A stretch of DNA of 64,000 bases from Punctularia strigosozonata HHB-11173 SS5. Taxonomy: Eukaryota; Basidiomycota; Agaricomycetes; Corticiales; Punctulariaceae. Made by a program: the position numbers and the translations under genes. How positions within the stretch are numbered: position 1 is the first letter of the stretch; each line of letters starts with the position of its first letter. Under the pieces are notes generated by a model. The model was not told the origin of the DNA. It saw only the letters and a program-made list of their open reading frames with translations, and made no database searches. The stretch is taken from the NCBI RefSeq assembly GCF_000264995.1, contig NW_006767442.1, forward strand, positions 405,894 to 469,893, given 5' to 3'. This document shows positions 1-64,000 of this stretch, one piece after another.

Positions 1-2158
1 AACTTCTGTACAGTACAGACACGATGAGTGAGCTTGCTATGCTACATCATTGACTGCTTCTGAGATTGTCTTAGGCGTTACGACTGGCTAGCCCTACCGC
101 ACAAGATTGAAGTCGCCCCCAACGAGGCTGTTGTTCGTCATCCGCACCGCGAGAAATGGCATCAGATGGGCAGGCAGTGGAAACAGCATTTCCACCTGTT
201 CGAAGGGGAGGAAGTCGATGACGACTGCCCTCCGCCCAAGGGAACGTGCCGCGTACAAGCAGTGCGGAGCGTCAGTGACTGGAGTCATGGCGTGCTGACA
301 GAACACAGTGTCCAGAATGCTTGTAAGTCAGCCCAGGCTCGAAGAAAGTTCGCTCTCTGATGAACGCGCAGACTGCCAACTTATTCGAGAGGCGAACCAT
401 TACATATACATTGGTAGGTTTCCTGCATCTTTCGCCATAGCTCATTCTGACATCAATTCACAGAGAATCAGTTCTTGTAAGTCTTTATGTCTTCTGCGCT
501 CCGTCTTGGATCATGTTCTTGAACACCTATATTCATAGTATCTCCTCCACTCAAGACACCGGACCTATTAAGAACCAGATCGCCAAGGCGCTTACGGAGC
601 GCATCATCCGCGCCGCGCAGGACGGTATCAAGTTTAAAGTTGTCGTCGTCATCCCCGAGGTGCCCGGATTTGCAGGCGATGTCAAGAACGAGAGTTCAGT
701 CCAGATCATTATGGCAGGACAATACCGTACTATCAATCGGGGCGGCAACAGTATCTATGAGGAGATCCGTAAGGCGGGATTCGAGCCGTAAGTTTTACAT
801 GATCTATCTGCGTCGGGAACACGGACTAACCGTCGTTTTGTGGTTTGTAGTATGGATTACATCCGTTTCTATCATCTCCGGGCCTTTGACCGTATCCACG
901 GACCGTACGAATCCCTGATCAAGAAGATGACCGACAACAGTGGTGTCAGCTTCCATGAAGCTATGGTTGCGCTGTCGCGGCAGTGGATCGGCGAGCAGAT
1001 GGACGAGGGCCAAAAAGCCCCTACCGAAGTAACCGTCGTCCTCCCGCAGCCGACTTTGCAGGGGGTTGTCGTCACCGGCAAGCAGACGGAGGTGAAGAAG
1101 GAGACCGTGCGGATCCCACAGAGCGCCGAGGAAGCCAAGCAGATCATCGAGCGATTCGAACATGGCGCGGCGGACTTGCAGGAGGAACGAGAGGTGGCGG
1201 ATAACGTGGTGCAGCACATGCTTGAGGACAGTACGAATCTCGACCAAGAGAAGTGGCTGGGCACGGAGGAAGAGGAGCTGCAAGCTTATGTCTCCGAGCT
1301 GCTCTACATTCACTCTAAGGTCATGATCGTGGACGATCGTCGAGTCATTGTAAGGCTACTGCCATGGCATCGCTGCGCTTCAGTAACTAAACGTTTGTTG
1401 CAGATGGGTTCTGCGAACATCAACGATCGCTCGCAAAAGGGAGATGGCGATTCAGAGATCGCGCTCGTCGTTGAGGACGATGACATGTTCGAGACCACCA
1501 TGGACGGCAGACCGTACATGGCCGCCCGGTTCGCTGCCTCTCTTCGGCGGAAGCTATACAAAGGCATGTGTCTCAATGCCCAATTTTATGACCTTGGCTA
1601 ATGGTAGCTACCCAGAGCATCTCGGTCTGATCAAGCCGCAATGGTGCGATCGCAACGAAGAGGTGACCAGCTTCATGCAACCTGCCCCCATTCCCAACGA
1701 GAATGAAATTGGCACGCCCGAGGACAACGCTGTCGCGGATCCGCTCTCCGAAGAAACTGATCGCCTATGGAACGAGACCGCGAAGACGAACCGCGAGATC
1801 TTCACGGAGATCTTCCGGCCCGTGCCCACGAACTTGATTAGGGACTGGAATGCGTATGCGGTAGGGTTGAATGCTACTCTGGTGTCTCGATCTCTGACTT
1901 GTCATCACAGAACTACGTTCCCAAAGTGAAGACCGGTCACGTCGCCCCTGGTATCCCACTGCAGCGCGTTAAGGAGCGCCTGTCCCAGGTCCGCGGAGCA
2001 CTGGTCGAGATGCCTTTGGTATGCTGCGCGAATGCTCAGTGAGGCAGCACCCTGAGTTTCTGACCATCCTTTTATAGGACTTCTTGATTGACCAGAAGGA
2101 CTTCACCGAGAACGCCACATGGTCAACATTCAACCCGACGCTGCCCGTGTACATTTGA
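1..2158 (+). CDS. Phospholipase D (PLD1/Spo14 type), 3' part only
   Basis: Hydrolyses phosphatidylcholine to phosphatidic acid and choline at membranes; fungal Spo14/PLD1 enzymes act in vesicle traffic and development. The gene runs off the left edge, so the N-terminal PX/PH region and the first HKD motif are missing. The first readable exon starts near 92 after an intron ending in TAG. Joined exons give a run typical of the stretch between the two HKD boxes (VRSVSDWSHGVLTEHSVQNA, then YIYIENQFFISSTQDTG). The second catalytic motif is complete: HSKVMIVDD near 1309-1335, followed after an intron by GSANINDRS. Introns fall near 322, 416, 478, 790, 1350, 1566, 1860 and 2020. The one after the LYK codons has a GC donor (GCATGT), and splicing it restores LYKEHLGLIKPQ. 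The stop is TGA at 2156-2158. Family assignment is firm; orthology to PLD1 is likely. Confidence 0.93.
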
Positions 2159-2470
2159 AACAACTTCAAAGGGACATAATGTTATTGTACACGTATGCGG
2201 TGTTTTTTGTTACATTGGAAATGATAATTGTCGTCGAGGTATTTTTATGATGTACTTGTAATCCACGAATGTGACAAACGCGAGTCTAAAAGGAGGAAGA
2301 AACGAGCGTGAGGATGCGGGATATATGCTCCATGGAAATTAATCTATCTGCAGCTATGATGACGTCTATATGAAACCAATGTTCAAGAAATGTATGGATA
2401 GGAGAGTAGCTGGAGTCCATAAACCCTTTGGTGGGCAGGCCATTGCATAATAAGCCCATGGCGCAAGCTT
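2159..2470. other. Intergenic, between convergent 3' ends
   Basis: Lies between the PLD stop and the stop of the minus-strand PRM10-like gene. It holds AT-richer sequence fitting two 3' UTRs. I see no other gene. Confidence 0.6.
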
Positions 2471-5400
2471 TCACAAGCTGAAGATACCGGATTGACGTTT
2501 GCGGCTTGGCACTGGGTAAACAACGACGAGGGAGACACCCAAGCCGACTGCAAGGCCGATAGAGACGGAGATAAGCTGGAGGCCGGTCTGGAAACCCGAA
2601 AGGTATGAATTGCTGTTGCCCGAATTGGACTCGTTGGCAAACGTGAGCAGGCCGCCATTTCCCAGACCAGAGGGAAGTTGGAACAGAATGCCCGTGATCT
2701 TTACAAACGAAGATTAACTTCGTACTAACGTAGTGATCATGTGTGCTTACCATGATGGTGAACGCGTTCCAACGGAACAGTCGCCCAATCAGGTTGGCGA
2801 TGAATCCAACAGCGAATGCACTGCAACAGCGTCTCAGCAAACAAATACGCGCAAGCCGCTGATTGGAACTCACCCGACAGCAGAGCTGACATCGGTCTGG
2901 TTCGGGAACTGCTTGCCCACGAAATGATTGGTCGCCCATCCAGCGCAGGAAATGAGTATCAGGAAAAGCTAGCGTCAGGCGGTGAGTAACGATTCGACGA
3001 CCGTCAAGAGATGAAGGAGCTTACAAGTTCCTTCCTGTTGTATGGTGCCTGTTGCCGCATACTCAGGAATAAAGAGTACATGGGTACCGTAAGGAAAGCT
3101 GCACAACTTGGCCTAAGCGACCATCACCACACACAATACTGAGCAAATAGTGCTTACCCCACCACGTGGATGCCGTGCGTTGATACCAAGGCCCGTTCGC
3201 GTCGTGGGACTGAGCGCATGCATAATCTTCCGGGCCATAAACAGTCTGGCCCGTAATTTTCTCATAAATTTGAGCGCCGATCGCGAGACCAAAACCGAGG
3301 AACAGGGAGTAAATGAGCGCGTAGCACATTCGTACCGAGCCCGAGATAATGTTCCGCGAGGTCAACTCGAGGGCACCGGACAGAACGATGTAGCCCTGGT
3401 CAACAGGGTGAGCTGAGGCAAGACACAAATGCTGAAGCAGAACTCACAGGAAGGATGAGCACAACAGAGCTAGAGGCAACGGCGGAGTAGCAGAATACCC
3501 GTGAATTAGCCAACGCCGCCGACACGAAACTGAGCAAGGTTGCGATAGTAATCCTTTCGACAAACGATGAGCATTGAACTCGAGTCGAGGAGTTTTCGGA
3601 CTTACTCAAAGACGTTGGAGTACAGTTCGTTCCTCGCCGAAAACAGCTGCACCGCGACCAAAAACGCACCCAATGGGAACGACACCAACGCGTCGATGAA
3701 CGATCCCGAAAAGCTGACAGTGCAGATCGCAGACGAGCAAAACCCGCCGACCAAAACCAGCTGCCAGAAGTTGTAGTACGGCTTGCGGGTCATGATCTCG
3801 TCCAGCGCTGCGCTCGCCTCTCTGACCGACATTTCGTCGTGGATGACGTTGAAGTGGAGCTCATAAGCGTCTTGCAGCTTGCCAACGTCGAGCGCACTGC
3901 CCTGGCGAATCAGATTGACATTGGAAGTGCTCGTCGCAGTGTCGTCGAAGGAGATGAGTATCACGTCCGGCAGGTACATGCACGAGAGCGGGATCTCGAG
4001 CACGCGTCCGGTGGCTTGCACCTGAGCCTGCAGGCGGTTGGACGGCCCGCCGAACATCATCATCGCGCGCGCAAACTTGAGGATGAACTCTTGGCGCTGG
4101 ATGATTTGCTCGACGTGGCGGGTGATCTGGACACAAGCTAGTCAGCAATCGGACCATAGCTCCGGACGACATTGATCGCTCACGAAAATCTCGGCCTTCT
4201 TTCGTTTACGCTTCCGCTCACGCCGCTCCTTATCTTCCCGCCTCTCTTCCTTCGTCTTCTCCTTCGACATAAAGTAGCTGTCGCTCTCCGCAACAGAGTA
4301 CGGTGTCCCTGGCCCGCTTGGGGATGGCATCCCCGACCAAGCAGTGAAAGTCTTTGGCTTGGGTAGGTCCTTAAGGATGCCGGTCCACGGTGTCCGCCGC
4401 CCACCGCCTGGAGTAGGGGGCAGAGACTGTGACTCGGTCATTTTTTTGAATGGTGGCAAGGGTAGCTCGAGCTCCGACACCCCGGAGCTCGCCGTGAGCA
4501 CTGCGTCGCGGACGGTGTCCGTCGTGGACGAGGGCGAGATGGACCGCGGACCGGGCGGTGGGATCAGACCCGGGGAGGTGTCGCCCATGAGCCCGTCCGA
4601 GCCGCCGAGTACAGGATGGCTCTGTGACCGCGAGAGCGTGTTGGTTCGGGTCATCATCGACGACGAGCTCTGCTGCCGCTGCTTCATCGGATCGCTGGCG
4701 TCGATGGAGTAGCGGGAAAGGTGGAAGCCGGAGCGTTTAATGTTCGGGGCGAGAGTACTGGGTACCGGCGCCGCGACACCGGAGATGTTGCCCGTGCTGG
4801 CGACGAGCGCGCCGAACACACCGGCAGCGTTGCGCTCTGGGGCTGGTCGTTCGCCTTTGAAAGCGTTGCGCATGACCGATGCGGAGGCGGAAAACGTGTG
4901 GGAAAGGCTATCGGGGAAGATCATGCTAGAAGGGCGGGAATTGGTGCGAGAGGGTGATCTGGAGTGGTCGCGAGAACTAGGGCGAGAACCTGAGACAGAG
5001 GGAGTCGAGGGCCCAGAGTCAGGGTGTTCGTAGAGTGTAAGGAGGGCGGACAACATTCCCATGCCGCCCATGCGGCGGCGAGGAGACGCAGCGTCAATTT
5101 GAGCGTCGCGTTCGACGTCAGGCTCCGGGGCGCTATCCGAGCGGCGATGCCGTCGTCGTATCCTTTGCTTCTCGGCCTCGCCGCTGGTAGTGGCTTCCGA
5201 GTCGTCGTGGGCGTGGTGTCCAAAGGCAAAGTGGGAGAAAAAGCCGCGCTTGTGGGCGCGAACGTACTTGTGCGCGGTAGTTTTGCTGTAGGCGTCGAGG
5301 TCCGTCCCGGGAAGGCCGGCACGCTCGTTGGGGTCGATGTAGTTTTCGCCGGGGACCTGCTCGGAGAGATCGGGATGCGGCGCTTCTGGATCCGGGGTAG

Positions 5401-5790
5401 ACACTATGCTAGCCACCACTGAAAGAGGATGAGTCTCGGTGGCGTGTGTTGGTGGTGTCTCTCGATGGCGTTCGAGAGCTTCAGTCAAAGTTCGTAAAGC
5501 GTGAGGCTGAGGAGGGAGGGGCGGATCAGGTCAAGAGGGTTATTGAACGAGAGGGTGAAACAACTTACGTCGAGGCCGTGCTCGTCCAGCGCGTGGGTGG
5601 AACTAGCATGGCTTGCAGCGTCACCCCGAAGTTCGTGCGCCCACTGGACTTTGCGAGGTGTCTTCGTTCCGCCGTTGCTTCTGGCCGTGCCTCCGGGAGG
5701 TCTGTCGCCAGCCGAGCGATCTCCCGAGCCATTAGCCGAGGAATGAGTGCCCGTCGGCTGCGGGATGTCTGCGAGGTTTGACTCAGACAT
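2471..5790 (-). CDS. PRM10: PRM10-like membrane protein (ThrE/DUF1212 family)
   Basis: Multi-pass membrane protein of the threonine/serine exporter (ThrE) superfamily; yeast Prm10 is pheromone-regulated and its transport role is unproven. Nine exons can be joined in frame: 5790-5569, 5506-4184, 4126-3606, 3553-3448, 3395-3158, 3098-3025, 2968-2874, 2820-2751 and 2698-2471, giving about 958 residues. The first ~515 residues are disordered and Ser/Pro/Arg-rich, with a short conserved GLDPHALRTLTEALERH segment at the exon 1/2 junction. The ThrE domain follows (ITRHVEQIIQRQEF, FGGPSNRLQAQ, then hydrophobic helices), and a second ThrE-like half contains GYIVLSGALEL and FLTVPMYSLFLS. The start at 5790 (MSESNLADIPQ) was chosen as the nearest Met before the conserved region; an in-frame upstream Met at 5901 is possible. 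Phases agree at every junction, so the gene looks intact. Confidence 0.9.
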
Positions 5791-7371
5791 GGACGAAGAT
5801 GAAAGACAAGGAGCAGAGGGAGGACGAGGACGTCTTGATCTGCGCGCGGGGCTCTTTGGGACGGTCGGCCACTGTTGTTGGAACTTGGCTATCCGCAGCA
5901 CAGGCGCGCCTCGGTCACAAAGACATCTCGTCGGAACTGGGGATCATGTTTTTCAGGTGTTGCCGACCGCAAGCCGGATCCCTCGGCGGACGTATCCGGT
6001 GGAGATAAGTCACGTGCACGGTCGTTCTTAGTCGGCATCCAATCAGCGTGCCCCACCCCTGTTCCTTCGCTCGGCGCTCTCGATTCTCTCTCTGTGCCGT
6101 CTGCGTCCTTTCCATTGCCCAGACACAAAAACAGCAACAGAGGCGGCAAGATGCAGCCGTTCATGTATTCTGGCTTAGCAACGCTATCGCGATGGTCACC
6201 GATCGTCCGGGGGGCCGCGGCGACGCACGGTCCGGGCCTGGGATGGCCACGGCACAGCCACTCGTTCCTCTGCGCGCAGCGCACTCGTCGATCTCCGAGC
6301 CCGACGTCATTGCATTCCTAATTGCCGACACTTCCTAAACGATCGCTTAGATGTCTGCTTCCGGCGACATCCCGACGACAAGCGCGCCCCATTCCCGCCA
6401 CAGAAAAGGTGAAGTGCTGAAGGAGGGTCGAAGGTGCAGAGGATCAGGGTGACACAAAGGTCCGATTCCTTGATGACCCTGCCGAACCTGACCTCATATT
6501 ATTAGGAACCAGGCGGGTCCGTTGTTCTCACCGTCGACATAATCTCATGCGTTTTGATCGTGGTTCGGATTGCATATTACTGGCACGTAATTCGGAGCAC
6601 GTATACCATGAGCTGCGATAAGTCCTTTGGCGAGCACTGTCGAGCCTTGCCCGCCGATTCATGCCAGACAGTTCGTCAACCCAGCAACTCGAAAGAGTCG
6701 TTAAAGGCGCAACAACGGCGTCTCCAAGGCCGGCGTTCCCGTGGAATCAACTCGGACGCGCGTCGGGAATCCCGCAGCTCCACAGATCTCCAAAACTTCA
6801 CGAGAACACCGAACACGCAATGAATTCGGCGTCTAACGCGCCGCGTCTTCTTCTCTCGTCTTATCGGGCAGCTTTCCAGAGACATAGCTATGTATATCTT
6901 TCCGAGGTGCATCTAATTTGGTATATGCGCCACAACAGAACTGCAGGATTGATATGAGATCGAAACAAATCCGTTTCTGGAACCCGGGAAGCGTGCACAT
7001 CAATATCATGCTTCCACCGGAGTTGCGCAACCTGTAGAGGAGTTTCCACCTGCACTTGGGGCGCTCAAGACAGGCGCGTGAACGTTATTACAACACAGAG
7101 ACAGGGGGGACGCGCAGATATCGTATACTGTGGGCTTTGCGACAGACCGGCGAGCTAACCAGACGTTCTGCAGACCAATACGACACACAAGCAATGCTCG
7201 AAGATCGCCCGCTTCCTACATCGCGGCTATTTCCGAACTTCATCCCTGGATATCGACCGCGTGCGTCGTGTTTACGTCTTGGGTCGAGGTCGCCGTCAGC
7301 ACGCGAGCCAGCTCCCACAACCCTCCGGTATTCTCCTCCCGTACTCAATCAATTGACTTAGACGCTCAGCG
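5791..7371. other. Divergent intergenic region
   Basis: Separates the 5' end of the minus-strand PRM10-like gene from the plus-strand SAP-domain gene, so it should carry both promoters. Short ORFs here (for example 6554-6823) have no recognisable content and overlap on both strands. I see no supported gene. Confidence 0.5.
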
Positions 7372-8952
7372 ATGCCGCCAGTGGGCCGCCGTCATAATGC
7401 GTTCACCAAACCGCTCTACCAGCACCTACGGGCGGAACTCATCGTCTTGGCGCAGGCGTTGGACGTGTCATCGGATGGATCGGTCGTCGAGCTGAAGGAG
7501 CGTCTACAAAAGCTTCTGTTCGATAGGAGGGCCGAACTGATGACCCACCCGGACTATGAGCTCCTGTATACCAAGAGGCAGATTGAAGATTACCAGATAC
7601 TTGACGGGCGTAGAACAGCAGATCGTGCAGCTCCGCGCCCTGGAGACGAGCTCGAGAATGGGCGACGCCAGCGCCAGAATTCTATATCTGGTGCAGTCCG
7701 CCCACCGCGGGCGAGTTCAAGTCGTGGCCCAGCGGTCCCCATACAGATCCCGTCGAACAATACGATATCGCCCCGACGCAACGATCGACAATCGCACGGG
7801 AGAGAAGATAGGGGTCAAAGGCAAGACCGCAGGCAACGTGGGCAGTCGATACCGCCTGTTCATGGTGTGTGCTGTCCTTCGCATATCTTGATGCGGTGTC
7901 AGGTCCCTTACATACCCTGAGCAGCTCGTGCAGTTGAAGAACCACGCCTGGAGCGTCCGCAAACATCTGGCGCTCGCGCTCAAGCTCCGGTGGCAGGGCC
8001 AAGCACGGAAGGACACACCGCACCTGCGCCAGTCGCGAATGCACGCCCTCCTCCGGTCTCGCCACCCGCGGCAAACAATCCAAACTCGTATTTCATCCCG
8101 CCAGACGTTCGCCAGCAGTTGCAGCGACGAGTCCATATCCAACTGCATCGGCTGACCGACGCTGCGTGTGCGCATCGCGAGCCAGCCTCGTCCCTCGCGT
8201 TGCTGCTAAAGAACAACTTGAAGGCAAGCACAGCGGCAGCTGAAATTTCGGGTTCCAAGAGCGAACTTCAGCTATCGTTCGTCGAGTGGTTCCAAGCCTG
8301 GCAGCGCCTGCTGCAGCTGGTGCGCCAGCACCTGCCGCAGCAGCTGGATGCGTGGCAAGCGCACTTCGCCCACATCAGGGACGCCCCAGGCGTCACCGGA
8401 CACGACTGGCCTGTGTGGCGAGCGTATGACGCCGACGTCCGGAGGCGGGCTATGACCGAAGGAGCTAGTCCCCGCGCGGCGTTTGACAAAGGGGTATGGG
8501 ACGCGTGCTTCGCTGGTTATGTCGCTGGGGTGGAAGAAGCGATGAGACTGCAGCAATCGGCGTTGCAAACCCCTGAGAGGGCGTCTACGCAGGAGGGGCA
8601 GGGTGTTCGGAGCCGTTCACAGGGATCCGGTCCATCTCGGCCGAAGAAGGGCAAGTGCAAGGGCAAGGGTAAGGGCAAGGGCAAGGGGATGCGTGATACG
8701 CAAAAGACAGTTCATCCCGTGCACGCTGGTGAATCAGGTAAAGATCCCGTTGCCCAAGCACTCAAGAAGGCCGAAAAGAAACTCAAGGCGGAAGCGAAGG
8801 CGAGAGGAAAAGCGATTGAGGACGCAAAGCAGCAGCAGGCCCCGCCGATTGGCAGTACCTCTACCCCGCCCGCAGGAGCAAAATCCACCAGTCGTCATGG
8901 TGGATCCAAGAAACAGAAAGGGAAACACCCGCAGCCTGCAAGCTCGGGTTGA
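7372..8952 (+). CDS. SAP-domain hypothetical protein, basic C-terminus
   Basis: Function unknown. Two exons (7372-7864 and 7925-8952) join with matching phase across a 60-nt GT...AG intron and give about 506 residues. The N-terminal ~50 residues (YQHLRAELIVLAQALDVSSD, then VVELKERLQKLL) resemble a SAP helix-extension-helix, a DNA/RNA-binding fold. A low-complexity Pro/Ala/Arg linker follows. A helical region near 8270-8560, rich in Trp, Gln and His (FVEWFQAWQRLLQL, then GVWDACFAGYVAGVEEAMR), comes next, and the tail is strongly basic with a KGKGKGKGKG run and Lys/Ala helices. The layout suggests a nuclear nucleic-acid-binding protein. A Gag-like protein of a retroelement is an alternative, but no reverse transcriptase, integrase or terminal repeats were recognised nearby. 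The start at 7372 is the first Met of the open frame. Confidence 0.6.
8649..8690 (+). repeat. Lys-Gly coding microsatellite
   Basis: Degenerate hexanucleotide repeat (AAGGGC and variants) inside the SAP-domain gene, encoding alternating Lys-Gly. It is in frame, so length changes would not break the protein. Confidence 0.8.
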
Positions 8953-11497
8953 ACTACTGGCTTCGTGGGGGCGATTTCAATTGCCACAACACCGGGTCAT
9001 CATATTCATGTCTAGGACACGCCACGTTCAGTCGGCGCTGGTTACTGCTGCTACTCCTGCCCCTCATATGATATCGATCATCGCCTCGTAACGTTCCGAA
9101 GGTGTCTCCAAAGGAGGTCAAACTTCCTCATCGATAGGAAGGAAGCCGCTACACTCCTTTGAATCAGTAACCGTGCTTACATGCTGGCGAGCGTGTGCAT
9201 ATTTATTGTCAAAACATGGTTCGCGGCTACAAGCAGCGCTCCTTGGGGAGGAAACGGGCCCACTCAGCGGTACCGGTGTTCGCTTGTCGGGTTTCCTCGC
9301 CAGGTTAGCCAGCAAATGGCTTCCTTGGGAATACTCTGCAACGCATATCGCATTGGACATCCCGAGGACTACCTGTACATACGTCCTCGACCTCTTGTGA
9401 TTGCTCAGTCAACATCAGCCTCGTAGCATCAGTCTGCCAAGTAATACAATGCTGGGTAACGCGGGGAGCACATGATACGTGTTTGCTTGCCTCGGGGATA
9501 TGACGAACACCTGCCAGAAGAACATCTGTGCAACCTTCACTAGGAGGCTGCGCGTCTCGGCGAGCGCACGTCATTGTTTGCCCAGGGCCAGGTCCAGCCC
9601 CGCTCTGAAATGAACGGGAGCTTATTCCCAATGCATGACGACAAAGAGACGATCTCGGTAACCCAGAACGCCCACAAGCCAAGAAGACGAGGATCTTGTG
9701 TCCGTGCCTGTGACAACATCATATATGCGGGAGGACAGGACTACATGTACTCTGGGGAATGGTGGCACACGACGTGAAAGGCTGAAGATTTGCGGGAGGC
9801 GACCAAGCGTCAGTCTGGGAACTTGGTACCGCAGCTCACTATGCGATCGTTGAGACACAGGCTTTCGAGGCGGATGAGCGTGAGCTGTTTCAACGACGTC
9901 CATGGAGTACGAGGCATTCGAATTCGAGGTAGGTTGACCGTGGCAGACCGTGAACACGTGTGACCCGCTATGTATGAATCGCACAAGGCTTTCCGGCGTT
10001 CATCTCGGCCTCTGATGCAGACACTGTCAGATAAGGTTAGCGTAACATCCTTCTGGGCAAAAACAGCAGAAACGAGACAGAGGAGCCACTCGCCAACTGT
10101 GAGGCCAACAAGGCAAGGGAGACCCGGTGAACGGGCGATGGTTCATGATGAGGATCCTATCCGCGCTGTATGGCCGCTGAGATGTTTGATCAGCCGTCAA
10201 ATGCTACGGTACGATGGGCCGGTGACGTCGTTGGCGCTGTACACCAAAGCTACACTGAATTGAGAAGCTGGACTCTGAGTCAGAATCGTCGACATGACTG
10301 GACAATGGCCATCAGACGAGTCCTGCAAAGCTATCGCAGACAGGAAGAAGAACCAACGCAGGGTCAATGAGCGGGCATCTGACTCAGACCTGCCCTCTCA
10401 CGCACGACGGACGATAATCGGCGCAGCCCGAGCTTATTCGCTGTAGAGAAGATACAGTTGTCACGACGAACGGAAGTGTCTGAATGCTTGCGATTCTATT
10501 ATCAAGCCCTGAGACCTGCTGTGGTACTGGTGCGGGGATGAAACGCGCGGGAGTGGGCATGTCGCGGAGGTTGCCCAGGAGAGGGGTTGTTCATAGGAAG
10601 GTGAGAAGAAGACGCGGGCGAGGAGCATCTCACGGGCCGAGCGAGCCTGTTCCGGCCGCAAAATGAGGGCGACGAGGCACCCGAGGTCTGGTTTTGATAA
10701 GGCATAGGCAGGCGGTATAAGACGCTGCATCTGCGTTTACTCGGTTGCTCGGACTTGCGGGGGCGTTGTGGCGAGAGATATTGAAGCGCAAGGGAAGGCA
10801 GAGCCAGGAAATAGGGCGTCAAGTGGTGCCGAGTACGAGGAGCTCGCGGGTTCGTGTTTAGATAGGGTTTTAGTCAGTACTCAGGAGGGAGGCACGAGGC
10901 GAAGGACGATACTCAATTGTGGGGCACTCGGGTAGACTCGTAGAGGCGAATCATGCAGCGAGGGCCTGCGGGAGCGTACAATAGGCCGCGCGGCTTCCAT
11001 AGCAGATCAGCGGCAGACGGAGAAGACGTATTCTTATCGCGACTGCTGCTCGGCAGCACGCCTCGTTGGCAGTGATATTTCGTACAAACGCAAGACGAAT
11101 ACCAGCTGCGTTGTCGGCGTGATAATCGAAGGCGCGGGCTGTGGATACATCGACGAGCACGTCGACAACGTGTTGGTTGGCGTCGCGGTCGGATTGGGTT
11201 GGTCGGAGAAGCGGCGGTCCGGCTCGCGGTCATCTCAACGGAGCGGACTCGGAACGTGCCAGGGCGAAGTCCCAGCTGGTCGGCCTTCTTTTCCCTCCTC
11301 CCCTCCATCCTGGCTGCACTCGCCCGCTTTTCGTCCTGGCGCTCGCTACCTTTCTCCTACAGCTCGTAGGGGACTACGCACAGAGTACGCGCCCGTCATA
11401 TATCATCGCGTTACGAGCGACTCAAGGATCTCACACAGCTCTGTCTTCCCTCTTCCCCCCTGCATCCCTCCCCCACCCCGGGGACCGCAGTACGAGC
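8953..11497. other. Long intergenic region and kinase 5' leader
   Basis: About 2.5 kb with only short, unconvincing ORFs on both strands. The last ~100 bases are CT-rich (11433-11480), typical of sequence just upstream of a fungal start codon. The frame of the kinase stays open upstream to 11141, but that stretch is low-complexity and is read here as 5' UTR or promoter. Confidence 0.5.
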
Positions 11498-14400
11498 ATG
11501 CCCGGCGCCTACCCCGATGCCGCCGACATCGACGACACTTTTCTCAACTATCTGGTGAACCTCCTCGACGTGCACCACAATGTCCCGTTACACTCCAAAA
11601 CACCGGTACCCAAGTGGAACGGGCCTGAGGACTTCCGGAGGGATACCATCCTCAAGGGCATCAATAGCATCGCGCAACGAATGCACCGATCTGAGGGGCA
11701 ACTCGAAGAAATCGAGAACGCGCGCCAGTGCGGCCCGGACTCGAAGAAGCGACGCAGCATCGAGCAGGCCATAGAGGGTGAGAGCTTCCCCCAGCCTCAC
11801 TCGACGCCGCTTTACGGCCCGATTGACGCTGCCCGTCAAGGTCAATCTCACTCCCCGTACTTCGCAACGAAGGAGTCGACCACCCCCGCGTCTAACAGAC
11901 ACCCTAACGGGATCAGCATCCAGAATGGCGTCGCTCGCAATGGCGAGAATGGTGTCCAGCACCGCGCCCTGGAGAACCGTGAGCATCCCCTCACTCCTCC
12001 CGCTTCCCCGGAGGAAGAACGATCACCGACCCCTCGTACAGGCCCGCGCCACATTCCGTTGGACGACCTCCCCCCTTTTGAGCAGTCGACTACCACAGAC
12101 GCGGCGATGCAGACGCAGCCGTCAACGGCTGCAACCTCGCCGGAGAACTACATTTCCTGCCCTGCTTGTGGCCATAAGATGCCCCGCGCCCAAGCCCAGA
12201 CCGTCGCGCAGCAGATGGCGGGCGACGCTGCCCAAGCCGTCTCCCCCTCGTCTGCGCTGGACCTCGTCGTTCCGGCCGGACCGTTGGCTACTGCTACTGT
12301 CTCTGGAGGCCCAGAGGCCGTAGCTGAGCTCAACGTGCTGAAGAGTCAGATTCAGGATATCGCCGAGGTGTGCGCCGCGGTCGCGAAAGGCGATCTCAAG
12401 AAGCGCATCACGGTCCAGGTCAACAGCGCAACGATGATACATCTCAAGGACTCCCTCAACGGCATGGTTCGTACGGTCGCGCATATATTCGGGCCATTGG
12501 TGCTTATCGCGTCTTCACAGGTCGATAAGCTCACCATATTCGCGGAAGAAATCACCCGGGTCAGCCATGAAGTCGGCACTGAAGGGTGCGTCTGCTTTCT
12601 CACGCTTTGACATTCGGTCGCCCGTTAAGGTAATGGCGATAGCAAACTCGGGGGGCAGGCACTGGTCACCGACGTCGACGGCACATGGCGGGAGCTCACC
12701 AACACGGTCAACAAACTCGCGGCAAACCTCACGAACCAAGTTCGGAGCATCGCAACGGTCACGACGGCGGTAGCCCATGGCGACTTGTCCAAGCAGATCG
12801 AAGTCGAAGCACAGGGCGAAATACTGGACTTGAAGAATACGGTCAACGGCATGGTTGTGCAATTACGGACGCTAGCGGGCGAAGTCACGCGGGTCACGCA
12901 CGAAGTCGGCACTCTGGGCAAATTGGGCGGTTCTGCAGATATTCCTGATCTCAAGGGCGTTTGGTCAGACATGACACGCAGTGTGAGCATCATCACGAGT
13001 CTACTTATCTGGACCTTTCCTGACCAGCGATGATTGCAGGTGAATGCGATGTGCTCAAGTCTGACGGACCAAGTTCGGAGTATAGCAGACGTCACGACGG
13101 CCGTCGCTCAAGGCGACTTGATGCAAAAGATCGACATCCAGGCTCAAGGCGAGATCGCGGCACTCAAACAGACAGTCAACGGCATGGTGGATCAGCTTCG
13201 TTCGTTTGCGTCTGAGGTCACTCGAGTAGCGTTGGAGGTCGGCACGGAGGGTATCCTGGGTGGTCAGGCGAAGGTGCCGGGCGCACAGGGTACTTGGCGT
13301 TCTTTGACCCAGAACGTCAACGTGCGTTCTCCTCTTCCCTCGCATAACGGTGCTCAGACTGATCGTCGATGATGACCCTAGCGCATGGCCACCAATCTGA
13401 CTGATCAGGTGCGGGAGATCTCGCGGGTGACCAAGGCCGTCGCCGAAGGCGACTTGACCCGCAAGGTTCACATCGACGTCAAGGGCGAAATGCTCGAGTT
13501 GAAGGCGACTGTGAACCGCATGGTGGACCAACTGTCCGTTTTCGCTTCAGAAGTTACGAGGGTCGCGCTCGAGGTCGGCACGCAAGGCGTTCTCGGCGGG
13601 CAAGCACGAGTCGACGACGTCAAAGGCACATGGGCTGAGCTCACGGGCAATGTCAACGTAAGCGCTGCTTCCTCTCTCAAGGGCACGCCAAGCTAAGACG
13701 CGCTTGATGGCAGAATATGGCTTCCAACCTGACCAACCAAGTGCGAGAGATCTCCAACGTAACGAAGGCCGTCGCGCAAGGCAATCTCTCGCGCAAGGTG
13801 CATATCGACGCGCGAGGCGAAATGCTGGAGTTGAAGGTCACTGTCAATCGCATGGTGGATCAGTTGTCCATGTTCGCCTCGGAAATCACTCGAGTGGCTT
13901 TCGAGGTTGGTACAGATGGTATACTTGGAGGCCAAGCACAAGTCGATGGCGTCCAAGGCACATGGGCTACGCTCACTGACAACGTCAACGTACGGCATTT
14001 ATCCAATTTGTTTTGCAGTTGGGTACTGATCCCTCCTTCAGAATATGGCTGCCAATCTGACGAACCAAGTACGAGAAATATCGGAGGTGACCAAGGCGGT
14101 AGCCGAGGGTCAGTTCACACAGAAGGTTCACGTCGACGTCCGCGGCGAGATGTTGGAACTGAAGGAGACGGTCAATCGTATGGTCGACCAACTCTCGATC
14201 TTTGCCTCCGAGGTGACCAGGGTAGCCCTGGAAGTCGGTACCGAGGGTATACTCGGTGGGCAAGCAGAAGTCATCGGAGTAAGCGGCATGTGGGCTCAAT
14301 TGACGGACAACGTGAACGTGAGTGTGCTGCGTGCCGCATGTTTTCTTCTACTTGTGCTGACTCTCTAATCACCGCAGAGCATGGCTGCCAATCTGACCAG

Positions 14401-17400
14401 TCAAGTGCGAGAGATCTCCGAGGTGACGAAATCAGTCGCCGAAGGAGACCTTACCCGCAAAGTAGAGGTCAACGTTAAGGGTGAAATGGCGGCGCTCAAG
14501 AATACGGTCAACCAGATGGTGGACCAACTGTCGACGTTCGCCTCAGAAGTCACGCGTGTCGCCCAAGAAGTCGGAACCGAAGGCATGCTCGGTGGTCAGG
14601 CCAAGGTCGTCGGAGTTCAAGGAACATGGGCCGGTTTGACCGATAACGTCAACGTATGTGAAATCCGCGTCTATCACTGTGTATGCGACTGACGACGTTC
14701 CTCCGTAGAACATGGCTACCAACCTGACGAACCAAGTGCGCGCCATCTACGACGTCACCAAGGCTGTCGCGGAAGGCGATCTCACCAAGAAAGTTCACGT
14801 AAACGTTAACGGGGAGATGTTGAGCCTCAAGAATACTGTCAATCTCATGGTGGACCAACTGTCGGTCTTTGCTTCCGAGGTTACGCGTGTCGCACTGGAG
14901 GTCGGTACTCAGGGTATTTTGGGCGGTCAGGCGGAAGTCCCCGGTGTGCAAGGCACTTGGGCCAAGCTCACGGACAACGTCAACGTGCGTAACTTTCCGG
15001 TATTGATCCGGTTGTTAACCTTGCTGAGCCGCGTGGTGTATACAGAACATGGCCGCCAACTTGACGAACCAAGTGCGCGAGATCTCGGATGTCACTAAGG
15101 CTGTCGCGTCAGGCGACCTCACCAAGATGGTTGAAGTCGACGTCATGGGCGAGATGCTGGACCTGAAATTGACGGTGAACCGCATGGTGGCCCAGCTCGG
15201 AACCTTCGCGTCGGAAGTGACACGAGTCGCCGCTGAAGTCGGAACGAAGGGCATCTTGGGCGGTCAGGCTCAGGTCGATGGTGTTCAAGGCGTTTGGGCA
15301 GGGCTCACCGACAGCGTCAACGTAAGTCTCTGTGCCTTACCTTAAAGTACGGGATGCTGACCGTCATGCAGAACATGGCAGCCAATCTCACCTCGCAAGT
15401 GCGAGAGATCTCCACGGTCACGAAAGCCGTTGCGCAGGGCGACTTGACTCAGAAAGTCCGCGTAGATGCCCAGGGCGAAATTCTTGAGCTGAAGTATACT
15501 GTCAACTCCATGGTGGACCAGCTTCAAGAGTTCGCGCGCGAGGTCACGCGTGTAGCACAAGAAGTCGGTACCGAGGGTATGCTTGGTGGCCAAGCTCGCG
15601 TTGCCGGCGTACAAGGAACATGGGCTGGTCTGACCGGTAGTGTGAACGTCCGTTGATTTTTTCTGTTTCACCTTCACATCCTCTAGTCTGACATGCTTCA
15701 CAGGACATGGCAACCAACTTGACGAACCAAGTGCGCGAGATCTCAGAGGTCACCAAGGCGGTCGCACAAGGCGACCTTACTCGAAAGATCACTGTGAACG
15801 TCAAGGGTGAGATATTGGAGCTCAAGCTGACCGTTAATTCCATGGTGGATCAACTCTCGACATTTGCTGCTGAGGTCACACGGGTCGCTCTCGAGGTCGG
15901 CACGGAAGGTATGCTTGGAGGTCAGGCTCGAGTTTTCGGAGCGATGGGCATCTGGGCTGGGTTAACCGAGAGTGTGAACGTGAGTATGCCCGCGGTCCGC
16001 AAGGCTTGCTCTGATGAGTGTCGCAGAACATGGCCACAAACTTGACCAACCAAGTAAGAGAGATCTCCAACGTGACGAAAGCCGTCGCCCAAGGCAAGCT
16101 CGACCAGAAGGTCACTGTCAACGTGAAGGGCGAGATCTTGGAACTGAAGGTAACCGTCAACTCCATGGTGGATCAACTATCAACGTTCGCGTCGGAGGTC
16201 ACCCGCGTCGCCCAAGAAGTAGGCACGGAAGGCATCCTCGGAGGACAGGCGGAAGTCATGGGTGCTTTGGGTATCTGGGCCGCGCTGACGGATAACGTGA
16301 ACGTGCGTATCTCTGTATTGCCCATCACGTCGGACTAACGGATCTCACCAGAACATGGCCATGAACCTCACGAATCAAGTGCGAGAGATATCAGACGTGA
16401 CGAAGGCCGTAGCCAGGGGAGACCTCACCCGCAAAGTCACGGTCAACGTCAAGGGTGAAATACTCGAACTCAAGCTCACCGTCAACTCCATGGTGGATCA
16501 GCTGTCAACATTCGCCTCCGAAGTCACACGAGTTGCCCAAGAGGTCGGCACAGAGGGTATACTCGGCGGTCAGGCCAAAGTCATTGGCGTCCAAGGCACC
16601 TGGGAGCAGCTGACGAATAATGTCAATGTAAGCGACCCTGCCTACTCCTGACGTGAAACAACGGTACTGACTGTCCACAGAATATGGCCTCCAACCTGAC
16701 GAACCAAGTCCGAGAGATATCCAAAGTCACCAAGGCTGTGGCAAACGGCGACCTCACGCGTAAAGTCCGAGTGGACGTCAAGGGGGAGATGCTAGAACTC
16801 AAAATGACGGTCAACTCCATGGTGGATCAACTATCGCTGCTGGCGCGGGAGGTTACCCGAGTTTCGCTCGAAGTGGGAACTGAGGGAAGACTGGGAGGTC
16901 AAGCTCAAGTTCCTGGAGTTGAAGGCACATGGAAGGCGGGTATACATTTATCGACCCTGTGTAATTGATTGCTCATATATCTTGATAGACTCTAACCGAT
17001 CACGTCAACACGATGGCGCATAATCTGACGACACAAGTGCGCGAGATTTCCACCGTCACGAAAGCCGTAGCGCAGGGAGATCTTAGTCGGAAGATTAATA
17101 TCAATGCGCGGGGAGAGATTCTAGAGCTGAAAGAGACCATCAATGAGATGACCAGTAGTCTCAGTGTCTTCGCTAACGAGGTGACTCGAGTCGCGCGAGA
17201 AGTCGGCACAGAAGGCCGTCTTGGTGGGCAGGCGAACGTTGTCGGCGTTTCGGGAACCTGGAAGGTGCGGCCTGACAGCAGTGGATGCCGGAACATGGCT
17301 TACGTTTCACTTTCAGGATCTGACGGATTGTGTCAATGTGATGGCAAACAATGTAGGACCACTGATACATGTGACGAATATCGGGTTACTCACGAGCCTT

Positions 17401-19952
17401 GCATTATCTATAGCTCACATCACAAGTCCGGACTATTGCCGATGCTACAGTACGTTCCATAAAAATTGTCATAAAGCCGAGTGCTAACTTTCCCCTCAGA
17501 CCGCAGTAGCTCGAGGTGATCTTAGTAAAAAGATCTCCGGCGTCGTGGTGTCGGGAGAGATGTTGGCCCTGGTCGTCACCATCAACAACATGATTGAGGG
17601 CTTGAACGAATTCGCTACGCAAGTCAAGATGGTCGCACAACAGGTTGGCACACATGGCAAGCTAGGCGTGCAGGCCGAAGTCGGCAGCGTGGAGGGTATA
17701 TGGCGTGAAATTACGTGCGTTCTTGAACTCGCTGAGGTTCAACAGTATGTTCATTGTTTTCTGTTCTTAGCGTTTCAGTCAACACTATGGCGAACAACCT
17801 GACATCACAAGTGCGAGGTTTCGCTCATATCTCGCAGGCGGCCATGGACGGCGATTTCTCGCGTTTCATTACTGTCGAAGCCAGCGGAGAGATGGACTCT
17901 TTGAAGAGTCAGATCAATCAAATGGTCTTCAGTTTGCGCGACAGTATACAACGCAACACATCAGCCCGAGAAGCCGCAGAGCTGGCCAACCGGTCCAAAT
18001 CAGAGTTCCTTGCCAACATGTCGCACGAGATTCGGTGAGTCTGTGAGCCTCTTTCCCCTCAGAGCGATGCTGATATTGATTAGAACTCCCATGAACGGTA
18101 TTATCGGCATGACTGAGCTAACTCTCGAAACCGAAGGGCTCAGCAATCAGCAGCGTGAAAACATGATGCTTGTCAGCAACCTTGCTCGCGGGCTTCTGTT
18201 GATCATCGATGATATCCTCGATATCTCGAAGAGTGAGTCTCATTGCTGTACGCAGTAAGTCCTTATTGCTGATATCCTGCGAAGTCGAGGCTGGGCGGAT
18301 GACGATCGAAGCTGTCACGTACTCGTTCCGGCAGACTCTGTTTGGCATCCTCAAAACCCTTGTTGTGCGAGCGTCACAAAACAACATCGACCTCACCTAC
18401 GACGTCGATCCTGCCATCCCTGACCATCTAGTTGGCGACGCACTTCGACTTCGACAAGTAATCACCAACCTAGTTGGCAATGCAATCAAGTTCACTCCGA
18501 ACAACGATTCGCGGATGACTCGGGGCCAAGTCGCGCTCATCTGCAGATTGATCGCTTCCGACGGTAATCATGTCTCACTGGAGGTCTGCATATCAGACAC
18601 CGGCATCGGAATCGCCCAAGACAAACTCGACGTCATCTTCGACACTTTCTCGCAGGCTGATGGTTCGACCACTCGTGTAGGTTTCCATGAATTTATATGC
18701 ATTCACCAACTCATATCATAGCGTACATAGGAATTCGGTGGCACCGGGCTTGGTCTCTCCATCTCGAAGCGGCTGGTGAACTTGATGCACGGGAACATGT
18801 GGGTGGAAAGCGAGCTTGGCAAAGGCAGCCGATTCTTCTTCACTATATGCTGCCCTATACACGAGGGCCCTGTGGAGGAGATGAGTCGCATCCTCATGGC
18901 CGGCTCTCGCACTATTCTCTTCATCAACGCCCTTGGACCGGACCCGGACGTAGTTAGTCAGGTCGAACAACTGGGCCTCCGGACTCTCGTATGCCCGTCA
19001 ACGAAGATGCTGAAGAACAAGGATGAAACCCCCAAGATCGATGCTGTGATCACGGATTCCGCCGTGGCTGTGAGTGTCGCCTTGGTTGTTAGCGGCAAGT
19101 GTTGACAACCTGACGCAGACGAACGAACTTCGACGCCTGGAGCACCTGCGATATATCCCGGCCGTACTGCTTACAAACCCGACTACGCCTCTGAACAGTA
19201 TGCCCCTCCGACTTCACCTAGAGCATCGCTGATTCTTCTCCCCCAACAGTGAAATGGTGCTTGGACAACAGTGTGGCGGCGCATACGACAAAGCCAACGT
19301 GTCCGGAGGATTTGGCCTCAGCCCTCCATGCGGCCTTCGGCATGAGTGCGGTCACGGATTTATCTGCTGATAGCGAGATTGCATACGACATTCTCCTCGC
19401 GGAAGACAACGCAGTCAATATCAAGATTGCGCAAAGGTTCCTCGAGAAACTTGGACACAAGGCGGATGCTGCTGAGAACGGCAGCATCGCGTACGAGAAG
19501 TTCAAGGATCGGCTACTCTCCAACCATCCATACGACATCGTTCTGGTAAGCGACTTTCCCTTCTGCCTAAGCATCTGCTGACCTGTGCCTCGCTTCAGAT
19601 GGATCTGCAAATGCCCGTATTGGGTGGCATCGAGGCGACCAAACTGATCCGCAAATTTGAACAAGAGCTGAATGTTGTACGCACACCCATCGTCGCTCTC
19701 ACCGCTCATGCGATGGTCGGTGATCGCGAGCGTTGCCTAAGGGCCGGTATGGACGAGCATGTGACAAGTGGGTTCTCCGATACTCGCTCGTTGATGCGGA
19801 TATTGACGAATGCATGTGCAGAACCGTTGAAGCAGCAAGAATTGCAGGTGGCTTTGCGACTTGCTCGCGAACGTGCGCTTGCTCGATTAGGCAAGATCAA
19901 AAAGGCAAAGAAAGCTGCTGCCGATGCCGCAGAGTCCAGAGCTCATCCGTAA
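11498..19952 (+). CDS. nik1: Group III hybrid histidine kinase (Nik1/Os-1 type), 17 HAMP units
   Basis: Cytosolic osmosensing hybrid kinase that feeds the HOG MAP-kinase relay; the family is the target pathway of phenylpyrrole and dicarboximide fungicides. Joined exons give about 2350 residues. Order: a disordered N-terminus (~270 residues); 17 units of ~92 residues, each with the HAMP core TKAVAxGDL...GEMLELK...VNxMVDQL and a second HAMP-like half (EVTRVAxEVGTEGxLGGQA...GTWAxLTDNVN); HisKA with the phospho-His box [16 protein letters not shown]; HATPase with [16 protein letters not shown] and GGTGLGLSI; a degenerate receiver-like segment; and a C-terminal receiver with [16 protein letters not shown] (phospho-Asp) and ALTAHAM. 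The conserved Lys-Pro (HVTKPL) is made by splicing a 54-nt intron at 19768-19821. Exons 4-13 are each exactly 276 nt in phase 0. An intron at 16936-16988 appears to use a GC donor. The start at 11498 ([11 protein letters not shown]) follows a CT-rich tract. The protein is much longer than ascomycete relatives because of the HAMP number. Confidence 0.95.
13040..17264 (+). repeat. Tandem array of one-repeat exons (HAMP units 3-15)
   Basis: Thirteen successive exons each carry one ~92-residue HAMP unit. Exon bounds: 13040-13321 (282 nt); then 13382, 13714, 14042, 14378, 14709, 15046, 15372, 15704, 16027 and 16352, each 276 nt; then 16681-16935 (255 nt) and 16989-17264 (276 nt). Donors sit after the same codons (xVN) and acceptors before the same codons (NMA or similar), always in phase 0. 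At the 16935/16989 junction the boundary is shifted by seven codons, which explains the 255-nt exon. Introns are 47-61 nt within the 13382-16627 block and look unrelated in sequence, so the duplications are old relative to intron drift. Confidence 0.9.
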
Positions 19953-20641
19953 TGCGCCTCTTCACGCTCCCCCGCTTGATGCATTGGATGCTTGTCTTCA
20001 CTGTATTCACCATCTCATTATCCCGTCGTCGCACTTACACTCATCATCATCTCATGTCTTGTTTATCTGCATTTTGTATCATAGGCAACATGTTTATACC
20101 CTGAATCCCGAATAATGTTTACTGTACTGCACTGCGGTGTACATTTCTACTCTTACCTTTCGATGCAGCTGACTGCTGCAGCAATACACGTAGTTACATG
20201 TACAGCGAGAATATGTGACTTCATAGCCGACTTCCAGCTCAGCGCTCCGGTCATGTGACTAACCCTAGCCCTAACCTATTAGGCAGCTACGGTGGCTGTC
20301 CGCTAATTAGTGGAGGGTCTTATTGGTCAAAACCCATATGGTTGACGCGTTACTGTAACGTCCAAGCTCGATTTGAGTCTTTTGGCCCACACCACCGTCA
20401 TGTGTGGATCTCCAACTATGACGGGCCGGTAGGGACCCCTCTATATCATTTGTGTACACTCATCAATTATTAGCGAAACAAACGTACAGGTCCACACGGC
20501 CGACCGCGGCCGGCACAAGCGGCTGAGCTCAAGATCGAAGAATCGGACTCGAGGCTGCCTCGCACGAGTTATCACTGGTCGTACTCTTGTTAATCGGCGT
20601 TGCTATCGGTGCCCCAGCAGACAACCCCGAGGATATTGACG
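19953..20641. other. Intergenic, kinase 3' end to GH13 promoter
   Basis: Contains the kinase 3' UTR and the presumed promoter of the GH13 gene. Apart from a short CCCTAA-like stretch near 20261-20278, nothing stands out. Confidence 0.5.
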
Positions 20642-23249
<2,608 letters not shown>

Positions 23250-23510
23250 GATCGATTGCTCTGCTTCCGGATCCTCCACCGGGAATGATGTACGTAGGCA
23301 GGCACTCTTGCTATAAATGGGCTAACGTGACTTGGGTGTTTTCGATACGGAACGACACAACTGCAATGATACAGAACGTTATCCAGATTGTAATGCTAAC
23401 GAATGACGTGATGACTACAGAAAATATTGTCAATGGGGCAAGAAAGGTCCAGTGCTGGTCGAAGAGTGGGGCAAGTGTTCGTGAAGGGCAAATGGCAACA
23501 TTGCAGTTCA

Positions 23511-24393
23511 TCATGGGTTACCCCTCACGAACTGGCTCAAACGATTGAGCGGGCTCGCCATAGAGCGCTTTCTGGTGCTCCGCCTTCGCAGCTTGGCGCT
23601 CTCTCCGCTGATGCTAGCTGCCTCAACGTCAGAGATGCGAAGGGGATCTTCGCCTTCCTCGAGACCAAGGGCCTCCATTTCGAAAAGGAAGTCCCCCTCC
23701 TTCCATTTCTCCGACCACTCATGGGCGCGTACAATCTTCCAACCCAAGTATGCCTGGCAGCTTCGGCAGGTGGTTTCAGATATTGTATACGCGCCCGTGT
23801 ACATGAGCTGAACAGAGGGTGGTGCCATCGCAACGTTGAATCTGAACAGCGACGGCGTCAGTCACGCTGATACACGGGCACTGCGTCGTAGGTGCATTGG
23901 GGATACAGAGAGAGGGACATGAATCATCTCTTTTACTCACACATCTACATTATTGAATAGGGATGCTTTGCCACGATACCCCGAGAATTTCTAGCACAAA
24001 CCACAATTAGTCGAAGAATTCCTTGAGAAGAGCTGTGCTACTCACTTCCGAGAGGACAGACTCAGGGTAGGAAATTAGGGCCTGGCAGGCCTTGCACACA
24101 AATCGCTTCCGTTGACCGCTTCGGCTGTTCCTGCTCGACGAGGTGCTGATGACAGAGCCCGTATCTGAGCCCGCTGTGCTGGTCTCGCTCCCTTGCCGAT
24201 TACGCCATAGGCGTTTCGGCGGAGGCAGGAAGTTGGGCAACGGAGGTAGTCCTTGGTCTAGGCCGGCAGCCGTGAGGAACGATTGACTGTCATTGCCGGA
24301 GGGAGGAGATGCGAGCAGGTTCGGTGTGCTGCCGCTGGAGGCAGTAGAGTACGTTCGTAGATTTGGCGTAGAACGTCCAGCGTGGCGAAGCAT
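23511..24393 (-). CDS. Yippee-like zinc-binding protein
   Basis: Yippee/Moh1 family; a small zinc-stabilised beta fold related to Mis18 and cereblon domains. The exact role in fungi is unclear, and yeast Moh1 is linked to stationary-phase survival. Three exons (24393-24046, 23990-23941, 23841-23511) join in phase to about 242 residues. After a Ser-rich N-terminal ~100 residues, the Yippee domain has both zinc knuckles (FVCKACQALISYPESVLSE and TTCRSCQAYLGWKIVRA), the linking GYRGKASLFNNVDVFNV, and the tail EKWKEGDFLFEM. A Ser/Arg-rich C-terminal extension of ~35 residues follows. The start at 24393 (MLRHAGRSTPNL) was chosen because the open frame upstream to 24879 is low in recognisable content; a longer N-terminus cannot be excluded. 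The gene is convergent with the GH13 gene. Confidence 0.88.
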
Positions 24394-25555
24394 GGCGTGA
24401 AAGTCAGTTGAACGGAAAGCGATCCACGCGTATATATGTACTCGAGACGTAAATGAAAGCGACTGGCGCGGAAGAGCGAAGGAGGAAAACGAGGCCCAGC
24501 CACGGGCGCAGGGGTTTGCAGCATCGCAGCTCATATAGCCCCACTCTGCCGCCCCGCGTCTTCGCGTGAGCGATTTTGGGGTGGCGACCCATTCGACATC
24601 GGTGAAAGCGCTGACGTTGCCTAGGCGGTAGGCGACGCCTCGATCCGGTCCTGGGTAAAGAAGCTCCGGTCGCTGCGAAGTGGCAAGCCAGGGGGGATAT
24701 CGGGAGCAGCAAGCCATACATAGTTCGTGATGGGTGCTGCGCGGGCCGACATCACTACGGCAGTCCACCGTCATGGGCACTGGCGACTCCGAAGGGGCAA
24801 GATTCATCGCACGGAAGGGCGTGGCATCGAATAGGATTCCGATGGCAGGCAACGGCGGCGCTAAATGCTGCATTGACATTATTGCATGGCGGCAGCAACC
24901 AAATGAGGCGCAAGTCCGATTCTCATCGACTCATCGGTTAAGAACGGTGAGGTGGTGGAGGTGACTAGGGCCGGACGCGGTGCACCGTGCGCTAACGACC
25001 GGAATCAACGCCACGTCCATCAAAAAGCGCCCACGGCCTGCGTGTGGCTGAATACCGTCGAGGGTACCTGTGTGAGCGAGCAACGTCCGTGCCACTGTGC
25101 TCGTGAGTGGCATCCGAACTTACGTGTCGTAAAACATAGGTTCCCGGTGACGAGCGCCTAGTGTAGATGCACATGCTGGTAGAACAACCTGCGCTAAATT
25201 CTCAAGCACACCAGGCTGATGGTGAGCGAGGCGCTCGCTACAATCACCAAAAACAACTGCGCCACAGCCCGGTTGCATTGATACCCAGCCCCAGGAGGCG
25301 GTCAACTATGCGATCCGCAGATCAATATTACGCAGCTCTAATTTAAGGATCTCCATGAGAGATTTCGAACGATATACTCGTATCGGGTTTGATCGCACTG
25401 TATCGCAGACGAAGATAGCATTGTAACCTATTGAGTACTACAGCCATCATGAAGACAAACCAAAGCACAGGAGTGGACGGAGGCACACAAAACAAGAAAT
25501 TGCCTGACTAGAACGATCAAGAGATAGGTCTTCGTGTAACATGACCGGGTCATAT
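24394..25555. other. Intergenic, Yippee gene 5' side
   Basis: Holds the promoter of the minus-strand Yippee gene and the 3' flank of the minus-strand ureohydrolase gene. The minus-strand frame is open to 24879 but looks non-coding. I see nothing else. Confidence 0.45.
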
Positions 25556-27227
25556 TTAGTTCAGTTTGGACTTAACTTTACCGAGGGGAGTCTTCGCCAT
25601 GACACCGAGCACCTCGAAGAGAACCTAGCGGGGAATAATGAGTCTCTCAATCGCCAAGCTTAAGAATAGCACTGAGAGACTTACATCGGCCGCAGCCATA
25701 GTCGTGAGCTCGGCGTTGGTGTCATAAGCGGGCGCCACCTCGACGATATCGGCAGAGACAATGAATAGCCCGTCGAGCCCGCGAAGGATAGCGCGAAGCT
25801 CGCGGGTAGTCCAACCACCCGTCTCCGGGGTGCCCGTGGCAGGGGCAAAGGCAGGATCGATAGAGTCGATCTTTGTTATCAACAATGAGCTTCATGCACA
25901 TTGGTCGAAGGGAAAAAAATACTTACATCGATGGAGAGGTAGACCGGGCGATCGCCAACGGTCTCGCGGATCTTTTTCACTATGCCATTAACACCTGGGG
26001 GAGATGTTGGTGGATGCTGATAAGATCCCTGACTAAACGACGCTTACCGAGTGTATCGATCTCGCGGGCTTCGATGCGCTGGAAGCCCGCGTTGTCATCG
26101 TTGACGTAGTCCGAGGGACCGCTGAGCGTCGTTCGGATGGCACCGTGCTATCAGAAAAGAGGAAACTAGGATCAAGAGTTCGAGAGGTCAACCAAGCGGG
26201 GACACAAGGTGCGTAGCATCGGACGGGTCGCGAATCGAATAAGGGACGGAGGAGCAAAGCAGACGAAGAACATAGACACTTGCAATTGAGCTTCCGTTCT
26301 TGATGAGGCCCTCTTGGCTGGCCCAGTAGAAGTAGGTACCGTGGTTGATCTCAGCCTGATGCGATGGGGCACCGCCAAACACGGACGGCTTCCAGGTGTC
26401 CAAGTGGGAGTCGAAGTGAATAACCGAGATCTCGCCGTACGCAGAGTAAATGCTGCGCAAGATTGGGAGGACTGTAGGAAAGGTTACAAGCAGCCTGTGT
26501 TGGCCGATATTTGCGGCATACCGATGGTGTGGTCACCGCCAAGAGTTATGAGGCGCGGGTGGTGCTTGCCATCCTTTGAGATCGGAAGCAGTGACTCTCC
26601 GGTAACGGAGTCGTTGCCAAGCGGGGAGTATGCCGGACGGTGCAAGAGCTCCTTGTGGCCATCCTCAATCTGCTGGATGGCGTGCTTGTTGTCGTACGGG
26701 GTGACCGCGATGTCTCCACAGTCAACGATTTTCAGTCCGGACGTGAACGCGTTCACGGCGAGGGGGACGTTGTACCCGCCGTAGAGGGTGAGGCGACGTG
26801 AGCCCGCACGGATACCGGCGGGACCGAAACGTGCACCAGGGCGGTATGAGGTGCCCGTGTCCTGGGACCAGTGTCAATACTGTAAGAAGTCGAAGAAGCG
26901 GATGACAATGCTCACGAAAGGAGCGCCGAGGAACGCGATGTCAAAGGCGTCGCCCTTGTCCTTGCCTAGGCATTGGGACCAGGGTAACCTAGCGAAGGTG
27001 GTGATACCCGAGAAAATCGAGTACGCGGTAACTGGTAAAGGTAAAAATAAGCAGCTGTCGCGGCTTGGAAGCCGGAGACGATCCTCACCATCGCCATCTC
27101 CGGGGATCGATGCTTGCCAGGGGTACTTAACGTACCCGAGGGGCAGCTGAGCCTCTTCGTGGCCCTCGTGTCCAAAAACGGTCGACAACAAAACAGATAG
27201 CACTACGGAGGTGGCGAGCGAACGCAT
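25556..27227 (-). CDS. Agmatinase-family ureohydrolase with signal peptide
   Basis: Binuclear-manganese ureohydrolase (arginase/agmatinase superfamily) that cleaves a guanidino compound to urea and an amine. The substrate is not fixed by sequence; agmatine or guanidinobutyrate are candidates. The N-terminus ([20 protein letters not shown]) is a clear secretory signal. Metal-ligand motifs occur in order: [15 protein letters not shown], and [19 protein letters not shown]. The conserved [16 protein letters not shown] follows an intron whose splicing gives [14 protein letters not shown]; another intron splices to [15 protein letters not shown]. Several further short introns divide the gene, and not every boundary was fixed here. 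The protein ends ...GKVKSKLN with TAA at 25556-25558. Its start faces the MATE exporter start across 786 bases. Secreted agmatinase-like proteins are common in Agaricomycetes as far as I recall. Confidence 0.9.
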
Positions 27228-28013
27228 GGCGGCAACTCTGGAGATGAACAAGAGGTGGAGAGAGGTATCCCACCTTGTGGTGCCTTTATATCCCAAGAAC
27301 CCTATCGTCGGCCCATTTTTCCGTCGGAAATATTAGGATGAGCTCAGAGGTGGAAGTCCGCGTGACAGACTCGATCATAGATTGTCAGAGCGTAAGTTCA
27401 GGGAAGGCACACGCGGCAGGACATCGATTCTGCTTCGTTGTTATCTCTTCGCCTGGGGGTGGAGGCGTGTATGACCGCAATGTCATTCATGGGCAAAATT
27501 TTTGCATTGCCGTTGGGCGCGAACCACGGGACCCGGCTCAGTTACTTGAACGAGGGCGATACGATGCGGCACGCGGCGCCTTCGCCATCGTTTCCTGAGA
27601 AAGCCGAGGTGAACGCAACGACATGAGGCCTCATATGCCCCGCCATGGGTTCAGGAAACCACGGGCAGCACGCCTCAAGGCAGATTCTGAATGTTGTGCG
27701 TCCAATGAGTGCATCGACGCTTTCCCTGGCGCAGGGTTCTTGCTTGAGTTAGGCCATGACCCGCCTCATCTTGAAACGCGCCGGACGTCATGTATAGATA
27801 AGAAACGAAACGATTTAGATTTGCCGGACAAATTGGGACCTGAGGCCTCGGAATGGAAGAACCTTTGAGGAGAGCATGGTGATCTGGGGTGCACGCTGCC
27901 GCACGATGCAGAGATAATGCCCGGTTAAATGCTGTTATCGGCCGAGGGTCGATCGGCCCTATAAGCATCTCCTCTCCGTAACGGAGTCCCTGAGCCAATA
28001 CCGGACCAGCGCA
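27228..28013. promoter_or_regulatory. Divergent promoter region, ureohydrolase and MATE
   Basis: 786 bases between two divergent start codons, so both promoters must lie here. No specific operator or TATA assignment is defensible by eye. Small ORFs inside have no recognisable product. Confidence 0.5.
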
Positions 28014-30102
28014 ATGTCGTATACCAACGAGACCGAGCCGTTGTTGACCCCAACGCGCGAGTCCGGAAGCGCGGATGATGGTGGTCAGAAGCAGGGACGC
28101 GTCAAGCTCTTCCTCGCGCTGCTCGGAGACTCGGTCCCTGGTGAGCGCGCCACGGTCCTTTGGATCTGCCTTTTCATCGTTATCCGCGACGGTCGTTTGG
28201 TTCCAAGGCTGCTACTTCGTCGACGCGCGGTGAACACAAGTCCGGGTAGTTCTAATAACGTGTCTCATCTCTAGTGATCCTGTCCTATACACTCCAAAAT
28301 TCGATCCAGACTATATGCATCCTCATCACCGGTCGCCTCGGTCCCGATGAGCTATCCGCCGCCGCGTTTTCTTCGATGCTTGCGTTCGTCACTGGCGAGT
28401 TGTCGTTTCATAGTCCCTCCTTCCCCTCAATGATCCCACGTCTAGCCCCTCATCCGTGCTGAACGGTCGCCGGGCACCTCCTACTAGGCCTCATCGTTGC
28501 CCTTGGTGGAACCACTGCACTTGACACGCTTGGCTCGCAAGCGTATGGGTCTGGTCGCCATGCAGACCTTTCGATTCACTTCCAGCGCTGCCTCGCGCAC
28601 CTCTGGGCACTTTTCATCCCGGTCGCGGCTCTTTGGTTCTGGATGGAACCCGTCTTGCTGGCGCTTGGTCAAGGAGAACGCCTTAGCAGGGACGTGCAAG
28701 GCTTTCTGCGCGTATTGGTCGTCGGCGCTCCTGGTTACATCGGTTTTGAGACCTTGAAGAAGTATCTACAGTGCCAAGGTTCGGCTGAGGTGTTCATTGC
28801 TCCCCCTCCGTTAGGTGGCTGACTGGTTTGTTTAGGTATCATGACCCTTTCCACCCTCGTCCTCGTTGTAGTATCACCTATCAATGCGGCTCTGACCTAT
28901 ATCCTGGTCCACCGTACTTCGCTCGGACTGACCGGAGCCCCTGTGGCACTGTCCATCACGTACTGGCTGATGTTCCTATTCCTCGCCGTTGCGACCTGGC
29001 TCTCGCCCTCTCACAAATGCAACGGAACCTGGCGAGGTCTTCAACTGAGGGCCGTCCTGGACAGACGAAGCAGCGTCGCCTTCTTGAAACTGGCGCTGCC
29101 TGGAATTTTGATGGTCGGAACGGAGTGGTATGGGCTCGTGTCTCACGCCTTAATTATCTTCTGATTTTAACCTCCAGGACTGCTTTCGAGATAGTCGCCC
29201 TGGCTGCCGGCAGACTCGGAGATATACCGCTTGCCGCCCAATCGGTGATAATGACTACCGACCAAAGTAAGTTTTTGATCACTACCCGCTGACGTTCTGT
29301 TAACGTCTGATGTATCAGTCCTCAATACCATACCTTTCGGTATCGGTGAGTTATTTCGACGTGTGCGTGCCGAAATACCGTGCTCATATGCTTCACAGGC
29401 GTTGCTGCATCTGCGCGTGTCGGGAACTTCATCGGCGCTCGGTCCGCCGCGGGTGCCAAGTACGCGGGGCATGCATCAGCTTTCCTCAGCGTCATAGTCG
29501 GTTTGATTGTCATGGTCATCATGCTGCTCTGCAAAAATGTGCGACATCCCCTCTGTTTTGTATTGCGTTCACTCACGCGCTCGGGAATCAGGTATACGGT
29601 TACCTGTTCACTGACGACGTCGCTGTGGTGAAGCTTGTGAGCAAGGTCATGCCGCTGGTAGCAAGTTTCCAGATAGCCGATGGCCTCGCTGGTTCTTGCG
29701 GTGGTGTCCTGAGAGGACAAGGTATGACCTACATGTCTCATATACGCCTCGTAAGCTTATCAAGTACTTCTCCAGGTCGTCAACACCTGGGTGCTCTATT
29801 CAACATCGTTGCATATTACGTTTTGGCGTTGCCTCTCGGTATCACGCTTGCATTCAAAGGGGGACGTGGTTTGGAGGGCCTGTGGGTCGGTAAGTTGCAT
29901 TTTCAGTACGTTAGTATGGTTCCAATCCAACTGATTCGTCTCTTCAGGCCAAGTCATTGCGCTGTTCCTTGTTGGTATAGGCGAGTACGGCGTGGTTTGG
30001 TTGGGCACCGATTGGGATCGGGAGGTTGCGCGAGGAGAAGAGCGCAACCGCATGGAGGCTAAGTTGAGGGATCGAAACCGCGTCGTTGAAGAAGCTGATT
30101 GA
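28014..30102 (+). CDS. MATE-family multidrug/toxin exporter
   Basis: Twelve-helix cation-coupled exporter of the MATE family, expected at the vacuolar or plasma membrane, moving organic cations or metabolites out of the cytosol. The start is [18 protein letters not shown] at 28014, with an acidic di-Leu N-terminus typical of vacuolar sorting. Family hallmarks, in several exons: [33 protein letters not shown], helix-rich [16 protein letters not shown], the second-half VGASAR-like segment read as [15 protein letters not shown], and GVLRGQGRQHLGA. The C-terminal helix pair ([10 protein letters not shown] and [13 protein letters not shown]) is followed by a charged tail ending VEEAD, TGA at 30100-30102. 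Two inverted MATE halves are visible, so the gene looks complete. Confidence 0.92.
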
Positions 30103-30368
30103 GCATGACATCGCACATGCGCATCCCGCAACAAATGAACAAGATGGTATGTACGATACAAGAGGGGTGTCTGTGATGTCGTACGGACACAACCGCAATA
30201 CGCGACGAATGGTTCTGATTCCCGTACCAAAATACTGTTGGCCGATCTTCCATAGTCACAATAGTTAGTCCTATAGATGTCAATTATTGGTCTTATAGAA
30301 GTCAAGTGTATCCGACGAGGAGTATGTACCCTCATGGCGTCGTGAGGCTGACAACGAGAACGCGCTAC

Positions 30369-32114
30369 CTACGCCTGGGCCATCCCTGAACCCATCAACC
30401 GAACCCGACCCTCGGCCATTGAGACCTCCGGTACCATCATCTTGACGGACGCACTCTCCGTGTCGAGTATATTGGAACACGAGATAAGACGCAACTGTTT
30501 GAGTGGAGGCTGGTTGATAGCGACATGCAGGAACCGATCCAACATATCCTGGAAGCCCATACCCATTCGTCGTACGCATTCGAAGTCGACTTCCTGAAAC
30601 GAGAGCGACCTCAAGTTTGGCATGAGTACAGAGCTCGGTTCACGGCGGAGGAGCATCTGCACCAAGGATTCGGCGGCGTCAGTTCCCGTGATGTGCAACT
30701 TTTGTGTATGCGAGCACTTCATGATGACTTCTTTCCATTCCACTCCGTCCAATGGCTGAGACACGTTCTGAAATGTGAACACCGGCGACTGAAGGGCGGC
30801 GATACAAGGGCCGAGAGCGCGCATGATCTCGGGTAACTTCCCACCTTCCACAGGCAACCTGAAGGAGCAAAAGTAGTCTTCCGAGCTTGAATCGCTTGGT
30901 CGTTCCCGGCAGAAACGCAAATCGAGACTATATGAGGTGGTTTCAATGCAAATTCCCGCTAAACGCCTTCCCTCGCAGAGCCAGTGGGGTTCGGCGGTTG
31001 TCCACAAGGAAGGGTAAAGGTCAACACTAACGTCGGAGCATTCGATAGATAGGTTGTAATTCCCGTATTCGCGTGAGATGTGGCTGAGGAGGGCAGTGCA
31101 GCCGCTGCAGGTTCCGGAGAGCTCCACGACGAGAAGAGACGGCATGTGAATGATCCGGTTTTCACCTGGCGGTGATCCCAGCGAATCTTCCGGGAGAGCG
31201 TTGCTCCATCGGAGGACCTCGAGGCTCTGAAGATGTTCAAAACAGTCAAGCACCAGAGTAAGGGAGGTGGGGCTGTCATGGTTTCTCCAGATGCATAAGG
31301 TGCGCAAATTAGAGGAACAATACATGGGGCACGTCCATGGCACAACGAAGCCCTCTATCTCGAGGCATTCTAGAGCCGGTGTCTCCAGGCCGCGGATGGA
31401 GACCAAGTCGTGATCGTGAGCTTTGTCGTCGGAAACGATCGATAGAGTACGGGTGGATGGAAGGTTGGCGAAGGCAGATTTAACTACGGCATCGAGGAGT
31501 TCCGGTGAGCCGTCAAGAGTGATCGCTTGAATACGTTCCGGGCACTGGCGTAAATGTGATAAGAGAGTTTCCATGTCACCAGATAACTCCGTGGCCCCTT
31601 TCCAGACCAGATGGATAGGGTGTCTACAATGATCGAGGAGTTTCTGCGCTAGCAAGGGCCGGCCAAGGTCCACTAAGTTCCAGAGGGAGGGAGTATCTAG
31701 TGCAACATGCCGCCACTGCTTGCAAACGTGCGCCACCGCGCATTTCAACGAGGAGTAAGATGATGGGGACCTATCGTCCGAAACCCAAAATTGGAAGATC
31801 ATGGAGAGTAGTTCCACAGGAAGGTTGTTCACCGAAGCAGCGTGTTTTTGGCAGGACTGTGCGGCGATTTGCGTGCCGTCCAATTGCTCGAGTTCGAGAT
31901 CCGGTCTTCGTGCCGCTGACGGATCCCGACGACGAGTCACGGAGCGGAATAATTTCAGGCGTGCGCGTAACACTCGTTTCCTGCGTTCGGATATATCTGC
32001 GTTGGAGCGTGGAGAAACATGAAGACCACGTAGCAGAGTAGATAGAAGTGATGGAGGAGTCCTGGGACGAAGGTGAGTGCAGCCTTCAAGTGACAAACAC
32101 GCGACAAGACTCAC
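30369..32114 (-). CDS. F-box protein
   Basis: Likely substrate receptor of an SCF ubiquitin ligase. A single long exon of 581 codons; the F-box lies near residues 95-145 (NNLPVELLSMIFQFWVSDD, then VCKQWRHVALDTPSLWN). The rest has leucine-rich spacing (LRTLCIWRN, LRSLSFQEV) as in the many F-box/LRR proteins expanded in Agaricomycetes. The basic N-terminal ~60 residues may be less conserved, and a start further in is possible. The target is unknown. Its 5' end faces the PARP-UBC gene. Confidence 0.85.
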   Translation of the reverse strand: MSLVACLSLEGCTHLRPRTPPSLLSTLLRGLHVSPRSNADISERRKRVLRARLKLFRSVTRRRDPSAARRPDLELEQLDGTQIAAQSCQKHAASVNNLPVELLSMIFQFWVSDDRSPSSYSSLKCAVAHVCKQWRHVALDTPSLWNLVDLGRPLLAQKLLDHCRHPIHLVWKGATELSGDMETLLSHLRQCPERIQAITLDGSPELLDAVVKSAFANLPSTRTLSIVSDDKAHDHDLVSIRGLETPALECLEIEGFVVPWTCPMYCSSNLRTLCIWRNHDSPTSLTLVLDCFEHLQSLEVLRWSNALPEDSLGSPPGENRIIHMPSLLVVELSGTCSGCTALLSHISREYGNYNLSIECSDVSVDLYPSLWTTAEPHWLCEGRRLAGICIETTSYSLDLRFCRERPSDSSSEDYFCSFRLPVEGGKLPEIMRALGPCIAALQSPVFTFQNVSQPLDGVEWKEVIMKCSHTQKLHITGTDAAESLVQMLLRREPSSVLMPNLRSLSFQEVDFECVRRMGMGFQDMLDRFLHVAINQPPLKQLRLISCSNILDTESASVKMMVPEVSMAEGRVRLMGSGMAQA

Positions 32115-32917
32115 CTAACCGTCGCGCCGTCCGACGGCGAGGTCATATTGTTGTCTAGGCGTGAGTCGAATTTCATGGAGATGGGAGGCAACAAGGTAGA
32201 CTGCTGGCGTTACAGCGACTACCTTATAGCCGTCGACATCGTAGTGGCCCACAATGCATGGCCGCCTTGGTGGCCTTGTACGAGACGGATGGCTTTGTCA
32301 ATGAGAGATAGCGCTAGCACGGCCTCGCTGACATGAAAACTTGGTGCGATTCGGCATCGAAGTCAATTTTGGCGTTGACCGGGCGACGATTGATAGTCAT
32401 AGTTAAGAAATTATATATGCAACCCCGTTGAGGTCGTCGAGGTCGAGGCGAACCCGGGGGGAGGAGAGCATAATTATGTAATAAACGCGCCACCACGTGT
32501 CTCAACTCTTGAGGGCGTTGAGACGACTCATCACCGCGAGGACGCGTACCAGCTGCAATACACCCGTGCATCAGGAGGAAGCACAAGCACCTCAACGCTC
32601 TCTTCGATAGTGTGGAACTTTTGAGCTTCTGACTGCATTAAATCCCAAGTGCCCTCGTGGCCTTGAGTTGTACGCAAGAGGTTGCGACCACAAGGAAACG
32701 TGCTACCTCATGCCATCGCACTCCGTTCAAGAACGAGGCAAACACGGGAACGACCCAGACAAGCGTAGCCTGACTGAACCGGAGACCAAGCGGCGTAAAC
32801 TTGGTGAGCGCGCAGCTCTGTATAGCATCTGCTATCACCGCGATAGGCGCGCAGCAGCTCACACAGCATGGCTTTGCCTCATCCCCTCCAGAGCATATCA
32901 ATACTGCAGACTCAGCT
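32115..32917. promoter_or_regulatory. Divergent promoter region, F-box and PARP-UBC
   Basis: Lies between divergent start codons at 32114 and 32918. ORFs within it are short and unrecognised. No sites can be named with confidence. Confidence 0.45.
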
Positions 32918-35900
32918 ATGCCGACAACGCATACCAATTGGAACGCTCAGCTCGCAGCCATGAAGATCAAGCACGCTGGCATGAAGGGGAGGAAACGCTT
33001 CTTAGCTGACCTTGATGAGATACGGACGGCATGTAGGCAAGGATTATGCTTGAGCGGCCTGAGAGTGACCCGTAAGCAGCCTTACTTTAAACTCCTGTAC
33101 CCCGCCAATCCGCATTCGCCAATCCGCATTTCTCGCGTCTAGGATTGCAACCAAGCGAAGACGAAGGAACGTTCGAGTTTACTGTTCTCCACGGTGCAGA
33201 GCACGTTGTGACCATCAACCTGCTCATTTCCGGTGTGTTATGTCGTCGCATTCGGTTTCAATCCACCCATTGCGCTCATTGTGTGGCGTAGAAACTGCCG
33301 AGTATCCCAGTGAACACGCATTCTTTGCGTTCTCGCCCGACAAGGACCTACCGCCTCGCGTATCGCACGTTGTCGAGGGAATATCGGAACGAGGCTCGAA
33401 TTTGATATGCGTTACGGTACAAGATATCCTGAACAATCTATCCAGGGCCATTGGCATAGAGCAGGCTGCTCTCAAGGAGGGGGACTCCGATGCTGACGAG
33501 CTGGAAGACGACGATGAAGACGAAGAGTACCTCTACGATGACGATGACCAGTTTGGGATATCAAGTGGCCCTACGGTATCGAGTTTCTCTCTGGATCACT
33601 TGCAACGGTGAGTCCGAGGCGCGTCACATGGGCTTATGCTTATTGCTCTCCAGGGATTTCATCGAGGTAGTGGGAATTGGTAGTGATTATCGCCCAGGCC
33701 TTATTCGGTTCAACTTGGACGACGTAGCTATTACTATTTCACGACCGGTGATCTCCCTTGCGAAGGACATCCCTCCGCGGGCTTTGATGGCCTGGGACCG
33801 TCGCCTACTGTCAAGCATGCAACATCTCACGCTCCTCATACACGGCGTGCGCGGCGTCTATCCAGTCCTACAACCGGACGGGATGTACACTCGCGATGCA
33901 CTGGTCAAAGGCGCCAAGCCAAAGTTCCACGTTGGCTTGACTGCGCGTTATAAGCCTGGAACCACCCAAGTGAGAGAGCTCACCAGGCACTTTGGACTAG
34001 TACAACAAGATGATGATAATGACGACGACGACGAACAAATGGAAGATGACTTCCTGGTGGAAGACGGGAACGCTATTGACACAGCGGACGTTATTCCCGA
34101 GCCCGAAGAGGAGGATATCGGTCGATTCGACAAGTTCAGTTTGAGCACAGCGATGGAGTCGCTCCTCAATGAAGTATTCCTACATGTTGTGCAGTTGAGA
34201 ATTCGGTTCAAGCTAGGCTGGGCGGCTGCCGAACTACTGAGGAGCGAGGCGGAGAAGAAGCAGCGCAAGCCAGAGGAGATGTACGAAGTGATGAAAGATG
34301 TTTGTCTCGGGAACCCCCACCTACCCGTGTTCTGACTTCTTTGCCTTAGGATCTCATAAACGCCGATTGGGAAGAACGACGACTGGGAAACTCTTACCGA
34401 CTTCCTTACGATCCTCTGACCCACACGGAGAAGGGGGCAGATATCAATCTTCCTTTGCTTGCATTCTCCTACCTTATACGACGTTTAACGGTGAGCGGCG
34501 CGGTGGCTCAATTCGCGCGGTGCGTAACTGACAGTCGACAATCTGTTAGCTCTGTGCACGATATTGTCTAGTCTGCCACGACCCGATCAAGTCCGACTAC
34601 GAAGCGCTGAAGCCCTATGTTTGCGATAACAAGTTATGCACCTATCAATACTACCACATGAGCCTCGGCACGTCGCTCGAGGTGCGTATGTCTGCCTTGC
34701 GTGTTGCGCGGTTCGGCTAACGTATCCGTCAGTATGAAATATGTGCCAACCCTGCTGTTGTCGATCTGTTGCTTTCTTTGACCTATTGTGCTGCTGCTGA
34801 AGGGGTGTTAGACGACCCGCTGCCGGTTGGGATGGGCTTACGCGTTCCTCCGCCTATGGCTGGGGTTTCTACATCCAATCGTCAGATCATTGCAGTGCAT
34901 GCTGGGTCAGCTGTCAGCCCGCCGAAGGCTGACGGGCCAGATGGTCTATGCGATTTCGACGTCATGGACATCGCATGTAAACGGGCCGCCATCCGAAACC
35001 TCATTGACACTTTACCTCCGGTGCGTGCACACTGCGATGGGGTCCTGCAAGTTTTGACTCGCCTACAGATTGCGGACGTGAAGAGATACCTGGAGAAGAA
35101 GGTCAAGGACGGTAAATCGAAACCCAAACTTCAGCAATACGATCCTTCAATATTGCCAGCTGCATGGGCTATTCTGCGATGGTGAGATGCCTGCGACATG
35201 GTCTCGCTATGATCTAACTACGTGGCATAGGTGTGTCGCATCGTGCACGGCACATTTGGAGGAGTTGACTTCGGAAGAGGAAATTGTTCAGAATATCGGT
35301 AAGTGCAATATATATGAAGGATCGGCGTCGCCGCTTATCTCCTTCTTAGATTCCTCCTGGAGGCAGTTCCGATTTACCGTCGGCTCGCCAGTGTGTTCCT
35401 CATTGTCCTGATTCACTGTTGATATCAACTTACCACATCAACAAAGGACGCAGAGGCAAAATTCAGCTCTGCCTTGAGGCAGGCCCAGAAGGAGAATTCG
35501 TCTGCAAAGGCATATCCATCTATATATGTGAGGTCATTTTCCCTTCAATCTGTTCACCAATGCCGATCCTCTTCAGGCTTTCCACGGATCTCCTTTACGC
35601 AACTGGCATTCGGTGAGATCGTTTTTCGCCTGCCACATCTTCTCGACTGACTTTTCTCAAGATCATCCGGCACGGCCTATGGTTCAAGGATGTTGCCAAC
35701 GGCCGAGCGTATGGACACGGCGAGTAACCTCCTGCTAACCAGGTATTCAGAACTGAACTTCCTCGCAGGTGTCTACTTCGCAAAGGATGGACGGGTTTCC
35801 ATGAACACTTACTCTGTCAATGCCTCGTACACGTGGAGGAACAGTGCATCGCTCCCTACCAAAGCTACAGCATTAGCCGAGATCGTCAATCATCCCAGCA

Positions 35901-37237
35901 AGTTCGTTTCTACAACCCCGTATCTCGTCGTCGCACAGACCGAGTGGATTGCTTGGTGGGTGTTTGCTATGCTCCACGTGAAACGCTATTCTGATTTTCT
36001 CCAGCCGTTACTTGCTCATCAAGAGTTCTGGCGCGGTTCCGGTAACACCCAAGCCCGATGACGCACCAACGGTGCATACGCCATTCGTCAGGTCCGACCC
36101 TTCACACAGTTTGACCATGGGCTCGGCGCCTATCAAGATCCCCCTGCCGTCCCATCATATCGAACGGTTGATATCATTACGACGAGCGGAAGTGTACGAC
36201 GAGAACTACGACGACGAAGATACAGCTGTCTTCGAAGGGCCGAAACCCCAGGTCTATAGCCAGTCAAAGGATGATGATGCTGACGAAGACGAAGACGCAT
36301 ATATGGACGATGATGACTATGAGATACCGGCCTCCCCGACGAGCAAAGGCAAGCAAAAGGAGTCGCTCGCCGCCCCTCTCGCGGACGACTGGGTGCACGA
36401 TCCAGAGTGGGTGAATGCCAGCATCGCTCACTTGATGCCCCCGCCGGTGGATGCGACGCCCATGGCGACAATGGCTCTGCAGAAGGAGCTCAAGGCGATG
36501 CTGAACGAGCAGAAGAAGGCGAAGTCCCTGAAGGAGCTGGGCTGGTACATGCCACCCGACCTCATTGGTGACAATCTATTCCAGTGGATCGTCGAGCTGC
36601 ACTCGTTCGAGAAGGACCTTCCTATTGCCAAGGATATGAAGAATAAGGGGCTCAATTCTCTCATCTTCGAAATCCGCTTCCCACCCTCATACCCGCATTC
36701 ACCGCCCTTCTTCCGCATCATCAAGCCACGATTCTTGCCTTTCATTCAGGTGAAGTTCACATACGATGCTGAATAGCACAGCTTATTGAGACGTGTTCCG
36801 ACAGGGTGGAGGTGGTCATGTCACTGGAGGCACGTGGATGCATTCCATTCGTTCAAATACGTACTTACGAGTTCGACGATTGCAGGTGGCTCGATGTGCA
36901 TGGATCTTCTGACTACCGACGGATGGCTTCCGAGCTACAGCATTTCGGCTGTCCTCCTCCAAATCAAGCTTGCCATTTCTAATCTCGACCCTCGCCCCGC
37001 ACGTCTCGCAAACGATTGGGATAGGTCCGTCTTAATCTCTAAGCCGTAACGAACGGACTAATGTACGTTGTAAAACAGACCTTACGGTGTGCAGGAGGCG
37101 CTGGAGGGGTACAAACGAGCGGCCGGCGCCCATGGATGGACCGTACGTCTATACGCACCTTTGCAGACGACGAGTTTCGGTCCGACTGATACACGTTCAC
37201 ACAGCTCCCAGCTGGCATCGACAAGTTGGTCCGATAG
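32918..37237 (+). CDS. PARP (mono-ADP-ribosyltransferase) fused to a UBE2Q-like E2 domain
   Basis: A large multi-exon protein with a PARP catalytic domain and a C-terminal ubiquitin-conjugating fold. It starts at MPTTHTNWNAQLAAMKIKHA (32918). The N-terminal part has acidic runs (EDDDEDEEYLYDDDD) and a conserved region of unknown fold, then a Cys-rich segment (CLVCHDP...CDNKLCTYQYYH) fitting a small zinc site near 34565-34660. The PARP core shows AFHGSPLRNWHSIIRHGL (catalytic His) and GHGVYFAKD (Tyr), then PYLVVAQTEW and CRYLLIKS. An acidic linker precedes the E2 domain: IFEIRFPPSYPHSPPFFRI, then across an intron GGGHVTGGGSMCMDLLTTDG with the candidate active Cys, then SISAVLLQIKLAISNLDPRPA. 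The protein ends GWTLPAGIDKLVR, TAG at 37235-37237. PARP-E2 fusions are a recognised fungal architecture. Intron boundaries near the acidic linkers are approximate. Confidence 0.9.
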
Positions 37238-38341
37238 AAAGCTTCTGTTCTCTATATCGCGTTTCGTCGTCCATGTCTGCTATCCCGTCGTTATCTTTGT
37301 CATTTGTCGTCTCTGCTATCGTCACACCATCCGCCACAAGACCAACGCATGCTCCAACTGCCTGTCAATCCTTTTCCGAAACCACGCTCGTGTATTTGAA
37401 GATCGTACCGGGCTGGTTTCCTTGTATATAGAGGATGTGTCACGCAGAATTGAGGGAAACATGAGACAACATATGATTGAAGAACCGCCTCCTAAGCCAA
37501 CAACGCTGATAGGGACTTATGGCACGGTGAGAACAGCGCAGTGATATGACGTGGGATTGAGCAATACACAGTTGATTCCGAAGAAAACGTCAACACTGTG
37601 GGGTACGATGCCGAGGAGAGCCAGAAGGGGATTGACCGGGGCCTGATCCGCCTTCTGGGCACTGCGAGACGGTGAACGGGACACAAATGCTGGAATTTCG
37701 GCGGTGGTTCACCTTAGCAGCATTGAATGTGGATGGCTGCACGAGCGCCGGCAACTCTAGCGCGTGCTTACGTAGGTGGGACTGCGAACAGCGAGCCACC
37801 ATCCGTGCTTTGACATCCCTTTCTGCCGCTCAAGTTCCGGGGGGCACTCCTCCATCCCACCCGACACAAAAACAGATTTGGCTGACGAAGGGCTTTGCAG
37901 GCCTGTATTACCTCATCGCCTCTGCGCCCGCCGGACCAAACGGCCACCGCAGCGCGGGTCGGTTCCCCAGCTCGGCAAGCTCAGAACAAACACCCCGCTG
38001 CCTGCCGCGCGCTCACCTCTTTCCCTCTGGCAACCTCCTGTCTATACGCCTTTCCTGTTACCCTCTCCTCTGCACTGTTGGCTACCCCTGCCCCCGTTAC
38101 GACAAACACTTGATTTTCGGCACCCACATTTACTGCTGATTTCTGCATCGCTTCTCGGCCTCATATCTTCCGACTTGGACGGGGGGTCCTCGAACCGATC
38201 ATCCATCCCTACCTATCTTTACACTCGCATCTCGGGTTCAATTAGCCATTCCTGTGTTTTGCTATCGCCTCTTCCCTCCCCATCCCACAGCTGCCCACCT
38301 TGGTATCTATACAGAGCCGGTGAACCCTGAGTGACGCTAGG
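37238..38341. other. Intergenic
   Basis: Between two plus-strand genes. The 37970-38310 part is CT-rich, fitting a promoter or leader for the TMEM184-like gene. The ORFs here have the composition of CT-rich non-coding sequence and are not called. Confidence 0.5.
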
Positions 38342-40027
38342 ATGGGCGCAACATGTACAGAAGACAATGCGCAAGCTGTTGACCAGAGCTCCTTTTGGGA
38401 TTCTAACGGGTTACATTGGGATGCGCATCGAATTGGTTGGACGATCTCGGGCGCGTGTGCTGCTGCTGTGAGTTGTAGCGCCATTCACTATTGCACGATG
38501 TCCTGCGGCAGGGACCTCACCTAGCAAAATTCTGACACCACGCTTTTGATGTCTTAGACCGTGTTGATCACACTCGTATCCGTCTTCCGACACTGTCGAA
38601 ACTACAACAACCCGCGCGAACAACGACAAGTGATCCGTATCTTGTACATGCCACCCGTTTACGCCGTTGTCTCCTTCTTCTCCTACCGTTACTTCCGGTC
38701 CTACACGTACTACTCCCTCGCCGAAGCCGCGTACGAAAGTGTCACCATCAGCGCGTTTTTGTGCGTTCACATCTCGCCAAGTCACGTATCCTCTGATCGT
38801 TGACGCCACATCCAGATTACTCCTCATAGAATATGTCGCCGACACAGCCTCTGGGCACTCGGCAGAAAATGCGCTTCTCCGGAAGGACAAGCAAAAGCTG
38901 CCCATCCCATTCTGTTGCTGGCGCTACCGACCTTCGAAAGCGTACTTCATGTACACGCTCAAGTGGAGCGTGCTGCAGTATGTGATCATACGCCCGGCGA
39001 TCAGCATAGCGGGCATCATCTGCGAGAAGTTCAACGTTCTGTGCGCAAGCGGAAGCTATAGCATCCATTTTGCGGAGGTCTATCTCGAGGCGGTGGACTT
39101 CGTCAGCATCTCGTGAGTTTCCGTCTCATCCGTTCGAGCACCCAACCTTTGTTTGCTGTTCGACTGATTCGTTATGATACAGCGTGGCCTTGTACGGCCT
39201 CATCCTGTTTTATGCATTAACGAGGGAAGAACTCAGGGGACGGAGACCGCTCGCGAAGTTTCTGGCGATCAAGCTCATCGTCATGTTCACATTCTACCAG
39301 TCCTTCGTTTTTTCCGTGCTACAGAGCCATGGTATCATCAAGGGTAGGTTCCATGTGGAACGTAAAGGGCAGGTAACTCACTACCTATGTCGCAGCGACA
39401 ACCTATTGGACCGCGACGAATATTGCTGATGGACTCAACGCGTTGGCCATTTGCATCGAGGTATGCGTTGCACATAAACTGCATTGTGGTGGGCAGTAGA
39501 CTAACAGTTGCGCAGATGGTGCTCTTCGCTGCGTACATGATGTGGGCATACACCGCAAATGAATACATTATCGATGGTGCACCGAAGACGGGTATCTTCC
39601 GGCCCTTGTGGGACAGCATAAACTACAGTACGCTTGCATACAACCTACCCCCGACACCCTGTGCTGACCATTTCGCTCTGTCACAGTGGATTTCGTGTAC
39701 GAGATCTTCGGCTCAGTCAAGTTCTTCTTCGATTACGCACGCGGAAAGCCGAACACACATGGTCCTCGCATACCTGTTGGCACCGACGGAACACGGAAGA
39801 TGAACTTCGCGGAAGCGTTTGGGGTGGAGGGGGCCTACGCCGGCGCACAGAAGGGTATGGGTAGCGGAGGTGCGAGAAACAGTCGCTCACACCCGCAGAG
39901 TAGCTTCGACGAGGGCATACGTCTAGCGCCCTACGGAGAAGGTCAGGACCGGGGGATGATGAGCGAGAGCCCCAGCCCGACGCATGCGAATGGATATGGG
40001 CGGGTGACCAGTAACAATGTTCGATAG
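38342..40027 (+). CDS. Ost-alpha/TMEM184 family membrane protein (DUF300)
   Basis: Seven-helix organic solute transporter-alpha/TMEM184 family; fungal members are vacuolar or Golgi membrane proteins of poorly defined role. The start is MGATCTEDNAQAVD at 38342, followed by a hydrophobic helix interrupted by an intron. Family signatures: RILYMPPVYAVVSFFSYRY, YESVTISAFLLLLIEYV, CCWRYRPSKAYFMYTLKW, LQYVIIRPAISI, and LAIKLIVMFTFYQSFVF with GIIKATTYW across an intron. A hydrophilic tail of ~110 residues contains DFVYEIFGSVKFFFDYARG, then disordered Gly/Ser-rich sequence ending TSNNVR. The order and spacing match complete family members. Confidence 0.9.
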
Positions 40028-40514
40028 ACTAGCTCTGCCGTTGACATACGATGAGGTGGGGTTTTCGTGCCGTGGATTCGTTGAGCTGATCGCATCCGCT
40101 GTGTTTCTGTTTTCTGTGCAGTTCATCGGACTATATACTTATTCTATTCCACTGTAGCAACGCGCTCTTGTCCACGGATGTCGCTTGTGATTGGTCTGTT
40201 TTGAGCATGTGGGTCCGACAGGCGTGCGAAACCTGGTCAGACGGTTGCGATTGATGGCCCGAGGGCAGGCTCGCGGTCGTTGCTTGGCACTCCGCCCCCG
40301 TCCCTCTTGTTCGCCCCCACCTCAGGTCGTTTCCCGAGAGACGTGCTCGTCGTCGTCCGTTCACTTTCCTTTCCCCCCTCGCCGCTCCTTCCCCTTTGCG
40401 GGCCACGTTCCTTATACCACAACACCCGAACGGGCTGACGATCGTGCTCTTTCCCATCGCCTCCTATTCACAGCCTGAAATCAGAAACAAAACCAACGTA
40501 TAACCCACGAAAAG
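40028..40514. other. Intergenic, promoter side of membrane protein gene
   Basis: Holds the 3' UTR of the TMEM184-like gene and a CT-rich stretch (40300-40400) likely belonging to the next promoter. No gene is seen. Confidence 0.5.
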
Positions 40515-42213
40515 ATGGCCAAAGGACACTTCCGCGTCGGTCATGCAGGCGCTCTGCACACCTCTATCCCCTCGAAGAATAGCAAGCGCGCGAGCTCCTG
40601 TGAGTAGCAGCTCTCTTTAGCCCTGTTAAAGTGATCTCGAGGTTCCTGACGGGCTATATGCGCCAGCCTGCGCCACTGGCGGGTTCTACAAGTCGCCCTC
40701 CTCCGGCCAGTCCATCTCCTCCAAAGATACTCTCGACATCACCTGGGACACGTCCTGCCTCAACGTCACCAAGGATGCCGTCGACATCTACCTCTACGCC
40801 CCCGGCTTGGACTCGTCGCGCATCCACGAGTGGGAGGCTGTTCCATACTCGCAGGGCTCATACTCAACCGTGCTCAAGCCCAAGTGGTGGAACGATACCA
40901 CCTCCGTGAACCTGCAGCTGCTTATCATCAACAGCGGTGACGCGCCTTTCATGGCCACTCTGCCCGCCGGCCCCATTTGGACGGCGACGTATGACCCGAG
41001 CAACTACACTGGTTCGTCTTCGGACACGGACACGGACACGACCGACACGATCACCAACGCGGCGGAGTCGAAGCACGGGCTCAGCAAAGGCGCGACCGCC
41101 GCGGCCGTCCTACTTCCGCTTCTGTTCATCATCGGTTTGATCGTCGCTGGCTACATCAAGGTCAAGCGCTCGCGCGGCAAGGACAAGCGCAAGCGTTGGT
41201 CAGAGGCGGTCGACAAGCGCATGTCGACCATCTCCACGGACTGGAAGAGCATGACGCCCTCCGGCGCCTCGGCCGCAATCCGCAACTCCATGGCATTCTC
41301 GCAACAGGGTGCCAACTCGCGTGCGTCGACCTTCAGCTTCGGCGGCGGCATGCGCGAGGCGAGCTTCGATACCCGCGGATCGACTTACGCCGTCGAAGGT
41401 GGCCAAGCGGGCGTCGGCGCGCGCGGCATCTTCGTGCGCGACGAGAGTAACCCCGAGATGTCGCAATTGCGCTACCCGAACGGTGTGAACCCATTGGCGG
41501 AGCGCGTCTCTCGTGTCTCGTTTGCGGACGGCACCCGGGTTTCTCGCGTCTCCTTCGCTGACGGCACGCGCCCCTCCATCGACTCGCGCCGCTCGCGCGT
41601 TACCTCCCGCGCGTTCCACACCGGCTATGTTCCCCCGCTGCCCACTCGCCAGGATTCGTCCTCAGCCTCATCGGATAACGAACTTCCAAGCGGCATGCTG
41701 AGCCCCACGCAGGCTCAAGGACCATTCACTCTCACTCCCGAGGATATCAGGGCCAGGATGTCGGGCGCCAACACCCAACCGAGGCCCAGCATCGACGAGG
41801 TCATGCCCGCTCTTACCATGATGCGCACGGGCATGGATGCATCGGAGATGCTGTACTCCCCTGACGCTAACGACGCGTACGTCGAGACCTGGCATATGCC
41901 CACCCCGCCAACACCTTCCCACCAGCCTGAGTCGCCCATCCCCTCGGCCACTGCGCCTCTCATGCAGATGCCGACGCCCTCCGTAGATTCGCCGTCATTC
42001 CCGATGGTTTCACCCGTCATGCCCTCCATGCAACTCGAGCAGGAAGAGAGCATGAGCCCGGATGCTCTACTCCGCGCGTACGCTACGAAGAAGGCCCAGG
42101 GAGAGACGAACCAGTACGGAATGCGGGTGCTCTATAGCCCGCCCGGCAGCCCTGCACCTGCTGCCAACAACCAGAGCTTCGCTGCATTCGGTGCGGACTC
42201 GGCGAGGCAGTAA
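40515..42213 (+). CDS. Single-pass membrane protein, extracellular domain plus long Ser-rich tail
   Basis: Not a named family to me; it resembles fungal surface proteins with a short beta-sandwich ectodomain (DUF7137-like) and may act as a wall or stress sensor. Two exons join at about 40600/40667, giving SCATGGFYKSP. The ectodomain has two Cys (SCATGG and WDTSCLNVT), an ITW strand, N-glycosylation sequons (NVT, NDT, NYT) and a Ser/Thr/Asp stalk. One membrane helix near 41105-41160 (AAVLLPLLFIIGLIVAGYI) is followed by a basic stop-transfer (KVKRSRGKDKRKR) and ~345 cytosolic residues rich in Ser, Pro and Met. The N-terminus at 40515 (MAKGHFRVGHAG) has no obvious signal peptide, so it may be a signal-anchor protein, or the true start may lie in an unrecognised upstream exon. 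The tail contains a perfect 11-residue tandem duplication. Confidence 0.75.
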
Positions 42214-43761
42214 TGAGGGACGACTGGCCAGCGCTAGTATCGAGTGGTGTAAGAGTATGGGTGGCGATGTGGTGGTCGCCTGTGGTGATGCCCCCTTCAT
42301 GACCCTGTCTTTGTGTCCTGTCCCAACGTGTCCCGGAGAGAGACCCATGTTCTCTTCACCATAACCCTCTGTCTCTCTCTTCCGTTCCTATCTTCTCGTG
42401 GCTTCAATCTCATTCCTCCCGTGTGCACCTCTCATGTCTCATTCTCCTTCTGCCGTGTGCCGTCACCTTCCATTTCAATTCCTATTCGATCTATCCTATA
42501 CCTTCTCTCCGGCAGGTCCTTTGTCCACTCCTGGAGTCCAGGTTCCGCCGACCCGAGTTCGCCTGCGGGGACAGTGACTTCGTCATCGTCCTTTTACCCG
42601 TCCTCCTTCGGACTTGCAGGGAGGGACTCGCGAGACGCAGGCGGTATTCCCTTCAGTCTACTATACCTTGGCCTTCTCGCAATATACCACTTCTTCTCGC
42701 TACGGCTGCCGCTGCCTCTACGCGGCCTTTCTGTTTATTCTATATGTAAATCTTCATCTCCCCTTGTCGTGGTTAAATGCGACCGAGAGGTGCTTGGAAT
42801 TGTGATATGTATTATTCAACTTACACCGATATTGAGACATCTCTACCGCTACGCCTTATATTTATGAAGTACATCATTTGTGGTGCACCTTCTTGGCATG
42901 GTAGGATAGCTCGGGTGTGACCCTCGCGGTCCCGGCGCGCACGTCGGAGCTATGTATACATAGTTCCCCGCACGCAGGTACGCAAGCTGGACTTGCAGAC
43001 GTTCAGATTGCCAAATTCGTTCGACTGAATTTCTGCGGTAGTTATGTTGAACAAGCTGCTGTAGATATCTACTGCTTGAAAGCCCTGCGCATCACGCAGG
43101 AGGGTCACCCCACACGAATGTAAGTACAAAGCGCTACTAGATGCCACCTTGATGCACGAGGCATGGACGAAATGTTCGTCATTATGACGATCACACCGCA
43201 GGGCTTTGCACGCAATAGCATGTCTGCTGCCATCGGGGACGCTATGGATCAGCTGCCGACCTGCGCGCCTCCGCCTCCGCCTTCGATTGCCGGATAACGA
43301 ATGTAGGATCGTGGAGCAGCGCGCTACGCCTCGCGTCGGTGGAAAGCACACAGATCCACTTGCCATGCTTAGGATCTCTCTCTCACCCCAAGACTTCGGG
43401 AACCCGGTTGGTGTTCTTTCGGCGAATTTGTCAGCCTGTCGCGAAGAAACAGTATAGGTCTACTCTGTAGCATCTCCATATGCTACTGAGGTTCGTAGCG
43501 CCGCACACACTATCTTTCGGGTCTGACGCAGTACGCGGATTATATTGGGGATGATCTGGACTTGTCATTGCGCTGTGCGATTCCCTATCGCTGCAAAAAT
43601 AGATCTTCTCTAAGGAGCATGTCGGTCTCCTGAAGACAGCTTTCGCTTCCCGGTGCACCAGCACCGTATGCGCACTCTGCGCACCCTTTGGAAGCCTGTG
43701 CCAAATTCTGCGTATATAAAGCTCGGTCGTGACGTGGCTTGTGATGCTCATATCCCTGATA
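42214..43761. other. Intergenic
   Basis: About 1.5 kb with CT-rich sequence at 42350-42760 and no coherent protein family on either strand. I see no gene. Confidence 0.5.
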
Positions 43762-46700
43762 TGCTTCGCATTGCACTGATATTTGCTTTTCTGGCCGCTG
43801 CGGGAACGCTGGCTCAACGTTCGATCCCTAACACATGGCCTCAAAATTACACTGGTATACCACGTGGGGACTACTCCCCTGAATGGCAGCACTGTAGGTG
43901 TCGTGACCAATGTCTCCGCGTATTCATGTTTATCGATATCCTTTTATGCAGACTTTGAGGTGAAAGGTGCACTACCGAACGTTACCAAACCGTTCGCCCC
44001 CCGGAGCTTTGCTGGCAACATCAAGGTCAACCGCCCGGGCCATGATAACGATACCCTGTTCTTCTGGGCCATCGAAAAAGAGCTAGGCTCGTTGACAGCT
44101 CCCGAAGTCGAGAGGAACGATAAACCCTGGTTGATCTGGCTCAACGGTGATTGCCATGATCCTTTCCCGCAACTTGAAGCAGCACGTAACCGATGAACAG
44201 GCGGCCCTGGGTCATCGAGCTTCCTTGGGTTCATGACGGAGGTTTTTACATTCTTACCAAGTCATCGAGATACTTCCGTAACACTTCATATGACAGAACG
44301 GACCCCTGCACGTCACCGCCGACTATTCGATTGTTGAGAACAAGTACAGCTGGGACAAGCTCGCCGACGCTATTTGGGTAGACCAGCCTGTTGGCACCGG
44401 CTTTTCCACGGCGGACACGACGGGATACAGTGCGTTCATCCACAGATTCGAGCCTACAATGATGATTGATACTCGTTGTCAGTTGCGGATGAGGATCAGA
44501 TGGGACAAGACTTCGTCAGAGTTTTGATGTTGCCAGCGATGGTACCTATCTGACCTGTTGCTTAGTTAGGATTCCTGTCAAATCTAGTCAAGGTGTTCCC
44601 AAGCCTGGCTAAAAGGCCGTTTTACCTCAGTAAGCCGTGATGTGTTTTTGAGTTCCCAGTATGTTGATTCAATCGTACTGTAGCCGGAGAGAGCTATGTC
44701 AGAAGCTTACGGTATTTCCCCTGAAAGCTAACTGACACCCACTGCAGGCCGGCACATATATCCCGTACATTACCAAGGCGATTTTTCAGAGGTAATCCTC
44801 CTTTAAGCAACGCGATAGAATACTGACGACGTACGCATTGCAGTCCCAAACCTCCCGTTAACCTCGTGAAATTCGCTATCGGTGATGGAGCTATAGGCGA
44901 TCTGGCAACTTTTGAAGAACTTCCTGCTGTGAGTCTTTGCGTTCAAGAATTTTACTGCAGTTCAGCAGAACAATATTGCGGCAGGTTCAATTAATCGAGA
45001 CGTACCCGCAATTGGTCAATTTTGACATTGATGTCCTGAACTATTTCAAGGAACAGTGAGCTATCTTCCATCTCTGTTATGATCGCCCAAATTCATCATA
45101 CCTCAACAGGCAGCATCTCTGCGGTTATGATCTGAACTTCACATATCCTCAGAATGGCCACTTCCCCACTCTGTTGGATCCGTTTGCAAGCGTCTCTAAT
45201 GACGATGCTATGAACGGCGCCTTCTTCTCTCGTGGGAGCTTCACTCTCCGCTCCGACTCCTGGCGGACTGCTATTGCTGAGCGATACGCTTCCCGAGCTA
45301 ACGCCGGAAAAATCGTTAAGCGCAAGCCAGAAGAACGTGAGATGGCGCGCCAAGCCTGGAAGCAAGAAAAGCGAGACCTCAGCCAAAGGGCCAATGGAAC
45401 CATCGATCCATGGTGAGATATCCTACGTAATGTCATTAGCAAGAATATTCAGCGACTTCCTAGGTACGGATGCTTCCTCTTGGACGAGCTGACTGGTAAG
45501 TAGTCCTTGACTCCGGTCTATGGAATCCCAACTGGACTGGTTTGCAGACTACGCGGTCAACTTCTCCTTCCCATGGACCCTCGGCGGGTTTGATGTATGT
45601 TGCTATGACCTGGACTCACCGGATGCACGTTGACGGCAAGCGCGTTTGCCGTCAGGTTTATGACATACCTGATGCGCTCAACCCGGAGGCTCCTTCCGAT
45701 CCTTCTGTCTTCTTGAACAGTGAGCATAGAGTCGTCCTGCATAAGGAGCCAATTACAAATGCGACCCGCAGATCACATCACACGATCGGCGTTGCACGCG
45801 CCAACCAGCAAGAACTGGACCTCCAGTTTCAATTATCCTTTCAATTCGAGTCGTGCTCAGAGTGAGCCTCTCCTTGTCTGTGTATATGTAACATTCTGAT
45901 ATGCGAATCATAAGTCCCTGGAGCCAACGAGTTCGGCGACCCAAGTGCGTAGTCTGCTCTATTGCATAGGTTCAAGTTCTCGTATTGACTAATTCGAAGG
46001 TGTACCGTATGACCAATATCCCCTGAAATAGTTGTGGTCACTGACCATTGAATGCAGGCCTATGGCTTTCTTGTCAGAACTTGCTGCGAATGCGAGTGCT
46101 CACCACGTTTCGATGGTGTTCTACTCCGGAAATGACGATGCGTTGGTTGCACATCGTGGAACTGAAGGTGAGTTGTCTCGTGCACGCTGAGATCAATTCT
46201 GTGCTGAGATCGACTTCCAGTCATCATTCAAGTAAGCTCGACAATGAGCTTTTCGCTGGAAGCGAGCACTTACGAACATTCTCACTGTATAGAACATGAC
46301 GTTCGGAGGTATACAAGGCTTTACCCGTGTGCCATCCACCCCATGGTTCGACGATGATGGGGTGCGTGCAGATGAGACCTGTAGGTGTCAGTTGTAAATG
46401 ACGCATCTCACACAGAACCTTGCCGGCATAGTACACCAAGAGCGCAACCTCGCCTATGTGCTTTTCATCGGCGCTGGACATCTAGTGCCGCAATGGAAAC
46501 CCGATGCTGTAAGACTCTTATTCTATCACGATCTGGTTTTCAGGGACGGATCATCTGGTTTTCACTGTTCAGGCATTTGTCTTCCTGCGCGAGTTCATTC
46601 TCGGATCGAACAAGACCGGTCTAGTTGTCGATCCGCATAAGCCTGCCATCGGCGGCGAAGATCCATCGATTGCGCCAGCTGATGTGATACCAGGCACGAC

Positions 46701-46833
46701 AGCGATCTTCTACGGCAGTGGAACAACAGTATCCAGCGCTCTTGTTGCCAGCGCAAGCATAGCCAGCTGGGAGAGCGTGGTTGTGCACGCGACCATCACG
46801 GCTGGTGCTCATGCCACTTCATTAGGGTTTTAG
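43762..46833 (+). CDS. Serine carboxypeptidase (peptidase family S10), secreted
   Basis: Secretory or vacuolar exopeptidase that removes C-terminal residues, most active at acid pH. The start MLRIALIFAFLAAAGTLAQR at 43762 is a signal peptide. The gene is cut by many short introns. The oxyanion region reads WLNGGPGSSSFLGF across an intron, the nucleophile is in GESYAGTYIPYI (two introns close by), the Asp in SGNDDALVAHRG, and the His in GAGHLVPQWKP. Other family runs are SWDKLADAIWVDQPVGTGFS and the NGPLHVTADYS strand. All three catalytic residues are therefore present. The C-terminal ~80 residues are Ser/Ala/Thr-rich and end in a mildly hydrophobic stretch, so a GPI anchor is possible but not clear. 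The stop is TAG at 46831-46833. The gene is convergent with the TPR-CHAT gene. Confidence 0.9.
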
Positions 46834-46999
46834 GTAGTAGACGGCAACGTGAATGGTAATCCGATGACTCGATGACAGGAAGTACTGGAATGCACTCGTA
46901 TTTCTGCAACACGCTTCAACCCCTTTACTTCCCCAATCCGTAGGCTTGACGAGGGAACAGTGATAACACTGCGCGAAGCCCTGTCCGGTGGACAGGCTA

Positions 47000-49900
47000 T
47001 CAAATTCCCAGATGAATATATGGTGCCCAGCGGGATGGCGCCCCCTGTGTTTGTCGTAGCTGTTGTACAGCCGCATCCAACGCATAAGGCACGACGTCGG
47101 GGTTCAGGGTTTGAGTTCCGCCCTTGAATAACTGTTCATAAACGTCCCTAGCAATCGCTGGGCCATCAACGTCTTCCATGGACCTGGAGAAGCACATCAT
47201 GGAGAAGACTCATTGAAGATAAATCAGAAAACCAACCACAGGGTTGCAATGACTGATTTGAAGCCTATAGACAGCATAGTAGCTGCAAGGTGAATAGTCT
47301 CGTCGGGTTGACCCTTTAAGATAACCGTAGATAGGCAGAGATTAGCATATATTCAAGGAGGTCCATTGTGATAGCCATACTTTGGCCCCTTGCGCCGTCT
47401 CACATGCACTCAGAAATGCAAGAAATGCCCGTGGCAAGGAGAGCCCTGTTAACTGGGAGATTGTAAGCAATCCATCGCGCAACACGAATCCATGCTCAAG
47501 TGGATCAGCCACGTCGTGGATGCCGTGACAAGCCAAATGGAGGATAGTTGTGTCAGGTAATTGTTCAAGTAAAGCGTCCACTGTTATACCGCCGCCCAAC
47601 GATGCGTCGTATTCTGGTCGCAGTGAAACGACATCTGATTGCGGTACAATGCGAAGAATCTCTTTCACCTCCTCCACAGTGCAAGGCAAGTCGCTCCAGG
47701 CGGTATTGAATGACGTTGGTGAAGCTGCCAGAAGTAATCTATTTTTCTCCAGGCCAAGAGACGCGTGAGTCCTTCGCGCTTCGAGAAGTGAGCTCAGTGT
47801 CGGGATATATGATGAAACAATGTAATTCCAGCAACCCGTTTGTGATGTTCCGGCCGCGTGGATAGGAAGATGAGCAAACTTTCCTGTTGGACACCACCAA
47901 ACTCGTGGACGAGCACGACCGCTTTTAGGCTGTTCGACGGATTGAGATACAGCTGATACCGGTCAGAAGGCATACTTAGTACTTACCTCTAGTCCCAAAG
48001 CGAAGAGGATAGGCCACACGACATTCGCCCATAGAGTGGCCAGAATGGCTTCGCATCCTCTAACCAAGGATGGTTTATCGTGTTTAGAAATTTGAAGCCT
48101 AGTCCGCAATGATGATCTCGCTGTTGTCACAGATCTGTGCCAGGCCTGGCTCGATTCCAGAAGCCATGTTTCGGTGATAGATGATAGAGGCAATATAATT
48201 CGACAAGACGGGTTAATGATAAGTGCGTGGCAAAACCGCGACGTCGAGACCAAGATAATCACAGGCCCCAACTTTGCCGCCGACATGAGCTCTTGGCAAC
48301 CTTCAGGTAACATGAATCGCTCTAGCCCAGGCAGGACGCGGATGTGACGAGAGAGTCTATCAAGATTCGCCATGTCCATTATCCTTCTGATTTGACGGAT
48401 CTCCTGTGGGATGTCAGGCGTTGATTGCCGCCAGGAATCCTCCCGCCGTAATCGAGCATGAAGGTTACGTATGCTTCGTCCTAGACCCTCTGGCAAGTTT
48501 TCAAACTGGTCGCGAAGCTGGGTTGCGAACGTCCAGAAGGCCGCACGACCTTGCTCAAGAAGTTCCAGAGCTATAGACGACTGGTTCATGGCTAAGGCAT
48601 GTGACGCTGCAGAAGTCGCAATGTGGCGGGCTTTCGCAAGCAGGCGGATGCGGGAGTGCCGTTCTAAGGCTAAGAACGCAATCCGCGGAAGTAGGCGGGT
48701 CGTTTTGCCGTAAGCTTCGAGAACGCGAGAGCGTGCCCATGGCGGAAGGCGACTGTACAGCTTGTCGACGCCTTCCAAAACAGGGATAGCGCGCGACAGA
48801 CGGACTAGAGGATTCAATAGAATATCTTCTCTGAGCGCATCCAAGAGATACTGCATCCCCCGAGCAACGTCGTGGAATGATGCCCCTTCCTCCAAGTGAA
48901 GATTAGCCAAAGAGAAGAGAATCCTGGCGCGGTGGCTATGATAAGGAGGCAAGGCGTCTAAAGCTTGGAGAAAGCACGCTTTTGATCGCACCGCGTCTGC
49001 TTGGTGTTTGCAGCAGCGGAATCTATGCATGTATACCTTCCCAATCAGGGATAATCGCTGCGATCTATGGGTGTAACCCTCGAGGGCGGGCTGCAACGAG
49101 ATCCATTCCAGTATGAATATGACAGCTTCGCCGTCCGAATGATGAGAAAGGCGAAGATAGCGGGCAGTTAGAATATCTGCCAGTGCCATCGTATATTTCC
49201 TTTGGGAGTCAATCCCTTGCCAAGCTAGCTGGAAAATCGTGGACTCGCCACTACTAGGCCGCCGCACGAAGGCTCCCTGGTGAACGTCGTTGATTGAGAG
49301 TGAGTCTATGGCTGGGGGAAGATGATCCATCAGCCGTGCTTCCTGTGAATCTTCAAGGTTCCCTTTCTCCACGAATCGTATAGTCAGGGTGTTCGCAAGG
49401 AGAATGCGGCATGCGTGAGAGTTCGAGACTAGATTCGATGAGCACATTCCGCGAATGAGAGATATAGCTTTGTCCAAGTCTTGTAACGAGCCAAACTCAG
49501 CGAAACGTAACTTGAGGGCCTCCGTCAACGTGTACATAATAAGCCACCGACGGGGGTGACCAGGTCCGCCCAGCTCAATGGCTTGCCCGAGCAGGCGGAC
49601 GACTTCATTGAGATCTTCGTGAGAACTGTAGTTGGTTTGACCAAACTGCACTACAGAACATGGTCCAGGTGTCAGGGGATGCAGCTCGGCTTCGCAAATC
49701 TCAGCATAGTGATCCAATCTGGCTCGCAGGCGAGGATGTCGATGGAGAAAAGAGGAGCGCCATTCATTGAATCTATCAATGAGGGCGTCGCAGTAGTGAC
49801 CGAGGATTTCCAGACTGTCATCCTCGAAAGAGGCGGAGATGAGTAATGCCCGACGGTGGTTCATGACGGCGTCCTCAAGATCGGCAAATAATCCTTTCTG

Positions 49901-50461
49901 CAGAAAACGCTGGCGAAGCGCTATCGCTAGTAAATGCATAGAGATACGGCGTTCTGGATCGTCAATTGAACATGATGCAATAGCCATTCGATGACACGCG
50001 ATGCCTTCCTCCAAGCAGTTTTCGGTCGGCGTTAATACGTGTTGGCGTCGGAGAGCGCGCCCCAGGACGTTCAATGCTTTGGATCGCGAGAGATGCAGAG
50101 CCGAAGCGTGTTCCAAGGCGAGCCTGGACAAATGTATGGCCTCCGCGAGATCAGGTATAAGCTCCCGTTCTTCGTAAGACAAGATCAGAAGTTCGGCGAG
50201 GGATACGGTGGCTTCGATGCGTTCTGAACAACGGGAATTGCAGGAGTCAAGAGCATCGCGCGCAGCCGCGAGGGCATCAATGAAATCTTGAATATCTCCC
50301 GTGCGCCAATACCGTCCGTCAACCGCTGCATCTCGAGGTTCACGGCTCTCCGATGTGTCGCTCGCATTCTTCCTCGAATCTTGGAAGTGAAAGTCACAGA
50401 AGGGTGAGATGCGGGCCGAGGTATCAGGAGTGTTAAAATCACTAGCTTGCCTGTTGAGCAA
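47000..50461 (-). CDS. TPR-CHAT protein (caspase-like protease domain)
   Basis: Four exons (50461-47987, 47929-47381, 47313-47238 or 47237, 47183-47000) join in phase to about 1094 residues. The N-terminal ~600 residues form helical repeats of TPR type (ALNVLGRALRRQH, YTLTEALKLRFAEFG, and similar). The C-terminal CHAT domain begins near RVWWCPTGKFAHLPIHAAG and carries the caspase-like dyad: His in TTILHLACHG and Cys in FLAFLSACETAQGAK. It ends with ETIHLAATMLSIGFKSVIATLW, then ARDVYEQLF. CHAT domains are caspase/separase-clan cysteine peptidases; TPR-CHAT proteins include separases and the Craspase subunit of type III-E CRISPR. Agaricomycetes carry many TPR-CHAT genes, presumed to act in self/non-self recognition or cell death, but the substrate is unknown. 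The start at 50461 is the first Met of the long frame; a short upstream exon cannot be excluded. There is no signal peptide. Confidence 0.9.
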
Positions 50462-51001
50462 CCGTCTTCGAGTGCATCTGCATAGATATGGTTCTGCTGG
50501 TTACATGAACTGAACATATGATCTTCAACGTTGAAATACGCCGAATATAGCTAAAGGTTGAGTTCAGCAATCTGTCGAAAGAGACCAGGAGCACAACGAC
50601 GAGAGCAATACGACCCTGCACAGCCTGGATCATGAACCGCAACAGGGATACGTCGTATAATTAGCATTAGGATCAGATCATGTTTCTGAATCCGAGCTAC
50701 TCATTCATGTTATGCTGGTTTCGGCCCTTATTATGGTAGAAGGTGGAGCGCGTCCAGAGCGCTTCATGAAGACAGCTGCATGTTCCTAGTTCCCTTCCTG
50801 TCCCCCATTTGAATCTGACTAAGCAGCCGCCACGCAGGCATTCTCGAGTTATCGGAGCAGGAGAATAAAGATGACATTAAAGGGCTACTGTTATGTGAGG
50901 GATAACATAGGATAGGTAGGATAATTAGATTATAATTAATAGTAATACAGAGCGAAGGTAACTTGTACGGAGCGGCGGAGCCTCATGTGTTCGATTTCGG
51001 G
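50462..51001. other. Intergenic, AT-richer
   Basis: Between the TPR-CHAT start and the transposase stop. AT-rich around 50880-50960. Fits the CHAT promoter plus the 3' flank of the transposon; no gene is recognised. Confidence 0.5.
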
Positions 51002-54000
51002 TCATGAAGCCGCTTGGGAAGGAAGAGTCCGGAAGTACATCGTATTATAGCTGCGCGAGCCCCATGTGTTAGGGTTCGGAGTGCGAGTGGAGTCCGTTCG
51101 CCGCTGTAGATCACGGAAATCGTCGATGAGGCCGAGTAAGGATGTGCCGCGCTGCTTCACAATCCGAAGAAACCGAGGGTCGCGGAACTGAGCGTTGTAT
51201 TGGATGGCCTCCACCAGATAAAGCAGATCTGAGGTTAGATGTTGAACCTCGAAATCAAAGGACTCCGCGAGATCCTGAAGCTCGTCGTCACCACCAGCCC
51301 AGATGGCCGCGTTCGGGTCACTGGAGAACGCGTCCGATGCGGACGAGTTTGGTATGTCGCTCGTTCCAGAATCAGATGGCGGCGGCGCGTCGGGCGGCGA
51401 ATACCCCGAATGCAAGCCTTCGTCGCGTCGAATTTCGGCATCCGTGTGCGGAGGTGCCAAGGGCTTCAGTAGCGGATGATGCCAGAACGGCAGAGTTCGA
51501 TTCCGCGATGCCTGGAGGAAGAACTGGGGAGGGACAGTGTGGCAAGCTTGAATGAGGTGCTTGCAAATGAGAAATCGGCTTGTTGCAAAGGCCGGACAGG
51601 TACAAACCCATCGGTACGCATCTGGGCTGTACTTCGGGTCGTCTGGGTTGCGAATATGTGCCGACTCGCACTTGCGCCACGCGCGCTTGAACGATTTTCG
51701 CCAGGAGGGTTGTTCACGATTGCGACCTGTCGGTTTGAGGTGTATGCTGAGGCGTCGCGTGTATGCAGGTACGAGCTTGTCAGTCAGAATCCATATGAGC
51801 AAGTCGATGCGAGGCTTGTGGAAGTGATGTAAGAAGTCCTTTTTGATCCGGCGCCAGCTGGCGAAAGACATGTTATATCGTCGTGCACCAAGGGCTGGCG
51901 AAGGACTCACTGGCTCTCGCAGATCATTGTTGTCTTCAGTCGGGGAATCAAGTTAAACTTGCTTCGAGCCCAGAGTCCCCAGCGCCCCGGTCGATACCAA
52001 TTACCCCACAAGTACGCCCAAAGTTCCCTCAACTCATGGCTGACGCAGAACGAATATACCTCCTTCACAGCCCACTCGCGAATCCCAGCTTCCGATGGCG
52101 CCGAGTAACCAGGGATCAAAGGATGTGCATGAAAATGCCGATCGACGAGCTTGAGGACTGAATCGTGCAACTCCTTTGGACAAAAGACGCGGCGTTGAGT
52201 TATTGATTCGGAATCTGAGATGGCGGCCAGTGTACTCGTTGTGTGGTCTTTGGGCGTGGGTTCGTTCAACGAGGCCAGCGTTGATTGAATGGAGCGAGGG
52301 ATGATGATTTTGACACGTAGTGAGTTGGCGCTTCTCCAGGCGGGAGTGAGTGCAGAACCCTCGACGCTCTCTGCACTGCCGCTCATAACCACCTCAGCGT
52401 CGCCCGTCTCTGCATCCACCTTCACTGCCAGGTCATCACCGCCGTGTAGCCCGTCCAGGTCACCTCCCTCGATATCGTTTGGATCCGAGTGGCTCTGAGG
52501 CACGAAGTTGAGGTCAATGAATGGAAACTCGCGTTTTGCTATTCGCGGGTCATAGGCAGTCGTTCGTAGGTTTCCTCCTAATCGAGTACGGATCGCCCGT
52601 CTGAGATGCCACCAACATAGTTGATTCTTTGAATATGGCCACTGCTCTTGTGCGGCCTTGATCTCTGCGATGTCTTTATCTGTGTGGACAAACTGTGGAT
52701 TGACACTATATCGGTCGCGCAGTGCACGTAAGAACTCGCTCAGCGCACGTTTGCGCTTGCCATTGCTGATTGCGGTTGCGGTTGACAATAAGCAATATGC
52801 CATGGGAAATCCAGCACCATCGACTTCGCCAAGGACCGAGTATAATTCAAGATCTTTGGCATTTGTGTTGTCTGGACGCGTGACTTTGAGACGGACTGAT
52901 ATTGATAGTACGTGTTGCTACTCACAGGTTGCATCCATGGCGACCTCCACCAGTGTCGCGCCAATTTTGGCTGCGATCTCCGGTAGACCCCACGCAAGGA
53001 TCGTAACACCATCATCAACCTGCAGATCCTCAAGGAGGTCGACACGGCCTTGCTCTTGGTACTCAGTGAGGAGCTCGCAACCCGACGTGAACTGATCATC
53101 CTGGCGTTTCCATAGGATCTCGCTCATGGTTGACCAAGCGCGATGGATTTGGTTCGGGGATACATATGGCCATCGTTCGTGTATGACTGAGACGAGTGCG
53201 TTTGGGATTGATGTGCGGAGATTGGCTCTGATGATGTCCAGGGCTTCCGGCGGCATATCAACCCGGTAATACGGTTGGTGCTTTGTGTGATGTTCAAACC
53301 GGACGCGGATATTGAGCTGACCACCGATGTGTTTGACGGCAATTTGCAGCCGACTGCGACAGTTGAACCTATCCATGCCAAGGTTGTCGCGTGGACGAGC
53401 ACCCTGTACCTTCCTAACCTTCTTAGCATGTCCGGCATCCTGGCTGCACCAGAATCGTGTCCGCCGGCCATGCTTCAACACAGTGTGGTCCCGAACACTG
53501 CCGTTACATGTTTTGAGCACCCAACAGACAACGCGGCGGAGCCAGTTCACGTACGTGAATCGGTAACCAGTTGCTGCCCATATATTCTCTTGTACTTCTC
53601 GCACCCGCTCATAGTCACGCCACAGTGGATCATCGGTTATCACATATTGACCCGCAAAGTCGACATCACTGGCATCTTTGCAACTCGTCTTCAATGCCTG
53701 TAGCATGCTGTATGAACTCTCGTATGACTTGTACTCCGTCTCTGCTACCAACGTCTCGCTGGCCACCTGCCGTGAGTCAGTGAACCGTTGACAAAGATAG
53801 GGGCTGTCATGTACCCGAGCTCGCTTTGCTATAGGCTCACCAGACTCCGCACCACTGTCGTCACCCTCTGTGTCCAGCACTATCGGCTCGTCCCTGCTTC
53901 CCGCAGATATCTGTGCTCCTTGTTGGACAGGCGATGGCTGACGGCATCCAGGCGCCTTCTCTTTTGCCTTCTGTTTGCGTTTGGACTCGCGACTGGAGGC

Positions 54001-54177
54001 TCGATGCTTTATGCATGTTTTCCATCGATATTCCGCTTCAGGAGGAAGTTGACTGTTGCAACCCGAAGACGAGCATTTACGCGGCGTCCCTGCACTGGCC
54101 TGTGTGATGGATGATATAGGCTGAGCCTGGAGCACCTGTTGAAGATTTCTAATGGAATCCAATGCTTTGGGATCCAT
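51002..54177 (-). CDS. MULE-type transposase with SWIM zinc finger
   Basis: DDE transposase of the Mutator-like superfamily. Three exons (54177-52926, 52871-51911, 51857-51002) join in phase to about 1022 residues, so the gene looks translatable. The N-terminus has a Cys-rich run (CSSSGCNSQLPPEAEYRWKTC) and Lys/Arg-rich sequence. The catalytic region has the first Asp in VAMDATYNTNAKDLELYS (made across an intron), the second in FVHTDKDIAEIKA, the CWWHLRRAI motif, and a candidate Glu region near REWAVKEVYSFCVSHELREL. A SWIM finger (YRWVCTCPAFATSRFLICKH) lies near the C-terminus, followed by a disordered acidic/Pro tail. Splicing at the first intron (donor at 52925) is needed to read past the Asp motif. 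Domestication is possible but unproven. Confidence 0.88.
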
Positions 54178-54667
54178 CCGAGGGGAGACAGGGGTTCACA
54201 ACGGGAGTTCGAGTGCAACGGCGGAGAGCCTCAGAAACGTTTGGGATGGCATGTTTCAACCATTTCCTCAATTTATTATATTTTGTACATTTTACTTGCT
54301 ACACCATGCGAGGCAAAGCCCTGCATGAAGGCATCGTCGGCCGGGATCAGGCTGAAGTGAGATAAGACTGAAGACAGGATTGACCGTGGGAAATGATTGG
54401 TCAGATTCAAATGGGGGACAGGTGGAGACGCTCATGTTCCAGCCACGCAGGAGGGGCGTCAAAATTATTGCCGGCGCCGGGTGGCCGTGGAAACCCACAC
54501 ACCGCGCGCGAGGTCTCCCGGAAATTCCGTGTGCCCTCAATCCCCATATGCTGCCTCTGCGTGGTTCCCAAGCCTCGAGATAGCATGGACATACTACATA
54601 TAAGAGCTTACGGCGCACTCGTCCACACAAGTCGATCCAAGATATCTGTACGTCCAGCCGAATCCCA
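54178..54667. other. Intergenic, transposase 5' side and formamidase promoter
   Basis: Divergent region between the transposase start and the formamidase start. ORFs inside overlap in all frames and lack recognisable content. Confidence 0.45.
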
Positions 54668-55970
54668 ATGTCAATTCATTCCATCAAGAAACATCAATGT
54701 CATCTGGCTTGGGACAATAGGTAGGCCTGTGCATGTAAAGACCCTCAGACCTCCCTATTGGACTGTCTCGTTGCCAGTATACCACCAGTCCTCCGAGTCT
54801 CATCCGGAGAGACCATCCACTTTGATTGCCTCGACGCTTCCAATGGTCAACTTGACGCGAACTCGACCACCACCACGCTGGCATCTATGGTCTTCTCCCA
54901 GCTAGACCAAGTCAACGGGCCTATTTATGTGGAAGGCGCGAAATCCGGTGACGTGCTACAAGTCGAAGTCATCGATGTGAAGGCTGCCGACTGGGGCTGG
55001 ACTGCCATCTTGCCTGGCTTTGGCTTGCTTGCGGACGAGTACACAACGGCCGAGCTGAAGGTTCGTTTCTCTTTTCTGGATCGCACCGGGACGAACATTG
55101 ACTGTGCCCGTTGTTAGATATGGAAGCTCGAGAAGGACGATTTCGGCGCGCGCTTTGCCTGGTTTGACGAAGCTAAGGGGATTAAGATCCCTCTAAATCC
55201 CTTCGCAGGCGAGATGGGCGTAGCTCCCGGCAAAAACGGTTCATTCTCCACGATACCGCCGTACAACACCGGAGGCAACCTTGATACGCGCCATCTGACT
55301 AAAGGCGCAACCCTATACCTGCCCGTCGAGGTTGAAGGCGCGCTATTCTCCATCGGGGATGGTCACGCAGCTCAGGGAGATGGAGGTACGTCACACGTCG
55401 GAGGTCGCTTCCAGAGCTCATCTTTGCTCCGTCCAGAGGTTGGCGGCACGGCGATCGAAACGCCGATGAAGGTGACGGTGCGCCTGACAGTCATCAAGGA
55501 CCGGCCCTACGTCAAAACGCCGCACTTCACCACCTCCATCACGGGCCAGGACTACTATACCACTACCGGCATCGAATCTGGTCAGTCCAGCTGGCGCGCA
55601 TCCGTCACGAGCTTATCCCTTGACATTGTCAGACATCCGTGAAGCGGCACGCGCCGCCGTGCGGCACATGATTGAGTTCTTGGCTGCGGAGTATGGTGTC
55701 ACCCCTGAGCAGGCATACATGTTATGTAGCGTCGCGGGCGATCTGAGGCTACACGAGGTGGTGAGTGTCTAGAATGTCCGTACCTGGTCGAGCAGGATGT
55801 TGATTCGGTATCCTTGTCCGATGTTCAGGTGGACATGCCTAATTATGTGGTACGTTGATCCCCGAGTGCACTGCGTTCCTGAAGGCACGAGTATTCACCT
55901 CGTGAAACCCATTTTGTAGGTTGGCTTCATGATGCCGAAGTCCATCTTCGGGCACCGTTCCCAGTCCTGA
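54668..55970 (+). CDS. Formamidase/acetamidase (FmdA/AmdA family)
   Basis: Hydrolyses formamide or acetamide to ammonia and the acid, a nitrogen-scavenging step in the cytosol. The start at 54668 (MSIHSIKKHQCHLAWDN) is joined by an intron (54721-54778) to SIPPVLRVSSGETIHFDC, restoring the conserved N-terminus that a simple reading frame would miss. Family motifs: GPIYVEGAKSGDVLQVEV, DWGWTAILPGFGLL, PFAGEMGVAP, GGNLDTRHLTKGATLYLPVE, ALFSIGDGHAAQGDGE across an intron, and EYGVTPEQAYMLCSVAGDL. The gene ends MPKSIFGHRSQS, TGA at 55968-55970. At about 420 residues the length fits the family. It is convergent with the G-alpha gene. Confidence 0.9.
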
Positions 55971-56292
55971 CAGTCCTGAGAAGACATAAGCCTCCCTGAG
56001 CACGCGATAACATCGCAGCGGACCGATATCGGGCCAGGCAACACAAAGAGTGCCGAGCTGTTAGACTGTGAAGTTACGAATAAGATTAAGAATATGCGTA
56101 TCTGTGAACACAGAAGACTACGGGGTTATACATGTAAAGACAACACATATTATAAATTACATACACGCACTAGTACTACAGTACAGCTCTGCGTTGATTC
56201 ATATTTCGATATGTGGGCGAACGATACAAACGAAGCTATCAAAGCCTTCGGATACCAATGTATGGTGGATGCACCAATCATTCGATTTGTTG
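55971..56292. other. Intergenic, convergent 3' ends
   Basis: 3' UTRs of the formamidase and G-alpha genes. AT-rich around 56070-56200. No gene is seen. Confidence 0.5.
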
Positions 56293-58531
56293 TTATACTA
56301 GTGTAGCTTGGGAAAGATGGCGGCGAAGAAGACCCTCGCGAACTGTTTTGGTGCATAAGTATGACCATACGGAGCAGGTAAACTACACGACCGACCTTCC
56401 AGGAGGATGATCCGGGTATTTGTAGCATTGACGACGGACGTCTCATGACAGAAGAAAGGACGGTTCTTGTTAGACAGGCGTTTATGGTAGGCCATAAACC
56501 TGTCCTTGAAATCTGAAATTACATGCGGAATTAACAACAAGCACGATCGACGGCATCGTGGAACATACATTTCACCACGTATGGCAGTTCGTTAGGTTGG
56601 TCTCCGAAGCTCGGAACGTATCGCTTGACCTGGACGCCTGCCTTGAGGGTCTCGTCCAAGATGTCCATCTTGTTCAGGAACAGGATCAAGGTGGCCTTTG
56701 CGATGAGCGGGTTGGCGCAGACGGCTTTCCACAGGGTCACGGAGTCCTCCAACCGATTCACGAGAGGGTCTTCCTCCAGCATCAAGTTGAACGCGAGTGG
56801 CGCAAGGAAGATGATCGCCTGCACGTCGTCGAAGAACGGGACCCACGAGGCCCGCAAGCTTCGGCTTCCACCAACGTCGTAAATGTACCATTCACTGCCT
56901 GTCTTGGCGTTCACGTCGTCTATCACCGTCCCCCAGCTTAGTCCGGTTGAGGGTACAAATGTCCCGCGACTCGTACCAGACTCCACGGTGAAGCGATGCT
57001 CTTCGACGCCCAACGTTCGTACACGCGCTCGTAAAACGTCCGCCTCCGTCGGCTCATAGTCCACCGTCGCTATTCGCGCCACGTCGTCCAAGAAACTGAC
57101 AGGACAATTATTCTCTTGGCTGATGACGAGATCCAACTGGGTGCTTACAAGCCTGGCATCTCCCGTAGCCGAACGCCCCATTTCTTGAGCACTTGCTGCA
57201 CATTCGGATCTTCCCATAGAGAAACGATATCGTCCTTGCACTGCGCGAGCGCCATGGTCGGATCGTCCCGATTGCCGGTGACAGGACGGGAGCCCTTCCT
57301 CACCCGCTCCTTCTCCGACGGTTCACTCCATTCGTCGGAGCCAGAGAAGCTGCTCGTGTCGGAAGACGTGCGAGTATGCAGCTGGTTGCCCGTCGCCTTG
57401 GTCAAAATCCCCTTCCAGCCGCTACCCGCCCGAACGCAGACTTCCTGAACCGATCGCCTGCGGGTGGAGCTTACCCCTTCGGAGTTGGCTTGGGTCGCAT
57501 TGCTGTACGTGTACGAGGTGGTAGTCGCAGCAAGACTTCCATGTTCCGAAATGGACGGCATGAGCTTGCGTGTGAGGGTTTGCTCGATCGAAATCAGTGG
57601 CGACAGCCGCATGCGTATCCGTCGATGATCATCGTTCAACCACCGCGTCGCGCTCCTCGGTCGGCCTTGCGGAGGCGATCCAGATATCGACTGGCCATGT
57701 GAGCTCCACGGCGGATGCGGATATTGTCGGTGAGTCGGCGAATGCTGCAGCGACTGATACGAATCAAGCTCATTCTGAATCACGTCCAGCAGGTTCTTGA
57801 TTGATCTGAGAAAGACATTATCGCCATCAGCCCGAGGTCGGAGGGGAGAGGTCGGTCGCCATGCGCCGCCACGCCATCACGACGCGGCCTGACGTCGACG
57901 GTTCGAACGGAGGTTTCACATACCGGATAAGGTTAAGTTGTATGACCGTTTTCCACGCTGCCCTTTCCCGCCGGAAGTGGTTAGGAGCGAAGACGAGCTG
58001 GAAATCTGGGGAACGATCTCAGCACACGACATCGGCCCGGCGCAGATTCAAGGATAAGGACGAACTCCGTAGCGTGGTGCTCTTGCCGGATTCGGACTGG
58101 CCTATAATGAAGAGACAGCCACTAGATTCAGCGAGATTCGAGGGGAAGGAAAGCCAACAGTTTGTGCACCCACCGAGCAACAAGAGTTTGGTGGCCTTGC
58201 GCTTCCTGTCCAGCGCCTTCTTGTCCTCTGCTATAGCGGCATCGATTTCCTTGGAGATCCGCAGAGCTTCCTGCTGGGCCTCGATCCTCCTCGTTTGCTC
58301 TTCAGGCGTCTCGCCCGGTGGTGGACGCAAAAAATAAGAAAGCGGATCATCATATCGGTCGGCGTAGGTGACCGTGGTCACTCGGCCGTGCGACCTGGTG
58401 GTCATCGATCGGGGGGAGGGAGGGTATATGGGTGCGGCGGAGGAGGAGGAGGAGGGGATGTCGTTCGGACGCGATGGGCCAGGGTTGTGTGGTATTTGAG
58501 TGACATGTCCGCTCAGGAGCGCTTGTTTCAA
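56293..58531 (-). CDS. Heterotrimeric G-protein alpha subunit, large non-canonical class
   Basis: GTP-binding signal transducer at the plasma membrane. Seven exons (58531-58174, 58101-58066, 58005-57924, 57805-57149, 57095-56569, 56512-56396, 56342-56293) join in phase to about 608 residues, against ~355 in canonical subunits. The P-loop is GQSESGKST, where most G-alphas have GAGESGKST. Then NFQLVFAPNHFRRERAAW and VIQLNLIR; a ~200-residue Ser/Thr/Arg-rich insertion (about 57750-57220) within the helical domain; FFLDDVARIA; switch I RARVRTLGVEEHRF; switch II YDVGGSRSLRASWVPFFDD, with Ser in place of the catalytic Gln; LILFLNKMDIL; and the C-terminus VREGLLRRHLSQATLV. The N-terminus lacks a myristoylation Gly, and the C-terminus lacks the toxin-modified Cys. 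The start may be 58531 or the in-frame Met at 58405. These expanded G-alphas are typical of basidiomycetes. Confidence 0.93.
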
Positions 58532-58875
58532 AGCTGTGATACGCCACCGACTCTGGAAAAAAGAAATTGTTGAGTCGCCGATCGTTCGGAGGCGGACGCG
58601 GCGGTTCCTGCGTTGCGACGACAGCCTATCTTACGTAACCTCCGCCTTCCTCACCAGAACCCCCGGCCCGGATCAACCGAAGCCGTGCGGCATTCAGGCA
58701 CCGACGCTGCGCCGAGCACGTCGGCCAGTTGTCATTCGATCAGAAATCGACAACACCTTCATCCCTTGATTGCTCCTGCGTCTCCTTTGCGTCAACTAGA
58801 TCGCTTCCGCACACGGAACAAGCTGATGCGGGACGTCTAATCCAAGCTAGTTCGCCCTACGCTAACAACTACCTA
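58532..58875. other. Intergenic, G-alpha 5' side
   Basis: Between two minus-strand genes: the promoter of G-alpha and the 3' flank of the oxidoreductase gene. No gene is seen. Confidence 0.5.
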
Positions 58876-61691
58876 TCAATCGTACATTCGTTCCTCCTTG
58901 ACACCTTTGATGCCGAAATATGCCCACACCCCTGCCGCATCGAGGTCTTCCGTGCCGTCATCTTTCACCCCAACGACACCATTTATCTGATAAACCGATT
59001 TCGTCTGTATCCGCAAGTGATCCGTCAGCACGCGGTCACCGTTGAGCTCATGCTCAATCAAGAAAACGCCGGGAGCAATGCGAGAGGAAACAAGAGGCGA
59101 CTCACGATCCCCAAAGAAACTTTTATCGCTGGTGGGCCAGGCGTATAATGTTCGAGCTCCAGGTCCTCCTCTCCGTCCGCGACATCAGCGTCGCTCGTAC
59201 ACATCAAGGGTTCGTCCAGCCTCTCTTGGCGCACCCTCTTCTTCACGAGCTTGAGGATATTTCGAGCCGCGACCTCACCCTAGATTCATGACGACAGACA
59301 GATATCAGCGCGCAGTCCTCGGCGGTAGTAACAAATTCGAAGGGGAGACAGATATGCAGTTATCGGTCAACATCGAATGGCCTGCGCCACGATCGATTGA
59401 CACGGGCGCTAGTTGGCCGGGGGGCCAACCTTGGATCACCATCACGCACCTGATAGTAGGCGTTATGTCCGGCCTGTATCGCACCGAACGCGTCCGCAGC
59501 GTCACCAATCGCGAACACGTGCTCGTACACCATCGCCTCGTCCGCCTCTGCATCTATCTGTGGACCAGACTCCGCCAGAATGGACGTGTCTGCCGCCCTG
59601 GCGTCCGACAAGATGCTGATAGGCTGTGATCCCGATGTCGCTGTGCCTTGAGATTTCTCCGTACCAGATGCAGGAACAACGTCGTCGACATTCTGGACGA
59701 GTTTGGAAGAGTGTTTGGTCGCATCCGAGCCGTCGCCCAATTCCTCGGATTCTTGTGCGGTTTCGGCATCCGACGCAGTGCCGTCAAGGGTTGTCTGAGA
59801 AGAATATAGTGTCGAGGATGTCGTCGAGCTAGGAGATGGAATTGTCTCGCCATAATGAGAAGTACCAGTAGCGCCGGTTTCTGCCGACGGGTCGTCCCCG
59901 AGATCGTTCGGCCCTTCCTCCGCTGTCTCCGAAGGTGCATCGTCATCGTCGTCACGCCTCTTCAATGGCTCTGCGTCACCAAGGAGAGACGACTTTCTCA
60001 GCGCCTGAGACAGCTGGTACTTCGTAGGGAGACGGAACCGTGACCCCGGGGGTAGACGCGTCGGAGTGGACGGAACCGTCTCAGCCCCTCCGTCCGAGGT
60101 CATGGACGATGATGTGGAGAGGGTAGAGGACATGGATGACGCTGTCAAGGTGCGCTTGAGGGCTGTTCGAATTGACCATATATGATTCCCGTTTGGACGT
60201 CGGTCGAGGGTAATCGACGAGAGTCTGTTCAAGGCGACTGCTGCGGTTTCTTCCTCCACCTCGGGCGACGAAGAAAGAGTAGGCCCGGATCCGCGTCTTG
60301 CCCTTGGCCGCGATCCAGTGACTTGCATAGTCCTCGCCACGCGCGTCATACCGGTGTTGGGATCCACAGTGGTAGAATCTGATTCCGCGAGCAAACGCGT
60401 ATTGGGACGTTGACCGGTGCACAGGAGCTGATCAACGGCCAGGGTTAGAACAGCCAGGCATCTTCCCAGGAGGTAGAACGTACCACCAAGTCCGCACAGA
60501 TTTCCCTTCCGTTTTCAGTGATCAAGACCTTTTCGCCTTTCTCGTTGTAGCGAGGATGGTTCAGCGATTTCATGCTCAGTCGTTCGCCAAGGATCGTCTT
60601 CACACCAGCGTCTTTGAGGGTTTGCAAAACTGCATACCAAGATCAACGTCAAACACGTTCATCTCCAGCGAAGAAGAAAAAAACTCACTCTCAGTGTGCA
60701 TCATCTTGTCGAACTTTGGCAGCAATCTCGTTCGAGAGTGTAGCAACGTGACTTTAGTCGCCGGGTGAACAGCGCTGATGTCTGTGGCATATTCTGTAAC
60801 CCGAGGAACGTCAACTTAAGCAGGCGGAAGAAAAGCTAATGTAAACCCACGAATGCCCAGCGCGCCACCCCCAACGACGAGCACGCTCTGCGCCGCTGCG
60901 ATACGCTTCTGATCCGCACGCATGCGCGCGACAGCCTGTGGCTTCAATCCGCGATATTCCTCCTCTGCGAGTGCCTCCACCTCCAATGGCAAGTGATACC
61001 GCTTGTGCTTCGGAGGTGCGCCGTTCACGTGTTCATGTTCGGGCTCAGGGTGCAGCACCACAGGTTCCTCTAGGTCAACGTTCCGCGAAGGAAGTTCCTT
61101 GGACGGTGCAGCCGAGTCCTTGTATATCCTCTCGCCCCACATATCGATCGGGGCCGGGAGGTGCGAGCCCATGGCGTAAACGAGGTAGTCATATGCGATG
61201 GTCTCCTCCTCGTCCTTTTTCCTCTCACCGTCATCCGAGAGATGCTGTAGCCTGACTTCATTCGCGTGCAGGTCGATATTGTTCACTTTCGCATGAATGA
61301 ACGAGTGCGGTAAACTGGGAGGGAAGGTGGTGCCGCCTTCGGGATGGGGAGGATGCAGCGCGAAAACATTCGTGTATGGTATAAATGCCTTGTGCTCGTG
61401 TCCGGGAAGGACAGATATCCTGGAGAATATGTAGAGATCTGCGTCCCGCCAATCAGCCTTCGTAGATTATGTATAGAAGTGACTTGACGTACGGTTCGCA
61501 TGATGATTCCGGTCCACCAACACCACTCGCCACTGTTGCTCTTTCGTGGGTGCCCTTGCGTTTATGTCCTTGAGCCCTGCCGCGAGAACCTGCGCAGTTC
61601 GCGATCCGCCGTACGACGCGCCTAGAACGAGAATTGTCTTGGTGGACGGTCTTGTGTTCTTCATGATGAGATGATGTAAAGCTCGTTGCAT
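58876..61691 (-). CDS. AMID/FSP1-like FAD-dependent NAD(P)H oxidoreductase
   Basis: Flavoprotein of the AIF-M2/FSP1/NDH-2 group, which reduces quinones using NAD(P)H; fungal members are mitochondrial or lipid-droplet associated. The FAD Rossmann motif is TILVLGASYGGSRTAQVLA near the N-terminus; the second nucleotide-binding motif is SVLVVGGGALGIQYATDI, formed across an intron (most relatives have Glu where this has Gln). The conserved LLCTGQRPNTRLL and VFAIGDAADAFGAIQAGHNA are also present. Between those last two lies a ~260-residue Ser/Thr/Asp-rich insertion (about 60313-59524) in one open frame. The C-terminus reads WAYFGIKGVKEERMYD, TGA at 58876-58878. The start is MQRALHHLIMKNTRPST at 61691; the second Met at 61664 is also possible. 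Introns are short; not every exon edge was fixed. Confidence 0.88.
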
Positions 61692-62540
61692 GTTTTGTCG
61701 ATGGCTCTGATGACGATTTGGAGGAAGGAAAGAAGCCAGTGGGGTAAGTACCGAGGGAGCGAAACGTCTACAGGAAGGCCGTCGGTGGAGCACGATTGGC
61801 GTAAGAAACCAGTGGGGTCATTCAATCGCCTCAGGCGCGTCCTCGGATCGGGGAAGGGTTGGCCGTCGAATCGAGTTGGTACGGGTACGAGGCACCGCGA
61901 CGATGGTCTAGAAACAGTCCAGATGGAGAGCTTGGGGGGGATCAGGTCGTCGGGAGGAATAGGCTCTTGCCACTCGCTTATCAGATAAGCATGAGGAAGT
62001 GACACGACACGTGGGCGTTCTGCTGTGAGTTGCTCCCACGACCAGGATATAAACTCGACGTACCACCATGGCAGTCAGGCTCAACTAGGACTCATTCCCT
62101 GCGTATTTTGGCGCCTGCGAGTCGACGTGGACGCCATTCGTACACCGTAGTTCAATCCGAGGGTTACTCGCTTGGATGTGCGAGTCCATTGTACCGGCCC
62201 GCGCCGGCTGTCGACTTCCGAACAACCACGGTCTCCGCCGGTTCTCGACGCCGAGATCGCACGATCCCGGGGAAGCTTCAACATAATCTCATCCTCACTA
62301 TTATACACACTTGGATTTGTTGACGGCGCTCCGTGGTGAAACCGTTCATTGCTAGCCGTTTCCGGACACCTCAGGAGTGCCGCAAGGATATCGTACGACT
62401 TGAGACTTCCCTCGTGGACAACGAATGGAGGTTGTCCGAATCGTCCAGTCGTTTGGTGTTTGGGATCACGATGGATGTCGCTACTGACTGTGCCAGTATG
62501 CTGAAGGCGCTATTCCACCGTCCTACGATGTACGAGATCG
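61692..62540. other. Intergenic, oxidoreductase 5' side
   Basis: Promoter side of the oxidoreductase gene and 3' flank of the MutL gene. ORFs such as 61686-61988 are unrecognised. No gene is seen. Confidence 0.45.
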
Positions 62541-64000
62541 TCATTCGAACGCCTGCCAATCAATCGTTCTGTTTACAGCGTTGGCGTGCTTCTCCTCGAG
62601 AGCCCGAAGGTCAGACAAATGTCTCATAGTGGGCCGACCGTGAGGACAGTTCCATGGCTGGTCCATCGTCCCCATATGGCGTACAACCTGTGCGATAATT
62701 GTATCTATGAGTTCAGGGTAGACATCATGAATCTGTAGCACCTACAGAACGCATCTGCTTCCTGGTGAGGGGGTCGCCAATCATGACGCTCTTTCTACAG
62801 GCGCGACTCGCGAACATAGCCTGCGCCTTCGAACATCTAACCATCCGTCCAGTGGGCCGATCTTGCATGAGGTGCAGAAGCTCCTCGAGGTCTACAATGC
62901 CACGTGAGCTCCACAGGGCGTGTAAAACGGTTATGTTACCTTTCATGTCGAACACGGTGTTTTTGCTAACAGGCTGCGCTACCAACTGCAATCTACCTTG
63001 CCCGAAGGAGGCATTCTCGTCCACCGCAACGTCAAAACCGTTCTGGCGTAGAACCTCTATATTTTCGGTGACGACCAATTCATCTGCCGCTGTCAATTCG
63101 AGTGGTCTTGGACTGTCATAGAAGGTGAGGACAACGATAGTATTGGTGTATATATAGTAGATTACTTACCGGAATAGCCTCTGTGACTGAATCTTGGTCG
63201 TCTGTTGCAATGTCTCGAAGTTATACTTCTCGTCCGCTGCATGCTGGTCAATGATGAACAAGTCATCGCTGAAGGGCTTGTTCTCAACATCGGCTTCGTG
63301 ATCGTTGGTCTGCCACTGACGACGCCGCGTTATAATGAATCCGAGGTTGAATTGGCCGAGAACATCCATGGTCTCGAAGTCGGATTTCGTGATGACGCGG
63401 GCCAGGGCATCGGCTGCTTTTTCGTTGTCGTCGGCGTTTTTCAGGCCCCCCGACGTTGAAAGATCTGCACTGGCCTCATTTGCGATGGCAGTAGTAGGTT
63501 GACAATCGATATCGCGCGCATATGGCGATCTGAGGGTGGACCATCTCTTCGAGACGCGTGAGACATCGAACTGTATGAGCACCTCGCGGTCGCCGTCCGG
63601 ATACGTGCGGACGAATTCGGGGGGATAATGAGACGAGTTGGAAGTAGTTACGACGGACGAAGCGTGTAGATTTTCGCTAGTTGTTATTTCGCTGACGGTA
63701 AGCTCAGATGATATGTCTGAAATTCCATCAACTCGAGAAACCGGATCCCTTGGAGGAATGGCGGCATCCAGGTCAACGTCGACATCCGTGTAATCAAGCT
63801 CTTCTGAAGTCATACGTATCCGAAGTCGTTGCGTTTTAGCAACTGCGTCGACGTCACCGTCCGGGCTGTGACCTTGATGTTGGATGATATCTTCGCCTTC
63901 GTTCAACGACATGACATCATCGGCAATGGGTGGCTCAGATTGTATGTGACTGGCGTGGTCCGTCTGCGCAAACAAGGACAACTGAGACCGTAGCTTGCCC
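62541..64000 (-). CDS. PMS1: MutL homologue PMS1/PMS2 type, C-terminal part
   Basis: Endonuclease subunit of MutL-alpha (with Mlh1) in DNA mismatch repair. The 5' end runs off the right edge, so the ATPase domain is not in the window. The visible part has a poorly conserved acidic linker, then DVLGQFNLGFIITRR and the metal-binding endonuclease motif DQHAADEKYNFETLQQ. Further exons give FDMKDLEELLHLMQDRP, the ACRKSVMIGDPLTRKQM segment and the zinc-site motif QPWNCPHGRPTMRHL. All three C-terminal endonuclease motifs (DQHAx2Ex4E, ACR, CPHGRP) are intact, so nicking activity is expected. The stop is TGA at 62541-62543. Introns sit near 63170, 62940-62900 and 62690-62750. Confidence 0.93.

Follow-up and report, generated by a model that had tools for sequence, protein, structure and literature searches.

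The fungus Punctularia strigosozonata HHB-11173 SS5, a basidiomycete in the order Corticiales, carries a gene for a CHAT-domain protein within the 64,000-nucleotide stretch analyzed here (the window; contig C10, 405894-469893, in a genome of 33.6 Mb and 32 contigs). The questions it raises are what kind of protease the gene encodes, how that protease might be switched on, and whether anything sets this copy apart from its paralogues. TPR-CHAT proteins and their kin join bacterial CRISPR-controlled proteolysis, eukaryotic separase, and the control of cell death in ascomycetes. The family kind is already known, with cell-death precedents in other fungi, and the window gene adds one member to it.

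The window CHAT gene and its surroundings

The gene was modeled on the minus strand with four exons. An earlier, sequence-only reading of this DNA had placed it at 47000-50461, which is correct: the lower limit is the stop codon in the final exon, and the upper limit is where the long open frame begins. The parts of the gene are listed below.

47000..50461, minus strand: TPR-CHAT protease gene, four exons, coding span with the long open frame through to the stop (gene model and Pfam CHAT)
47987..50461, minus strand: exon 1, TPR-like arm and linker, 825 codons, open (gene model, repeat profile)
47381..47929, minus strand: exon 2, catalytic core with His960 and Cys1001, in which His963 and His971 replace Gln and Ser (gene model, alignment)
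47237..47313, minus strand: exon 3, CHAT domain, GQPDETIHLAATMLSIGFKSVIATLW (gene model, alignment to P0003)
47000..47183, minus strand: exon 4, the last, CHAT domain, ending in WAPYIHLGI and the stop codon (gene model, alignment to P0003)
50463..50517, minus strand: possible first coding exon with an ATG (proposed from reading the sequence; supported by no homologue compared)

Exon 1 runs for 2,475 nt without interruption, and the gene model places three GT-AG introns of 57, 67, and 53 nt in the gene. The junctions at introns 2 and 3 coincide with breaks in the CHAT profile, at about positions 211-212 and 238-239, in other loci (L011, L014, L016, L019, and L020 among them), and in some, L001 and L004 included, the profile is split at the last junction only (about 238-239). 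The profile match in the genome ends at position 204 of 289, where an intron interrupts it, and a CHAT domain cut off after exon 2 could be ruled out, since the joined exons carry the profile on to its end. The C-terminal 299 residues were aligned to P0003, a paralogue in the same genome (the translation of its locus matches it at 97% over 708 columns, a stretch translated straight through an intron, and at 100% over 62). This alignment gave 163 identities in 294 columns (55%) and three gapped columns, none of them at an exon junction, and the window protein is collinear with P0003 up to the final residues SRWAPYIHLGI. The window CHAT gene is real, and it is complete save for its start.

The start codon is unsettled. 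The earliest in-frame ATG within the long frame lies at 49987. The putative upstream exon (50517-50463), recognized by reading, would supply an ATG and needs an 83-nt intron (50462-50380) with a weak donor (GTTGCT).

Three other features flank the gene:

about 50787-54432, upstream of the CHAT gene: MULE DNA transposon, its 38-nt terminal inverted repeats matching at 84%, flanked by an 8-bp repeat, CATGTTCC
56531-57241, minus strand: piece of a G-protein alpha subunit gene (2.3e-47), beyond the MULE element
43780-46840, plus strand: serine carboxypeptidase (S10) in pieces (best 6.1e-12), downstream and converging on the CHAT gene

The MULE domain scores just above the cut-off, and a DNA search found no second match to the element in the genome. 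About 270 bp separate its near end from the possible ATG downstream, and the element lies outside the coding span. We considered whether the element had split the gene, stranding beyond it the N-terminal module that some paralogues have, and rejected this for lack of support. When 14 paralogue N-termini were compared with the 64 kb, there was no convincing match, and the best (E 3.1e-4) fell within the repeat arm of the window gene itself.

Two protein searches (with size windows of about 600-1,900 and 450-1,440 residues) returned no near-identical protein, so the gene seems to be absent from public protein sets or annotated there at another size. Among the best 120 of 580 matches, the highest identities were 46% over part and 34-36% over most of the window protein; two metagenome proteins showed 40% identity over its arm.

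The CHAT domain and its catalytic dyad

CHAT (PF12770) is the sole domain that Pfam reports in the window protein, covering residues 815-1093 and profile positions 7-288 of 289 (E 1.5e-35, 123.5 bits, cut-off 24). Exon 2 holds both motifs, HLACHG and SACETAQG, with the His960 codon at 47527-47525 and the Cys1001 codon at 47404-47402. That they form an intact dyad had been proposed from the letters of the DNA, and the alignment confirms it: neither column varies in any of the 120 rows, made up of the window protein and 119 homologous CHAT domains, which are best-scoring and hence biased toward likeness. These homologues come from the best 120 of 580 matches at E<=0.001, with P0016 left out for want of the CHAT part. 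Such invariance argues that the dyad is no chance motif.

The numerous fungal copies mentioned in the sequence-only reading are borne out by this genome, where a profile search with PF12770 gave 80 matches, part of them exon pieces or fragments. Among these, 39 distinct loci were readable (26 best-scoring places and 13 from 16 lower-ranked ones, the other three being repeats). Both dyad residues are kept in 38 of the 39, the window copy included, and in the remaining locus, L044, the His column is not alignable. An intact dyad is therefore the rule in this family and no mark of the window copy.

The gene product is almost certainly a cysteine protease of the TPR-CHAT type, belonging to the separase/caspase clan; we predict its activity from the dyad and the fold. 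In a structure model of exon 2, the Cys falls in the cut end, where prediction is poor (block pLDDT 50). An assignment of P1 specificity by analogy to separase was dropped, as the aligned position is uncertain and lies beyond the alignment ends. PADLOC returned nothing for P0003 or for the CHAT part.

The N-terminal arm

Ahead of the protease, about 600 residues of TPR-like repeats had been described from the sequence, a description that the sequence bears out only in part. Pfam found no TPR in the window protein, and TRF found no tandem repeat in the DNA of the gene. A repeat profile built from homologues detected two strong units (171-206 and 305-338) and several weak ones in the window arm, and twelve regular units in a homologue from Galerina that contributed repeats to it; a profile of this origin favors the homologues over the window protein. 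The structure model of the paralogue P0003 predicts a long helical-hairpin solenoid. As judged from the repeat profile and this model, the window protein has a TPR-then-CHAT architecture in which the TPR repeats are degenerate.

Comparison with known systems

Architecture and dyad are common to the window protein and to basidiomycete paralogues annotated as 'CHAT domain-containing protein', with 580 proteins matching at E<=0.001; the window copy is unlike these TPR-CHAT relatives in having His963, His971, and degenerate TPR repeats. The order of TPR before CHAT, the separase-clan fold, and the likeness to the TPR-CHAT protein of Craspase, all suggested by the sequence-only reading, are supported by Pfam, by the alignment, and by the P0003 model, whose predicted arrangement of arm, linker, and protease resembles that of Craspase TPR-CHAT (Csx29) and of separase. 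Craspase has gRAMP/Cas7-11 and a guide RNA, whereas the window protein is eukaryotic and its trigger cannot be such a guide RNA complex. Membership in a CRISPR system was rejected because RAMP (PF03787) had no match in the genome at E<=0.01, in a search that matched 4 of 14 control genomes. We also rejected the possibility that the window gene is the separase of this genome: the window protein has no Peptidase_C50 match, and the separase is a separate gene on another contig (C7:149343-150628, Peptidase_C50 7.4e-88).

The Podospora anserina TPR-CHAT protein and Aspergillus fumigatus hetB are fungal CHAT proteins like that of the window but come from ascomycetes, and were compared by description only. 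Their study makes it too strong to call the fungal copies 'essentially uncharacterised', as the sequence-only reading did. The TPR-bearing CHAT protease of P. anserina is reported to activate a gasdermin, and the trigger of such pathways is named a major open question (PMC12881547), while hetB, a CHAT gene with one allele of 1,327 residues, was tested by expression as an incompatibility determinant (PMC11138114). PMC11138114 gives the target of hetB as unknown and reports that window-based Tajima's D showed no balancing selection. Basidiomycetes are rich in CHAT proteins, and our search of the literature on CHAT in basidiomycetes or Punctularia found no functional test of a basidiomycete CHAT protein.

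A candidate TPR-gated protease

We consider it probable that the window protein is a TPR-gated protease. By analogy to Craspase and separase, the TPR arm would be the sensor: as long as the arm has no partner bound, arm and linker would hold the protease off and its active site shut. The binding signal would pass via the linker, the route taken in Craspase by the signal from target RNA. There, according to PMC9729208, the dyad of the inactive TPR-CHAT protein is about 7 Å apart and comes to about 3 Å upon binding of non-self RNA, via the linker. Once activated, the protease would cut the product of a gene located elsewhere in the genome. Taken jointly, TPR-CHAT identity, gating by the TPR arm, and a substrate encoded at an unlinked locus make up a reading that we favor slightly. 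The least sure step is the setting, which may be regulated cell death or non-self recognition. We regard such a role as a fair-sized possibility short of a probable one, raised because the tested fungal TPR-CHAT protein and CHAT gene act there and because paralogue arms change faster than the protease. Nothing marks the window copy out from its paralogues for a role of this kind.

The difference in rate was measured on four recent paralogues (L014, L016, L018, and L019), a set to which the window gene does not belong. Pooled pN/pS was 0.51 for the TPR arm (bootstrap 0.42-0.61) and 0.26 for both the linker (0.16-0.40) and the CHAT exon (0.13-0.46), and the arm minus CHAT difference was 0.04-0.41, with no value shown to exceed 1. 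Pairwise dN/dS ranged over 0.36-0.56 in the arm and 0.22-0.31 in the CHAT exon. Arm codons 150-299, a stretch picked post hoc, reached a pN/pS of 0.99 (0.68-1.51). An arm that changes faster than the protease is as expected for a sensor fused to an enzyme.

Several observations weaken the reading of a gated protease with an unlinked substrate. No neighbor gene recurred in the window and 16 other CHAT loci, and no PF04598 gasdermin was found, unlike in most ascomycete gasdermin-protease pairs; two near-invariant residues are changed beside the catalytic His; the gene has no settled start codon, and a search of the 64 kb did not find the N-terminal module that some paralogues have. The Cys lies in the poorly predicted end of the exon-2 model, and the four-paralogue test was made without the window gene.

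Alternative readings of the locus

The changed residues bear on the alternative that survives best, although we still think it unlikely: that this is a decaying copy, a birth-and-death paralogue with an open frame and little or no function. Position 963 is Gln in 111 of 120 rows and position 971 is Ser in 116 of 120; the window protein carries His in each case, a residue that stands at neither position in any other row. The Craspase TPR-CHAT chains compared have Ser, rather than the His of the window protein, at the place aligned to 971. The only other departures among the loci of the genome are His at 963 and Gly at 971 in L043 and Arg at 971 in L038; these two copies are without the first half of the CHAT profile. 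In the tree of CHAT domains, the window protein has a long end branch (0.56 versus a median of 0.23). Its placement beside three non-Punctularia proteins (from Somion occarium, Irpex rosettiformis, and one further) is weakly supported (SH-aLRT 80). The enclosing set of 41 rows (support 99) comprises every one of the 28 Punctularia rows plus 13 others. Decay would also fit the lack of a settled ATG, a MULE element lying beside the promoter, and the lack of a match near 100% in public protein sets at the sizes searched. Against it stand the long open frame of exon 1, the GT-AG introns at the places usual in the family, a C-terminus kept to its last residues, and the position of the MULE element outside the coding span. 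At least two departures across 40 conserved columns are found in 37 of 120 rows, so that the count for the window protein is ordinary and only the places are unique. Two departures being common in number, the histidines at 963 and 971 may reflect re-tuning, drift, or nothing.

Less likely again is that the gene is half of a gasdermin switch as in the ascomycete pairs, with a gasdermin that is unlinked or too divergent to recognize. The P. anserina protease, which pairs with an adjacent gasdermin, is the precedent (PMC12881547), and PMC10197012 reports that about 80% of the gasdermin genes in fungi form a cluster with a protease gene and that 19% have a CHAT gene no more than 10 kb away. No gasdermin was seen by the window gene, whose neighbors are the serine carboxypeptidase, the MULE element, and the G-alpha gene piece. 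A search with PF04598 found no candidate in the genome and no such neighbor in the window, a weak negative because fungal gasdermins are divergent and this profile is poor for them. The abstract of PMC12881547 describes executioner proteins of this kind as abundant 'particularly in Ascomycota'. No neighbor gene recurred across the window and 16 other CHAT loci of 10 kb each, a search whose flanks were mostly 2-6 kb per side and from which ORFs shorter than 60 residues or split by introns would escape. Each of the 60 ORFs in the recurrent clusters overlaps the CHAT gene span of the locus it comes from, which makes them antisense or shifted frames of the CHAT gene.

A regulated protease of an ordinary process (development, growth, or the cell cycle), with no part in immunity or cell death, is improbable: separase, of the same clan and fold, is no immune enzyme, and neither the neighbor search nor the PF04598 search found a cell-death partner, but the separase of this genome is already a separate gene, and 80 CHAT matches versus two of caspase family C14, together with the faster-changing arm, look more like a recognition family.

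The wider CHAT repertoire of the genome

Returning to the gated protease, we find the window copy to be an ordinary member of a large family, and only its two odd residues set it above its paralogues. Alone it is of modest value, these residues being its only distinction. A broader proposal, which we put forward as speculative and doubtful, is that sensor proteases of an all-in-one kind make up an expanded repertoire in this genome, each with a fast-changing TPR receptor and a conserved separase-like protease, acting on unlinked substrates with no adjacent gasdermin, and that the window copy was re-tuned by its two histidines. If true, such sensor proteases would combine in a single chain the tasks that animals divide between a receptor and a caspase. 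With its 80 CHAT matches and two caspase-family matches, this wood-decay fungus would be a workable place to ask what CHAT proteins sense and cut.

NACHT gave 23 matches in the genome, 18 of them over the cut-off, and six NACHT matches lie within about 150 kb of contig C2 (375644-526757), one of them with a reported open frame 5,954 residues long. Contig C14 carries five CHAT loci in about 130 kb (738695-866459), close paralogues among them, within the last 160 kb of the 896-kb contig; this cluster is possibly subtelomeric. On the same contig, L018 (G000:C14:794675-799372) contains the His/Cys stretch twice, as a full copy and a partial copy downstream, with the dyad in both. P0020 (PUNSTDRAFT_130833) is annotated with alpha/beta-hydrolase domains ahead of CHAT, representing either a fusion or a merged gene model.
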